A model generated the notes under the pieces. It had not been told where the DNA came from. It was given only the letters and a program-made list of their open reading frames with translations, and searched no databases. Shown piece after piece: positions 1 through 41,990 of a stretch of DNA of 41,990 nt; position 1 is the first letter of the stretch; each line of letters begins with the position of its first letter. Made by a program: the position numbers and the translations under genes. The DNA is from an uncultured Verrucomicrobiales bacterium. GTDB taxonomy: Bacteria > Verrucomicrobiota > Verrucomicrobiia > Verrucomicrobiales > DEV007. Where the stretch lies: positions 1 to 41,990 of the forward strand of contig CALAIY010000114.1 of the NCBI GenBank assembly GCA_937922595.1. Direction: 5' to 3'.

Positions 1-452
1 TAAAAATCAAGACCTTCACCACCAAAATCCTGCATGATCGCGGCGGCTACGTTCGGGTCAACCCAGTCGTTATCGATGCGAGGTCTAAAATCACGCTGTT
101 GCCCATCAATGGTGTATCGAAGTCTTGCATGTCCTGAATCAACGTCGATCTCGTCAGACAGGGCTTCGAGAGATTTTTGTTTCCCAGATATTCTGTGAAA
201 CGCCTCAACGATTGTTGTGTAATCGCTGTCACCATAGATGCACTCAGCATCAAAAGACCAAACTCGATCGCAGAAAAACCTTCCCGATGGTTCCTCTTCA
301 ATTTCGATCCCATAGGCGAAGAGAATGGTGTCGAATGGGGGATCCTGATAGTCTTCTCGTGAGTAGGATTTTAGAAGGTCACTGGCGGTAAGTCCTTCGT
401 TCAAAGGTAGGCCAAGCTTGGCAAGGGTTTCAATTTGGGCTTCAAGATTCAC
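1..452 (-). CDS. Hypothetical small acidic protein, cut or just ending at the left edge
   Basis: A GTG-initiated reading frame runs from 452 to the window edge without a stop, giving about 150 residues. The last two visible bases on this strand read TA, so the stop codon may lie at the edge itself. No other plausible start lies between the terminator at 494-527 and this GTG. The product is soluble-looking and acidic, with no signal peptide or membrane segment. Short aromatic and acidic motifs (FDAECIYGDSDY and DNDWVDPNV) look like conserved blocks. The layout resembles small cytoplasmic proteins sometimes annotated near polymorphic-toxin immunity genes, but that is only an impression and no toxin partner is visible. 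It lies downstream of rpsI on the same strand, separated by a strong terminator, so it is probably transcribed independently. Confidence 0.6.
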   Translation of the reverse strand, partial: MNLEAQIETLAKLGLPLNEGLTASDLLKSYSREDYQDPPFDTILFAYGIEIEEEPSGRFFCDRVWSFDAECIYGDSDYTTIVEAFHRISGKQKSLEALSDEIDVDSGHARLRYTIDGQQRDFRPRIDNDWVDPNVAAAIMQDFGGEGLDF

Positions 453-493
453 TTTGAAACAAAGTAACCGAGGATATCGAAATACGTAACCAC

Positions 494-527
494 AAAAAAA
501 CCGGCTGGGTGAACCCAGCCGGTTTTT
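494..527 (-). terminator. Strong intrinsic terminator of the rplM-rpsI operon
   Basis: A perfect GC-rich inverted repeat (CCGGCTGGGT at 501-510, ACCCAGCCGG at 513-522) is flanked by a run of seven A on the left and five T on the right. Read on the minus strand, the hairpin is followed by seven U, just past the end of rpsI. The A run also makes it potentially bidirectional. It is the clearest terminator in the window. Confidence 0.9.
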
Positions 528-548
528 GGAAAATCTGTTCTTGGCGAT

Positions 549-938
549 CTAGCGCTTGGAGAACTGGAAGCGTTTGCGGGCTCCTGGCTGACCTGCTTTT
601 TTGCGCTCCTTGGCGCGGGGATCGCGGGTCATGTGTCCAGCCGACTTGAGTGGTGGGCGAAGATCTGGGTCGAACTTGATGAGGGCGCGGGCGATGCCGA
701 GCTTTACGGCTCCGATTTGGCCGGTGACTCCACCACCGTTGCAGTTAGCGACGACGTCGTATTTGTTCGACATGCCTGCTGCTTCAAATGGGTGAAGGAG
801 GGTGTTTTGGAGAGGGATTGTGGGGCAGTATTCCTCGAAGGATTTGCCGTTGATCGTGATTTTGCCGGTTCCTGGAGTGAGGGTGACGCGGGCGACGGCT
901 GTCTTACGACGACCGGTGGTAGTGAAGGATTCGCTCAT
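549..938 (-). CDS. rpsI: 30S ribosomal protein S9
   Basis: This 129-residue protein is bacterial uS9, a component of the small-subunit head whose C-terminal tail reaches the P-site tRNA. The N-terminal GRRKTAVARV block, the central LLHPFEAAG segment and GIARALIKF are family hallmarks. The basic end KKAGQPGARKRFQFSKR is the canonical S9 tail. The ATG at 938 was chosen because the family begins just before the GRRKTA block; the frame stays open further upstream only into the spacer after rplM. It follows rplM on the same strand by 25 bases, the usual bacterial L13-S9 order, and ends at the strong terminator at 494-527. Confidence 0.97.
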   Translation of the reverse strand: MSESFTTTGRRKTAVARVTLTPGTGKITINGKSFEEYCPTIPLQNTLLHPFEAAGMSNKYDVVANCNGGGVTGQIGAVKLGIARALIKFDPDLRPPLKSAGHMTRDPRAKERKKAGQPGARKRFQFSKR

Positions 939-963
939 TGCTTTGTAAAGAGGGATGGAAAGA

Positions 964-1440
964 TTAGGCGGCACCCTGTGCTTTCAATTCGGAAGGACGA
1001 ACGAATTTTTCGGGAGCCACGTAAGGCTGTGGGTTTTGTGCTTCGTGCGGATGCTCGGAGCCTACGATTACCTTGAGCTTCTTGCCGGTGGCGCGTCCAA
1101 GGCGGGTGTGAGGGATCATTCCGAGGATCGCTTTCTCAAGGATGCGCTCAGGGAATTTTTCACGGAGTGTCTTGGGCGTCTCGGAGTGGTGACCGCCGAC
1201 GTAACCGGAGAAACGGTGGTAAATTTTCTGATCTTCTTTCTTACCAGTGAAGATGGCTTTCTCGGCGTTGATGACGACGACGAAATCGCCGCAATCAACG
1301 TGGGAGGTGAATTGTGGCTTGGACTTTCCACGGAGGAGGGCGGCGGCTTCAGTTGCTACAGCACCGACGGGGCGGCCTTCGGCGTTGATGAGCCACCACT
1401 TGCGCTCGATGTCTACGGATTTTGCGGAGAATGTTTTCAT
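964..1440 (-). CDS. rplM: 50S ribosomal protein L13
   Basis: This 158-residue protein is uL13, an early assembly protein that binds 23S rRNA. It starts at MKTFSAKS and carries the conserved [12 protein letters not shown] segment, [27 protein letters not shown] and the MIPHTRLGR block. It is somewhat longer than the roughly 142-residue E. coli protein, mainly through a C-terminal extension rich in A, P and E. The frame is open upstream to 1626, but those residues have no L13 character, so ATG 1440 is preferred. No strong Shine-Dalgarno is visible before it. It is the first gene of the rplM-rpsI operon. Confidence 0.97.
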
Positions 1441-1555
1441 CTCAAATGGAGGTAAAAGGGGACGGGGAAAGTCGTTTGTTTTGGGCTGTTGCACGGGCAA
1501 AAGCCCGCTTCCCTTTTGCTGGCTACCTCTTTGTAGCTCGGGCGGAGGGGAGCGG

Positions 1556-1583
1556 AGCCTACGCTGGAGGGTAGGGGTGTCAA
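1556..1583 (-). promoter_or_regulatory. Candidate sigma-70-type promoter for rplM-rpsI
   Basis: On the minus strand a perfect TTGACA (1578-1583) is followed after 16 bases by TAGGCT (1556-1561), which is a poor -10. It lies about 115 bases upstream of the rplM start in the only sizeable spacer before the operon. The same spacer has a small CGGGC-AAAA-GCCCG hairpin near 1496-1510 that would fall in the leader. The -35 is convincing and the -10 is weak. Confidence 0.35.
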
Positions 1584-1666
1584 GACATTTTGGGGCTTGA
1601 AAATAGGTGGAAATGAGGTGGCGCAATGGGTGGTTTTGCGGGAACCTCGCAGTTTTCTTCTACTAG

Positions 1667-2167
1667 ATGTCAGCTAACCGCAATAAGGATACTCCCGGAC
1701 GCACGATGATGGGGTTTGCCGTGGTCATTTTGCTCGTGGTGGGGACGCGTTTGCATGACTGGTTTGATCGCCCGAATATCGAGGGGATCAAGTATCCTAC
1801 GGGGATTGAGGACAATGATTACTATACGGGGCTGGGGGATGATGATTTTTCGCAGCCGAATTTGAAGTTTTGGGGGGCACCGGATGGGTGGGTGCGTGAG
1901 AGTATTTCGCCGTCGCCGAAGAAGGATGAGTATATGCAAAAGATTCCGGATCCTCGGACGGGGCGGTTTACCCAGGATCTTTCGCGGCGTTATTTTCTTT
2001 ACCACTATGAGAAGGAGGAGATTGATGATCGGACGGGGCTTCCTGGGCAGGTTTACGTGAAGGCGGGGCAGAATCAGTATATCGCTTTTGTCCCGGCGAC
2101 TCCGGTGGAGAGCGATTCCAGCTTGCGAGAGCGGATTGAACCCGCTACCCCTTCCGGCCAGCCATAA
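1667..2167 (+). CDS. Hypothetical single-pass membrane-anchored protein
   Basis: A 166-residue protein of no recognised family. Residues about 13-28 (TMMGFAVVILLVVGTR) form one N-terminal membrane segment after a short basic start, so the acidic and aromatic remainder is probably periplasmic. The body has repeated short tyrosine and aspartate motifs (YPTGIEDNDYYTGLGDDDF) and a proline-rich end, with no catalytic motif seen. The ATG at 1667 sits at the start of the open frame. It is divergent from rplM and lies 101 bases upstream of purH on the same strand. A function cannot be proposed. Confidence 0.65.
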   Translation: MSANRNKDTPGRTMMGFAVVILLVVGTRLHDWFDRPNIEGIKYPTGIEDNDYYTGLGDDDFSQPNLKFWGAPDGWVRESISPSPKKDEYMQKIPDPRTGRFTQDLSRRYFLYHYEKEEIDDRTGLPGQVYVKAGQNQYIAFVPATPVESDSSLRERIEPATPSGQP

Positions 2168-2179
2168 TCTGCGCTGGCC
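2156..2179 (+). terminator. Hairpin at the end of the small membrane protein gene, possible weak terminator
   Basis: A perfect 7-bp stem (GGCCAGC at 2156-2162, GCTGGCC at 2173-2179) with a 10-base loop spans the stop codon at 2165-2167. No T run follows, so if it terminates transcription it would be weak or factor-assisted. It could also be an RNA-stability hairpin. Confidence 0.3.
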
Positions 2180-2268
2180 GTCGCCCACTTGGGTGCGTGC
2201 CGTGTGGGGTATGGTGTGGTTTCTTCTTCGAACACTCCTAATACCTTTATCCTTCTGCTCCCGCTCCT

Positions 2269-3816
2269 ATGAGTACGATTCAGCGCGCTCTCCTTTCCGT
2301 CTCCGACAAAACTGGCTTAGTCGAATTTGCCAAAGGCCTTGCCAAGCATGGTGTTGAACTCGTCTCGACGGGGGGCACTGCCAAGACACTCGCTGAGGCG
2401 GGGCTCGATATTATTGAGATTTCTGATTATACGGGGCTCCCGGAAATGTTTAGTGGTCGGGTGAAGACTCTCCATCCGAAGGTGCACGGAGGGCTGCTTT
2501 ATCGGAGGGAAGATAAGAAGCATGTCTCGGATGCGAAGACGCACGAGATTCCGCCAATCGATATGCTCGTGGTGAATCTGTATCCTTTTGAGGAAACGGT
2601 GGCAGAGGAGGGCGTGACGCTGGAGCAGGCGATCGAGAAGATTGATGTGGGAGGACCGGCGATGGTGCGTGGTGCTTCGAAGAATTACCAGTCGGTCACG
2701 GTGGTGACTGATCCTGAGGATTATTCAGTGATCCTTGAGGAGATGGGAGAAGAGGAGGGGGCGACAAGCTTGAAGACTCGTGAGCGCTTGGCGATTAAGG
2801 CGTTTTTCCGGACTGCGGAGTACGACAAGGCGATTGCGAGCTACTTGAATGAGGAGCAGGAGACGGAGGCTTCCTTTACTTTGGGGCTGCCGCTGCACGC
2901 GGCGCTCCGCTATGGTGATAATCCTCACCAGGAGTCGTCTCTTTACGGGAATTTTGGGGATTATTTCACACAGCTTCAGGGGAAGGATCTTTCTTACACG
3001 AATGTGTTGGATATCGAGGCGGCTTCGGTTTTGATTTCAGAATTTGAGCTTCCGACGGTTGCGATTCTCAAGCATACGAATCCTTGTGGTATTGGTTCCG
3101 CGCTTGAAGGCGAAGATCTTCGTGATGCGTGGGATAAGGCTTACGAGACGGATAAGCAGGCTCCTTTTGGTGGTGTGATCGTTTGTAATCGGCCGCTTAC
3201 GGAGAATCTGGCTCGGGTGATTAGCAGTATTTTCACGGATGTGGTGATTGCTCCGGGGTTTGAGCCAGAGGCTCGTGCGATTCTCCAGAAGAAGAAAAAT
3301 ACGCGTCTTATTCAGATGGCGGAAGACCTTTCTGGAATGCTCGAGGCGCAGAAGATTCGCTCGGCTCCGGGTGGAATTTTGGTGATGGATTCGGATCCTA
3401 AGACGCTTGGGCTCGAAGAGCTTGAGACGAAGGTGAAAACGAAGCGGCCTCCTACTGCGGAAGAGCTGGAATCGATGAAGTTTGCGATGAAGGTGGTGAA
3501 GCACGTTCGTTCGAATGCGATTGTCTTCGCGCGTGCGGATCGGACTCTTGGGATTGGAGCCGGGCAGATGTCCCGTGTTGATTCTTGTCGCATTGCTGTT
3601 TGGAAGGCGCAGGAGGCTGGATTGAATCTTGAGGGCTGTGCGGTTGCTTCCGATGCGATGTTCCCCTTTGCGGATGGACTCGTGGCGGCTGCGGAAGCGG
3701 GGGCTACGGCGGCGATTCAGCCGGGTGGCTCGATGCGGGACGAGGAGGTGATTGCTGCTGCTGATGAGCGTGAGTTGGCGATGTGTTTCACCGGCTCCCG
3801 CCACTTCCTCCATTAA
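2269..3816 (+). CDS. purH: Bifunctional AICAR transformylase / IMP cyclohydrolase
   Basis: This 515-residue enzyme catalyses the last two steps of de novo IMP synthesis: formyl transfer from 10-formyl-THF to AICAR, then ring closure to IMP. The N-terminal cyclohydrolase domain (about 1-200) begins RALLSVSDKTGLVEFAKGL and contains STGGTAKTL and SGRVKTLHPKVHGG. The transformylase domain (about 200-515) has LRYGDNPHQ, the LKHTNPCG block with K268-H269, and APFGGVI. The C-terminus ends in the family-typical FTGSRHFLH. Length and order are normal. It starts the block purH-DUF2750-pdxJ-mnmH, all on the plus strand with small gaps. Folate chemistry links it loosely to thyA-folA elsewhere in the window. 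Confidence 0.97.
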   Translation: MSTIQRALLSVSDKTGLVEFAKGLAKHGVELVSTGGTAKTLAEAGLDIIEISDYTGLPEMFSGRVKTLHPKVHGGLLYRREDKKHVSDAKTHEIPPIDMLVVNLYPFEETVAEEGVTLEQAIEKIDVGGPAMVRGASKNYQSVTVVTDPEDYSVILEEMGEEEGATSLKTRERLAIKAFFRTAEYDKAIASYLNEEQETEASFTLGLPLHAALRYGDNPHQESSLYGNFGDYFTQLQGKDLSYTNVLDIEAASVLISEFELPTVAILKHTNPCGIGSALEGEDLRDAWDKAYETDKQAPFGGVIVCNRPLTENLARVISSIFTDVVIAPGFEPEARAILQKKKNTRLIQMAEDLSGMLEAQKIRSAPGGILVMDSDPKTLGLEELETKVKTKRPPTAEELESMKFAMKVVKHVRSNAIVFARADRTLGIGAGQMSRVDSCRIAVWKAQEAGLNLEGCAVASDAMFPFADGLVAAAEAGATAAIQPGGSMRDEEVIAAADERELAMCFTGSRHFLH

Positions 3817-3820
3817 GATT

Positions 3821-4186
3821 ATGAGTGAAAACCGTATTGATGAATTCGCGGCGAAAGTCGTAGAGACGGGCGAGGTCTGGGGGCTTGAGAGCCCTGGCGA
3901 GGGCTGGCTTTGTAGTGACAGCGTTGAGTTTGAGGACGTTGATGTGCTCGTTTTCTGGTCGAAAAAATCAGATGCGGCAGCGCACGCGATCGGAGAACTT
4001 GCGAAGTATGAGCCTACGTTGATTCCACTGCATGAGTTTATGGAGCGTTGGCTGCCTGGGCTTGGTGAGGATAATCATCTTGTCGGCGTCGATTGGACGA
4101 CGGAAGGCGACCAAGTGATTGGTGATGAGGTGGAGGCTGAAGACGTTTACGAAGCGATTGAGGCCGAGACAGAATCCGGCGGCTAG
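3821..4186 (+). CDS. DUF2750 family protein
   Basis: This 121-residue acidic cytoplasmic protein matches the DUF2750 pattern. It has an N-terminal helix, then a GEVWGLESPGEGWLCSD block, a central segment on charged and small residues, and the diagnostic MERWLPGLGEDNHLVGVDW stretch. The family's biochemical role is unknown. ATG 3821 lies only 4 bases after the purH stop; the frame is open further upstream inside purH, but that part is out-of-frame purH sequence. It is followed 14 bases later by pdxJ, so it probably rides on the purH transcript. Its C-terminal tail is strongly acidic. Confidence 0.8.
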   Translation: MSENRIDEFAAKVVETGEVWGLESPGEGWLCSDSVEFEDVDVLVFWSKKSDAAAHAIGELAKYEPTLIPLHEFMERWLPGLGEDNHLVGVDWTTEGDQVIGDEVEAEDVYEAIEAETESGG

Positions 4187-4200
4187 CTTATAAAGAACGT

Positions 4201-4944
4201 ATGCATCTCGGAGTAAATATTGATCACGTCGCGACCTTGAGGGAAGCGCGCTACCGGACGATGCGGGATTCGCATAATGCGGAGCCTTCGGTACTCGCTG
4301 CGGCGCGCACTGCGGAGCTTGCGGGTGCTGATTCGATTACGGCTCATTTGCGGGCGGATCGGCGGCATATGCAGGATGCTGATATTGATGCGCTGAAGAA
4401 CGGGATCAGTACGAAGCTGAATTTTGAGATGGGGAATACCCCGGAAATCGTGAGTATTGCTTTGCGGATGGTTCCAGATTTTGCCTGTTTGGTTCCAGAG
4501 AATCGTGAAGAGGTGACGACGGAGGGGGGACTTGATGTGGTGGGCCAATTGGAGGCGTTGCGGCGGACGGTCGGGCAGTTGCAGGCGATTGGTACGAAGG
4601 TGAGTTTATTTATTGATCCCGAGCCTGAGCAGATTGAGGCGGCGGCGACGCTTCGTGTGAATATGATCGAGCTGCATACGGGGACGTTTGCGAATGTGGC
4701 TCCTGGAGCTTTACGGGACGTGGAGGCGAAGAAGCTTGCTGATGCGGCGGTGCTTGCGCATGAGGCGGGCATTCAGGTGAATGCAGGGCATGGGCTTACG
4801 ACAGAGAATTTACCTGATCTGTGGGTGGTGCCGCATCTTGCGGAACTTAATATCGGGCATCACTTGGTTGCCCGGTCGGTGTTTGTAGGTCTCGCTGAAG
4901 CGGTGAAAGAAATTCGCGAGGTAATGGATACTTACCCGCAATGA
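4201..4944 (+). CDS. pdxJ: Pyridoxine 5'-phosphate synthase
   Basis: This 247-residue TIM-barrel enzyme condenses 1-deoxy-D-xylulose 5-phosphate with 3-amino-1-hydroxyacetone phosphate to make pyridoxine 5'-phosphate in the DXP-dependent B6 pathway. It starts with the hallmark LGVNIDHVATLREAR and contains DSITAHLRADRRHM, NFEMGNTPEIV, SLFIDPEPEQI, IELHTGTFAN and the phosphate-binding NAGHGLTTENL near residues 194-204. The end, LNIGHHLVARSVFVGL, is canonical. Length is normal. It overlaps the next gene by four bases (ATGA at 4941-4944), so translation is probably coupled to mnmH. Confidence 0.97.
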   Translation: MHLGVNIDHVATLREARYRTMRDSHNAEPSVLAAARTAELAGADSITAHLRADRRHMQDADIDALKNGISTKLNFEMGNTPEIVSIALRMVPDFACLVPENREEVTTEGGLDVVGQLEALRRTVGQLQAIGTKVSLFIDPEPEQIEAAATLRVNMIELHTGTFANVAPGALRDVEAKKLADAAVLAHEAGIQVNAGHGLTTENLPDLWVVPHLAELNIGHHLVARSVFVGLAEAVKEIREVMDTYPQ

Positions 4945-5990
4945 TTCCTCCGGTCGTTCGTATTGCTCCGAGTGAGATCGACGACCGTTTTTCGGAAATT
5001 CTCGATGTTCGCTCGCCGGGTGAATTCGCGGAGGATCATTTACCTGGTGCGATTAATTTGCCGGTGCTGGATGATGCGGAGCGTGCAGAAGTGGGGACGC
5101 TGTATAAGCAGGTGAGTCCATTTGTGGCGCGGAAGATTGGTGCGGCGAAGATTGCGCGAAATGTGGCGGCGGCTCTTGAGGGGCGTTTGGCGGATAATCC
5201 GCCGGGGTACCGGCCGCTTGTCTATTGCTGGCGGGGAGGGCAGCGCTCGGGGAGTATTGCGACGATTTTTTCGGGGATTGGGTGGCCGGTGGCGGTGCTG
5301 GAAGGGGGCTATGATGCGTATCGGCGGTTCGTCCGAGATGGGCTTGAGCAGGTGACGCGTGAGGGGCATTTAGATTTTCGGCTCATTGGTGGGCTGACGG
5401 GTTCGGGAAAAACGGTTTTATTGGATGCGCTTGTGGAAGCGGGGCATCAGGTGCTGGATTTGGAGGGCTTGGCAAACCACCGAGGATCGCTTCTTGGGCG
5501 CTCGTATCCGGTGCCGGTGCAGCCTACGCAGAAGGCTTTTGAGAATGCGGTATTCAATGTTCTCCAAAATTGTGAGCCTGGGCGTCCCGTATTTGTGGAA
5601 TCGGAGAGCAATAAGGTAGGAGATCTTCACGTGCCGCCCGGGCTTTGGGGGCGGATGCGGACGTGTCCGGCAATTGAAATTGCTGTGCCGCAGGGGGCGA
5701 GGGCAAGGTATCTCTTAGAAGCGTATCCTCATTTTGTGGAGGATCCGGAGCATTTGGTGGCGACGCTAGACCCGCTGCGGAAGCATTTGGGGAATGCGCT
5801 GATTGATGACTGGAATGCGCTGATTGCTGCCGGAGAGTGGCAGCAATTTGTGGAGAGCTCGCTAGAGAACCACTACGATCCGGCTTACACGCGGTCGCGG
5901 AAACGGCTGTTTCAGCCTCCGGCCAAAACTATCGAGATGGCGGAGGTGACGGATCCTGAATTAGAAAAGGCAGTAAGGATTTTGGCGTAA
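4941..5990 (+). CDS. mnmH: tRNA 2-selenouridine synthase (rhodanese plus P-loop)
   Basis: This 349-residue protein matches MnmH/SelU, which replaces sulfur by selenium in 2-thiouridine at tRNA wobble position 34, via a geranylated intermediate and using selenophosphate. The N-terminal rhodanese domain (about 1-135) has LDVRSPGEFAEDHLPGAINL and the active-site loop YCWRGGQRSG with Cys96, matching the catalytic Cys97 of the E. coli enzyme. The C-terminal domain carries a Walker A motif GLTGSGKT near 150-157 and the downstream HRGSLLG and FVESES segments typical of the family. The start overlaps the pdxJ stop. No selD or other selenium gene is in the window, so the selenium source must be encoded elsewhere if this function holds. 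Confidence 0.93.
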   Translation: MIPPVVRIAPSEIDDRFSEILDVRSPGEFAEDHLPGAINLPVLDDAERAEVGTLYKQVSPFVARKIGAAKIARNVAAALEGRLADNPPGYRPLVYCWRGGQRSGSIATIFSGIGWPVAVLEGGYDAYRRFVRDGLEQVTREGHLDFRLIGGLTGSGKTVLLDALVEAGHQVLDLEGLANHRGSLLGRSYPVPVQPTQKAFENAVFNVLQNCEPGRPVFVESESNKVGDLHVPPGLWGRMRTCPAIEIAVPQGARARYLLEAYPHFVEDPEHLVATLDPLRKHLGNALIDDWNALIAAGEWQQFVESSLENHYDPAYTRSRKRLFQPPAKTIEMAEVTDPELEKAVRILA

Positions 5991-6004
5991 ATAGCCGGCC
6001 CGTT

Positions 6005-6709
6005 CTATTCTTCCAAGTATAGGTAACGCCCACAATTTTCGCACGTGGTGGGTTCCTTTCGAGCTTTCACTGCTAGAGCGGTCGCTGAGGTGACTTTCAT
6101 GTGGCAGCCGCCGCAGACGCCATGCTTGAGGGCGGATACTGCGACGCCATGCTTGGTGGTGATGAGGCGGGTGTAGGTGGTGAGCATCATGTGATCGAGG
6201 CCTTCGGTGAGAGGCTCTCTGGCGGCTTCGATTTCGATGATCTGGGCTTTTGCTGCGGCAGTGCGCTCGTTGAGTTCAGTGAGGTCTCGATCGACGTCGG
6301 CCTGGGTTTCCGCGAGAGCGGCTTTGGCTCTTTTGAGTTCTTCGCTGATCGGCTCTGCGACTTCCATGAGCTCGAGCTCTTTGTCTTCGAGCGAGATGAC
6401 TTCTTCTTCGTAGCGCTTGATTTCACCGGCGAGGGCGGTGAATTCATCGTTCTTTTTCGTCTCGTATTGCTGAGTTTTGAGGCGGCTGATGGTATTTCTC
6501 CGGGTCTCGATATCGAGTTGGAGAGTCTTGGTGGCGAGGTCGTTTTCGTTGAGCTTTCCCTGGGCGGTGGCGACGTCTGCGGTGTCGCTGGCGAGCTTGT
6601 CTTTGATGCTCTGCTCCTCCATGGGCAGGCGCTTGAGTTCCTTCTTGAGCGCGAGGATTTTCTGGTCGCGATCCTGGAGGATGAGGAGGGATTTTATTTC
6701 TGGGAGCAT
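6005..6709 (-). CDS. Coiled-coil protein with C-terminal C4 zinc ribbon (CT398-like)
   Basis: This 234-residue protein has a long charged helical region (about 10-180) rich in heptad-like leucine, glutamate and lysine, predicted to form a coiled-coil hairpin. A C-terminal zinc ribbon with two CxxC pairs follows (CGGCHMK and CENCGRYLY). This is the architecture of the family annotated as C4-type zinc ribbon domain-containing protein (DUF164, chlamydial CT398). Proposed roles include interaction with RNA polymerase sigma-54 and secretion proteins in Chlamydia, and the general function is unsettled. It lies 13 bases downstream of nagZ on the same strand and ends 14 bases from the convergent mnmH stop. 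Confidence 0.85.
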   Translation of the reverse strand: MLPEIKSLLILQDRDQKILALKKELKRLPMEEQSIKDKLASDTADVATAQGKLNENDLATKTLQLDIETRRNTISRLKTQQYETKKNDEFTALAGEIKRYEEEVISLEDKELELMEVAEPISEELKRAKAALAETQADVDRDLTELNERTAAAKAQIIEIEAAREPLTEGLDHMMLTTYTRLITTKHGVAVSALKHGVCGGCHMKVTSATALAVKARKEPTTCENCGRYLYLEE

Positions 6710-6722
6710 GGGAGAGGGAAAG

Positions 6723-7832
6723 TTAGTAGAGTTCGACGGGGGAGCGTTTGCCGTTTTCTGGGGAGCGTGAGGCGGCGAGTTCTTCGCCGAGGGTGGCGAC
6801 GCGGAGGTTCCAGATGTCGTCGTTAATTTTCGAGAAGACGTCGAGATCGAAGTGATCCGGGGGAGAGAGTTTAGCTTTGGCGAGTTCGACTCGTCGGAGT
6901 GAATCGTGGAGGGCGGGCTCGGGCACTTTTTCGAGGATTTTTTTGGCGTCTTCTACCATTTCGAGGCGGTGGCAGATCATGCAGAGGTCGTTGCCTGCTT
7001 TGATTGCTTCTTGAATGGTCTGCTCGAAACCGACTTCGTTGAGGATGGCTCCCATGTCGAGGTCGTCGGTCATGACGAGTGAATCATCGAAGCCGAGTTG
7101 GTCCCGGAGGAATTTGGTGATGATGTTATGCGAAAGTGAGGATGGCCAGCGGTTGCGGTCTGGATCGAAGGCGGGGTAGTAGGCGTGGCCGATCATCATC
7201 GAATCGAGTTCATCGAGGAGGGCGGTGAAGGGGATGAGTTCTTCGGCGAGCATTTGCTCTTTAGAGCGGTTGATCACGGGAAGTTCTTCGTGGGGATCGA
7301 CTTCAGCGGGGCCGTAGGCGGGGAAGTGTTTTCCGCAGGAGAGGATTCCTTGGCTGCGCATGGCGCGATTGAAAATGCCTGCGTTGTCGATGACTTCTTG
7401 CGGGTTCGTGCCGTAGCAGCGGCCTTTAAGGGAATTATCTGCTTCGTCATCGTAGGAGATATCGAGGACGGGACAGAGATCGAGATTGAAGCCGAAGTGG
7501 CGGAGGAGCTTTCCGGTGATGCGGCCGTGCTCTTTGATGAGGGCGCGGTCTCCTTTTTCACGGAGCTGCTGGGCGTTGGGGGGTTCCTGGCCGATTTCGC
7601 GGAGGCGGGAGACGCGGCCGCCTTCTTGGTCGATGGTGATGATTGGTTCGATGTCCGAGAGATCGCGAAGGTCGTCGGTGAGTTTCCGGAGTTGCTCCGG
7701 GCTTTTGATGTTGCGGGAGAAGAGGATGAACCCACCGGGCTGAATGCGCTTGAGGCGGGCGGCGGTCTCGGGATCGAGTTCAGGTCCGGGGACGCCGGTG
7801 AGGAGGAGTTGACCGAGCGGGAGTGCTTCCAT
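6723..7832 (-). CDS. nagZ: Beta-N-acetylhexosaminidase (GH3)
   Basis: This 369-residue protein matches NagZ, which releases N-acetylglucosamine from peptidoglycan muropeptides in cell-wall recycling. Starting at ATG 7832 the protein opens LPLGQLLLTGVPGPELDP, and PGGFILFSRN follows, exactly where GH3 NagZ proteins begin; the open frame further upstream is antisense to namZ and was rejected. The loop KHFPAYGPAEVDPHEELP (about 166-183) keeps the KHFP and D-x-H of the catalytic dyad, although the usual GHG and DSH are changed to AYG and DPH. The nucleophile motif MTDDLDMG is near residue 254. No signal peptide is seen, so it is probably cytoplasmic. The gene is divergent from namZ. Confidence 0.92.
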   Translation of the reverse strand: MEALPLGQLLLTGVPGPELDPETAARLKRIQPGGFILFSRNIKSPEQLRKLTDDLRDLSDIEPIITIDQEGGRVSRLREIGQEPPNAQQLREKGDRALIKEHGRITGKLLRHFGFNLDLCPVLDISYDDEADNSLKGRCYGTNPQEVIDNAGIFNRAMRSQGILSCGKHFPAYGPAEVDPHEELPVINRSKEQMLAEELIPFTALLDELDSMMIGHAYYPAFDPDRNRWPSSLSHNIITKFLRDQLGFDDSLVMTDDLDMGAILNEVGFEQTIQEAIKAGNDLCMICHRLEMVEDAKKILEKVPEPALHDSLRRVELAKAKLSPPDHFDLDVFSKINDDIWNLRVATLGEELAASRSPENGKRSPVELY

Positions 7833-7842
7833 AGTGTCGGCG

Positions 7843-9117
7843 ATGATTGCAGGCTTGGGAGAGGAAAACAAAGAGAAAGTCGCCCGTCGTGCCGTACTGG
7901 CGGCATTGGCTGGGAGCATGCTTTCGAGCTGTCGTTCATCGGCGTCTCTGACGGTGCCGAATGGTGGGGGGGCGCCGATGCTTGGGATTGATGTTCTTGA
8001 GGCCACGGGCTTCTCTGCGCTGGCGGGCAAACGTGTCGCGCTGATTACTAATCAGACGAGTGTAAACCGCCGAGGAAGGATGACGCGCGAGGTGCTGGCC
8101 CGGGCTTCACAGGTGAATTTGGTGAAACTTTTCACTCCTGAGCACGGGCTTGATGGTCGTGTGCGTGCGGGGGTGAAAGTCCAGACGGAGAAAGATTCCG
8201 TGACGGGGCTTACTGCGTTTTCCCTCTATGGCCAGTATCGAAAGCCGACCTCTTGGATGCTTCAGGGGATTGATGTTCTTGTCTTCGATCTGCAAGATAT
8301 CGGCTGCCGTAGTTATACTTACATCAGCACGATGATACGGGCGATGGAGGCGTGCGCTGAATCGAATAAAGAATTCGTCGTGCTCGACCGGCCGAATCCG
8401 CTGGGCGGAAACCGCATTGAGGGGCCGGGGCTGGTGCGGAGATGGCAGAGTTTCGTTAGTGAAATTCCGGTGCCTTATGTGCATGGAATGACCGCTGGAG
8501 AGCTTGCGATCATGACGAATGAGAGCGGCTGGATAAAACGCAAGGCTCGTCTCGGGGTGGTGAAAATGCGCAATTGGACCCGCTCGATGACTTCGCCCGG
8601 CTTGCGGCTTCCGTGGGTGGCGACGTCGCCAAATATTCCGAATCGTGATTCGCCTTTTTACTATGCTGCTACTGGGATGCTGGGAGGTCTGGCGAATGTG
8701 GATATTGGAATCGGCACGAATCGCCCCTTCGAGTATGCGGGAGCAGAGGGGATTGATGCTCGGAGCTTTCGCGCGGCGCTTGATCGGCGTGGATTTCCTG
8801 GGGTGCGTTTTTCTGAATATTCTAGTTCCCGGAAGCCCGGATTTGTGGGGGTGCGGATGCGGATCGATGCGAATACGCCTGCGGATCTGACTTATCTCGA
8901 CGTCGCCTTGATGTCTGAGATTAATCGTCGGACGAATGGGCGCCCTTTTGCCACGGCGTCCAAATCGCAGATGGATCTTTTCCACAAAGTGGCTGGGACG
9001 GATCGTCTTGCGCGCGACATTCGCCGTGGGGTCGACCCTGCGACGATTGCGGCTGGCTGGCGCAGCGGAGTCGAGAGTTTCCGGCGCAGCCGAGGGCGAT
9101 TTTTGCTCTACGCGTAG
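7843..9117 (+). CDS. namZ: Exo-beta-N-acetylmuramidase NamZ-like lipoprotein (DUF1343, GH171)
   Basis: This 424-residue protein belongs to DUF1343/GH171, whose characterised members remove terminal MurNAc from peptidoglycan fragments. Diagnostic blocks are RVALITNQTSVNR, LFTPEHGLDG (family-conserved acidic residue), LYGQYRKP, DLQDIGCRSYTYISTM, VLDRPNPLGG and PYVHGMTAGELA. The N-terminus, ARRAVLAALAGSMLSSC, has a Tat-like RR followed by a lipobox with Cys30, so the product is probably an exported lipoprotein. ATG 7843 is used; a GTG at 7834 would add three residues. It is head to head with nagZ and is followed by murJ after 31 bases. NamZ and NagZ acting on alternate sugars suggests joint wall-fragment degradation. 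Confidence 0.9.
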   Translation: MIAGLGEENKEKVARRAVLAALAGSMLSSCRSSASLTVPNGGGAPMLGIDVLEATGFSALAGKRVALITNQTSVNRRGRMTREVLARASQVNLVKLFTPEHGLDGRVRAGVKVQTEKDSVTGLTAFSLYGQYRKPTSWMLQGIDVLVFDLQDIGCRSYTYISTMIRAMEACAESNKEFVVLDRPNPLGGNRIEGPGLVRRWQSFVSEIPVPYVHGMTAGELAIMTNESGWIKRKARLGVVKMRNWTRSMTSPGLRLPWVATSPNIPNRDSPFYYAATGMLGGLANVDIGIGTNRPFEYAGAEGIDARSFRAALDRRGFPGVRFSEYSSSRKPGFVGVRMRIDANTPADLTYLDVALMSEINRRTNGRPFATASKSQMDLFHKVAGTDRLARDIRRGVDPATIAAGWRSGVESFRRSRGRFLLYA

Positions 9118-9148
9118 TGGATTTTCCGTTTAGGGTGCGCGCCCCCCT

Positions 9149-10750
9149 ATGAGTGAAAAATCATCAGAAAGTGCCGGAGTGAAGGCCGCACGCGCGACCG
9201 GTTTGGTCTCGATTGCAATCATGTGTAGCCGGGTTCTCGGGCTGATACGCGAGCAGGTATTTGCGGCGCTTTTCGGAGCAAACGCGATGACCGATGCATT
9301 TTGGATGGCATTTAAGGTGCCGAATTTGATGCGTGATCTTTTTGCTGAAGGCGCACTTTCGACCGCTTTCGTCACGACCTTCACCAAGAAGATCGAAAAT
9401 GAGGGGGACGAATCTGCTTGGGCGCTGGCGCGCAAAATGGCAACGCTGGCAGCTGTGTTTATGAGTGGAGTGGTCGCGCTTGGAATGTTTTTTGCGCCAC
9501 AAGTGGTTGGTGTGATCGCGGATGGATTCGATGCCGATAAACAGTTGTTCACTGTGGTTCTCGTCCGCGTGATGTTTCCATTTATCGCCATTGTTTCGCT
9601 TTCTGCGCTCGTGATGGGGATGCTCAATGCGAAGGGGAGGTTCTTTGTTCCGGCGATTGCTTCGAGTTTCTTTAATCTTGGCTGTATCATTGGTGGGTTC
9701 CTCATCGGGCGTGCTATGGATCCTGAATGGGGGCCTCAAGCGCTCGTAGGGTTTTCGATTGGAACGCTAATTGGAGGTCTCGCTCAGCTTGGAGTGCAAT
9801 TGCCTAGCGTTTATAAAGCTGGGTTTCGCTTTCGGCCGGACTTTCGCTGGAATGATTCTGGGGTGAAGAAGGTGCTCTCGCTGATGCTTCCTGCAGTGAT
9901 TGCGGGCAGTGCGATTCAGGTGAGCGTGATGCTTAATGCGTTCTTTGCCTCCCATTTAGAATCTGGGTCGCTGAGTTGGATTCAAAACGCGTTCCGCTTG
10001 ATGCAGCTTCCGCTGGGTATCTTTGGCGTCGCCATTGGAATGGTGACACTCCCGGCAGTGTCGCGTGCGGCGAAGCAGGGGATTACGCCTGAATTTGGAG
10101 AGATCTTGGGGCGGGGGATGCGGATGGTGCTTTTACTTACGCTGCCTTCGGCGCTTGGTCTGGCGATCCTGGCCGAACCTGTGATTTCGGTGATTTATGA
10201 GCGTGGCAAATTTGAGCCGCGTGATACGCAGATGGCGGCGCTTGCTCTTCGCGCATATGCCATGGGGCTCGTGTTCTATTCGGGGATCAAAGTGGTGCAG
10301 CCTGCTTTCTATGCGGTCGATAAACGGTGGGTTCCGATGTGGGTGAGTATTGGTGTTATTTGCCTTACGGCTGCAGCGAATTGGTATGTCGTTTTTGTGG
10401 CAAAACTTGGGCACGACTCTCTTGCGCTTACGACCTCGATTGGGGCGTTTGTGAATTTTTGCACGCTCTATTTTGTGATGGCGAAGGTTGCAGGGTCGCT
10501 TGATACGAGAAAGCTCACGCTTACGCTGGCGAAGCTGACCGTTGCTTCTGCGGCACTCATCGGAGTGTGTCTTGCGGGACAGCGATATGTGATGGCGGGC
10601 TGGGCTGATTTCGGAATTGTCGGGCGTCTTGGGACGTTGCTTCCGACTATTGGGGTGGCCGCGATTGTATTCTTTGCTGTCGCATTATTACTCAAGGTGG
10701 AGGAGACGACGCAATTATTCGGAATCGTGCGCCGTAAGGTTGGGCGCTGA
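9149..10750 (+). CDS. murJ: Lipid II flippase MurJ
   Basis: This 533-residue polytopic membrane protein is MurJ/MviN of the MOP superfamily, which moves lipid II across the inner membrane for peptidoglycan synthesis. The N-terminus has the conserved SRVLGLIREQVFAALFGANAMTDAF, with FWMAFKVPNLMRDLFAEGALSTAFV just after it. Later segments such as FGVAIGMVTLPAVSRAA and VISVIYERGKFEPRDT are also family-typical. About 14 hydrophobic segments are visible. The ATG at 9149 begins a short cytoplasmic lead before the first helix. It sits between namZ and an Hsp70 gene with small gaps, so a shared transcript is likely. Confidence 0.96.
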   Translation: MSEKSSESAGVKAARATGLVSIAIMCSRVLGLIREQVFAALFGANAMTDAFWMAFKVPNLMRDLFAEGALSTAFVTTFTKKIENEGDESAWALARKMATLAAVFMSGVVALGMFFAPQVVGVIADGFDADKQLFTVVLVRVMFPFIAIVSLSALVMGMLNAKGRFFVPAIASSFFNLGCIIGGFLIGRAMDPEWGPQALVGFSIGTLIGGLAQLGVQLPSVYKAGFRFRPDFRWNDSGVKKVLSLMLPAVIAGSAIQVSVMLNAFFASHLESGSLSWIQNAFRLMQLPLGIFGVAIGMVTLPAVSRAAKQGITPEFGEILGRGMRMVLLLTLPSALGLAILAEPVISVIYERGKFEPRDTQMAALALRAYAMGLVFYSGIKVVQPAFYAVDKRWVPMWVSIGVICLTAAANWYVVFVAKLGHDSLALTTSIGAFVNFCTLYFVMAKVAGSLDTRKLTLTLAKLTVASAALIGVCLAGQRYVMAGWADFGIVGRLGTLLPTIGVAAIVFFAVALLLKVEETTQLFGIVRRKVGR

Positions 10751-10776
10751 TTTGATCCAATTTCCTTATTTTAATC

Positions 10777-12486
10777 ATGTCTATTCCCATTCTTGGTATT
10801 GATCTTGGCACCACGAATTCAGCCGTAGGCGTTGTGGATTCTGGGTTTCCTATTCTGCTTGCCGATGCCGCAGGAAAACGGCTTACGCCCTCGGTGGTAC
10901 ACTACCTTGATGGTGGTGGAATCACGGTGGGAGAGGCGGCGGCTCGCTCAAAAGTCACTGCGCCGGATCGTGTGATTTCTTCTATTAAGCGTAAGATGGG
11001 TGAGGGGAATCACCCGGAAGAGGTATCTGCTGAAATTCTAAAGCACCTCAAAGGGATCGCGGAGGCGGCTTTGGAGCAGGAGGTCTCGCAGGCGGTGATT
11101 ACGGTGCCTGCCTATTTTAATGATGGGCAGAGGAATGCGACTAAGCGAGCGGGGGAACTCGCAGGGCTCGAAGTCGTGCGTATTCTTAATGAACCTACGG
11201 CGGCGGCGCTGGCTTATGGGCTCGATAAGTTAGAAGATAAATCGACTGTCGCTGTTTATGATCTTGGTGGTGGTACGTTTGATATTTCTATCTTGGAATT
11301 GCATGATGGTGTCTTCCGGGTGCTGGCGACGCAGGGGGATACCAGTCTTGGTGGAGATGATTTTGATATTGCCTTGGCGGAATTTATCTGGCGAGAAGGG
11401 GGCGATGGTTCGGCTTTTTCTTCTCTGGAACCTTCGGTGATGGCGACGGTGCTTGGTGCTGCAGAGATACTGAAGAAGGAGCTTTCGGAGAAGGCTGAGG
11501 CGACGGTGCGGCTTCCTTTTGTTCTTCCTGGGCACCATTTGGAAGTGGATGTTACGCGCGAGGATTTTGATCGTGTGATCCGCCCGATTTTACAGAGAAC
11601 TGTTTCTCCATGCCGCCGGGCGCTGGCGGATTCGGGGGTGGCATTGGAGAAGTTGGATGCAGTGATCGTGGTGGGGGGAAGTACTCGGAGTCCTGGGGTG
11701 CGCGCGCTTGTCGCGGAAATTTTTGAGCAAGAGGTGGATACTGGGCAGCACCCGGATGAGGCGATTGCTCTTGGTGCGGTGATTCAGGCGGGGATTATTG
11801 AGGGATCGCTGAGGAATATGGTGTTGCTTGATGTGACGCCGCTCTCGCTTGGAATTGAAACATTCGGGGGGCTGATGAATGTGATTATCCCGCGGAATAC
11901 GACGATCCCGGCGAAGGCGGGGGAGATGTTTACCAATGCGGTGCCGAATCAGGAGGCGATGCTGGTCCGGGTGCTTCAGGGGGAGCGTGAGATTGCGAAT
12001 GATAATTGGGAGCTGGGTAAGGTGGAGTTGAGCTTTACTCCAGGGCCGAAGGCGAGCGCGCGGGTGGGGGTGCAATTTCGGATTGATGAAAATGGTATCT
12101 TAGAGGTGCTGGCGCGCGATACGGCGACGAATGAAGATACCATTCTTGAGATACAATCGGCGGCGGTGGATGTGGACGATGAGGCGGTAGAGACGATGAT
12201 TAGTGAATCGGTGGAGCACGCGTTCACTGATATGGCACAGCGGCAATGGGTCGAGGATGAGCAGCATGCTCAAGAGCTCTTGGCGGCACTTACTCCATCA
12301 CTTGAGATTTTAGGTGATGAAATTGAGCCGGATTACTTAGAGCGAATTTGCTCTGCGGAAGCTGCGGTGAAGGCTGCTCTTGAAGGGAATGAGCATCTGC
12401 GGCTGAAGGAAGCGGCGAAGATGCTTGAGGCGGAGACGGAGCAGCTTGCGGTGATGCTGGTGGAAAAGATGTCGGGGATTTCTTAG
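10777..12486 (+). CDS. Hsp70 family chaperone, compact DnaK/HscA-like
   Basis: This 569-residue Hsp70 has a full ATPase domain (about 1-360) with GIDLGTTNSAVGV, VPAYFNDGQRNATKRAGELAG, LNEPTAAALAYGL, AVYDLGGGTFDIS and VVGGSTRSPGVR. A substrate-binding beta domain follows with LLDVTPLSLGIETFGG, then a helical lid to the end. It is shorter than DnaK (about 638) and lacks the disordered acidic tail, so it resembles HscA in size and in the segment DTSLGGDDFD. No dnaJ, grpE, hscB or iscU lies nearby, which leaves the partner unknown. The 26-base gap to murJ suggests co-transcription. Its stop overlaps the convergent folA stop by four bases. Confidence 0.9.
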   Translation: MSIPILGIDLGTTNSAVGVVDSGFPILLADAAGKRLTPSVVHYLDGGGITVGEAAARSKVTAPDRVISSIKRKMGEGNHPEEVSAEILKHLKGIAEAALEQEVSQAVITVPAYFNDGQRNATKRAGELAGLEVVRILNEPTAAALAYGLDKLEDKSTVAVYDLGGGTFDISILELHDGVFRVLATQGDTSLGGDDFDIALAEFIWREGGDGSAFSSLEPSVMATVLGAAEILKKELSEKAEATVRLPFVLPGHHLEVDVTREDFDRVIRPILQRTVSPCRRALADSGVALEKLDAVIVVGGSTRSPGVRALVAEIFEQEVDTGQHPDEAIALGAVIQAGIIEGSLRNMVLLDVTPLSLGIETFGGLMNVIIPRNTTIPAKAGEMFTNAVPNQEAMLVRVLQGEREIANDNWELGKVELSFTPGPKASARVGVQFRIDENGILEVLARDTATNEDTILEIQSAAVDVDDEAVETMISESVEHAFTDMAQRQWVEDEQHAQELLAALTPSLEILGDEIEPDYLERICSAEAAVKAALEGNEHLRLKEAAKMLEAETEQLAVMLVEKMSGIS

Positions 12487-12956
12487 CGGCGCTTTTTCTG
12501 ATAACTTCGCACTTCGAATTCGGGCGTGGTGAACGTCACTTCTGGTTTTTCGAAGAGGTGCTCGAATGCGGGGAAAACGGTGTCTCCTTGGTATGGCTCG
12601 AAGATGTAGCTGAGGCAGATTTCATCACAGCGCTCTAGGAGCGTCTTGTAGAGCTGGCCTCCGCCGATGAGGAAGACTTCACCTTTGAGGCCGAGTGTTT
12701 CTAGCGCAGCGGGGGAACTAATGACTTCTGCGCCGGGAAGCTCAGATGTGCTGCGGCTGATGACGATATTCCTCCGGCCAGGAAGTGGGCGGAACTTATC
12801 GGGAATCGATTCCCAGGTGCGGCGTCCCATGATGACGGTGCCTTTTCCTGTGCGCTTTTTGAAGTGCTTGAGATCGGCGGGCAGGTGCCAGGGGAGGTCG
12901 CCATTATTGCCAATGACGCGGTTGGAGGCCATCGCGACGACGGCGGTGAGCTTCAT
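12483..12956 (-). CDS. folA: Dihydrofolate reductase
   Basis: This 157-residue enzyme reduces dihydrofolate to tetrahydrofolate with NADPH. The sequence carries [28 protein letters not shown], with the active-site loop W and P, then [12 protein letters not shown] and [12 protein letters not shown], and the nucleotide-binding [11 protein letters not shown]. Length is typical of bacterial chromosomal DHFR. The start overlaps the thyA stop by ATGA, giving a coupled thyA-folA pair that regenerates the folate oxidised by thymidylate synthase. Its 3' end overlaps the end of the Hsp70 gene on the opposite strand. Confidence 0.96.
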
Positions 12957-13759
12957 ACGGCAATGGGGGCTTTAATCCCGGGGTGCGGGTCGTAATTTGT
13001 GATGGTGATGTCTTCGAAGGTGAAGTCTTCTAACTTCGAGATGTCGGGATTTAATTCGAGCGAGGGCGCGGGGCGTGGATCTCGGGAGAGCTGGAGGCGG
13101 GTCTGATCGAGATGATTCGAATAGATGTGCATGTCGCCGATGGTGTGGACGAATTCGCCTGGCTTCAGGCCGCAGACTTGCGCGACCATGGCTGTGAGTA
13201 GGGCGTAGGATGCGATATTGAAGGGGACGCCAAGGAATAGGTCTGCGCTGCGCTGGTAGAGCTGGCAGGATAGTTCATCGCCGTTCTTTCCGCCTACGAA
13301 GAACTGAAACATCGTGTGGCAGGGGGGGAGTGCCATGTGCTCGACTTCAGCGACGTTCCAGGCAGAGACGATGTGGCGGCGGCTTGCGGGGTTTTCCTGA
13401 ATGCTTTTGAGGACGGTCTGAATTTGATCGTGGGTGCGGCCATCGGCACCTTTCCAGCTGCGCCATTGGGAGCCGTAGACGGGGCCGAGGTCGCCGTTTT
13501 CATCGGCCCATTCGTCCCAGATTTTGACGCCGTTTTCTTGGAGGTAGCGGATGTTGGTATCGCCTTTGAGGAACCAGAGTAGCTCGTGGATGATGGAGCG
13601 GAGGTGCAGCTTTTTGGTGGTGACGAGTGGGAATTTACCGTCGCGCAGGGAGTAGCGGGCTTGCGATCCAAAGACGGCGTAGGTGCCGGTGCCGGTGCGG
13701 TCTTCGCGGAAGGTGCCGTGGTCGAGGGTGTGCTGGAGGAGCTGGAGGTAGGCTTCCAT
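12953..13759 (-). CDS. thyA: Thymidylate synthase
   Basis: This 268-residue enzyme methylates dUMP to dTMP using methylene-tetrahydrofolate. It shows the family landmarks [31 protein letters not shown], the catalytic cysteine in [13 protein letters not shown] near residue 147, [20 protein letters not shown], and the C-terminal KAPIAV that closes over the active site. Length is close to the 264-residue E. coli protein. The start overlaps the stop of the upstream hypothetical gene by one base (TAATG) and its own stop overlaps folA, so three genes appear translationally coupled. Confidence 0.97.
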
Positions 13760-14313
13760 TAGGGCTTTTTTTTCTTTTTCGGTTTGAGTGCTTCGGCGTG
13801 CCCGGGGTCGGAAGGGTGGGGGAGCTTCTGGCGTTTGCGTGCGGCGGCGGAGGTGATGTCATCGCTGGTGCCGTGAGTTTTATCGGCTCCTGCGGAAGTG
13901 GCAGTGAGGATTCCCTTGGTGGAAGGTGTGAATTGGAATGGGGTGCCCCAAGGATCGTCTAGAGAGATGAGCGGGCCAAAGTGGATGAGTGCGGGATTGG
14001 GGGAGTCTTCCCGGGTGGCTAGCAGGCGGGCGCTGCGGCGCTTGAGTCTGCGTTGGGCGGCATCGATGTAGTTTACCGTGGGGTCTTCGAAGGCTTCGAG
14101 GACCCGGGCGATGGCTTGGTGATCGGAAGTGGGGAGGGGCGTTTCTTCAGCTTTGGTGTATTCGTAGGCTGCTTCTTCGTAAATCATGGCAAGACCCGAT
14201 GCGGCGAGGGGCACGGCGATCTTATCGTAGGCTTTGGAGCCGCTGAGGAGGATGGTCGCGGAGGCTCCGGCGAAGGCCGCGATTGCGAGGGCTATGGAAA
14301 CAATAGGGGGCAC
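13759..14313 (-). CDS. Hypothetical membrane-anchored protein with pseudopilin-like C-terminus
   Basis: Starting at GTG 14313 this is a 184-residue protein with an immediate N-terminal hydrophobic segment ([19 protein letters not shown]), a helical middle with many basic residues and a Lys/Pro-rich tail. The stretch around DPWGTPFQF followed by [14 protein letters not shown] resembles the calcium-binding C-terminal loop of type II secretion major pseudopilins (GspG), although the classic prepilin GFTLIE motif is absent. An upstream GTG at 14427 would overlap the divergent SH3 gene and add non-hydrophobic residues, so it was not chosen. The gene is directly coupled to thyA. Function unknown. 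Confidence 0.6.
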
Positions 14314-14421
14314 AGAAAAAGGCAGGTTGCTGCACGTAGGAGAGGGATCAAGCCGCAAATATCTCTCGGAAAACTTGTAGGGAATGCTCTGGCGCGGTAT
14401 GATCGAGGGAACGTCGAATTC

Positions 14422-15054
14422 ATGCACTTGCGCCTCATCTCCCTACTTCTAGGAGCGGTGATCGCGGGGGCTCCCTGCGCCTGGGGAGATCCCGCAGAAT
14501 CATCCGCTTCATCTACGAAAACTGCCAAAACGGAATCAAAAAAAACCGAGAAAAAGCGTCGTGGGCTTTTCGGATTTTTTAAACGTAAGCCGGTGGCGGC
14601 GAAGTCTGCTTCGGCGAAAAAGCAGGGTGAGGAAGAGTCTTCGGAGCGCAGGCGGAAGACGTTTGTGACGACGCAGGATCGGGTGCCGTTTTATCGCTGG
14701 GGGCCGATTCAAGTGGGCGGACCAGACCGTTTTTTGGCGGATAAGCTCCTCGTTGTTGTGGTGAAAGAAGATAAGGGGTGGACTGAAATAGTTTTGGATA
14801 ATGGGGAGAAGGGGGTGGTGCCATCGGATCAGCTGCGGAAGGCCAAGGCATCCGATTTCCCGGTGCAGGTAGCGAAGAAAAAGCCGAAGGCAAAACCGTC
14901 CAAGGAGGTGGTGGTCTTTGAGAATGTGCCTGCGCCGCCTCTTCCGGAGCTTGAAGCGTTTGATTTAGGCGAGCTTGAGCAGCCGGTGGTAATCGACGTC
15001 ATGGATAATCCATTGCTGTTTCCGGCGGTATTACCTGAAGATCTTCCAAACTGA
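14422..15054 (+). CDS. Secreted SH3-like domain protein
   Basis: This 210-residue protein starts with a signal peptide (MHLRLISLLLGAVIAGAPCAWG, residues 1-22). A very basic Ser/Lys/Glu-rich linker (about 23-85, including KKTEKKRRGLFGFFKRKP) follows, then one bacterial SH3-like fold (about 85-150) with the pattern VVVKEDKGWTEIVLDNGEKGVV. The end is acidic and proline-rich. SH3-like domains in exported proteins often bind cell-wall peptides. It overlaps the next gene, an L,D-transpeptidase-like protein, by one base (TGATG), which supports a wall-related role. The frame is open upstream to 14053 but that sequence is antisense to the neighbouring gene. Confidence 0.72.
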   Translation: MHLRLISLLLGAVIAGAPCAWGDPAESSASSTKTAKTESKKTEKKRRGLFGFFKRKPVAAKSASAKKQGEEESSERRRKTFVTTQDRVPFYRWGPIQVGGPDRFLADKLLVVVVKEDKGWTEIVLDNGEKGVVPSDQLRKAKASDFPVQVAKKKPKAKPSKEVVVFENVPAPPLPELEAFDLGELEQPVVIDVMDNPLLFPAVLPEDLPN

Positions 15055-15815
15055 TGCGTGGCCTGTGCATGGTGGTCTTGGTGTGCGCGATTCTCGCAGC
15101 GAGCCGGGGTGTCTCGTCGGCTGAGCCTCTTGGGCCAGAGGTTCGCCAACTTATTGTGGCTACGGCTCCCGGCTGGTCGGATCACCGTGGTTTTCTGCAC
15201 CGCTTCGAGCGTGATTCGGAGGGGCGTTGGGTTCTTCAAGGCAAGGCTCCGATTGCGGTGCTCTTTGGAAAAAATGGTTTGGGGTGGGGGATCGGGGCAC
15301 GCCCGAATCCGGTGGTGAAGGGGGAGCCGGTGAAGCGGGAAGGAGATCGCCGCGCGCCCACTGGTGTCTTCGCCATTGGGACGGTTTACGGCTATGCGGC
15401 AGGGCTTCCGAAGGGGGCGCAGGGATTTCCTTATCGCCAGGTCTCCAAGTGGGATGCTTGGATCGATGATCCGAAGCATCCGCAGTATAATCGGCATGTC
15501 GTGGTAGATCCGGCGAATGTGCCGGCGTGGTTTTCCAAGGAAAAAATGCGCCATGGTGACGACGCCTATCGCTGGCTTGTTGAGGTGCGGCACAATTCTG
15601 ATCCGCCGGTGCCGGGTGCTGGCAGTGCAATATTCATGCATGTCCGCCGCGGCGAAAACCGCGCCACTCATGGCTGTACCACTATGACTCGGGCAAATCT
15701 TGAGGCTCTCCTCCGCTGGCTTCGACCCGATGCCAGCCCTCACTTCGTTCTCCTTCCGGAACCGGTCTATCCGCGAGTCCAGGCAGCTTGGGGCTTACCT
15801 CCGCTGCCGAATTAA
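15054..15815 (+). CDS. L,D-transpeptidase-like (YkuD-type) exported protein
   Basis: This 253-residue protein has a signal peptide (about 1-23, ending VSSA) and a catalytic-type domain. Blocks seen are GIGARPNPVVKGEPVKREGDRRAPTGVF (read in two parts, N- and C-terminal to VKRE), GSAIFMHVRRGENRATHGCTTM split across about 190-210, and a Cys near residue 207 in THGCTTM. This matches the COG3786-type branch of L,D-transpeptidases rather than the classic SHGCIRM form. Members cross-link or trim peptidoglycan in the periplasm, or anchor proteins to it. The coupling to the SH3 gene upstream suggests the two act together at the wall. Confidence 0.8.
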   Translation: MRGLCMVVLVCAILAASRGVSSAEPLGPEVRQLIVATAPGWSDHRGFLHRFERDSEGRWVLQGKAPIAVLFGKNGLGWGIGARPNPVVKGEPVKREGDRRAPTGVFAIGTVYGYAAGLPKGAQGFPYRQVSKWDAWIDDPKHPQYNRHVVVDPANVPAWFSKEKMRHGDDAYRWLVEVRHNSDPPVPGAGSAIFMHVRRGENRATHGCTTMTRANLEALLRWLRPDASPHFVLLPEPVYPRVQAAWGLPPLPN

Positions 15816-15837
15816 CACCACAATACCCGCTTTCATT

Positions 15838-16032
15838 ATGGACGCTCTCACTGCAATCGCCTTCTGCCCCAGCTGCTACGAGGCGATCGATATTCCCGTC
15901 CCCCCGCCTACGGAGGTTCCGTGCGAGGTCGATTACGACTGCCATGTCTGTTGTAATCCGATGCTTGTGCAGTTTTCACCCGGGGGGGCACTGGGCGAGG
16001 TCGTTGCGGAAGCGCATGGAATTGGCGAGTAG
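15838..16032 (+). CDS. CPXCG motif cysteine-rich protein
   Basis: This small protein of 64 residues has two cysteine pairs: FCPSCYEAIDIPV near the N-terminus and DCHVCCNPMLVQF later. The spacing matches the CPXCG cysteine-rich family (PF14255), a probable metal-binding ribbon of unknown role found widely in Gram-negative bacteria. In this copy the first pair reads CPSC followed by tyrosine instead of glycine. ATG 15838 was chosen because the family begins just before the first pair. It sits 22 bases after the L,D-transpeptidase-like gene. Confidence 0.82.
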   Translation: MDALTAIAFCPSCYEAIDIPVPPPTEVPCEVDYDCHVCCNPMLVQFSPGGALGEVVAEAHGIGE

Positions 16033-16111
16033 GGGTGTGTTTTAGAGTTCTAAATAATCGAGAGTTCTTCCGGTTGCTCCCTTGGCGGGGTGCTCTAGGC
16101 TCGCGCTCCCT

Positions 16112-16699
16112 ATGTTTAGCTCCCCTGTATTCTGGGTCGTGGTCGGATTTTTCGCCATGATCGTCGTTGCCTCATTTTTTGAGTGGACGCTCCATCGTTA
16201 TTTCATGCATAAAAACGTGAAGTGGTTTTCCTATCCCTTTAAGTCGCACGCCCTCGTTCACCATCAGCTTTTTAAGGCTGATCATACGTATCACGTCCAC
16301 AAAAAAGAAGACGAAGCCGAAATCCCCATGGCTTGGTGGAACGGGCCGGCGATTATTTTTGGCTGCTGCCTTCCTTTCATCGCGGGCTCTCTCATCCTTG
16401 GCCATTGGTGGATGCTCCTTGGAGGATTCGTAAGCGCTACCCTCTATTATATCGCCTATGAATACATGCACTTTTGCATGCACAAACCGCGTGAACGTTC
16501 AGTGGAGCGCAATGGAATTTTCTTCCGCCTCAACGGACATCATCTCCTTCATCACCGCTACATGCACAAGAATTTCAACGTGGTGCTTCCTTTGGCTGAT
16601 GCTCTCACGGGGACGCTTCTAGTTCGTTCGAAAGTCTCTTTTGCTCAGGCTCGTGGGCCTCGCGTCCCGGATGTGCAGCCGCTTAAGAAAGCGGCTTAA
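16112..16699 (+). CDS. Fatty acid hydroxylase / sterol desaturase superfamily membrane protein
   Basis: This 195-residue membrane protein carries the histidine boxes of the non-haem di-iron hydroxylase superfamily (PF04116): HRYFMH (28-33), HALVHHQLFKADHTYH (46-61) and HHLLHHRYMH (about 146-155). Hydrophobic segments are near 5-24 and 83-120. Such enzymes hydroxylate or desaturate lipids at the membrane; the substrate cannot be told. The C-terminus coincides with a 13-base tandem duplication (16682-16707), which ends the frame at PLKKAA. With only one copy of the unit the frame would run 15 residues further. Codon use is richer in A/T-ending codons than in the neighbouring genes. Confidence 0.82.
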   Translation: MFSSPVFWVVVGFFAMIVVASFFEWTLHRYFMHKNVKWFSYPFKSHALVHHQLFKADHTYHVHKKEDEAEIPMAWWNGPAIIFGCCLPFIAGSLILGHWWMLLGGFVSATLYYIAYEYMHFCMHKPRERSVERNGIFFRLNGHHLLHHRYMHKNFNVVLPLADALTGTLLVRSKVSFAQARGPRVPDVQPLKKAA

Positions 16700-16707
16700 G
16701 AAAGCGG
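16682..16707 (+). repeat. 13-bp tandem duplication across a stop codon
   Basis: The unit CTTAAGAAAGCGG occurs twice in a row (16682-16694 and 16695-16707). The second copy supplies the stop codon of the hydroxylase gene through a frameshift. Confidence 0.9.
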
Positions 16708-16820
16708 CTTTCTACAGGTGGAATCTCAATATAGTTGGTCAGTTTTCTGATTACTGAATGGGTTTCCGAAATGCCGAGTTTTTGCCATACTCCTATTCTA
16801 AAATGGAAAGCGAATGTAGT

Positions 16821-16836
16821 GAGCACAGGAGTGTTC
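16821..16836. repeat. Possible REP-like hairpin
   Basis: GAGCAC and GTGTTC flank an AGGA loop, forming a short stem with one G-T pair, in the 214-base spacer between the hydroxylase and permease genes. Short hairpins with an ACAGGAGTGT core look like the dispersed repeats seen in some verrucomicrobial genomes, but only one copy was found here. Confidence 0.3.
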
Positions 16837-16913
16837 CCCCGTTGGCTGAGATGATTGCATCAAGGCCGAGGACATGGGCATGATCCTTTCAGTTTGGATT
16901 AATGAAATCATTT

Positions 16914-18053
16914 TCAATTCGGGAAATTTAGAGAGCCAGTTCCAAATTTCATAAAAAAAGACGCTGCGAACATGGCAATAACTAAGCCGGTGATTAGGAG
17001 GATCCCTAATTCCTGCAGCTGTAATTTCACGATGGTGTTTCGGGCGCAGCCGATGCGGGTGAGGATGCGCCATTCGTTTTGCCGGAGGCGAAGGGAGAGG
17101 AGCACGACTAGGGTGGTGAATAGTCCGGCGGCGGCGTAGACGAGCCAACTGGCTCGGTCGAGGAAGCGTTTGATTTTGAAGACGACGCCTAGGAGTTCTG
17201 CGATGACGAGATTGGGGACGAGGATCTGTCTTGTCTCGGAGGTGCTGAATTTGCCTTTGAGTAGGGTGGTGGCTTTGGGGGTGTCGGGCGTGATGATTGC
17301 GCTGGAGACGGGGTAGGTGGTTTCACTTCCGTGGAAGTGGAAGCTGCCGATGTTTTCCGGGGTGATTTCGTTGTATTGGAGGATGGCGGGGCTGGCTTGG
17401 AGGGTGGTGCCGTTTTTCGTAAGGACGTCTTCGGGGGATTTTTCGAGGTCGCTGTGGCCGTGGCCAATTCCGGCGACGGTCCAGGTGGTTTTGATGTCGG
17501 TGAAGGCGGCGTCATCATCGGGAGTGTTGGTTTCTTTGAGGACTCCGGTGATGCGCATTTTTAGGGGGTAGGTCGCGGCGATATTGAAGAGGGAGGCTTG
17601 ATCGGTGAGGAGGTGGTCTCCGGGGGTAAGATTGAGGCGTTTGGCGACGGCGGAGCCGAGGATGACGTCGCCGAGCCGAAGGGGGAGGGTGCCGGTGGCG
17701 GGGGTGAGGTGGCGAAATTTGAAATAACTTAGATTGGTGCCGACCAATGGGGCTCCGCCTGCGGTGAATTGGAGGTGGAGGGGGATGGCGTTTTTAATTT
17801 CGGATACTTCTTTCGCATTGAGCGGGCTTTCCAGGGGGCCGGAAAAGTAGAGGGATTTCAGGACGAGGTCGTAGCGGTCGCCTTTTGCTCCAAGGACGAG
17901 TGGGGTGGCGGCGGCGCGTGCGGTAAGGTCAGCTTGGTAGGTGCGGACAAGGACGGTGAGGGCGAGTGGGAGGAAGGCGGTGAGGGCGAAGGCTAAGGAG
18001 AGCAGCAGCGCTTTCACCTTGTGGGCGCGGAGGTAGGCGAGGGTGAGCTTCAT
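16914..18053 (-). CDS. ABC transporter permease, FtsX/MacB type
   Basis: This 379-residue permease has one N-terminal membrane segment (about 12-36), a large extracytoplasmic domain, and a C-terminal FtsX-like part. The latter has a membrane segment (WLVYAAAGLFTTLVVLLSL), a cytoplasmic loop with the RIGCARNTIVKLQLQE coupling motif, and a last segment near ILLITGLVIAMFAASFFMK. Only three membrane segments are clear, while MacB-like permeases usually have four, so the end may be short. Translation is coupled to the upstream ATPase by an ATGA overlap at 18050-18053. The pair probably extracts a lipid, lipoprotein or peptide from the inner membrane rather than importing a solute. Confidence 0.85.
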   Translation of the reverse strand: MKLTLAYLRAHKVKALLLSLAFALTAFLPLALTVLVRTYQADLTARAAATPLVLGAKGDRYDLVLKSLYFSGPLESPLNAKEVSEIKNAIPLHLQFTAGGAPLVGTNLSYFKFRHLTPATGTLPLRLGDVILGSAVAKRLNLTPGDHLLTDQASLFNIAATYPLKMRITGVLKETNTPDDDAAFTDIKTTWTVAGIGHGHSDLEKSPEDVLTKNGTTLQASPAILQYNEITPENIGSFHFHGSETTYPVSSAIITPDTPKATTLLKGKFSTSETRQILVPNLVIAELLGVVFKIKRFLDRASWLVYAAAGLFTTLVVLLSLRLRQNEWRILTRIGCARNTIVKLQLQELGILLITGLVIAMFAASFFMKFGTGSLNFPN

Positions 18054-18721
18054 GCTGTGATCTCGGCTAGGTCGACGGTGCGCGAATGGCGGGCTGCTGC
18101 CGCGGGGTCGTGCGTGATGGTGAGCAGGGCGGTGCCGTGGGTGAGGGCAGTTTTTAGGAGGAGGTCGAGAGCCTTTGTGGCGGTGCCAGCATCGAGGCCG
18201 GAGGTGGGCTCATCGGCTACGATTAACGAGGGCTTTGTGATGAGTGCTCTCGCGAGGGCGATTCGCTGGCGCTCGCCACCGGAGAGTTCGGCGGGCTTTG
18301 CGGAAAGCCGGTGTGCAATTCCTAGTGCTTCTGCGAGTGCGCGGCTGCGCTGGGAGGCTTCATCATCGAGGATGAGCGCGGGGGTGATGAAGTAGGGGAG
18401 GAGGATGTTTTCAAATGCCGATAAATATTCGATCAGCCCGCCATCCTGAAAGAGAAAGCCGATATTTCGCGAGCGAAATGCCCGCCGTGGTGCATCTGAG
18501 ATGGACGAGAGAGGCTCCCCAGAAAAATCAATGGAGCCTTCTTGTGGGACTAGGATTCCGGTAAGTAGCTGGGCGAGGGTGGTTTTGCCCGAGCCCGAGG
18601 TGCCGGTGAGGGCGAGGGTCTCTCCGCGTGCGATTTGGAAGTCGGGCACGCGGAGTTGGAAGCTGCTTGCGGGGTAGCGGAAGGCGATATCCCGCGCCTT
18701 TACTAGGAGGGGGGGCTCCAT
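18050..18721 (-). CDS. ABC transporter ATP-binding protein, LolD/MacB type
   Basis: This 223-residue ATPase has Walker A GTSGSGKTT, Q-loop FLFQDGG, signature LSGGERQRIALARAL, Walker B LIVADEPTSGLDAG and the switch histidine in TITHDP. The compact single-domain form with this signature is typical of the LolD/MacB/FtsE group that drives FtsX-like permeases. ATG 18721 was chosen; the frame is open 22 codons further upstream, but those bases belong to the CACGAAG inverted repeat. The permease gene follows with a four-base overlap. Confidence 0.93.
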   Translation of the reverse strand: MEPPLLVKARDIAFRYPASSFQLRVPDFQIARGETLALTGTSGSGKTTLAQLLTGILVPQEGSIDFSGEPLSSISDAPRRAFRSRNIGFLFQDGGLIEYLSAFENILLPYFITPALILDDEASQRSRALAEALGIAHRLSAKPAELSGGERQRIALARALITKPSLIVADEPTSGLDAGTATKALDLLLKTALTHGTALLTITHDPAAAARHSRTVDLAEITA

Positions 18722-18726
18722 TTCTT

Positions 18727-18804
18727 TTCTCCGTGGCTTCGTGCCTTCGTGTGAGTTGTTCACGGTGGGGCTTTGGTTGGATCTCACACGAAGCCACGAA
18801 GAGA
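18727..18804. repeat. CACGAAG inverted repeat element
   Basis: The gap between the ABC ATPase and the beta-CASP gene is filled by an imperfect inverted repeat: CCGTGGCTTCGTGCCTTCGT with GTGAG after it (left arm, to 18755), and CTCACACGAAGCCACGAAGA (right arm, 18783-18802). Both arms are built from CGTGGCTTCGTG-like units. Such sequences recur between genes in many environmental bacteria. It may act as a transcription barrier between the two genes. Confidence 0.6.
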
Positions 18805-18814
18805 TGATGGCTTA

Positions 18815-20191
18815 TTAGATCTCGGTTTCCTCGTTGGGGACGGGGACGATTACTTTTGTGTCCGGGAGGTGTTCTTGGATTTGTTGTTGGAACCAGCCTA
18901 GGGCGTCGGGGTCGCCGTGGACGAGGACGCATTTTTTGGGTTTTACGTCGATGATGTAGTCCAAGAGGTGATCGCGGGGGGCGTGGCCGGAGAAGTCGTA
19001 GACTTCTACTTGGCAGTTGAGCTGGATTTTGGGCTTTTCGGGGTCGAGCTCGACCATGTCGCCGTTTTTAGCTTCGCGGATTTTTCCGGCGGGGGAGTCG
19101 GGCGCGGCGTAGCCGACGAAGAGGAGGGCGTTTTTCGGGTTGTCGAGGAACTGGAAGGCGAAGCCGTTGGAGACGGTTTTTTCGCTCATCATGCCGCTGG
19201 AGAGGGCGTAGATGCAGCCGGGTGAGTAGCGGAGCTCTTTGCGCGTGCGGCGGTTTCGCGAGCGCTTGTTCATCTGGATGTCGATGTCTTCGAGGATTTT
19301 GAGGCCGGGGTAGTTGCGGCGGACTTTGTCGGCGAAGCGGTCGAAGATGCCGGTCATTTTGGTGGAGAGGCCACCGATGAAGAGGGGGGTTTTCTCGGGG
19401 ATGATGCCGTCGGCCTTGAAGTTGTCGATCATGACGCAGGCTTCCTGGGTCTTGCCCATGGCGAAGACGGGGATGAGGACGCTGCCGCCACGCTTGAGTG
19501 TTTCGGCGATAGCCGCACCGAGCTTGGCTTCTTCGGCTTCGCGGGTGTATTTGGGGTCGCGGGGGACGGCTCCGCGGGTGGTCTCGATGATGAGGGTGTC
19601 GATATTTTCCTCGGGGAAGTAGGCTCCGACGGTGAGCGTCTGGTCTTCGAAATTGACGTCGCCGGTGTAGAAGATGCGGTCTTTGCCGTCTTCGATCATG
19701 ACGCCGCAGGAGCCGAGGATGTGACCGGCGTCGTAGAAGGTGATCATGGTCTTGCCTTCTTTTTTGCCGAGGGGGAATGCTTTGTCGTAGCCGCGGGTGT
19801 TCCAGCTTTCGGTGACGTGATCGAGCTCGCGGTGGGTGAAGAAGGGGTATTCTTGGATGCCGAGCTCGTCGCGCTTGCTGGACATGACGTTCACGGAATT
19901 GTGAAGCATGGCGTCGGCGAGGGCGGCGGTGGGCTCGGTCATGTAGACCTGGGCTTCTGTCTGCTCGGCCATGAGGACGGGGAGAGAGCCGACGTGATCG
20001 AGGTGGGAGTGGGAGATGACGATGGCGTCGACCGATTTTTCCGGCAGGTGGCCGAAGTCGGGGATCGAGGCGAGGCCTTCTTCTTTGGGATCCATCCCGG
20101 AATCGAGGACGAGGCGGGTGCCGTCTGCGGTTTCGAGGAGGTAGGAATTGGCGCCGATTTCGTTGCGGCGAGTAAGGTTGGTAAGTCGCAT
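18815..20191 (-). CDS. Metallo-beta-lactamase fold, beta-CASP family ribonuclease-like protein
   Basis: This 458-residue protein has the zinc-binding HSHLDH motif at residues 61-66, further metal ligands in DAGHILGSC and FYTGDVNFEDQ, and beta-CASP motifs: PVFAMGKTQE, YALSSGMMSE, and a late DFSGHAPRDHLLDYI with the CVLVHGDPDA loop. This is the bacterial relative of CPSF73/YSH1-type RNA nucleases (COG1236). Bacterial members act on RNA, but substrates are mostly unknown. ATG 20191 begins directly with the MBL fold. It is on the same strand as the ABC pair but separated from it by 93 bases containing the inverted repeat. Confidence 0.88.
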   Translation of the reverse strand: MRLTNLTRRNEIGANSYLLETADGTRLVLDSGMDPKEEGLASIPDFGHLPEKSVDAIVISHSHLDHVGSLPVLMAEQTEAQVYMTEPTAALADAMLHNSVNVMSSKRDELGIQEYPFFTHRELDHVTESWNTRGYDKAFPLGKKEGKTMITFYDAGHILGSCGVMIEDGKDRIFYTGDVNFEDQTLTVGAYFPEENIDTLIIETTRGAVPRDPKYTREAEEAKLGAAIAETLKRGGSVLIPVFAMGKTQEACVMIDNFKADGIIPEKTPLFIGGLSTKMTGIFDRFADKVRRNYPGLKILEDIDIQMNKRSRNRRTRKELRYSPGCIYALSSGMMSEKTVSNGFAFQFLDNPKNALLFVGYAAPDSPAGKIREAKNGDMVELDPEKPKIQLNCQVEVYDFSGHAPRDHLLDYIIDVKPKKCVLVHGDPDALGWFQQQIQEHLPDTKVIVPVPNEETEI

Positions 20192-20307
20192 TTTTTAAGG
20201 GGGGGAGGCTCGTTCGGAGGAAGGGGATTGCAAGGGGAAGGGTGGAGCGGAGGGATTTGGATAAAAGGCGTTTTACCCGGAGGCTCGCCCGGGTAGGTTC
20301 CGTGCCG

Positions 20308-21150
20308 ATGGGTTATCGTGTGCTTCAAATTGTGATCGTTGGCTTTTGGGCGATCATGACGGGATTGCTGGTGCGGAGCGTGGTCTCGGAGGCTGCGCGG
20401 TATACGGAGGTGTCGATGGTGGAATTTGCGGGGCAGGTCTTGGCGAAGCGGGTGCAGTCGCCGAGGTTACTCATTTTTGCGGATGGTGTGGAGGTGGGGA
20501 ATGCGATGGTTTTCTCACAGCCGACGAATCGTGAGGAGGGTTCTGGATATTTGGTGAGGATAAATGGGACGCTCGATACCGCGCATTTTGCGAATAGCGG
20601 AAATGTGAGTGTGGCGACGGCTGTTTCGCCGAAGCTTCGGTTTGGGATTACGGCGCAGCTCGACCAGGCAGGGGCTACTGAAAATGTGAATCTCATGCTG
20701 CGGCCACAGTCGACCGCGCTCGAAGTGAGTCTTGGTTATGCGCCAGGGGCCAAGGGGCTCACTTATAATATTACAGATGGCGAGAAGGTGATGTATTCAA
20801 ATGAAGGTGGAGGTGGGCTTGATGTGTTGCCTATGGCGGCGCTTGCTGCAGGCGGGCTTCCTTTTGCCGGACTGCCCTCAGGCTTGGACGAGATGGCGAT
20901 TGCGGAGAAGAAGGGCTCGATCTCGGAGCTATTTGTGGCGAAGAAGGGAAAGGCAAAGATGGGCAAGCATGATTTCAGTGCTTACGTATTGGAATTTACA
21001 ACTCCACTTGGAGGCGAGCCGGTACGGCTGGTCTTCTCGATATCGGGTGAGTTGATGGCGGTCGAGAACATTCCGGGGCACACGATTATTGCTGAATCGT
21101 TTGTCGTGCCGGCGGAGCCTGGCGAGAAGCATGTGCTCACTGATTGGTAG
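20308..21150 (+). CDS. Hypothetical membrane-anchored extracytoplasmic protein
   Basis: This 280-residue protein starts with one membrane segment (about 4-26, VLQIVIVGFWAIMTGLLV), followed by a soluble, beta-rich domain with a glycine-rich loop (about 170-200) and no recognised motif. The ATG at 20308 was chosen because it directly precedes the membrane segment; the open frame to 20242 is a short basic stretch. The next gene, an ABC ATPase, follows after 30 bases, so the two are probably co-expressed. The protein could be an accessory part of an ABC-type machine, but nothing in the sequence proves that. Confidence 0.65.
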   Translation: MGYRVLQIVIVGFWAIMTGLLVRSVVSEAARYTEVSMVEFAGQVLAKRVQSPRLLIFADGVEVGNAMVFSQPTNREEGSGYLVRINGTLDTAHFANSGNVSVATAVSPKLRFGITAQLDQAGATENVNLMLRPQSTALEVSLGYAPGAKGLTYNITDGEKVMYSNEGGGGLDVLPMAALAAGGLPFAGLPSGLDEMAIAEKKGSISELFVAKKGKAKMGKHDFSAYVLEFTTPLGGEPVRLVFSISGELMAVENIPGHTIIAESFVVPAEPGEKHVLTDW

Positions 21151-21180
21151 TTTTCAATCTTCTCTCCCTCGTTTGAATTT

Positions 21181-21927
21181 ATGATCGAAACTCAATCCCT
21201 CACAATGCACTATGGCGATCTCGTGGCGCTCGATGGTCTCGACCTTAAAGTGGAACAGGGGGAGTTTTTCGCCTTTCTCGGACCGAATGCTGCGGGGAAG
21301 ACGACGACAATTAAGCTCCTTACCGGGCTTCTCCAACCGACTAGGGGGATGGCAAAACTTTGCGGTATCGATATCCACCAGCATCCGATCGAGGCGAAGC
21401 GAAAACTGGGCTACGTGCCTGATGTGGCCGTTTTTTATGAGAAGCTGACAGCGCTGGAATTTATGGAATTCACGGCGGATCTTTTCGAGATGGATTCGGC
21501 TCCAGCACGTGCGGAGACCTCGCGGCTTTTTGAGCGTTTCGATCTCGGCCCTTATGCGGGTGAGCAGGCAGAAAACCTCTCGCATGGCACCCGGCAGCGT
21601 CTCGCGATCGCTGCTGCGCTGCTTCATAATCCAGAAATCGTCATCATCGATGAGCCGATGGTGGGGCTCGATCCAATCCACGCGAGGACGGTAAAGGAGG
21701 AGCTTCGTGAGCGTGCGAGCCAGGGGACGACGGTTTTTATGTCGACCCATTTGCTCAATATCGCCGAAGAGCTGGCCGACCGAATTGCCGTGATTCATCA
21801 CGGAAAACTCGTCGAATTAGGCACGCTCGCGGAGCTACGATCTCGCACTGGTGGGAGTCATGCACTTGAGGCGATGTTTCTCGATATGGTCGCTGCCACA
21901 CCGGAGAGTTCTGGTGCTAGGCACTAG
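21181..21927 (+). CDS. ABC transporter ATP-binding protein, ABC-2/CcmA type
   Basis: This 248-residue ATPase has Walker A LGPNAAGKTTT, a Q-loop region GYVPDVAVFYEKLTALEF, signature NLSHGTRQRLAIAAAL, Walker B IVIIDEPMVGLDP and the switch histidine in MSTHLL. These match the ABC-2 branch (NodI/CcmA/YhaQ-like) that normally pairs with a six-helix permease. No such permease lies on either side: the upstream gene has only one membrane segment and the downstream gene is exbB. The partner is either distant or unusual. A short hairpin covers the end of the gene. Confidence 0.9.
   Translation: MIETQSLTMHYGDLVALDGLDLKVEQGEFFAFLGPNAAGKTTTIKLLTGLLQPTRGMAKLCGIDIHQHPIEAKRKLGYVPDVAVFYEKLTALEFMEFTADLFEMDSAPARAETSRLFERFDLGPYAGEQAENLSHGTRQRLAIAAALLHNPEIVIIDEPMVGLDPIHARTVKEELRERASQGTTVFMSTHLLNIAEELADRIAVIHHGKLVELGTLAELRSRTGGSHALEAMFLDMVAATPESSGARH
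21911..21927 (+). terminator. Hairpin over the ABC ATPase stop codon, possible weak terminator
   Basis: CTGGTGC, a TAG loop and GCACTAG form a seven-pair stem (one G-T) that ends exactly on the stop codon. No T run follows, so termination strength is doubtful. Confidence 0.3.
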
Positions 21928-21979
21928 TTCACAAATTTCCCCTAAGGCGTTTACTTATTTAGGCGTCTTTGAAAAGCGA

Positions 21980-22007
21980 TTGCAAAGCTTCCTGCTCCCG
22001 CTAAAAC
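21980..22007 (+). promoter_or_regulatory. Candidate promoter of the exbB operon
   Basis: TTGCAA (21980-21985) and TAAAAC (22002-22007) are separated by 16 bases and lie about 80 bases before the exbB start, in the 161-base spacer. Three short copies of a TTAGGC-like unit flank it (21943-21953, 21959-21969, 22037-22047) and could be regulator sites. Confidence 0.35.
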
Positions 22008-22088
22008 TGATACCTAGCCTCCGGTCTTATGCCGATTTAGGCATTTCTTAAGCCCATCAGCCCAACACTCTTCGAATTTAAACCTGTG

Positions 22089-22895
22089 ATGACCCCTTCT
22101 GCCACCACTAGCTCATTAAAGATGCGCATCGCCGCGACGGCTGTCGCCCTGGCCTCAATTTCTGCTGCTCCCCGGGTGTTTGCTCAGGATGGTGAAGTTG
22201 CCGAAGCTGCTACCGAGCTCACTCTCATGAGTCTTATCGGCCAGGGTGGGTGGGCAATGTGGCCACTTGGTCTCCTTTCGATCGCAGTCATCACGCTCAT
22301 CGTTTACAACGCGCTTCAGCTGACAAAAGGGAAGTTTGCCCCGGCAGATCTTCAGGCAGCAGTGCACGAGCAGATGGCGGCCTGCCGCGTCCGAAGCGCC
22401 ATCGAAGTTTCGGCGACTAGCCCGACGTATCTTGGTCGCATGCTTACGACATCACTTCCACGGGTCGATGCTACGGATCCCGAGACTCTTGGGCAGGAAG
22501 CTGTGGAGGATGAGATGGCGGATTTCACGGTGAAAGAGAATCGCAGCTATCTTACGTGGATCGGCTATTTTTCCATCATCTCTCAAGTAGCTCCTATGGT
22601 AGGGCTTCTCGGCACCGTCTCCGGTATGATCAAGGCATTCGCTAAACTCCAGAGCGGTGGCGGAGCCAACCCAGAAGCTCTCGCTGGCAACATCTCTGAG
22701 GCTCTCGTCACTACGGCAACCGGCCTCATCGTCGCCATTCCGGCACTCTTCGGATACTTCGTCTTCAAAAACCGGCTCAATAAACTCGTTGCCGAGTGTC
22801 ACGCTGCGGAGAACGACATGCTCGAAGCTTCGATCATGGCGGTGAATGCGGATCAATACATGGCAAAGGTTCCAGAAGGTCTTCAGGCGGGCTAA
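22089..22895 (+). CDS. exbB: MotA/TolQ/ExbB proton channel family protein
   Basis: This 268-residue protein is an ExbB-type stator subunit that uses the proton gradient together with ExbD. It begins with a cleavable-looking signal peptide (about 1-32, ending PRVFA) followed by QDGEVAEAATEL, so the mature N-terminus is periplasmic. Three membrane segments are seen: near 50-75 (WAMWPLGLLSIAVITLIVY), about 155-180 (IISQVAPMVGLLGTVSGMI) and about 195-220 (ALVTTATGLIVAIPALFGYF). The second and third are the highly conserved ExbB core. ATG 22089 is used; a GTG one codon earlier is possible. It opens a five-gene block with two exbD genes and two TPR-type genes. Confidence 0.93.
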   Translation: MTPSATTSSLKMRIAATAVALASISAAPRVFAQDGEVAEAATELTLMSLIGQGGWAMWPLGLLSIAVITLIVYNALQLTKGKFAPADLQAAVHEQMAACRVRSAIEVSATSPTYLGRMLTTSLPRVDATDPETLGQEAVEDEMADFTVKENRSYLTWIGYFSIISQVAPMVGLLGTVSGMIKAFAKLQSGGGANPEALAGNISEALVTTATGLIVAIPALFGYFVFKNRLNKLVAECHAAENDMLEASIMAVNADQYMAKVPEGLQAG

Positions 22896-22940
22896 GGCTA
22901 AGGAAAACCCCTCTATTACCTTTCCTTTTCCACCTTATTT

Positions 22941-23429
22941 ATGGCTTCGAAGAAGTTACAGCGATCCGGCGAAGCTCAGCTTGAAGAGCTGTCGATCGAC
23001 ATGTCACCGATGATCGACATGGTGTTCCTGTTGCTCATCTTCTTCATGGTGAATGCCGTCATCATTGACTACAAGAAAGACAAGAGCATCGAAATTCCCA
23101 TCGCAAGCGAGGCGAAAGCTCCGAATGGCGTGTCGGGTCGTGTCGTGATCAACGTCTACAACGACGAGACCGAGGCCAAGAACGGCACGCGTTTCGCTGA
23201 TGAAAACAGCAATCCTCTCGACGAAGCCGGTATCACAGAACTCGTCCGTGAGCGTAAGCTTGCCAATGAAAATTCAGGTGTCCCGAAAACGATCCTCCAT
23301 CTCCGAGCAGATGCCAGTGTGAATGTCGAATACACTAAGCGCGCGGTGAAGGCTGCTGGTGATGCCGAAGTCGGTAGCGTGATTTTCAGCACCTACCAAA
23401 CCCAGAGCGCCCCGGCTGCGGTCGAATAA
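22941..23429 (+). CDS. exbD: ExbD/TolR biopolymer transport protein, first copy
   Basis: This 162-residue protein has a short cytoplasmic start, one membrane helix (about 24-45, IDMVFLLLIFFMVNAVI) and a periplasmic domain. The aspartate at residue 26, in MSPMIDMVFLLL, is the conserved proton-carrying residue of the ExbD/TolR family. The periplasmic part (about 50-160) has the usual small alpha/beta pattern with HLRADASVNVEYTKRAVKAA. It lies 45 bases after exbB and 21 bases before a second exbD. Confidence 0.93.
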   Translation: MASKKLQRSGEAQLEELSIDMSPMIDMVFLLLIFFMVNAVIIDYKKDKSIEIPIASEAKAPNGVSGRVVINVYNDETEAKNGTRFADENSNPLDEAGITELVRERKLANENSGVPKTILHLRADASVNVEYTKRAVKAAGDAEVGSVIFSTYQTQSAPAAVE

Positions 23430-23450
23430 ATCCCTCGTTTTTCTCCCCTC

Positions 23451-23900
23451 ATGGCACGCCGCATCCCACTTCAAGCAGAGCCCGAAGACGAGCCAGAACT
23501 CGACGTCGCTTCGCTGATTGACGTATCCTTTCTTTTGCTCATTTACTTCATCGTCACTTCGACGCTTCAGAAGCAAGAGACCGATCTTGGACTCACGCTT
23601 CCATCGAGTGTTGCCAGCGGTGTTCCAGTCGAGATTGAGCCGATTAACATCAAAATCGATGGAGAAGGCAACATTTATTGGAATGGAGAGCAAATCGAGC
23701 AGGGGAATGAGCGTGCACTTCCTCGCCTCCTCGAAGAACTCCTCGATTACAAAAGCATTAACGATTCCATCGGGAAAACGCCCGTAGTCATTGTCGCAGC
23801 AGATAACAGTGCAAACCAACAGCGCTTTGTCGATGTGGTGAATGCGCTTGCCGCTGTCGAGATTAGTTCTGTCACGCTTACCGGTTTCCGGCAACGCTAA
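23451..23900 (+). CDS. exbD: ExbD/TolR biopolymer transport protein, second copy
   Basis: This 149-residue ExbD paralogue has its membrane helix at about 22-40 (LIDVSFLLLIYFIVTS) with the conserved aspartate at residue 24. A periplasmic domain follows, with VEIEPINIKIDGEGNIYWNG, and ends VEISSVTLTGFRQR. It differs clearly from the first copy in helix and periplasmic sequence, so the two probably form a heteromeric stator or have separate roles. Both retain the key aspartate. It is followed by a large secreted TPR gene after 139 bases. Confidence 0.93.
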   Translation: MARRIPLQAEPEDEPELDVASLIDVSFLLLIYFIVTSTLQKQETDLGLTLPSSVASGVPVEIEPINIKIDGEGNIYWNGEQIEQGNERALPRLLEELLDYKSINDSIGKTPVVIVAADNSANQQRFVDVVNALAAVEISSVTLTGFRQR

Positions 23901-24039
23901 GGGATACTCGATTGCCCGTTTAAAAACTTCCCAAAAAGTCCCGTCATCCCATCCCAGCAGGACGTTGTTTGCACCAGCAGACCTCGGCTCTAGTGTGATG
24001 TGACCTCCGTTCAGCCCGTTTCCCATTGACCCCACTTTC

Positions 24040-26937
24040 ATGAAACACTCGTCGCTTCGCCCCACATTCCGGCGCGTCCTTCCTCCCGCACTCTTTCTTG
24101 CCGGCTCCCTTGCATTTTTGCCCACACTTACGGCGCAAGATATCGGAGGCGATTTCCAGCGTGCGGTAGTCCAGATGGAGGCCAGAGACTGGCCAACAGC
24201 CAAGACCGCGCTCGACGAACTCATCAAGCAGTATGATGGAGGAGGCATCAATGCTGCCGAGGAATTCGGGCCACGCTTCGGAGCTATCTACTTCCACCGC
24301 GCCCTCTGTAATTTCGAACTCAAAGATTACGCCGCTGCTATTGTGGATTTCGATACGTGTATCGAGAGATTTGCCAATAAGCCAGACACCGCTGCCACGG
24401 ATAGAAACACCTATACGAAACAGGCAGTTTTTCGCAAAGCAGGAGCACTCCAATATTCTGGGCAATACGAAGAAGCGATTGCTACGCTCAAGAAATTCTT
24501 AAAAAGCAAGCCTGAGGAAGGTTCCTACTCGAAAGGTGCCTATCTTTTAAGTCTTGGTACCTGCCAGGCGAAAATCGGGAACAACGCAGAGGCCACCAAG
24601 ACGTTTGGTACACTTTTTGATAATGCCAAAGCCTACGGGATGAAGCCAGGACAGCTTCTTTTCGCCTTGCGTCAGCTTGTCGATGGCTGGATTCGTAGTG
24701 GAATAGAATCTGAAAAAGACGCGCACGCATTTCTTGATCAATACGGCTCGCTCCTGAATGCTAGCCCCTGGGAGATTGCCTCAAGCCGGAGTGATCTCGG
24801 GATGCTACAGCTGGGGAAAGCTGCAAATGATGCGGAGATGTATCCTTTAGCGATTCGTCTTCTCGGTTTTGTTCCGAAGACGAGTGATATTATCTCTGAA
24901 ATTCAGCAGCGCGCAGCGCGTTACCCGAAAGTACCTACCAAGATTCAGGCTGAAATTGATAAATATAAAGCGCTCGCCGCAGGAGATCCAAATGAGGTGC
25001 GCGCCCTGAGCCAGATTGCCACCGCCTACGATAAACTCGGCAATTCACGCGTTGCCTATGTGATTTACGATTTCGTTGTAAAGAACTATCCCAATACCAG
25101 CTTTCGCCCTCAGATACTTTATGGCGTAGTTGCTATGGCAAGCAAGATTGGAGACCTTGCCGCAATTCAAAGTTACGGAGACACATTCCTTGCTGAATTT
25201 CCTGAGCATGGGCTCAGTAAAGACATCTCGGCACTCATGCTTGGGCAGCTCTTTAAAGACCGTAAGTATGAGGAATCGCTTAGCTTGGCGCGTACCGTAC
25301 GTAAAACGATGCCTACTGGATCGCCTCAGCGCGAGCTTCCAGATTTCGTGGCAGGAGGCTCTCTTTACTACCTAGGGCGCTATACTGAGGCAGAGACTGA
25401 ATTTGCCGATCACTTGAAAAGCTACCCCGAAAGTAAATTCGGTGAAAGTATTCGCTACTTCCAATCTGCGAATCTAGTGAAGCTTGCTCGCTGGAGTGAC
25501 GCCTCAAGTAAGCTCGATGCATTTCTGAAAGACTTTCCAGAATCGATCTATGTCGATACCGCGCTTTATGAGCGCGCCGTCGTTCACTTCTATGGTGGTG
25601 GAGATACCGAGTTGGCCTCGGCTCTTGCGAAGTTGGATAAAGTGGCCAGCGACTTTCCGGATTCTCAGGTCTCCGATTCCGCGCAGTTACTTCGTGGAGA
25701 TATTTTGCTCAGGCAGGAAAAAATTGCGGATGCCGCGAAGGCATATCAGGAAGCAATCAGCTTTGCACAAAAGCTCGATCACTCTCCAATCGAGGCGGCA
25801 GCACTTGCCCAACTCGTGAATGTGTCTGCGCAAGAGGGCGATGACGCAAAGACCATTGAGTATTTCGAGCGGTTTGAGAAAGGCTTCGCCAATAGTCCTC
25901 AGCGGGCGATCACGCTCGTCACCGCGCTGCCTGCGCTCAAAAAAGTGGGTCGCTCCGAAGAAGGTCTCGGTAAAATGGAAGAGATTATCAAAAATCTCGG
26001 ATCGATGCCCGATTCGGAAGAGATGGAGAAGGTCGTAAATACCTACGCCCAAGAATTCATTGAGATGAAAGGTGCCGATGCGCTGATCGATCGCATCCGT
26101 GAGCTTGAGAAAGACGTGGTCGGGAATGTCCCGCTCGTCGCATGGCTTACCATGGCTCGTATTCGCGTCCTCGAAGACCCGGCAAACAAAGATGCCTTCA
26201 AAAAGCGTGAGGCACGAATCAAAGTCGCCTATAACGACATTCAGACACTTCCCAAGGCTCAACTTGCCAATTCGATCAAAGACCAAGTCGGGCGCAACCT
26301 CGTTCGCCAGGGCAATGCTGAACTTGCCCGCCCGTGGTTCCAGGCAATCATCGATGGTAATCTCGCCGATTACAAAGACAGTGCAGTGCTGGGTCTTGCC
26401 ACGGCAGATGCGGCTTCCGGAAAGAAGGCGAATCGTGAGAGTGCGATCGCTGGCTTCCGCCGAGTGATTCGTGAGTTTGAAACGGCGAAACTCCAAGAGG
26501 AAGCAACGCTCGGCCTCGCTCGTTTATTATCTGATTCTGGAGAATACAAAAAAGCGCTCGAAGAAGGATGGGCTCCTTATGTGAAGAACAGGAGTTGGGC
26601 AAAAGCCAGAGCGGAAGCGAATTTCAAGAAAGCGGAAGCTCACGATAAGCTCGGCCAAGTCGATGATGCTCTCAATGGTTACATGATCGGCGTTGTAGGT
26701 GCTTTTAGAAGTACCATTCAATACTCCGCTCCTGCCTGGCTTCGTGCAGCCGAGCTCGATTACGGGAAAGGAAATAAGGAAAACGCCTATAAAATGATCG
26801 ATGATATGGTGATCCGAATGGGGCACCTCGTCGGTAATGAGAAGGACGTGACTGATTCTATCCGTAAAGCCATCCGGGCTCGAGATAACTGGGCATCAGA
26901 GCTTGGTAAAACCACCACTCCACCTGCGGGCTCATAA
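24040..26937 (+). CDS. Large secreted tetratricopeptide-repeat protein
   Basis: This 965-residue protein has a signal peptide (about 1-32, ending PTLTA) and then almost continuous helical repeats of TPR/Sel1-like pattern to the C-terminus. Examples are YFHRALCNFELKDYAAAIVD, GALQYSGQYEEAIATLKKFL, VAGGSLYYLGRYTEAETEF and LLRGDILLRQEKIADAAKAY. No catalytic motif, lipobox or membrane segment was seen, so it is likely a soluble periplasmic scaffold. Its place directly after exbB-exbD-exbD suggests it is the working partner of that proton-driven complex. TPR proteins such as CpoB serve the Tol system in other bacteria, though CpoB is far smaller. Confidence 0.88.
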   Translation: MKHSSLRPTFRRVLPPALFLAGSLAFLPTLTAQDIGGDFQRAVVQMEARDWPTAKTALDELIKQYDGGGINAAEEFGPRFGAIYFHRALCNFELKDYAAAIVDFDTCIERFANKPDTAATDRNTYTKQAVFRKAGALQYSGQYEEAIATLKKFLKSKPEEGSYSKGAYLLSLGTCQAKIGNNAEATKTFGTLFDNAKAYGMKPGQLLFALRQLVDGWIRSGIESEKDAHAFLDQYGSLLNASPWEIASSRSDLGMLQLGKAANDAEMYPLAIRLLGFVPKTSDIISEIQQRAARYPKVPTKIQAEIDKYKALAAGDPNEVRALSQIATAYDKLGNSRVAYVIYDFVVKNYPNTSFRPQILYGVVAMASKIGDLAAIQSYGDTFLAEFPEHGLSKDISALMLGQLFKDRKYEESLSLARTVRKTMPTGSPQRELPDFVAGGSLYYLGRYTEAETEFADHLKSYPESKFGESIRYFQSANLVKLARWSDASSKLDAFLKDFPESIYVDTALYERAVVHFYGGGDTELASALAKLDKVASDFPDSQVSDSAQLLRGDILLRQEKIADAAKAYQEAISFAQKLDHSPIEAAALAQLVNVSAQEGDDAKTIEYFERFEKGFANSPQRAITLVTALPALKKVGRSEEGLGKMEEIIKNLGSMPDSEEMEKVVNTYAQEFIEMKGADALIDRIRELEKDVVGNVPLVAWLTMARIRVLEDPANKDAFKKREARIKVAYNDIQTLPKAQLANSIKDQVGRNLVRQGNAELARPWFQAIIDGNLADYKDSAVLGLATADAASGKKANRESAIAGFRRVIREFETAKLQEEATLGLARLLSDSGEYKKALEEGWAPYVKNRSWAKARAEANFKKAEAHDKLGQVDDALNGYMIGVVGAFRSTIQYSAPAWLRAAELDYGKGNKENAYKMIDDMVIRMGHLVGNEKDVTDSIRKAIRARDNWASELGKTTTPPAGS

Positions 26938-26958
26938 ACGCTGAGACGATATCTAAAG

Positions 26959-27831
26959 ATGAAACTCCTCCTCCCACTTTCTTTCGCAATCCTCGCTGTA
27001 TCTGCAGCCCATGCGAAACCACTTAAAGGCCAAATCAACGTCAAGGGACGCAACGCTGCTCAGGCTTTCTTCATTGTCTCTATCGACGAAAAGAAGGTTA
27101 CCTTCAGTAATTCCCCGACTGGTTCGGGCGCTAAGACTCTGCCGTTGAATAAAGTAGATAGTATCAGTTTTATATCTCCCGAAGGTTGGGAGGAAGCTGA
27201 TTCATCCTATGAAAAGGGGGAGTTTGAAACTGCGGCTAGCCGCTTCGGAAAGCTTGCTGACGAGTATTCGAATATTGCTCTTTTCTCCGATAGCTATGGT
27301 GCTCGCGCCCGCTACTTCGAGATGGAGAGCCTTCGTAAGCTTGGGAATTCTAAGGATTTGGCCAAGGCCGTCACAAAAATGAAGAAGTCTGGGATTAAGC
27401 TCGATGCCTCTTACGACGACCAGCTTAGTCTTTATTCCGCCTGGGCTGCGGCAGGAAAAAAGGACTGGAAAGAACTTAAAAAGATCATGGCAACCTATGA
27501 GAAGCCTGTGATTGATGAGGGGGCGATTCCAGAGATTAAAGAGCTCCCGTCTGCTCAGTTTGTCCAAGTGGCCTACCTTCGCGGGCTTCTCTACAAGGGA
27601 ATGGATGCGAAAGCGGAAGCCCTTAAAGATTTTACTCAAGCAATGGTGCTAAATTTTGGCCAAGAGTCCGCAGTGGCTGGCCAGGCCACTCTCGCTGCTC
27701 TCGATATTCTCGCCGAAGATCCTGAGGCAAACAAAAACGAGGCCTACGCTCTCACCCAAGTTTATAAAGCGCAGTTCGGAGGTGGTAAGCTTCCGAGCAA
27801 GTATGAGGCGCTGGCGAAAAAGCCTGAATAG
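26959..27831 (+). CDS. Secreted repeat-type protein, partner of the TPR protein
   Basis: This 290-residue protein has a signal peptide (1-19, ending SAAHA). A short beta-type domain (about 20-70) follows, with FFIVSIDEKKVTF and LNKVDSISFISPEGW, and then helical TPR-like repeats to the end (ADSSYEKGEFETAASRFGKL, YLRGLLYKGMDAKAEALKDF). It has no membrane anchor. It follows the large TPR gene by 21 bases and is the last gene of the exbB block, stopping 15 bases from the convergent antiporter gene. Its N-terminal part resembles domains that sense or bind small ligands in other envelope proteins, but no family can be named. Confidence 0.78.
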   Translation: MKLLLPLSFAILAVSAAHAKPLKGQINVKGRNAAQAFFIVSIDEKKVTFSNSPTGSGAKTLPLNKVDSISFISPEGWEEADSSYEKGEFETAASRFGKLADEYSNIALFSDSYGARARYFEMESLRKLGNSKDLAKAVTKMKKSGIKLDASYDDQLSLYSAWAAAGKKDWKELKKIMATYEKPVIDEGAIPEIKELPSAQFVQVAYLRGLLYKGMDAKAEALKDFTQAMVLNFGQESAVAGQATLAALDILAEDPEANKNEAYALTQVYKAQFGGGKLPSKYEALAKKPE

Positions 27832-27846
27832 GGATATTCCATCCCA

Positions 27847-29706
27847 CTAGCCCTGCGTGTTTTTCACTTCGGCTCCAGGGGTGATGAGGGCGATGATTTG
27901 ATCGCCAGCTTTCGGGGTGATTTCGGCGTCGGCGGCGAAGATGCGGAGTTTGCCTTCGGCGGTGATGAGGAAGAGTGGAAGCGGGGGGCGGTTGCCTACG
28001 GTGTTGCGTTCGAAGAAGTTTTCGTAAGTGAATTCTTCGGTGATATTGGTCTTTTTGACCTTTGATCCGCCACGGAAGCGGGCGTCGAGATCATCGTAGG
28101 TGAGGACGTCTGAGAAAAGGGTGCGAGACCGGAATTCGGCGGCGACCTTTTTTTCCATTTTTTCTGAGCTGGCTTCGGTATTGATGCTGTAGATGTTTTC
28201 GGTGCCGAAGTGGTGGCGGAAGTGGATGCTTGCGAGTGAATTGATCTCGGGGTTTGGCGTCATTGCGATGAGGCGGCCGATTCCTACGAGATTGAGCTCT
28301 TCTTCAATTTCGCCTGAGATGATGGAGCCGGAGTGGGCGTCGATTCCGGCAAGCTTTGCGGCGGAGATATTGCTTCGGTTGGTGTCGACGACGAGGGTGC
28401 GAATTCCTCCATCTTTGATGGTCTCAGCTATTGCACGAATGAGCGGGGTGGCACCGGCGAAGAGGATGCCTTGGGGCTCTGCTGAGGATACTTTGAGAGC
28501 TTTGGCGAGAGGAGAGGCTCCAAGTCCGTAGATGGCGACGGTGCCTACGATGAGGAAGAAGGTGACGGGGACGAGTTGATCGGCTCCGGGGATGCCTGCG
28601 GCGGCGAGGCGATCTGCGAAAACGGATGCGACGGCGGCGGCGACGATTCCGCGTGGGGCTATTCCGGCGAGGAAGGCGCGCTCGCGGCTTAAAAGTGGGC
28701 TGCCGATCGTGGAGAGGTAGACGCCGATGGGGCGGATAAGGACGAGGATGAAAAGGAGGGCGACTGAGGCGGCCCATGGGACTTGATCGAGCTGTTCACG
28801 GGAGAGGCGGGCAGCTAGGACGATGAAGAGGACGGAGATGAGGAGGACTCGGAGGTTTTCTTTGAATTCGAGGATGTGGGCGGTTTTTACCGAGCGCTGG
28901 TTGGCTAGGGCGATTCCCATTGCGGTTACTGCGACGAGTCCGGCTTCGTGCTGGAGGTGATCGGAGAGGGCGAAGGATCCTACGGTGAGTGCGAGGGTGA
29001 TTGGGCTCTGGAGGTAATCTGGGATCCAGTAGCGCTTCAGGGCGAAGTAGAGGATCCCTGCGCCGAGGAGGCCGATGAGGCCGCCGATTCCGATGACTTT
29101 GAGTGAGATCAGGAGGGCGTGGGAGAAGGCGACGCCGCTGCCGGCGAGCCCTCCTGCGGCGACGATCTCGAAAACGATCAGCGCGAGCATGGCTCCGATG
29201 GGATCGATCACGATTCCTTCCCATTTGAGCACTGAGCCAACTTGTTTTGAGGGTCTCACATGCCGGAGTAGCGGTGCGATCACGGTGGGGCCGGTGACGG
29301 TAAAGATGGCTCCCAAGAGGAAGCTGATTCCCCAGCTCCAGCCGAGGGTGAAGTGGGTGGCGAGCGCGACGAGGATCATCGTCACTGCGGAGCCGAGGGT
29401 GACGAGCCGCCAGACGACGGGGCCGGTTTCTTTGATTTCGGAAAATTTCAGGCTGAGCCCGCCTTCAAAAAGGATAATGGCTACTGCGAGGGCGACTACG
29501 GGCATGAGCAGATCACCGGCGAGTGCATCGGGCGATACGAGGCCGGTCACGGGACCGAGCACGAAGCCGGCTACGAGGAGCATGAGGATGGAGGGAATCT
29601 TGATCCTCCAGGCGAGCAGCTGTGCGGCCAAGCCGGTCGCGACAATGATGGCGAGCGATGAGAGCTCGTTAAGAACGGGGAGATCTACTGAGGTGGGGTC
29701 TGACAC
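27847..29706 (-). CDS. Sodium/proton antiporter of the CPA1 type with C-terminal nucleotide-binding domain
   Basis: This 619-residue protein has a membrane domain of about 12-13 segments (residues about 15-400), with FTVTGPTVIAPLLRHVRPS and the ion-site block LKWEGIVIDPIGAML. A cytoplasmic Rossmann/RCK-like half follows (about 405-615), including TLVVDTNRSNISAAKLAG and a late domain with AGDQIIALITPG. This layout is that of NhaP-like cation:proton antiporters that exchange Na+ or K+ for H+ to control pH and salt. It is the last gene of a six-gene minus-strand run starting at bamD. Confidence 0.9.
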   Translation of the reverse strand: MSDPTSVDLPVLNELSSLAIIVATGLAAQLLAWRIKIPSILMLLVAGFVLGPVTGLVSPDALAGDLLMPVVALAVAIILFEGGLSLKFSEIKETGPVVWRLVTLGSAVTMILVALATHFTLGWSWGISFLLGAIFTVTGPTVIAPLLRHVRPSKQVGSVLKWEGIVIDPIGAMLALIVFEIVAAGGLAGSGVAFSHALLISLKVIGIGGLIGLLGAGILYFALKRYWIPDYLQSPITLALTVGSFALSDHLQHEAGLVAVTAMGIALANQRSVKTAHILEFKENLRVLLISVLFIVLAARLSREQLDQVPWAASVALLFILVLIRPIGVYLSTIGSPLLSRERAFLAGIAPRGIVAAAVASVFADRLAAAGIPGADQLVPVTFFLIVGTVAIYGLGASPLAKALKVSSAEPQGILFAGATPLIRAIAETIKDGGIRTLVVDTNRSNISAAKLAGIDAHSGSIISGEIEEELNLVGIGRLIAMTPNPEINSLASIHFRHHFGTENIYSINTEASSEKMEKKVAAEFRSRTLFSDVLTYDDLDARFRGGSKVKKTNITEEFTYENFFERNTVGNRPPLPLFLITAEGKLRIFAADAEITPKAGDQIIALITPGAEVKNTQG

Positions 29707-29715
29707 CCGGAACCA

Positions 29716-30336
29716 TTACGCATCTTGGAGCCGCCGCACGAAACTTTTGATCCGGTGGGGTCGCCAGACGTTGCTGAAGGTGACGTCGTCTCCATCGGAG
29801 CCGGCGGTGGAGAATTCTACGGTGCCGACGCCGAAGAGCCCTAGGAAGCCTTGCTTGGTGACGTTGATCGCACGGATATCGATGATGCGGACTTCTTTTG
29901 AGCTTTTGTAAAACCACCCGGAAATGTGTTCGACGCGTTTTTCTGAGACGACGTAGTCGTGGCAGGTGCGTTCGAAGAGTGCGTAGATGAGGATCATCGA
30001 AAAGACTGTGATTCCCGCGAATCCATACCACGCACTTTCAGCGGAGAACCACCATCCTACGGCAACGGCGATGAGCCCAAAGATGAGGGTCGGGAAATAG
30101 CAGAGAAGGGAAGGGTGCGCGATGAGGAGTGTCTTCGGGCGATGCTTCGTCTGCTCTGAGGGCTCGGTGTCGGGCTCGTCTTCGAAGAGTTCTCCGACGA
30201 AAAATGGAGTTGGATCTCCGTCTTCGATACAGAGCGTGGAGGGATCGAGCCGGCCGGAGTGAATCATGTCGGCGAGCTGGTCTTCAGAAAACGGCCCGTC
30301 GCGCGAGCCGTCGCGGAGCAGGGTGAATCCGGTCAC
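29716..30336 (-). CDS. GYF-like and bacterial PH domain membrane protein
   Basis: This 206-residue protein starts with a GYF_2-type domain (about 1-55, LLRDGSRDGPFSEDQLADMI). Two membrane segments follow (about 75-118, LLCYFPTLIFGLIAVAVGWW and YGFAGITVFSMILIYALF), then a bacterial PH (DUF304-like) domain (about 128-205) with HISGWFYKSSKEVRIIDI and TAGSDGDDVTFSNV. Such proteins are small membrane-associated factors of unknown function. The GTG start at 30336 overlaps the stop of the YbjN-like gene (GTGA), so the two are coupled. Confidence 0.78.
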   Translation of the reverse strand: MTGFTLLRDGSRDGPFSEDQLADMIHSGRLDPSTLCIEDGDPTPFFVGELFEDEPDTEPSEQTKHRPKTLLIAHPSLLCYFPTLIFGLIAVAVGWWFSAESAWYGFAGITVFSMILIYALFERTCHDYVVSEKRVEHISGWFYKSSKEVRIIDIRAINVTKQGFLGLFGVGTVEFSTAGSDGDDVTFSNVWRPHRIKSFVRRLQDA

Positions 30337-30845
30337 GGCGTTCCCGCATCAGCGGAGGGCGGGGGAGGGGGGATGAGATTTTCGCGGGCGACGAGCTCTG
30401 CGATATCGAGAGTGGCGAGTTTTTCGAGAGGTGTGCGCGTGAGCAGGGTGAGTGCGGGGGTGATGCGATCCATCTCGGCGATGGCGGCGTGGACGAGTCC
30501 GGCGATGATCGCGGTATCCGCCGTTTCCCCGGGGAAGAGATTTGTGGCGCGGAAGAGTATGGTGCCATCATCGAAGGCTATTTCGAAGGCTCCTACGGTG
30601 AGGCCGATGTTGGCGCGCATGAGTAATTCTCCGGCGTGGTGGCGGTATTTTCCGGAGATGGGGGCTCCGTGTCGTGAGACAACGGAAATGGCATTGAGCT
30701 TTGCAAACGCCTGTACGTGAAGTGGCACTCGGGTATGATGTGCATCGAATTGTGCTTCGATCACTTCTTGTCCTTCCACGCGATGGCCGTGCCAGTCTTT
30801 TTCGGCGAAGGCGATGGTGATCGCTTCAAATGTGGGGGAGTCCAT
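30333..30845 (-). CDS. YbjN domain-containing protein
   Basis: This 170-residue cytoplasmic protein has the chaperone-like alpha/beta pattern of the YbjN/type III chaperone superfamily. Seen are an N-terminal helix-strand part and the block LMRANIGLTVGAFEIAFDDGT, then TNLFPGETADTAIIAGLVHAAIAEMDRI split across about 100-130. The C-terminus is a proline-rich tail. Members are poorly defined and some act as regulators. It starts 34 bases after rsmI and ends in a four-base overlap with the GYF-PH gene. Confidence 0.72.
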   Translation of the reverse strand: MDSPTFEAITIAFAEKDWHGHRVEGQEVIEAQFDAHHTRVPLHVQAFAKLNAISVVSRHGAPISGKYRHHAGELLMRANIGLTVGAFEIAFDDGTILFRATNLFPGETADTAIIAGLVHAAIAEMDRITPALTLLTRTPLEKLATLDIAELVARENLIPPPPPSADAGTP

Positions 30846-30879
30846 GGAGCGATTCTAGCGGGGAAGCCGCTTGGACCAA

Positions 30880-31593
30880 TTACTTTCGCTCGGTAAGCCC
30901 AATCCACTTGGGGAGTTTTTGTCCTGCTATGACGAGGACAATTTCTCCTTTTGGTGGGCGCTCAGTGTAATGTGCGAGTAGCTCACTCGGTGTGCCTCGG
31001 CGGTATTCCTGATGGCGCTTGGTCAGCTCGCGAGCGACGCAGATCGGATGCGCGGGTGCGAGTTCGGCTAAGACGGCGAGTGTTTTTACCAGGCGGTGGG
31101 GAGATTCGTAAAAGAGGCTTGATTCTTTTCGCTCGAGCGCGGCTTCGATATCACGTTTTCTTCCGCCACTTTTCGGGGGGAGGAATCCACCGAAGAAAAA
31201 TGCGGTGTCGCAGAGCACGGAGCCTACTGCTGCTAGCGGCACGGCGCTTGCGCCTGGGAGGATATCATAGGGGATTTCCGCGCGCAGACATGCTTGGAGA
31301 AACCGCCCTCCTGGATCGGAGATCCCTGGCATTCCGGCGTCGCTCACGAGGGCGACGGTTTTCCCGGCCTGCATTTCGCCGATCATTTCCTCGGCGCGAT
31401 GGTTTTCGTTGTGCGCGTGAAGGCTCACGACGCGTGGCGGCGAAATTTCGTGGTGGTTGAAGAGGCGCCTTGAATGGCGCGTGTCTTCACAGGCGATGAT
31501 GTCCGCCGATTTCAGAGCTTCGAGCGCTCGGAGAGTGATATCGCCGAGGTTCCCGATGGGGGTGGGGACGATGGTGAGCGTTCCCGGTTCCAC
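30880..31593 (-). CDS. rsmI: 16S rRNA (cytidine(1402)-2'-O)-methyltransferase
   Basis: This 237-residue enzyme of the tetrapyrrole-methylase fold 2'-O-methylates C1402 of 16S rRNA with SAM. Diagnostic blocks are LTIVPTPIGNLGDITLRAL at the N-terminus, CEDTRHSRRLFNHHEI, VALVSDAGMPGISDPG, and PGASAVPLAAVGS. The later FLPPKSGGRKRDI and YESPHRLVKTL are also present. It is shorter than E. coli RsmI at the C-terminus. It lies 6 bases after the lptE-like gene, inside the bamD-lptE-rsmI run. Confidence 0.96.
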   Translation of the reverse strand: MEPGTLTIVPTPIGNLGDITLRALEALKSADIIACEDTRHSRRLFNHHEISPPRVVSLHAHNENHRAEEMIGEMQAGKTVALVSDAGMPGISDPGGRFLQACLRAEIPYDILPGASAVPLAAVGSVLCDTAFFFGGFLPPKSGGRKRDIEAALERKESSLFYESPHRLVKTLAVLAELAPAHPICVARELTKRHQEYRRGTPSELLAHYTERPPKGEIVLVIAGQKLPKWIGLTERK

Positions 31594-31599
31594 GTGGGG

Positions 31600-32226
31600 T
31601 TATTCTTCGCCAATGCGGTTTCCGCGACCAGCATCCTGACCTTCGCGGATGCGACGGAGTTGGCGGCGCTCGTCTTCATCGAAGCTGCCGACGTTGCCAT
31701 CTTCACCTGGCCAACCTTCTGAGAGGCGGGATACGAGGTCGAAGGCGATTTCGCGGGAAATTTCGTCGAATGCCTGGCGCTCGGAGAGCTGGAAATTGGG
31801 ATCGAGGAAGATGTTGGTATCGCCGGAGACTTTGCCTTTGTTGAGGGTGAGGCCGGTGGCGTTGTCGATGAGTTCGTATTCTACTTCGGTGCGGACGCGG
31901 AGTTCGCGGCTGCGGAGGGTGTTGAAGCGGGCTGAGCGGAGTTGCCTGCGCTCGGTTCGGAGGATGGTGCAGCGAAGTACGGCATCCGAGTCTTCGACGC
32001 GTGAGATGGTGTAAGTGCCATCATTCTGAAATTGCTTCACCGCTTCACCTGTCATCAAAACCGCGAGGCGAGGCTCAAGGGTATCGTTTTTAAATGTGGG
32101 GATCGCGATATTCGAGATCGCTTCGAACTCGGCGGGCTTATTGGAACCGAGCGAGTAACCAGCGCAGCTGGCGAAGAGAAGAGCGGAGGATGAGACCAGC
32201 GCGAGCGCTGCGGTGCGGAGATTCAT
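31600..32226 (-). CDS. lptE: LptE-like outer-membrane lipoprotein
   Basis: This 208-residue protein has a lipoprotein signal (lipobox FASC, Cys21) followed by AGYSLGS, then ISNIAIPTFKNDTLEPRLA and AVKQFQNDGTYTI, which match LptE-family lipoproteins. LptE partners LptD in inserting LPS into the outer membrane. The C-terminal part is charged and probably disordered. The gene sits between the BamD-like gene (35 bases upstream) and rsmI, so two outer-membrane biogenesis factors share an apparent transcript. LptD was not seen in the window. Confidence 0.82.
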   Translation of the reverse strand: MNLRTAALALVSSSALLFASCAGYSLGSNKPAEFEAISNIAIPTFKNDTLEPRLAVLMTGEAVKQFQNDGTYTISRVEDSDAVLRCTILRTERRQLRSARFNTLRSRELRVRTEVEYELIDNATGLTLNKGKVSGDTNIFLDPNFQLSERQAFDEISREIAFDLVSRLSEGWPGEDGNVGSFDEDERRQLRRIREGQDAGRGNRIGEE

Positions 32227-32261
32227 TGAAGAGTGAATTCTGAAAAGTGAATTGTGAAATT

Positions 32262-33614
32262 CTATTCCTCTACCGGAGTGCTGGGAACAGCAGGAGCCGG
32301 GGGAGCAGGTGGTGGCGCTGGAGCGTCGTCGAGAGTCGGCTTGCTTAGCGGCTCGCCGCCGGGAGGAGCCGGAGGTGGTGGGAGAAGGAGGGCTTCGCCA
32401 TCGATCGGGGTCATGAGATCAATCTCGGAATTCGATGGAAGTGCGGGCTCTTCGATGGCCTCGAAGACGGGGATTGCCTTCTTTTTGCTTCCGGTGCGCA
32501 TCTTGGGCTTTTTCTTCATCCGGTGAAGCGCTGGGGCAGGCGGTCCAAGGTAATCTTTGCGGCCTTTGACGTTTGAAGTCGCGGCGACCATGAGATCGGT
32601 TGCGGAGGCAATGTCCGGCGCTGCCGAAACGGCTTCTGGATCAGCGGACGCGATATCGGCAAGGCGCTCACGAGCTTCGCCAAATTTATTTGAAGAGGGG
32701 GTGCGAGCGACTTCCGAGTAGTAAATGGCAGCGGCTTTGAGCTGCCCCTGTTTCTCGTAGTAGCGGGCGATTTCGAAGCTTTTCTCGGCTGATGATTCGT
32801 CGATTGCGGCACGCTTCGTAAGGAGATCGTTGTCGGTATCGCCGGGGTTGGTGAGGAGGAATTCTTCTACGGCATCATCTGCGGCAGTGAGGTTTTCGGC
32901 ATCGTAGGATCCACCTTCGACTTCCTCGAAGCTCATATTGGCGATGGCGAGTTGGGCGTCGCGTGCTTGGCGGGTTCCCGCGAAGTCATCGACTACTTGC
33001 TGGTAGGCGTTTCGGGCGAGGCGAATGTCGCGGTCGCGCTCGTAGACTTCACCGATGGAATAGAGTGCTTGGGGTGCGGTCGCTGCGCGGGGGGCGTTGC
33101 TGATGACCGATTGGTACATTTCGATGATCCGGCTGGATTCGAGACGGCGGCTGATTCCGAGCCACTTCACTTTGGCTCCATCTTTTGCACTATTAGCGAT
33201 GGTGAACTGGCGATCGAGAGCGGTGCGGAAATTGGCTCCGGTCTTGTAAGTATCGATGAAGTCCTGATAGGCTTCGAAGGCTGAGGAAATTTTGCCCTGG
33301 CTCTCGTAGAGGCCGCCGAGGCGGAAGGCGGCGGTGGCGGCAGAGCTGGTGAGTGGGTAGCGCGCTTTGACGCGCTTGTAGGTCTTGATGGCACTGCCGG
33401 TTTTTCCTTGCTCGGCGGCTTGCTCTGCTTGGGCGATCATGCCGGCAGCAGTATTGTCCTGTGCCTGGATTTCTTCGCGAGGTGGAAGTGTATCAGGATC
33501 GCTTTTATTAAAAAGCTTCTTCAGGAAGGCATCGCTATCGGGCATCGTCACGACGAGTGTCGTGGCAACGAGGACGGTGGCCATGGGGAGGGGAGAGAAA
33601 CGCGGAGTTTTCAC
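32262..33614 (-). CDS. bamD: BamD-like outer-membrane assembly TPR protein with proline-rich tail
   Basis: Starting at GTG 33614, this 450-residue protein has a short signal-like N-terminus (MKTPRFSPLPMATVLVATTL). TPR-type repeats follow to about 350, with YKRVKARYPLTSSAATAAFR, ALYSIGEVYERDRDIRLARN and YYEKQGQLKAAAIYYSEV. A disordered lysine- and proline-rich tail of about 90 residues ends the protein. The repeat layout resembles BamD/YfiO, part of the Bam complex that folds outer-membrane beta-barrels. There is no clear lipobox, so anchoring is uncertain, and the tail is unusual for BamD. ATG 33584 is an alternative start but would shorten the signal. Confidence 0.75.
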   Translation of the reverse strand: MKTPRFSPLPMATVLVATTLVVTMPDSDAFLKKLFNKSDPDTLPPREEIQAQDNTAAGMIAQAEQAAEQGKTGSAIKTYKRVKARYPLTSSAATAAFRLGGLYESQGKISSAFEAYQDFIDTYKTGANFRTALDRQFTIANSAKDGAKVKWLGISRRLESSRIIEMYQSVISNAPRAATAPQALYSIGEVYERDRDIRLARNAYQQVVDDFAGTRQARDAQLAIANMSFEEVEGGSYDAENLTAADDAVEEFLLTNPGDTDNDLLTKRAAIDESSAEKSFEIARYYEKQGQLKAAAIYYSEVARTPSSNKFGEARERLADIASADPEAVSAAPDIASATDLMVAATSNVKGRKDYLGPPAPALHRMKKKPKMRTGSKKKAIPVFEAIEEPALPSNSEIDLMTPIDGEALLLPPPPAPPGGEPLSKPTLDDAPAPPPAPPAPAVPSTPVEE

Positions 33615-33698
33615 ATCGCAGACTAGGCTTTCCGCCCCGACCGTCAAGAGGCTGTTGCTCGACAACCTTAAGCATCTGGACACACTACCGGTTTCCCG

Positions 33699-34676
33699 AT
33701 GGCATTTACCAGCGAAACAGCCTGCTCCTACCTCGAACGCGCCGCCCAAGATGGGCGGCTAGCGCACGCTTATCTCATCACTGGAGGAAGCCAGGCGGAG
33801 CAGGAAGCTCTTGCGGCTAAGCTTCTTACCATTGCGACTGGTGAGCCTTTTGTGGATCTCGGTGATGCAGAGGACAAAGCCGTCACTATTGTGCGGCCAG
33901 AATCGAAAAGTAGGGTCATTAAAGTTGAGCAAATGCGGGCGATGGAAAAAACGCTCCATATGTCGGGAAAAGGGAGCCGGAAGATGGCGGTGGTGGTGGG
34001 AGCCGAGCGTTTGCGGGAAGCGGCGGCAAACGCGTTTCTCAAGACTTTGGAGGAGCCGCCTCAAGGGGTGATGATTCTTTTGCTCACGACGCAACCCGAG
34101 CAGCTTCTCACGACGATTCTTTCTCGCTGCATTCGCGTGCCTCTGATCACACGCAAGGTGATGCCAGCGCCAGAGGATCGGAGTGAAGATGAGGCCACGC
34201 TTCTAGATGTGCTCGATCAAGCTTCTGCTCAAAAGCCCTCGATGGCACTGGCGCTGAGCTTGAAAAATCAGTTTTCCGAGCTTCTCAAAACTCGGAAAAC
34301 GGCGCTGGGTAAGGAGAGCGATAAGCTTTACAAGGCGGAGGTGAAATCGCTGCAAAAGAAGGTCGATGATAGCTACTTCAAAGGTCGCGAGACGCATTAT
34401 AAAACTCTTGCTGAGTCGCGCTACATTCAGCAGCGGACGGCACTTCTGGGTGTCTTCGCGAGTTGGTTTGGCGATGCTCTTCGGCAGCTTCACCAATCGC
34501 CCGAGCTTGATCTCCCGGATTATGCTGGCGCGACAGAAAAGCTAGGCTCCGCTGCTGGCACGGAGGGAATGATGCGGAGATCGGAAGCTCTGGAAACGCT
34601 GCGCAGGCACCTCGATACGACAAATGTGAATGAGGCGCTGGCGCTTGATGTGGCGTTTTTGCGGATGTTTGGGTGA
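33699..34676 (+). CDS. holB: DNA polymerase III subunit delta' (clamp loader)
   Basis: This 325-residue protein is the delta' subunit of the clamp loader. It starts CSYLERAAQDGRLAHAYLITG, where the usual P-loop is replaced by GGSQAEQ as expected for delta', which does not hydrolyse ATP. The sensor region is clear: MRAMEKTLHMSGKGSRKMAV, then ANAFLKTLEEPPQGVMILLL and the TILSRCIRVPL arginine-finger region. The C-terminal part is helical. It is divergent from bamD with an 84-base gap. Confidence 0.9.
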   Translation: MAFTSETACSYLERAAQDGRLAHAYLITGGSQAEQEALAAKLLTIATGEPFVDLGDAEDKAVTIVRPESKSRVIKVEQMRAMEKTLHMSGKGSRKMAVVVGAERLREAAANAFLKTLEEPPQGVMILLLTTQPEQLLTTILSRCIRVPLITRKVMPAPEDRSEDEATLLDVLDQASAQKPSMALALSLKNQFSELLKTRKTALGKESDKLYKAEVKSLQKKVDDSYFKGRETHYKTLAESRYIQQRTALLGVFASWFGDALRQLHQSPELDLPDYAGATEKLGSAAGTEGMMRRSEALETLRRHLDTTNVNEALALDVAFLRMFG

Positions 34677-34695
34677 GGGGGAGCTTTGTGGGCTT

Positions 34696-35655
34696 TTACT
34701 CGCCGGGGATTTTTCGATCCTTTGGAATGATCTTTAGGATCATTGCTCGGTGGTCGCTGGCGGTGAACCAATCGGGAGAGTTGTCGATGTAGGATTCGTC
34801 TTGGTTTACTTCTGGGTAGAGGCCTTTTGAGACGAAGTTGTAATCGATTCGGGAGTAGACATCGGCGTAGCTCCAGTAGTGGGTCCAACGGTAGCCGTGG
34901 GAATCTGCGAGCGGGATGTCGCGGAGGTAGAGATCGGTGCCGAAGCGGCCTTGCAGGGCTTTTACGGGAGCTTCGGGGCGGTAGTCGTTGAAATCGCCGA
35001 AGACGAGTAGGTTTACCTCGGGGGCTTTTTTGAGGATTTTATCGGCGTGAGCGCGGACGATTTTGGCTTCCTCGCGGCGCATGATTGCTTGATCGGCGAC
35101 TTGAGTTTCGCGCTTGGATTTGAGGTGGGTGCCGAGGAGGCGGAGTTGGTAGCCGGGGGCGGGCTCCAGGGTGGCATCGAGGATGCCGCGTTTGAATTGG
35201 AGCTTCACCGGGCCGGCCATGTAGGTATCGGCGGTTTGGTGATCGGTCGCTAAGATCGGGTAGCGGGAGAGGAGGGCGACGTGGCGCACTGGATCGTAGC
35301 CTTCGGCTATGGTGGTGTGCGGGAGTGTGAGGCCTTTTTCTGCGAGACGTTTTTGAAGGTCTTCGACTTCAGCGACGCCAATTTCGGTGATTCCGAGGAC
35401 GTCCGGCTGGGCTTTGATGATGATGCGGACGACGGCGTCGAGTTCCTTCTCCGGCTTCGGAGCGTTTTCGATTTGTTCGCCTTTGATCCGGCGGTCCATC
35501 GCCAGGTAGTTCTTTACGTTGAAGGAAAGAACGGTGACCGGGGGTGGGTCTGTGGCGAGAAGGGAGGTGGGCGCGGCGAGGAACAGTGCCGCGAGCGAGG
35601 CGGCAAGTGTACGGATCCTTTTAGGACGCTGCGGGAGCTGAATCGGAATCAGCAT
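34696..35655 (-). CDS. Endonuclease/exonuclease/phosphatase (EEP) family exported protein
   Basis: This 319-residue protein starts with a basic, hydrophobic signal peptide (about 5-33, RIRTLAASLAALFLAAPTSL) and then carries EEP-fold motifs: TVLSFNVKNYL, DVLGITEIGVAEV with the metal-binding Glu, LLGTHLKSK, LLVFGDFNDYRP and the final ASDHRAMILKI. The fold covers nucleases and phosphodiesterases of lipids or nucleic acids, so the substrate is open. ATG 35655 lies 35 bases inside the end of the upstream tatA-like gene, which implies coupled translation. The export signal is Sec-like; no twin arginine was seen. Confidence 0.85.
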   Translation of the reverse strand: MLIPIQLPQRPKRIRTLAASLAALFLAAPTSLLATDPPPVTVLSFNVKNYLAMDRRIKGEQIENAPKPEKELDAVVRIIIKAQPDVLGITEIGVAEVEDLQKRLAEKGLTLPHTTIAEGYDPVRHVALLSRYPILATDHQTADTYMAGPVKLQFKRGILDATLEPAPGYQLRLLGTHLKSKRETQVADQAIMRREEAKIVRAHADKILKKAPEVNLLVFGDFNDYRPEAPVKALQGRFGTDLYLRDIPLADSHGYRWTHYWSYADVYSRIDYNFVSKGLYPEVNQDESYIDNSPDWFTASDHRAMILKIIPKDRKIPGE

Positions 35656-35947
35656 TCGGGGAAACCGTGGTGTCCTTTTTGGGAGTTTCGGCGGGAGCCG
35701 TGGAGACTTCGAGGCGACGCTCTTTGGGTGGCTTGATGACTTTTTTGATTTCTTCTTTTTCCGCGTCGAGCTCGGCCATGTGGAGTTCGCGTTCGAATTC
35801 ATCACGAGCTTTTTTGAATTCACCCATGCTTTGGCCGATTCCACGGGCGAGGCCGGGAAGCTTTTTCGCGCCGAAGAGGAGGAGGGCGAGCACGAAGATC
35901 ATGGCCATCTCTGGGCCACCGAGGTTGATGAATGCGAGAGCGTTCAT
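35621..35947 (-). CDS. tatA: Sec-independent translocase TatA/E component, longer copy
   Basis: This 108-residue protein has an N-terminal membrane segment (about 8-26) with GGPEMAMIFVLALLLFGAKK, then the amphipathic LPGLARGIGQSMGEFKKARD helix that is the mark of TatA-type Tat components. A charged tail with KPPKERRLEVSTAPAE ends the protein. TatA oligomers form the pore that moves folded proteins across the inner membrane. ATG 35947 was chosen because it begins just before the membrane segment. It follows a second tatA by 13 bases and overlaps the EEP gene. No tatC is in view. Confidence 0.85.
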   Translation of the reverse strand: MNALAFINLGGPEMAMIFVLALLLFGAKKLPGLARGIGQSMGEFKKARDEFERELHMAELDAEKEEIKKVIKPPKERRLEVSTAPAETPKKDTTVSPNADSDSAPAAS

Positions 35948-35960
35948 GGGAGAGGGGGGG

Positions 35961-36188
35961 CTAGGAAGCGGATTTGTCGTCGGAAGAAGGAAGCGGCTTG
36001 GATGCGGCTTCGGTCTTCTCGCTTTCGGCGTCGAGATCGGTGCGAGCTTTTTTGAACTCAACGATGGATTCGCCGACGCCACGCGCGAGGGCGGGGAGCT
36101 TCTTTGCTCCGAAGAGCAGAACAAGAAGAACGACGACAATGATGCCTTCGGGAACGCCAATAAATGCGAGTGGGAATGAGAGAAGCAT
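35961..36188 (-). CDS. tatA: Sec-independent translocase TatA component, short copy
   Basis: This 75-residue protein has a membrane segment (about 5-25, IGVPEGIIVVVLLVLLFGAK) and the amphipathic LPALARGVGESIVEFKKART helix, then a short charged tail. It is the typical size of TatA. It shares FGAKKLP and LARG with the next gene, so the two are probably an old duplication. It is divergent from hrpB with an 81-base gap. Confidence 0.85.
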   Translation of the reverse strand: MLLSFPLAFIGVPEGIIVVVLLVLLFGAKKLPALARGVGESIVEFKKARTDLDAESEKTEAASKPLPSSDDKSAS

Positions 36189-36269
36189 TAGGTAAATAGT
36201 ATGGGGGAGATGATACGTTGCGGCAAAAGAAAGTTTGTCAGCGATTGTGGAGGCGGTTTAACGGGGGGG

Positions 36270-38822
36270 ATGCCTATGCCGAACCCCCGAGACTTGCCAA
36301 TTTATGGGGTGGAGGACGCTTTGGTGACGGCGCTGGAGAAACACGGGCGTGCGGTGGTGGAGGCTCCTACGGGATCGGGGAAATCGACGCAGGTGCCGCA
36401 GATGCTTTTGGATCGAGGGGTGGTGCCGGAGGGGAAAGAGGTGGTGGTGCTGGAGCCGCGCCGGATTGCGGCGCGGATGCTAGCCCGGCGGGTGGCGGGT
36501 GAGCGTGGGGGAAAGGTAGGGGGCGAGATCGGCTATGTGGTGCGATTCGAGCGGCAGGTGTCGCGGGAGACTCGGGTGCGGTTTGTCACGGAGGGGGTGC
36601 TTTTGCGGGAGATGCAGGATGATCCGGAGCTTTCGCGGATTGGGGCGGTCGTCTTTGATGAATTTCATGAGCGGCATTTGCATGGGGATATTTCGCTGGC
36701 GCGGGTGCTGGGATTAGTGGAGGGCGCGCGGCCTGATTTGAAGGCGGTGGTGATGTCGGCAACTTTGGATACGGGCGGGCTTCAGGAGTATCTGGGAGGG
36801 GAAGGGCTGTGTCCGCTGGTGCGATGTGAGGGGCGGACGTTTCCGGTGACGGTGAAGTTTGCGCCGCCGCGGGCGGGGGTGGATCGGACGCTGCCGGAGC
36901 AGGTGGCGCGCGCGGTGAAGGAGGCCGTTTCCGGCGGAGCCGAGGCTGCGGGGGATGTGCTGGTATTTCTTCCCGGGACGTATGAGATCAAAAAAACGGT
37001 GGGGCTAATCGAACAGAAAGGGTGGGCTCCAGGGTATGATGTGCTGCCGCTGTACGGGGAGCTTCCGCCAGCGGCACAGGATGCGGCGGTACGCGATGGC
37101 GGAAGGCCGAAGGTGGTAGTGGCGACGAATGTGGCCGAGACTTCGCTGACGATTCCGGGCGTGCGCACGGTGATCGATTCGGGGCTGGCTCGAGCGGCGG
37201 CTTATGATGCGAATCGCGGAATCAATACGCTGACGATCCAGAAAATTTCCAAAGCCGCGGCGGAGCAGCGAGCGGGGCGTGCGGGACGGGTGGCACCAGG
37301 CACGGCGATTCGGCTGTGGAATGAGCGCGATCACGCGGCGCGGCGGGATCGCGAACTGGCTGAGGTGCGGCGAATGGATTTGGCGGAAGTGGTGCTCACT
37401 CTGAAATTGGCGGGGGTGCATGATATTCGTGCATTTCGCTGGCTGGAGCCGCCGGAGGAAAACGCGCTTACGCGGGCGCTTGATTTATTGGTGCAGCTTG
37501 GGGCGATTGAATCTCACGATGGTGAGCCTACGGAAATTGGTCGCACGATGGCGCGCTTTCCGCTTCATCCGCGTGAATCGCGTGTGTTGGTAGAGGCGGC
37601 GGGGTGTGGGTGTCTCTACGAGGCGGTGATTGCGGTGGCGATGCTTCAAGGTCGTCCGTTATTTCGTCGGAACCAGAAAGGCGATCGCAAGGGGGCGGGG
37701 GCATTTGGGGATCGGGATGATGATTCGGATTTCCGCGCGAAGATTCGTGCTTACCAGTTTGCCGAAGGCAAACGCTTCGATCTGCGGGCGTGCGATGAAT
37801 ACGGGGTGAATGCGGGAGCGGCTCGCGAGGCTTCCGCACTCGTGCGGCAGATTGAGCGACTGTGCGATCGCAGTGGGCTGGCGGGGGAATCGGCGCATCC
37901 GGATTTGCTACCTCGCGCGTTGCTTGCGGGATTTCCCGATCATGTGGCGGTGCGGACGGCGAAGGGAAGTGCCGCCTTCGATCTCACGGGAGGGCGGCGG
38001 GGGCGTGCTGCGGAGGATTCCCTTGTGAAAAATGCGCAGCTCGTAGTGGCGGCTGAGATTGCCGAGGTGGAGGGGCGGGAGGTGCGCACGCTGCTCAATG
38101 ATCTTTCCGAAATTCAAGAGGTGTGGCTTCAGGAAATTTTTCCTGGAAGTTTTCACGAAACGAGCGAGCCGGAGTGGGATTCGACACAGCGTCGAGTGGT
38201 CGCGCGTACAGCGCGGTGTTTCCAAGATCTTGTATTAGAATCCCGTGAGCGTGGAGAGCCGGATCGAGATAAGGCTGCGGCGATCCTTGGGGAGCGCGTG
38301 GCGGCGGGGGAGCTGGTCTTAAAAAAATGGGATCATTCGGTGGATCAATGGATCGCTCGGGTAAACTGCCTTGCTGAGTGGATGCCCGAATTGGAGATTC
38401 CACCGGTGACGGAGGAAGATCGGGCGTTTCTGATGGCGGAAGTGTGTGCCGGGGCGAAAAGCTACAAGGAGATTAAAGAGCGTTCGCCGTGGCCTGCGCT
38501 GAAGAGTTGGCTTTCGGAGATGCAGCGGTCGTCACTGGAAAGTTATGCACCGGAGCGAGTGACGTTTTCCAATGGGCGTGATGCGAAGGTGACTTACACG
38601 GAAGGTCAGGCGCCCAAGGCAAAGATGATTCTTCAGCGTCTCTATGATGTGAATGAGAACCCCACTGTGGCGGGAGGAAATGTGGTCGTGGTGGTCGAGC
38701 TGCTCACTCCCGCGCAGCGACCAGCGCAGACGACGGGAGATTTGGGCACGTTTTGGAAGACGAGCTACGAAGGGGTGAAAAAGGAACTCAAGGGGCGCTA
38801 CCCGAAGCACGAGTGGCGGTAG
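36270..38822 (+). CDS. hrpB: ATP-dependent helicase HrpB
   Basis: This protein of about 850 residues is the DEAH-type helicase HrpB. It has motif I GSGKST (about 35-40), motif Ia VVVLEPRRIAARMLARRV, motif II DEFH (near 130, in VVFDEFHERHLHGD), SAT (motif III, VVMSATLDT) and motif VI EQRAGRAGR. The C-terminal HrpB_C region ends in PAQTTGDLGTFWKTSYEGVK and GRYPKHEWR. E. coli HrpB is about 820 residues. The start is not certain: ATG 36270 is preferred, ATG 36276 and an open frame from 36201 are alternatives. Its cellular role is poorly known beyond RNA helicase activity in related proteins. Confidence 0.93.
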   Translation: MPMPNPRDLPIYGVEDALVTALEKHGRAVVEAPTGSGKSTQVPQMLLDRGVVPEGKEVVVLEPRRIAARMLARRVAGERGGKVGGEIGYVVRFERQVSRETRVRFVTEGVLLREMQDDPELSRIGAVVFDEFHERHLHGDISLARVLGLVEGARPDLKAVVMSATLDTGGLQEYLGGEGLCPLVRCEGRTFPVTVKFAPPRAGVDRTLPEQVARAVKEAVSGGAEAAGDVLVFLPGTYEIKKTVGLIEQKGWAPGYDVLPLYGELPPAAQDAAVRDGGRPKVVVATNVAETSLTIPGVRTVIDSGLARAAAYDANRGINTLTIQKISKAAAEQRAGRAGRVAPGTAIRLWNERDHAARRDRELAEVRRMDLAEVVLTLKLAGVHDIRAFRWLEPPEENALTRALDLLVQLGAIESHDGEPTEIGRTMARFPLHPRESRVLVEAAGCGCLYEAVIAVAMLQGRPLFRRNQKGDRKGAGAFGDRDDDSDFRAKIRAYQFAEGKRFDLRACDEYGVNAGAAREASALVRQIERLCDRSGLAGESAHPDLLPRALLAGFPDHVAVRTAKGSAAFDLTGGRRGRAAEDSLVKNAQLVVAAEIAEVEGREVRTLLNDLSEIQEVWLQEIFPGSFHETSEPEWDSTQRRVVARTARCFQDLVLESRERGEPDRDKAAAILGERVAAGELVLKKWDHSVDQWIARVNCLAEWMPELEIPPVTEEDRAFLMAEVCAGAKSYKEIKERSPWPALKSWLSEMQRSSLESYAPERVTFSNGRDAKVTYTEGQAPKAKMILQRLYDVNENPTVAGGNVVVVVELLTPAQRPAQTTGDLGTFWKTSYEGVKKELKGRYPKHEWR

Positions 38823-38844
38823 CATCTTGCCGAATGAGGAGGAT

Positions 38845-39753
38845 TTAGTATCCGCCGGTGTCCGCTCCATTTCCGCCAGTGAAGAGCGCCAGGGAAGTGA
38901 CAAACAGGGCGATACTGGGGAGGACGGTTTTGGAGAGTTTGCGGTTTTCGGCGATGCTGGGATGGATCGCAGCGAGAGCTGGGAGGATCGATCCTAGAGC
39001 AAGGAAAGTAAGGCCGAGTGGGGTAGGGGGATTGGTGGCGGCGGCTCCGAAGTAGAGGAGGGTTGCCGTGGCGAAGAGACCAAAGAAAAGGCCATAGGTA
39101 AGAGTGAGGCGAATTTTTCGAGAGCCGATAAAGGTGAAGGCTAAGCCGACAAGGGAAACGCCAATGAAGGCCCCATAATTGCTCGCGCCACTAATGCTCG
39201 TAGCACGGAGGGCAATGTAGGCGGCTACCGGGACGGTGTGGGCGAGGGCGGTGAGAAAGACATCAATGGCTTCGAGGCGCCAGGCGAGGAAGGCATAGGC
39301 CGTGGCAATGAGAAAGGCTCCAGAGGAAAGCGCGGTGATGATTATCCATTTCTGAGTGGGGGTTTCTCCATCAGAGAAGAAGTAGGCAAAGCCTTGGAGG
39401 GAGAGGACAATGGCGGCGATACCAAGGACGCTAATGACGGTGCTATCGGCGGATTCTGGAAAACCGAAAAGCGCTGCGACCAGGAGGTAGAGAAGGACGG
39501 CTGCGCAGGCGTAGCCGATCCAGTGAAGGGAGTCGCTACGGGTAGCAAAGAGAGGCCAGCCGTGGGCGAGGATGAGGGCGGCGGCGAGGGCAATCGCGAG
39601 GCCAGCAATGTCCCACCGACTGCCGTGAGTATCAGAGAATAGGCTGCGCTTCTTCGTGCGAAACCACGCGAGGTAGAACGTGATGGCCGCAACGAGCGAC
39701 GCGATGGCTGGAGGCAGGGCGGTCTCGGTGAGGAAGCTGGGCTCGAAGTTCAT
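38845..39753 (-). CDS. Hypothetical polytopic membrane protein
   Basis: This 302-residue protein has about eight or nine hydrophobic segments from residue 14 to the end, such as AIASLVAAITFYLAWF, IAGLAIALAAALILAHGW, VISVLGIAAIVLSLQGFAYF and TYGLFFGLFATATLLYFGAA. No known transporter or enzyme motif was recognised, and the loops are short. ATG 39753 begins the frame and precedes the first segment. It follows the NahK-like kinase gene on the same strand, 30 bases downstream, so the two may share a transcript. A transport or sensing role is possible but not shown. Confidence 0.7.
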   Translation of the reverse strand: MNFEPSFLTETALPPAIASLVAAITFYLAWFRTKKRSLFSDTHGSRWDIAGLAIALAAALILAHGWPLFATRSDSLHWIGYACAAVLLYLLVAALFGFPESADSTVISVLGIAAIVLSLQGFAYFFSDGETPTQKWIIITALSSGAFLIATAYAFLAWRLEAIDVFLTALAHTVPVAAYIALRATSISGASNYGAFIGVSLVGLAFTFIGSRKIRLTLTYGLFFGLFATATLLYFGAAATNPPTPLGLTFLALGSILPALAAIHPSIAENRKLSKTVLPSIALFVTSLALFTGGNGADTGGY

Positions 39754-39783
39754 TTAGGTTTCGCTTTGATACGGGGAGCGTAT

Positions 39784-40839
39784 TTAAGCGCGGGCGACGG
39801 TGGTTTCGAGCGAAGCGAGGTTTTCCCGAAAGGATTTGGCGAGGTGAAGTTGGGCGACGCCACGGTCGAGATTGTGAGTCGGGCGGGCGACCGCAAAATA
39901 GGCGTCGCCGAGAAGGTAATCGGTGAGGAAGCGGAGCGCGAGTTCGTAGGAAATCACGGCTCCAGAGATCGGGAGCGCCGCACGCTCTTCCGGGATGAGT
40001 AAGTCTCCACATCCACGGATGAAGCCTTTGGCGAGAGCCGCAAAGAGATCCGGATCGACGCAAACTTTGGAAAGATCGGTCTCATCTTCAGGGGCAGGAT
40101 TAGCCGCAGAGCGAACGAGGTCGCCGAAGTCGAAAGGAACGAGGCCGGGCATGAGCGTATCGAGATCGACGACGCAGAGACCGTTCCCCGTCGTAGCGTC
40201 CAGGAGGACGTTGTTGATCTTAGTATCGTAGTGAATAGCGCGGATTGGGAGACCGCTATCCGTGAGCGCCGTGGCAATCGGCTCAAGCTCTTTGATCGCA
40301 GGAAGGTGGGCCGCGATAGAATCGGCGCGGCCGGCTGGATTGGCTGCGAGAGCCTCATTGAAGTCTGCCAGACGTGTGGGGGTGTGATGAAACCCCGGAA
40401 TCGTCTCGTGGAGAGTCGTGGGATCAAGCGTGCCCAAGTGGCGTTGGAATTCGCCAAATGTGTGCGCGACCTGGTAAGCCACTTCGGCATCCGGCGCGAC
40501 GTCGTGCGAAATCGTATCCGGGACGAAATGAAACGTGCGCCAAGTACCCTCAGTATCATCTCGGTGGAGGAAGTTTCTGCCGGAGGCAGGGACAGGTTGG
40601 AGAACACGGCGGTTAGAATCCGGCGAGCCATTGAGGGCGGTGCGAACGTGGGACGTGACGGTCACCAGATTTTCCATGACCTTATGCGGTTCCGGGAAAA
40701 CGGTCGTATTCAGCCGCTGATGAACAAGGCGGGTGCCATCCGAGTAGCGAGCAAGAAAAGTCTCATGAATATGCCCACTGCCGATAGCGGCAGCGGACTC
40801 AAGAGTAGCAGATGTAGGGGCAAGAAGGGGAGGAATCAC
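39784..40839 (-). CDS. Phosphotransferase-family sugar kinase, NahK-like
   Basis: This 351-residue protein has the aminoglycoside-phosphotransferase fold. It shows an N-terminal ATP-binding part (GSGHIHETFLARYSDGTRLV), the catalytic HYDTKINNVLLD (H-x-D-x-x-x-x-N) and the metal-binding VVDLDTLMPGLVPFDFGDLV. A late helical part (ISYELALRFLTDYLLGDAYF) follows. The combination INNVLLD, DLDTLMPGL and DFGD matches N-acetylhexosamine 1-kinases (NahK-like) more than antibiotic kinases. Such an enzyme makes GlcNAc- or GalNAc-1-phosphate from free sugar, which would fit the NagZ/NamZ sugar release elsewhere in the window. The start is a GTG at 40839. Confidence 0.72.
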   Translation of the reverse strand: MIPPLLAPTSATLESAAAIGSGHIHETFLARYSDGTRLVHQRLNTTVFPEPHKVMENLVTVTSHVRTALNGSPDSNRRVLQPVPASGRNFLHRDDTEGTWRTFHFVPDTISHDVAPDAEVAYQVAHTFGEFQRHLGTLDPTTLHETIPGFHHTPTRLADFNEALAANPAGRADSIAAHLPAIKELEPIATALTDSGLPIRAIHYDTKINNVLLDATTGNGLCVVDLDTLMPGLVPFDFGDLVRSAANPAPEDETDLSKVCVDPDLFAALAKGFIRGCGDLLIPEERAALPISGAVISYELALRFLTDYLLGDAYFAVARPTHNLDRGVAQLHLAKSFRENLASLETTVARA

Positions 40840-40947
40840 GGCAAGGGGGACACCGTGGGATAAGGGGAGGATGCGCGCTGGTCAATCGACGGCTGAAAAT
40901 TCCCGCTGAAATCGACCGGCGAGAAAGCGAGGCTTCATCATTCCGCA

Positions 40948-41423
40948 TCACCCGATTCCAGTCCCTCGCAATCGGCTCAAGCTAAACCAGCCTGCCGAAC
41001 TCTCTCCCCCAGCCACCGGCATTTCGATGAATGCCCCAGGATCAAAGCCATCCCCCAGCGTCCCTCGTAAGAACGCCTCGCTCCCCAGCGCCACCCCCTC
41101 CGAAAACCAACGCAACCCGATGCGCCACCAACTCGGACTCCGCCAGCTGCCCTCCACCCACCACCACCTTCTGCACCGCTTTAAGCGTAAGCCCATGCCG
41201 CTTCCGCCTCCCGCTCCAGTCCCTTCTCAAAAAGCATCTCCTCATCGGCAAAAAGCCGACTCCCACCCACCGTCCGGCTCATCACATGGAAAAGCCCGGT
41301 CCCCTCCGGAGGCAAAACTGCCCTGCGATGCATTCTACCCGAATCCCGAAAGTAAATTCCGCCCAGCGGAGCAGCCGTAGGAAGGGCAATTTTATCGAGG
41401 TTCGATAATGTAGATGATTCCAT
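40948..41423 (-). pseudogene. Broken REP-associated tyrosine transposase (IS200-like) remnant
   Basis: On the minus strand the 41423-41181 frame carries a transposase N-terminus (RRAVLPPEGTGLFHVMSRTV, then GGSRLFADEEML) and stops after about 80 residues. A second frame, 41196-40948, carries a typical C-terminal block (LRWFSEGVALGSEAFLRGTL, ending AGWFSLSRLRG). The two frames differ and the central region that should hold the HUH histidines is missing, so the gene has lost an internal segment and suffered a frameshift. It is inactive but diagnostic for RAYT-type elements that mobilise REP sequences. The plus-strand open frames over this stretch are its antisense shadows. Confidence 0.72.
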
Positions 41424-41914
41424 TGATTTAGAGTGAGTTAAGTGAATTTAAGGGGCGGTATTCGCAATTGAATGTATCAATTTTCAGCGCGAATGTTTAC
41501 TGGATCTACGGTATGGAAACGATGGAAACTTACGGCATGAAAACTGAAAACTTCGGTTTTGGTTTCATCGGGAGGCAATTCGCGATTCGATTCGAGACAT
41601 CACCGGCAAACGCTCTATTCTTTGCCAGCCTGAATTGATTGGTTGAACTCCGAGGGCTCACGCCGGCGTGTGGAGAGGCGACTGATGCGGCCTGCTAGCG
41701 CAAATCACGGACGGGCAACTTACATCTAGCACTCCAGTCGGGATGCGTGAGGAGCGAGTGCGAATTCAGCTAGTTGATATATCCATCGCAAAGACACTTG
41801 TGTTAATGCCGCTAGGTCGAATGGCGCTCGGTTAAGCCCACCTTTCGGCAAATAAATAGTGCGCAAGTTAGTGTAAAATAGGTGCGGGGAAACCAGCCCT
41901 CTCTACGGTGTTTC
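41424..41914. other. Gene-poor spacer at the right end, no supported feature
   Basis: This 491-base stretch has lower GC than the rest of the window and contains no recognisable gene, tRNA or terminator. It includes a 41-codon open frame (41513-41638) with no recognised similarity. The short repeat ATGGAAACGATGGAAACT begins that frame. Nothing else could be assigned. Confidence 0.6.
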
Positions 41915-41990
41915 ATGCTAACAAAATCACCCTTCCTGAGCGGCTTCCCCACCCTCCTCTTTGGCCGCGCCAAGACGTCCGCGCAACAGC
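41915..41990 (+). CDS. Possible gene start, cut by the right edge
   Basis: An ATG at 41915 opens a frame that runs to the edge: 25 codons, beginning LTKSPFLSGFPTLLFGRAKT. Codon use shifts to GC-rich third positions here, unlike the spacer before it, which suggests real coding sequence. The fragment is too short to assign a family. Confidence 0.35.
   Translation, partial: MLTKSPFLSGFPTLLFGRAKTSAQQ

Follow-up and report, generated by a model that had tools for sequence, protein, structure and literature searches.

Among the closest described systems is the Mul1B locus (MUL1) of Akkermansia muciniphila, which was reportedly described by Davey et al. in 2023. In the available portions of two further studies, Akkermansia is reported to require MUL genes for the uptake of mucin (PMC12928651) and certain enzymes are marked as Mul1A-associated (PMC11790493). 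A related arrangement, in which a TPR gene accompanies tolQ and two different tolR genes, was described in 2025 for bacteria of the PVC group; the accessible part of that work includes a form with a vWA transducer and ascribes a possible gliding-like role to the vWA relatives (PMC12204202).

The window, by which we mean the whole stretch of 41,990 nucleotides analysed here, comes from an uncultured Verrucomicrobiales bacterium and contains a five-gene block that belongs in this company, together with two genes upstream of it:

20242 to 21150, plus strand: 302-aa protein with one N-terminal membrane helix, probable operon neighbour (homologues in place)
21181 to 21927, plus strand: ABC transporter ATPase, probable operon neighbour (Pfam ABC_tran 2.9e-26)
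22086 to 22895, plus strand: ExbB/TolQ-type proton channel subunit of the MUL1 clade (Pfam MotA_ExbB 1.1e-27)
22941 to 23429, plus strand: ExbD1, with helix aspartate D26 in SPMIDMVF (Pfam ExbD 1.1e-15)
23451 to 23900, plus strand: ExbD2, with helix aspartate D24 in SLIDVSF (Pfam ExbD 1.6e-22)
24040 to 26937, plus strand: exported TPR superhelix of 965 aa, probable Mul1A counterpart (TPR_6 4.4e-22)
26959 to 27831, plus strand: Mul1B-family protein of 290 aa with signal peptide, N-terminal beta domain and C-terminal TPR (NF052542)

We read this block as a putative proton-driven import machine for polymeric glycans that descends from the same ancestor as the Akkermansia Mul1B locus, and we assign this reading a probability of roughly 0.6. 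ExbB together with one ExbD1 and one ExbD2 would form a proton-driven motor in the inner membrane, the force of which would be exerted in the periplasm on a complex formed by the large TPR protein (probably Mul1A, to judge from its gene position) and Mul1B; this complex would in turn power or organise the passage of polymeric glycans across the outer membrane and into the periplasm. We infer that the TPR proteins receive the force of the motor and that an uptake function as in Akkermansia would hold here.

All five open reading frames named in the initial annotation, that is exbB, two exbD and two genes for exported TPR proteins on one strand, were confirmed. The gaps between them measure 45, 21, 139 and 21 bp and contain no terminator-like sites on the plus strand, so that a single transcript is plausible. 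ExbB had been credited with a signal peptide of its own, and it does possess a hydrophobic, export-like N-terminal segment, which ends in FAQ and is conserved in orthologues, A33 being invariant and Q34 nearly so. The description of the last two products as exported helical-repeat proteins needs amendment in one point: both are exported TPR proteins, but the second has a beta domain and is not a bare repeat protein. Upstream of the block, homologues of the 302-aa protein, which has no Pfam match over cut-off, occur at this position in 10 loci of the family, that of the window among them, and many loci of the family have a homologue of the ABC ATPase immediately before ExbB. Both genes may form part of the operon in the window's family, where they precede exbB in many loci, whereas they do not in Akkermansia; no permease gene was seen beside either of them.

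For the comparison with Akkermansia we used a single-contig genome of 2,664,102 bases, which we take to be that of A. muciniphila. Its Mul1B scores 292 bits against the NCBIfam model NF052542, 'Mul1B family putative transporter subunit', which the 290-aa protein of the window matches with 101.6 bits at a cut-off of 75. The genes before mul1B encode ExbB, ExbD, ExbD and a TPR protein of 1101 aa, in the same order as in the window (exbB-exbD1-exbD2-TPR-mul1B), and other Akkermansia genomes have the identical five-gene order. The 965-aa protein of the window is homologous to the 1101-aa TPR protein (phmmer 6.7e-26), and in the ExbB tree the window ExbB and that of Akkermansia fall into one MUL1 clade with support of 98/92. 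Judged by sequence comparison, the window block and the Akkermansia Mul1B locus share ancestry. The window proteins have nevertheless diverged (ExbB is 44% and Mul1B 22% identical) and their host lies outside Akkermansia. The two loci also differ between exbD2 and the TPR gene, where A. muciniphila has a stretch of 1.08 kb (L034:13197-14272) and the window 139 bp. Most of that stretch is alignable in only one of four further Akkermansia loci compared. It opens with a terminator-like hairpin and contains no convincing gene, two features which suggest that the stator genes may there be transcribed apart from the TPR gene. The block cannot count as a machine without precedent, since it already exists in A. 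muciniphila as the Mul1B locus and a double-tolR arrangement is on record for the PVC group (PMC12204202). Potentially novel are its wide occurrence outside gut Akkermansia and the lack of a transducer.

Turning to the motor, ExbB of the window contains the GTV and TTATGL threonine motifs, and the segment that holds them aligns to the TolQ/ExbB proton-path region of solved structures. The two ExbDs are distinct and keep their helix aspartates, as had been claimed, with D26 of ExbD1 and D24 of ExbD2 in place; a motif scan found this residue in 35/35 ExbD1 and 35/35 ExbD2 proteins of MUL1-type loci. About 60 loci could be read as three layouts, in which B stands for exbB, D for exbD, T for the long TPR gene and M for a mul1B-like gene. 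The MUL1 type, B-D-D-(D)-T-M, comprises 35 loci including the window. The second layout, B-D-D-X-T-M, is distinguished by an additional gene, X, located after exbD2 and before the TPR gene, and the third, T-M-B-D-D-X, is found mostly in other orders. The deeper forks of the ExbB tree are weakly supported. In its MUL1 clade 35 of the 37 rows come from MUL1-order loci, and the ExbBs of the second and third layouts form clades of their own (100/98 and 100/99, respectively). ExbD1 of all three layouts forms one clade of 52 rows, including the window, with support of 100/98, in a tree that is built on a short alignment, whose bootstrap is not fully settled and in which long branches meet at the D1/D2 split. 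The single clade implies that the split between ExbD1 and ExbD2 predates the divergence of the layouts. The ExbD2 of the window sits in a D2 clade common to Akkermansia. On this phylogeny ExbD1 and ExbD2 are ancient paralogues that have been retained as a pair, which would fit a motor with one ExbD1 and one ExbD2. In some MUL1-type loci (L084, L130, L217, L218, L220) exbD2 and the TPR gene are separated by a third exbD, and this copy groups on the ExbD2 side of the tree.

The presumed periplasmic partners are repeat proteins of different build. Many Pfam TPR families match the 965-aa protein, and its model consists of helical hairpins throughout after the export signal, with good local confidence and an uncertain overall shape (mean pLDDT 84, pTM 0.51). 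Mul1B, which is weakly conserved (19-31% identity to the Mul1B of the window), is modelled with a five-strand beta domain at the N-terminus and TPR hairpins after it (mean pLDDT 84, pTM 0.78). Structure searches with the two models returned generic TPR matches only, so that the models inform us on architecture and not on function. The 965-aa protein also passes the YbgF/CpoB model TIGR02795 in four stretches (100 against 90.1 bits), this being a TPR model that other long TPR proteins here pass as well. An identity with CpoB was rejected: this one TPR model is passed, but the N-terminal trimerisation domain of CpoB (PF16331) found no Pfam match in the protein.

The block shares its motor family and proton-path residues with the Ton system, from which it differs by having two ExbDs, no TonB and no receptor. 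With Tol-Pal and its CpoB it has in common a TolQ/TolR-like motor and a periplasmic TPR protein, whereas TolA, TolB and Pal are missing from the block and the TPR protein is far longer than CpoB. The lack of TonB, TolA, TolB and Pal beside the block, on which the initial annotation had based its case, was confirmed locally. The stator of the window falls far short of the equivalog cut-offs for ExbB, TolQ, ExbD and TolR: its ExbB reaches 58.8 bits against the 206.2 set for the ExbB equivalog, and neither ExbD exceeds 28.6 bits where the ExbD cut-offs are 123-216. A single TonB_C match occurs in the genome, on contig C130, beside an ExbB/ExbD of its own and the sole Plug-domain receptor, and on contig C29 a further ExbB-ExbD pair is followed by a TonB-like protein of 243 aa that has no Pfam match. 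The MUL1-type motor is separate from the Ton system of its genome. Membership of the Ton system was rejected on the grounds that no TonB accompanies this stator and that the scores fall below the equivalog cut-offs.

The block could in principle be simply an additional, conventional energizer serving TonB and TonB-dependent receptors, given that its motor belongs to the ExbB/ExbD families and that the genome has a TonB and one receptor. We consider this highly improbable in view of the missing local TonB, the scores far under all four sets of equivalog cut-offs and the constant presence of the TPR and Mul1B partners. In addition, one genome of 93% completeness (G175) has the full MUL1 block, a TonB_C match at sub-cut-off level only and no Plug-domain receptor match.

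Membership of Tol-Pal was likewise rejected: TolB (PF04052) is absent from the window's genome and present in one of the 37 genomes searched, of the genome's five OmpA-domain genes that pass the cut-off none is on the window's contig, leaving no linked Pal, and the scores are below the cut-offs. A looser kinship deserves separate mention. The gliding motor AglRQS of Myxococcus, which works with the Glt envelope proteins, has a similar make-up of one TolQ and two TolR homologues. The profiles of the window stator lean towards TolQ/TolR over ExbB/ExbD, the TPR protein passes the YbgF/CpoB model, and a gliding-like role has been suggested for the vWA relatives; the block might on these grounds be a Tol-Pal-like or gliding-type envelope machine, serving outer-membrane constriction or surface movement and not uptake. 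This is unlikely in our view, as TolB is absent from the genome, the MUL phenotypes reported for Akkermansia concern mucin uptake and A. muciniphila is, in the descriptions available, non-motile. With the cut-offs failed and the textbook partners missing, the earlier proposal of a stator with TPR partners that is distinct from the textbook Ton and Tol systems is supported.

As to how the force would leave such a motor, the sister subtypes are instructive. X is a membrane protein that has one helix and a linker, and a TonB/TolA-like histidine is present in its helix in 23 of the 24 proteins scanned. Its C-terminal domains vary by locus and include vWA (L207, L209, L213), a squalene-cyclase-like toroid (L208, L216), DUF4159 (L045) and a PA14-like domain at sub-threshold score (L041), several of the vWA and toroid matches lying below the curated cut-off. 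As a family (L041, L043, L045, L046, L207, L208, L216, L219), the X proteins share the N-terminal helix and linker and have interchangeable C-terminal domains, and some carry a SAM domain at the cytoplasmic N-terminus. C-terminal forms other than vWA were not found in the accessible part of the description of the PVC clusters (PMC12204202). Like those clusters, the window combines a TPR gene with a single TolQ-like gene and two TolR-like genes that differ from each other; it is set apart by having neither a vWA nor another transducer, by TPR genes that follow the stator instead of preceding it, and by an ExbB on a branch of its own.

No X-family match was found in the window, where exbD2 and the TPR gene lie so close together, and three Akkermansia genomes with MUL1 gave no credible match to X (best E 0.005, partial and low-complexity). 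The MUL1 branch would accordingly be rodless or borrow a rod. A hidden transducer in the exbD2-TPR gap of A. muciniphila was rejected, the 206-aa open reading frame there being without a match to X. The expectation that no tonB- or tolA-type gene adjoins the block in relatives is therefore borne out within the MUL1 branch and fails for the sister subtypes, in which a TonB/TolA-like transducer is present.

If a rod is borrowed, the force would pass through an unlinked TonB/TolA-like transducer, either one of three X-type proteins encoded elsewhere in the window's genome (contigs C84, C46 and C45) or the TonB of the genome. We give this possibility serious weight, if somewhat short of even odds; it is a variant of the glycan-import explanation, with which it overlaps. 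The X proteins with their histidine-bearing helix in the sister-subtype operons and the three candidates in the genome itself favour it. It is weakened by the three Akkermansia MUL1 genomes without a credible X match, by the fact that the genome's TonB has its own ExbBD and receptor, and by the ExbD that adjoins the X protein of C84. More tentatively, and with the balance tilted against it, we consider a rodless MUL1 motor in which the ExbD1-ExbD2 pair would hand its force straight to the TPR superhelix and Mul1B and so drive the swallowing of polymers across the Verrucomicrobiales. The block bears in this way on whether a motor of this sort needs a TonB-like rod at all.

Returning to the glycan-import reading, its reach depends on how widely the block is distributed. 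NF052542 has matches in 217 of the 289 Verrucomicrobiales genomes, which represent 46 of the 50 genera, and the MUL1-type ExbB profile matches 177 of the 289 at E<=1e-60. Linkage was counted over the 126 Verrucomicrobiales genomes with a placed Mul1B among the matches listed. In at least 95 of these 126, the MUL1-type ExbB shares contig and strand with Mul1B and lies 4.0-5.7 kb upstream of it (median 4.4 kb); in 10 the place of the ExbB is outside the matches listed, and in six it is unlinked or on a different contig. A further 15, G325 and G224 among them, have TPR-mul1B without a MUL1-type ExbB match, so that the TPR pair may there depend on a different motor or on no motor. Free drift of the TPR genes away from exbBD, which the initial annotation had named as a refutation of its proposal, is thus not seen. 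The survey of the gene order in relatives that it had proposed yields a divided answer: the five-gene order is conserved, and a TonB/TolA-like transducer adjoins the stator in the sister subtypes.

Of the 95 genomes with this linkage, 61 lie outside genus group g2, presumably Akkermansia, and the full five-gene block is present in a named Luteolibacter genome (L129). MUL1 synteny has been stated to be absent from aquatic Akkermansiaceae and MUL1 has been claimed as a gut-specific adaptation, as far as the available text of that study goes (PMC13174399). The order-wide spread is at odds with this, unless MUL1 is defined there by other genes or by stricter similarity, in a comparison for which the habitats of most of our genomes are not known. 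Given its conservation throughout the order, the block probably represents a general, proton-driven engine by which cells swallow large sugars, and not an invention specific to the gut. The locus may thus be an old, order-wide uptake engine, with mucin use coming later, and it joins two literatures, that on the Akkermansia mucin-uptake locus and that on the double-TolR/TPR motors of the PVC group. It would also offer a candidate route for the uptake of whole polysaccharides by Verrucomicrobiota. In favour of glycan import, the window's genome has 11 sulfatase-domain genes over cut-off, with no GH29 fucosidase; against it, the five-gene block contains no outer-membrane channel.

Some further observations concern the surroundings of the block and related loci. 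Outside the block, the window carries a glycoside hydrolase family 3 gene at 6723-8030 and, on the minus strand, a gene for a TPR-rich protein of 495 aa at 32262-33749. At L087:1551-10235 a second TPR-mul1B pair stands in tandem, the TPR gene of which looks shortened (210 aa). Two additional ExbB-ExbD-TPR modules are encoded in the window's genome, one on contig C77 and one on C129 (L052:6681-11561 and L050:8108-12039); in the module of C77, a TPR gene and a small TPR-like gene come before exbB, and one exbD is found before the contig ends.
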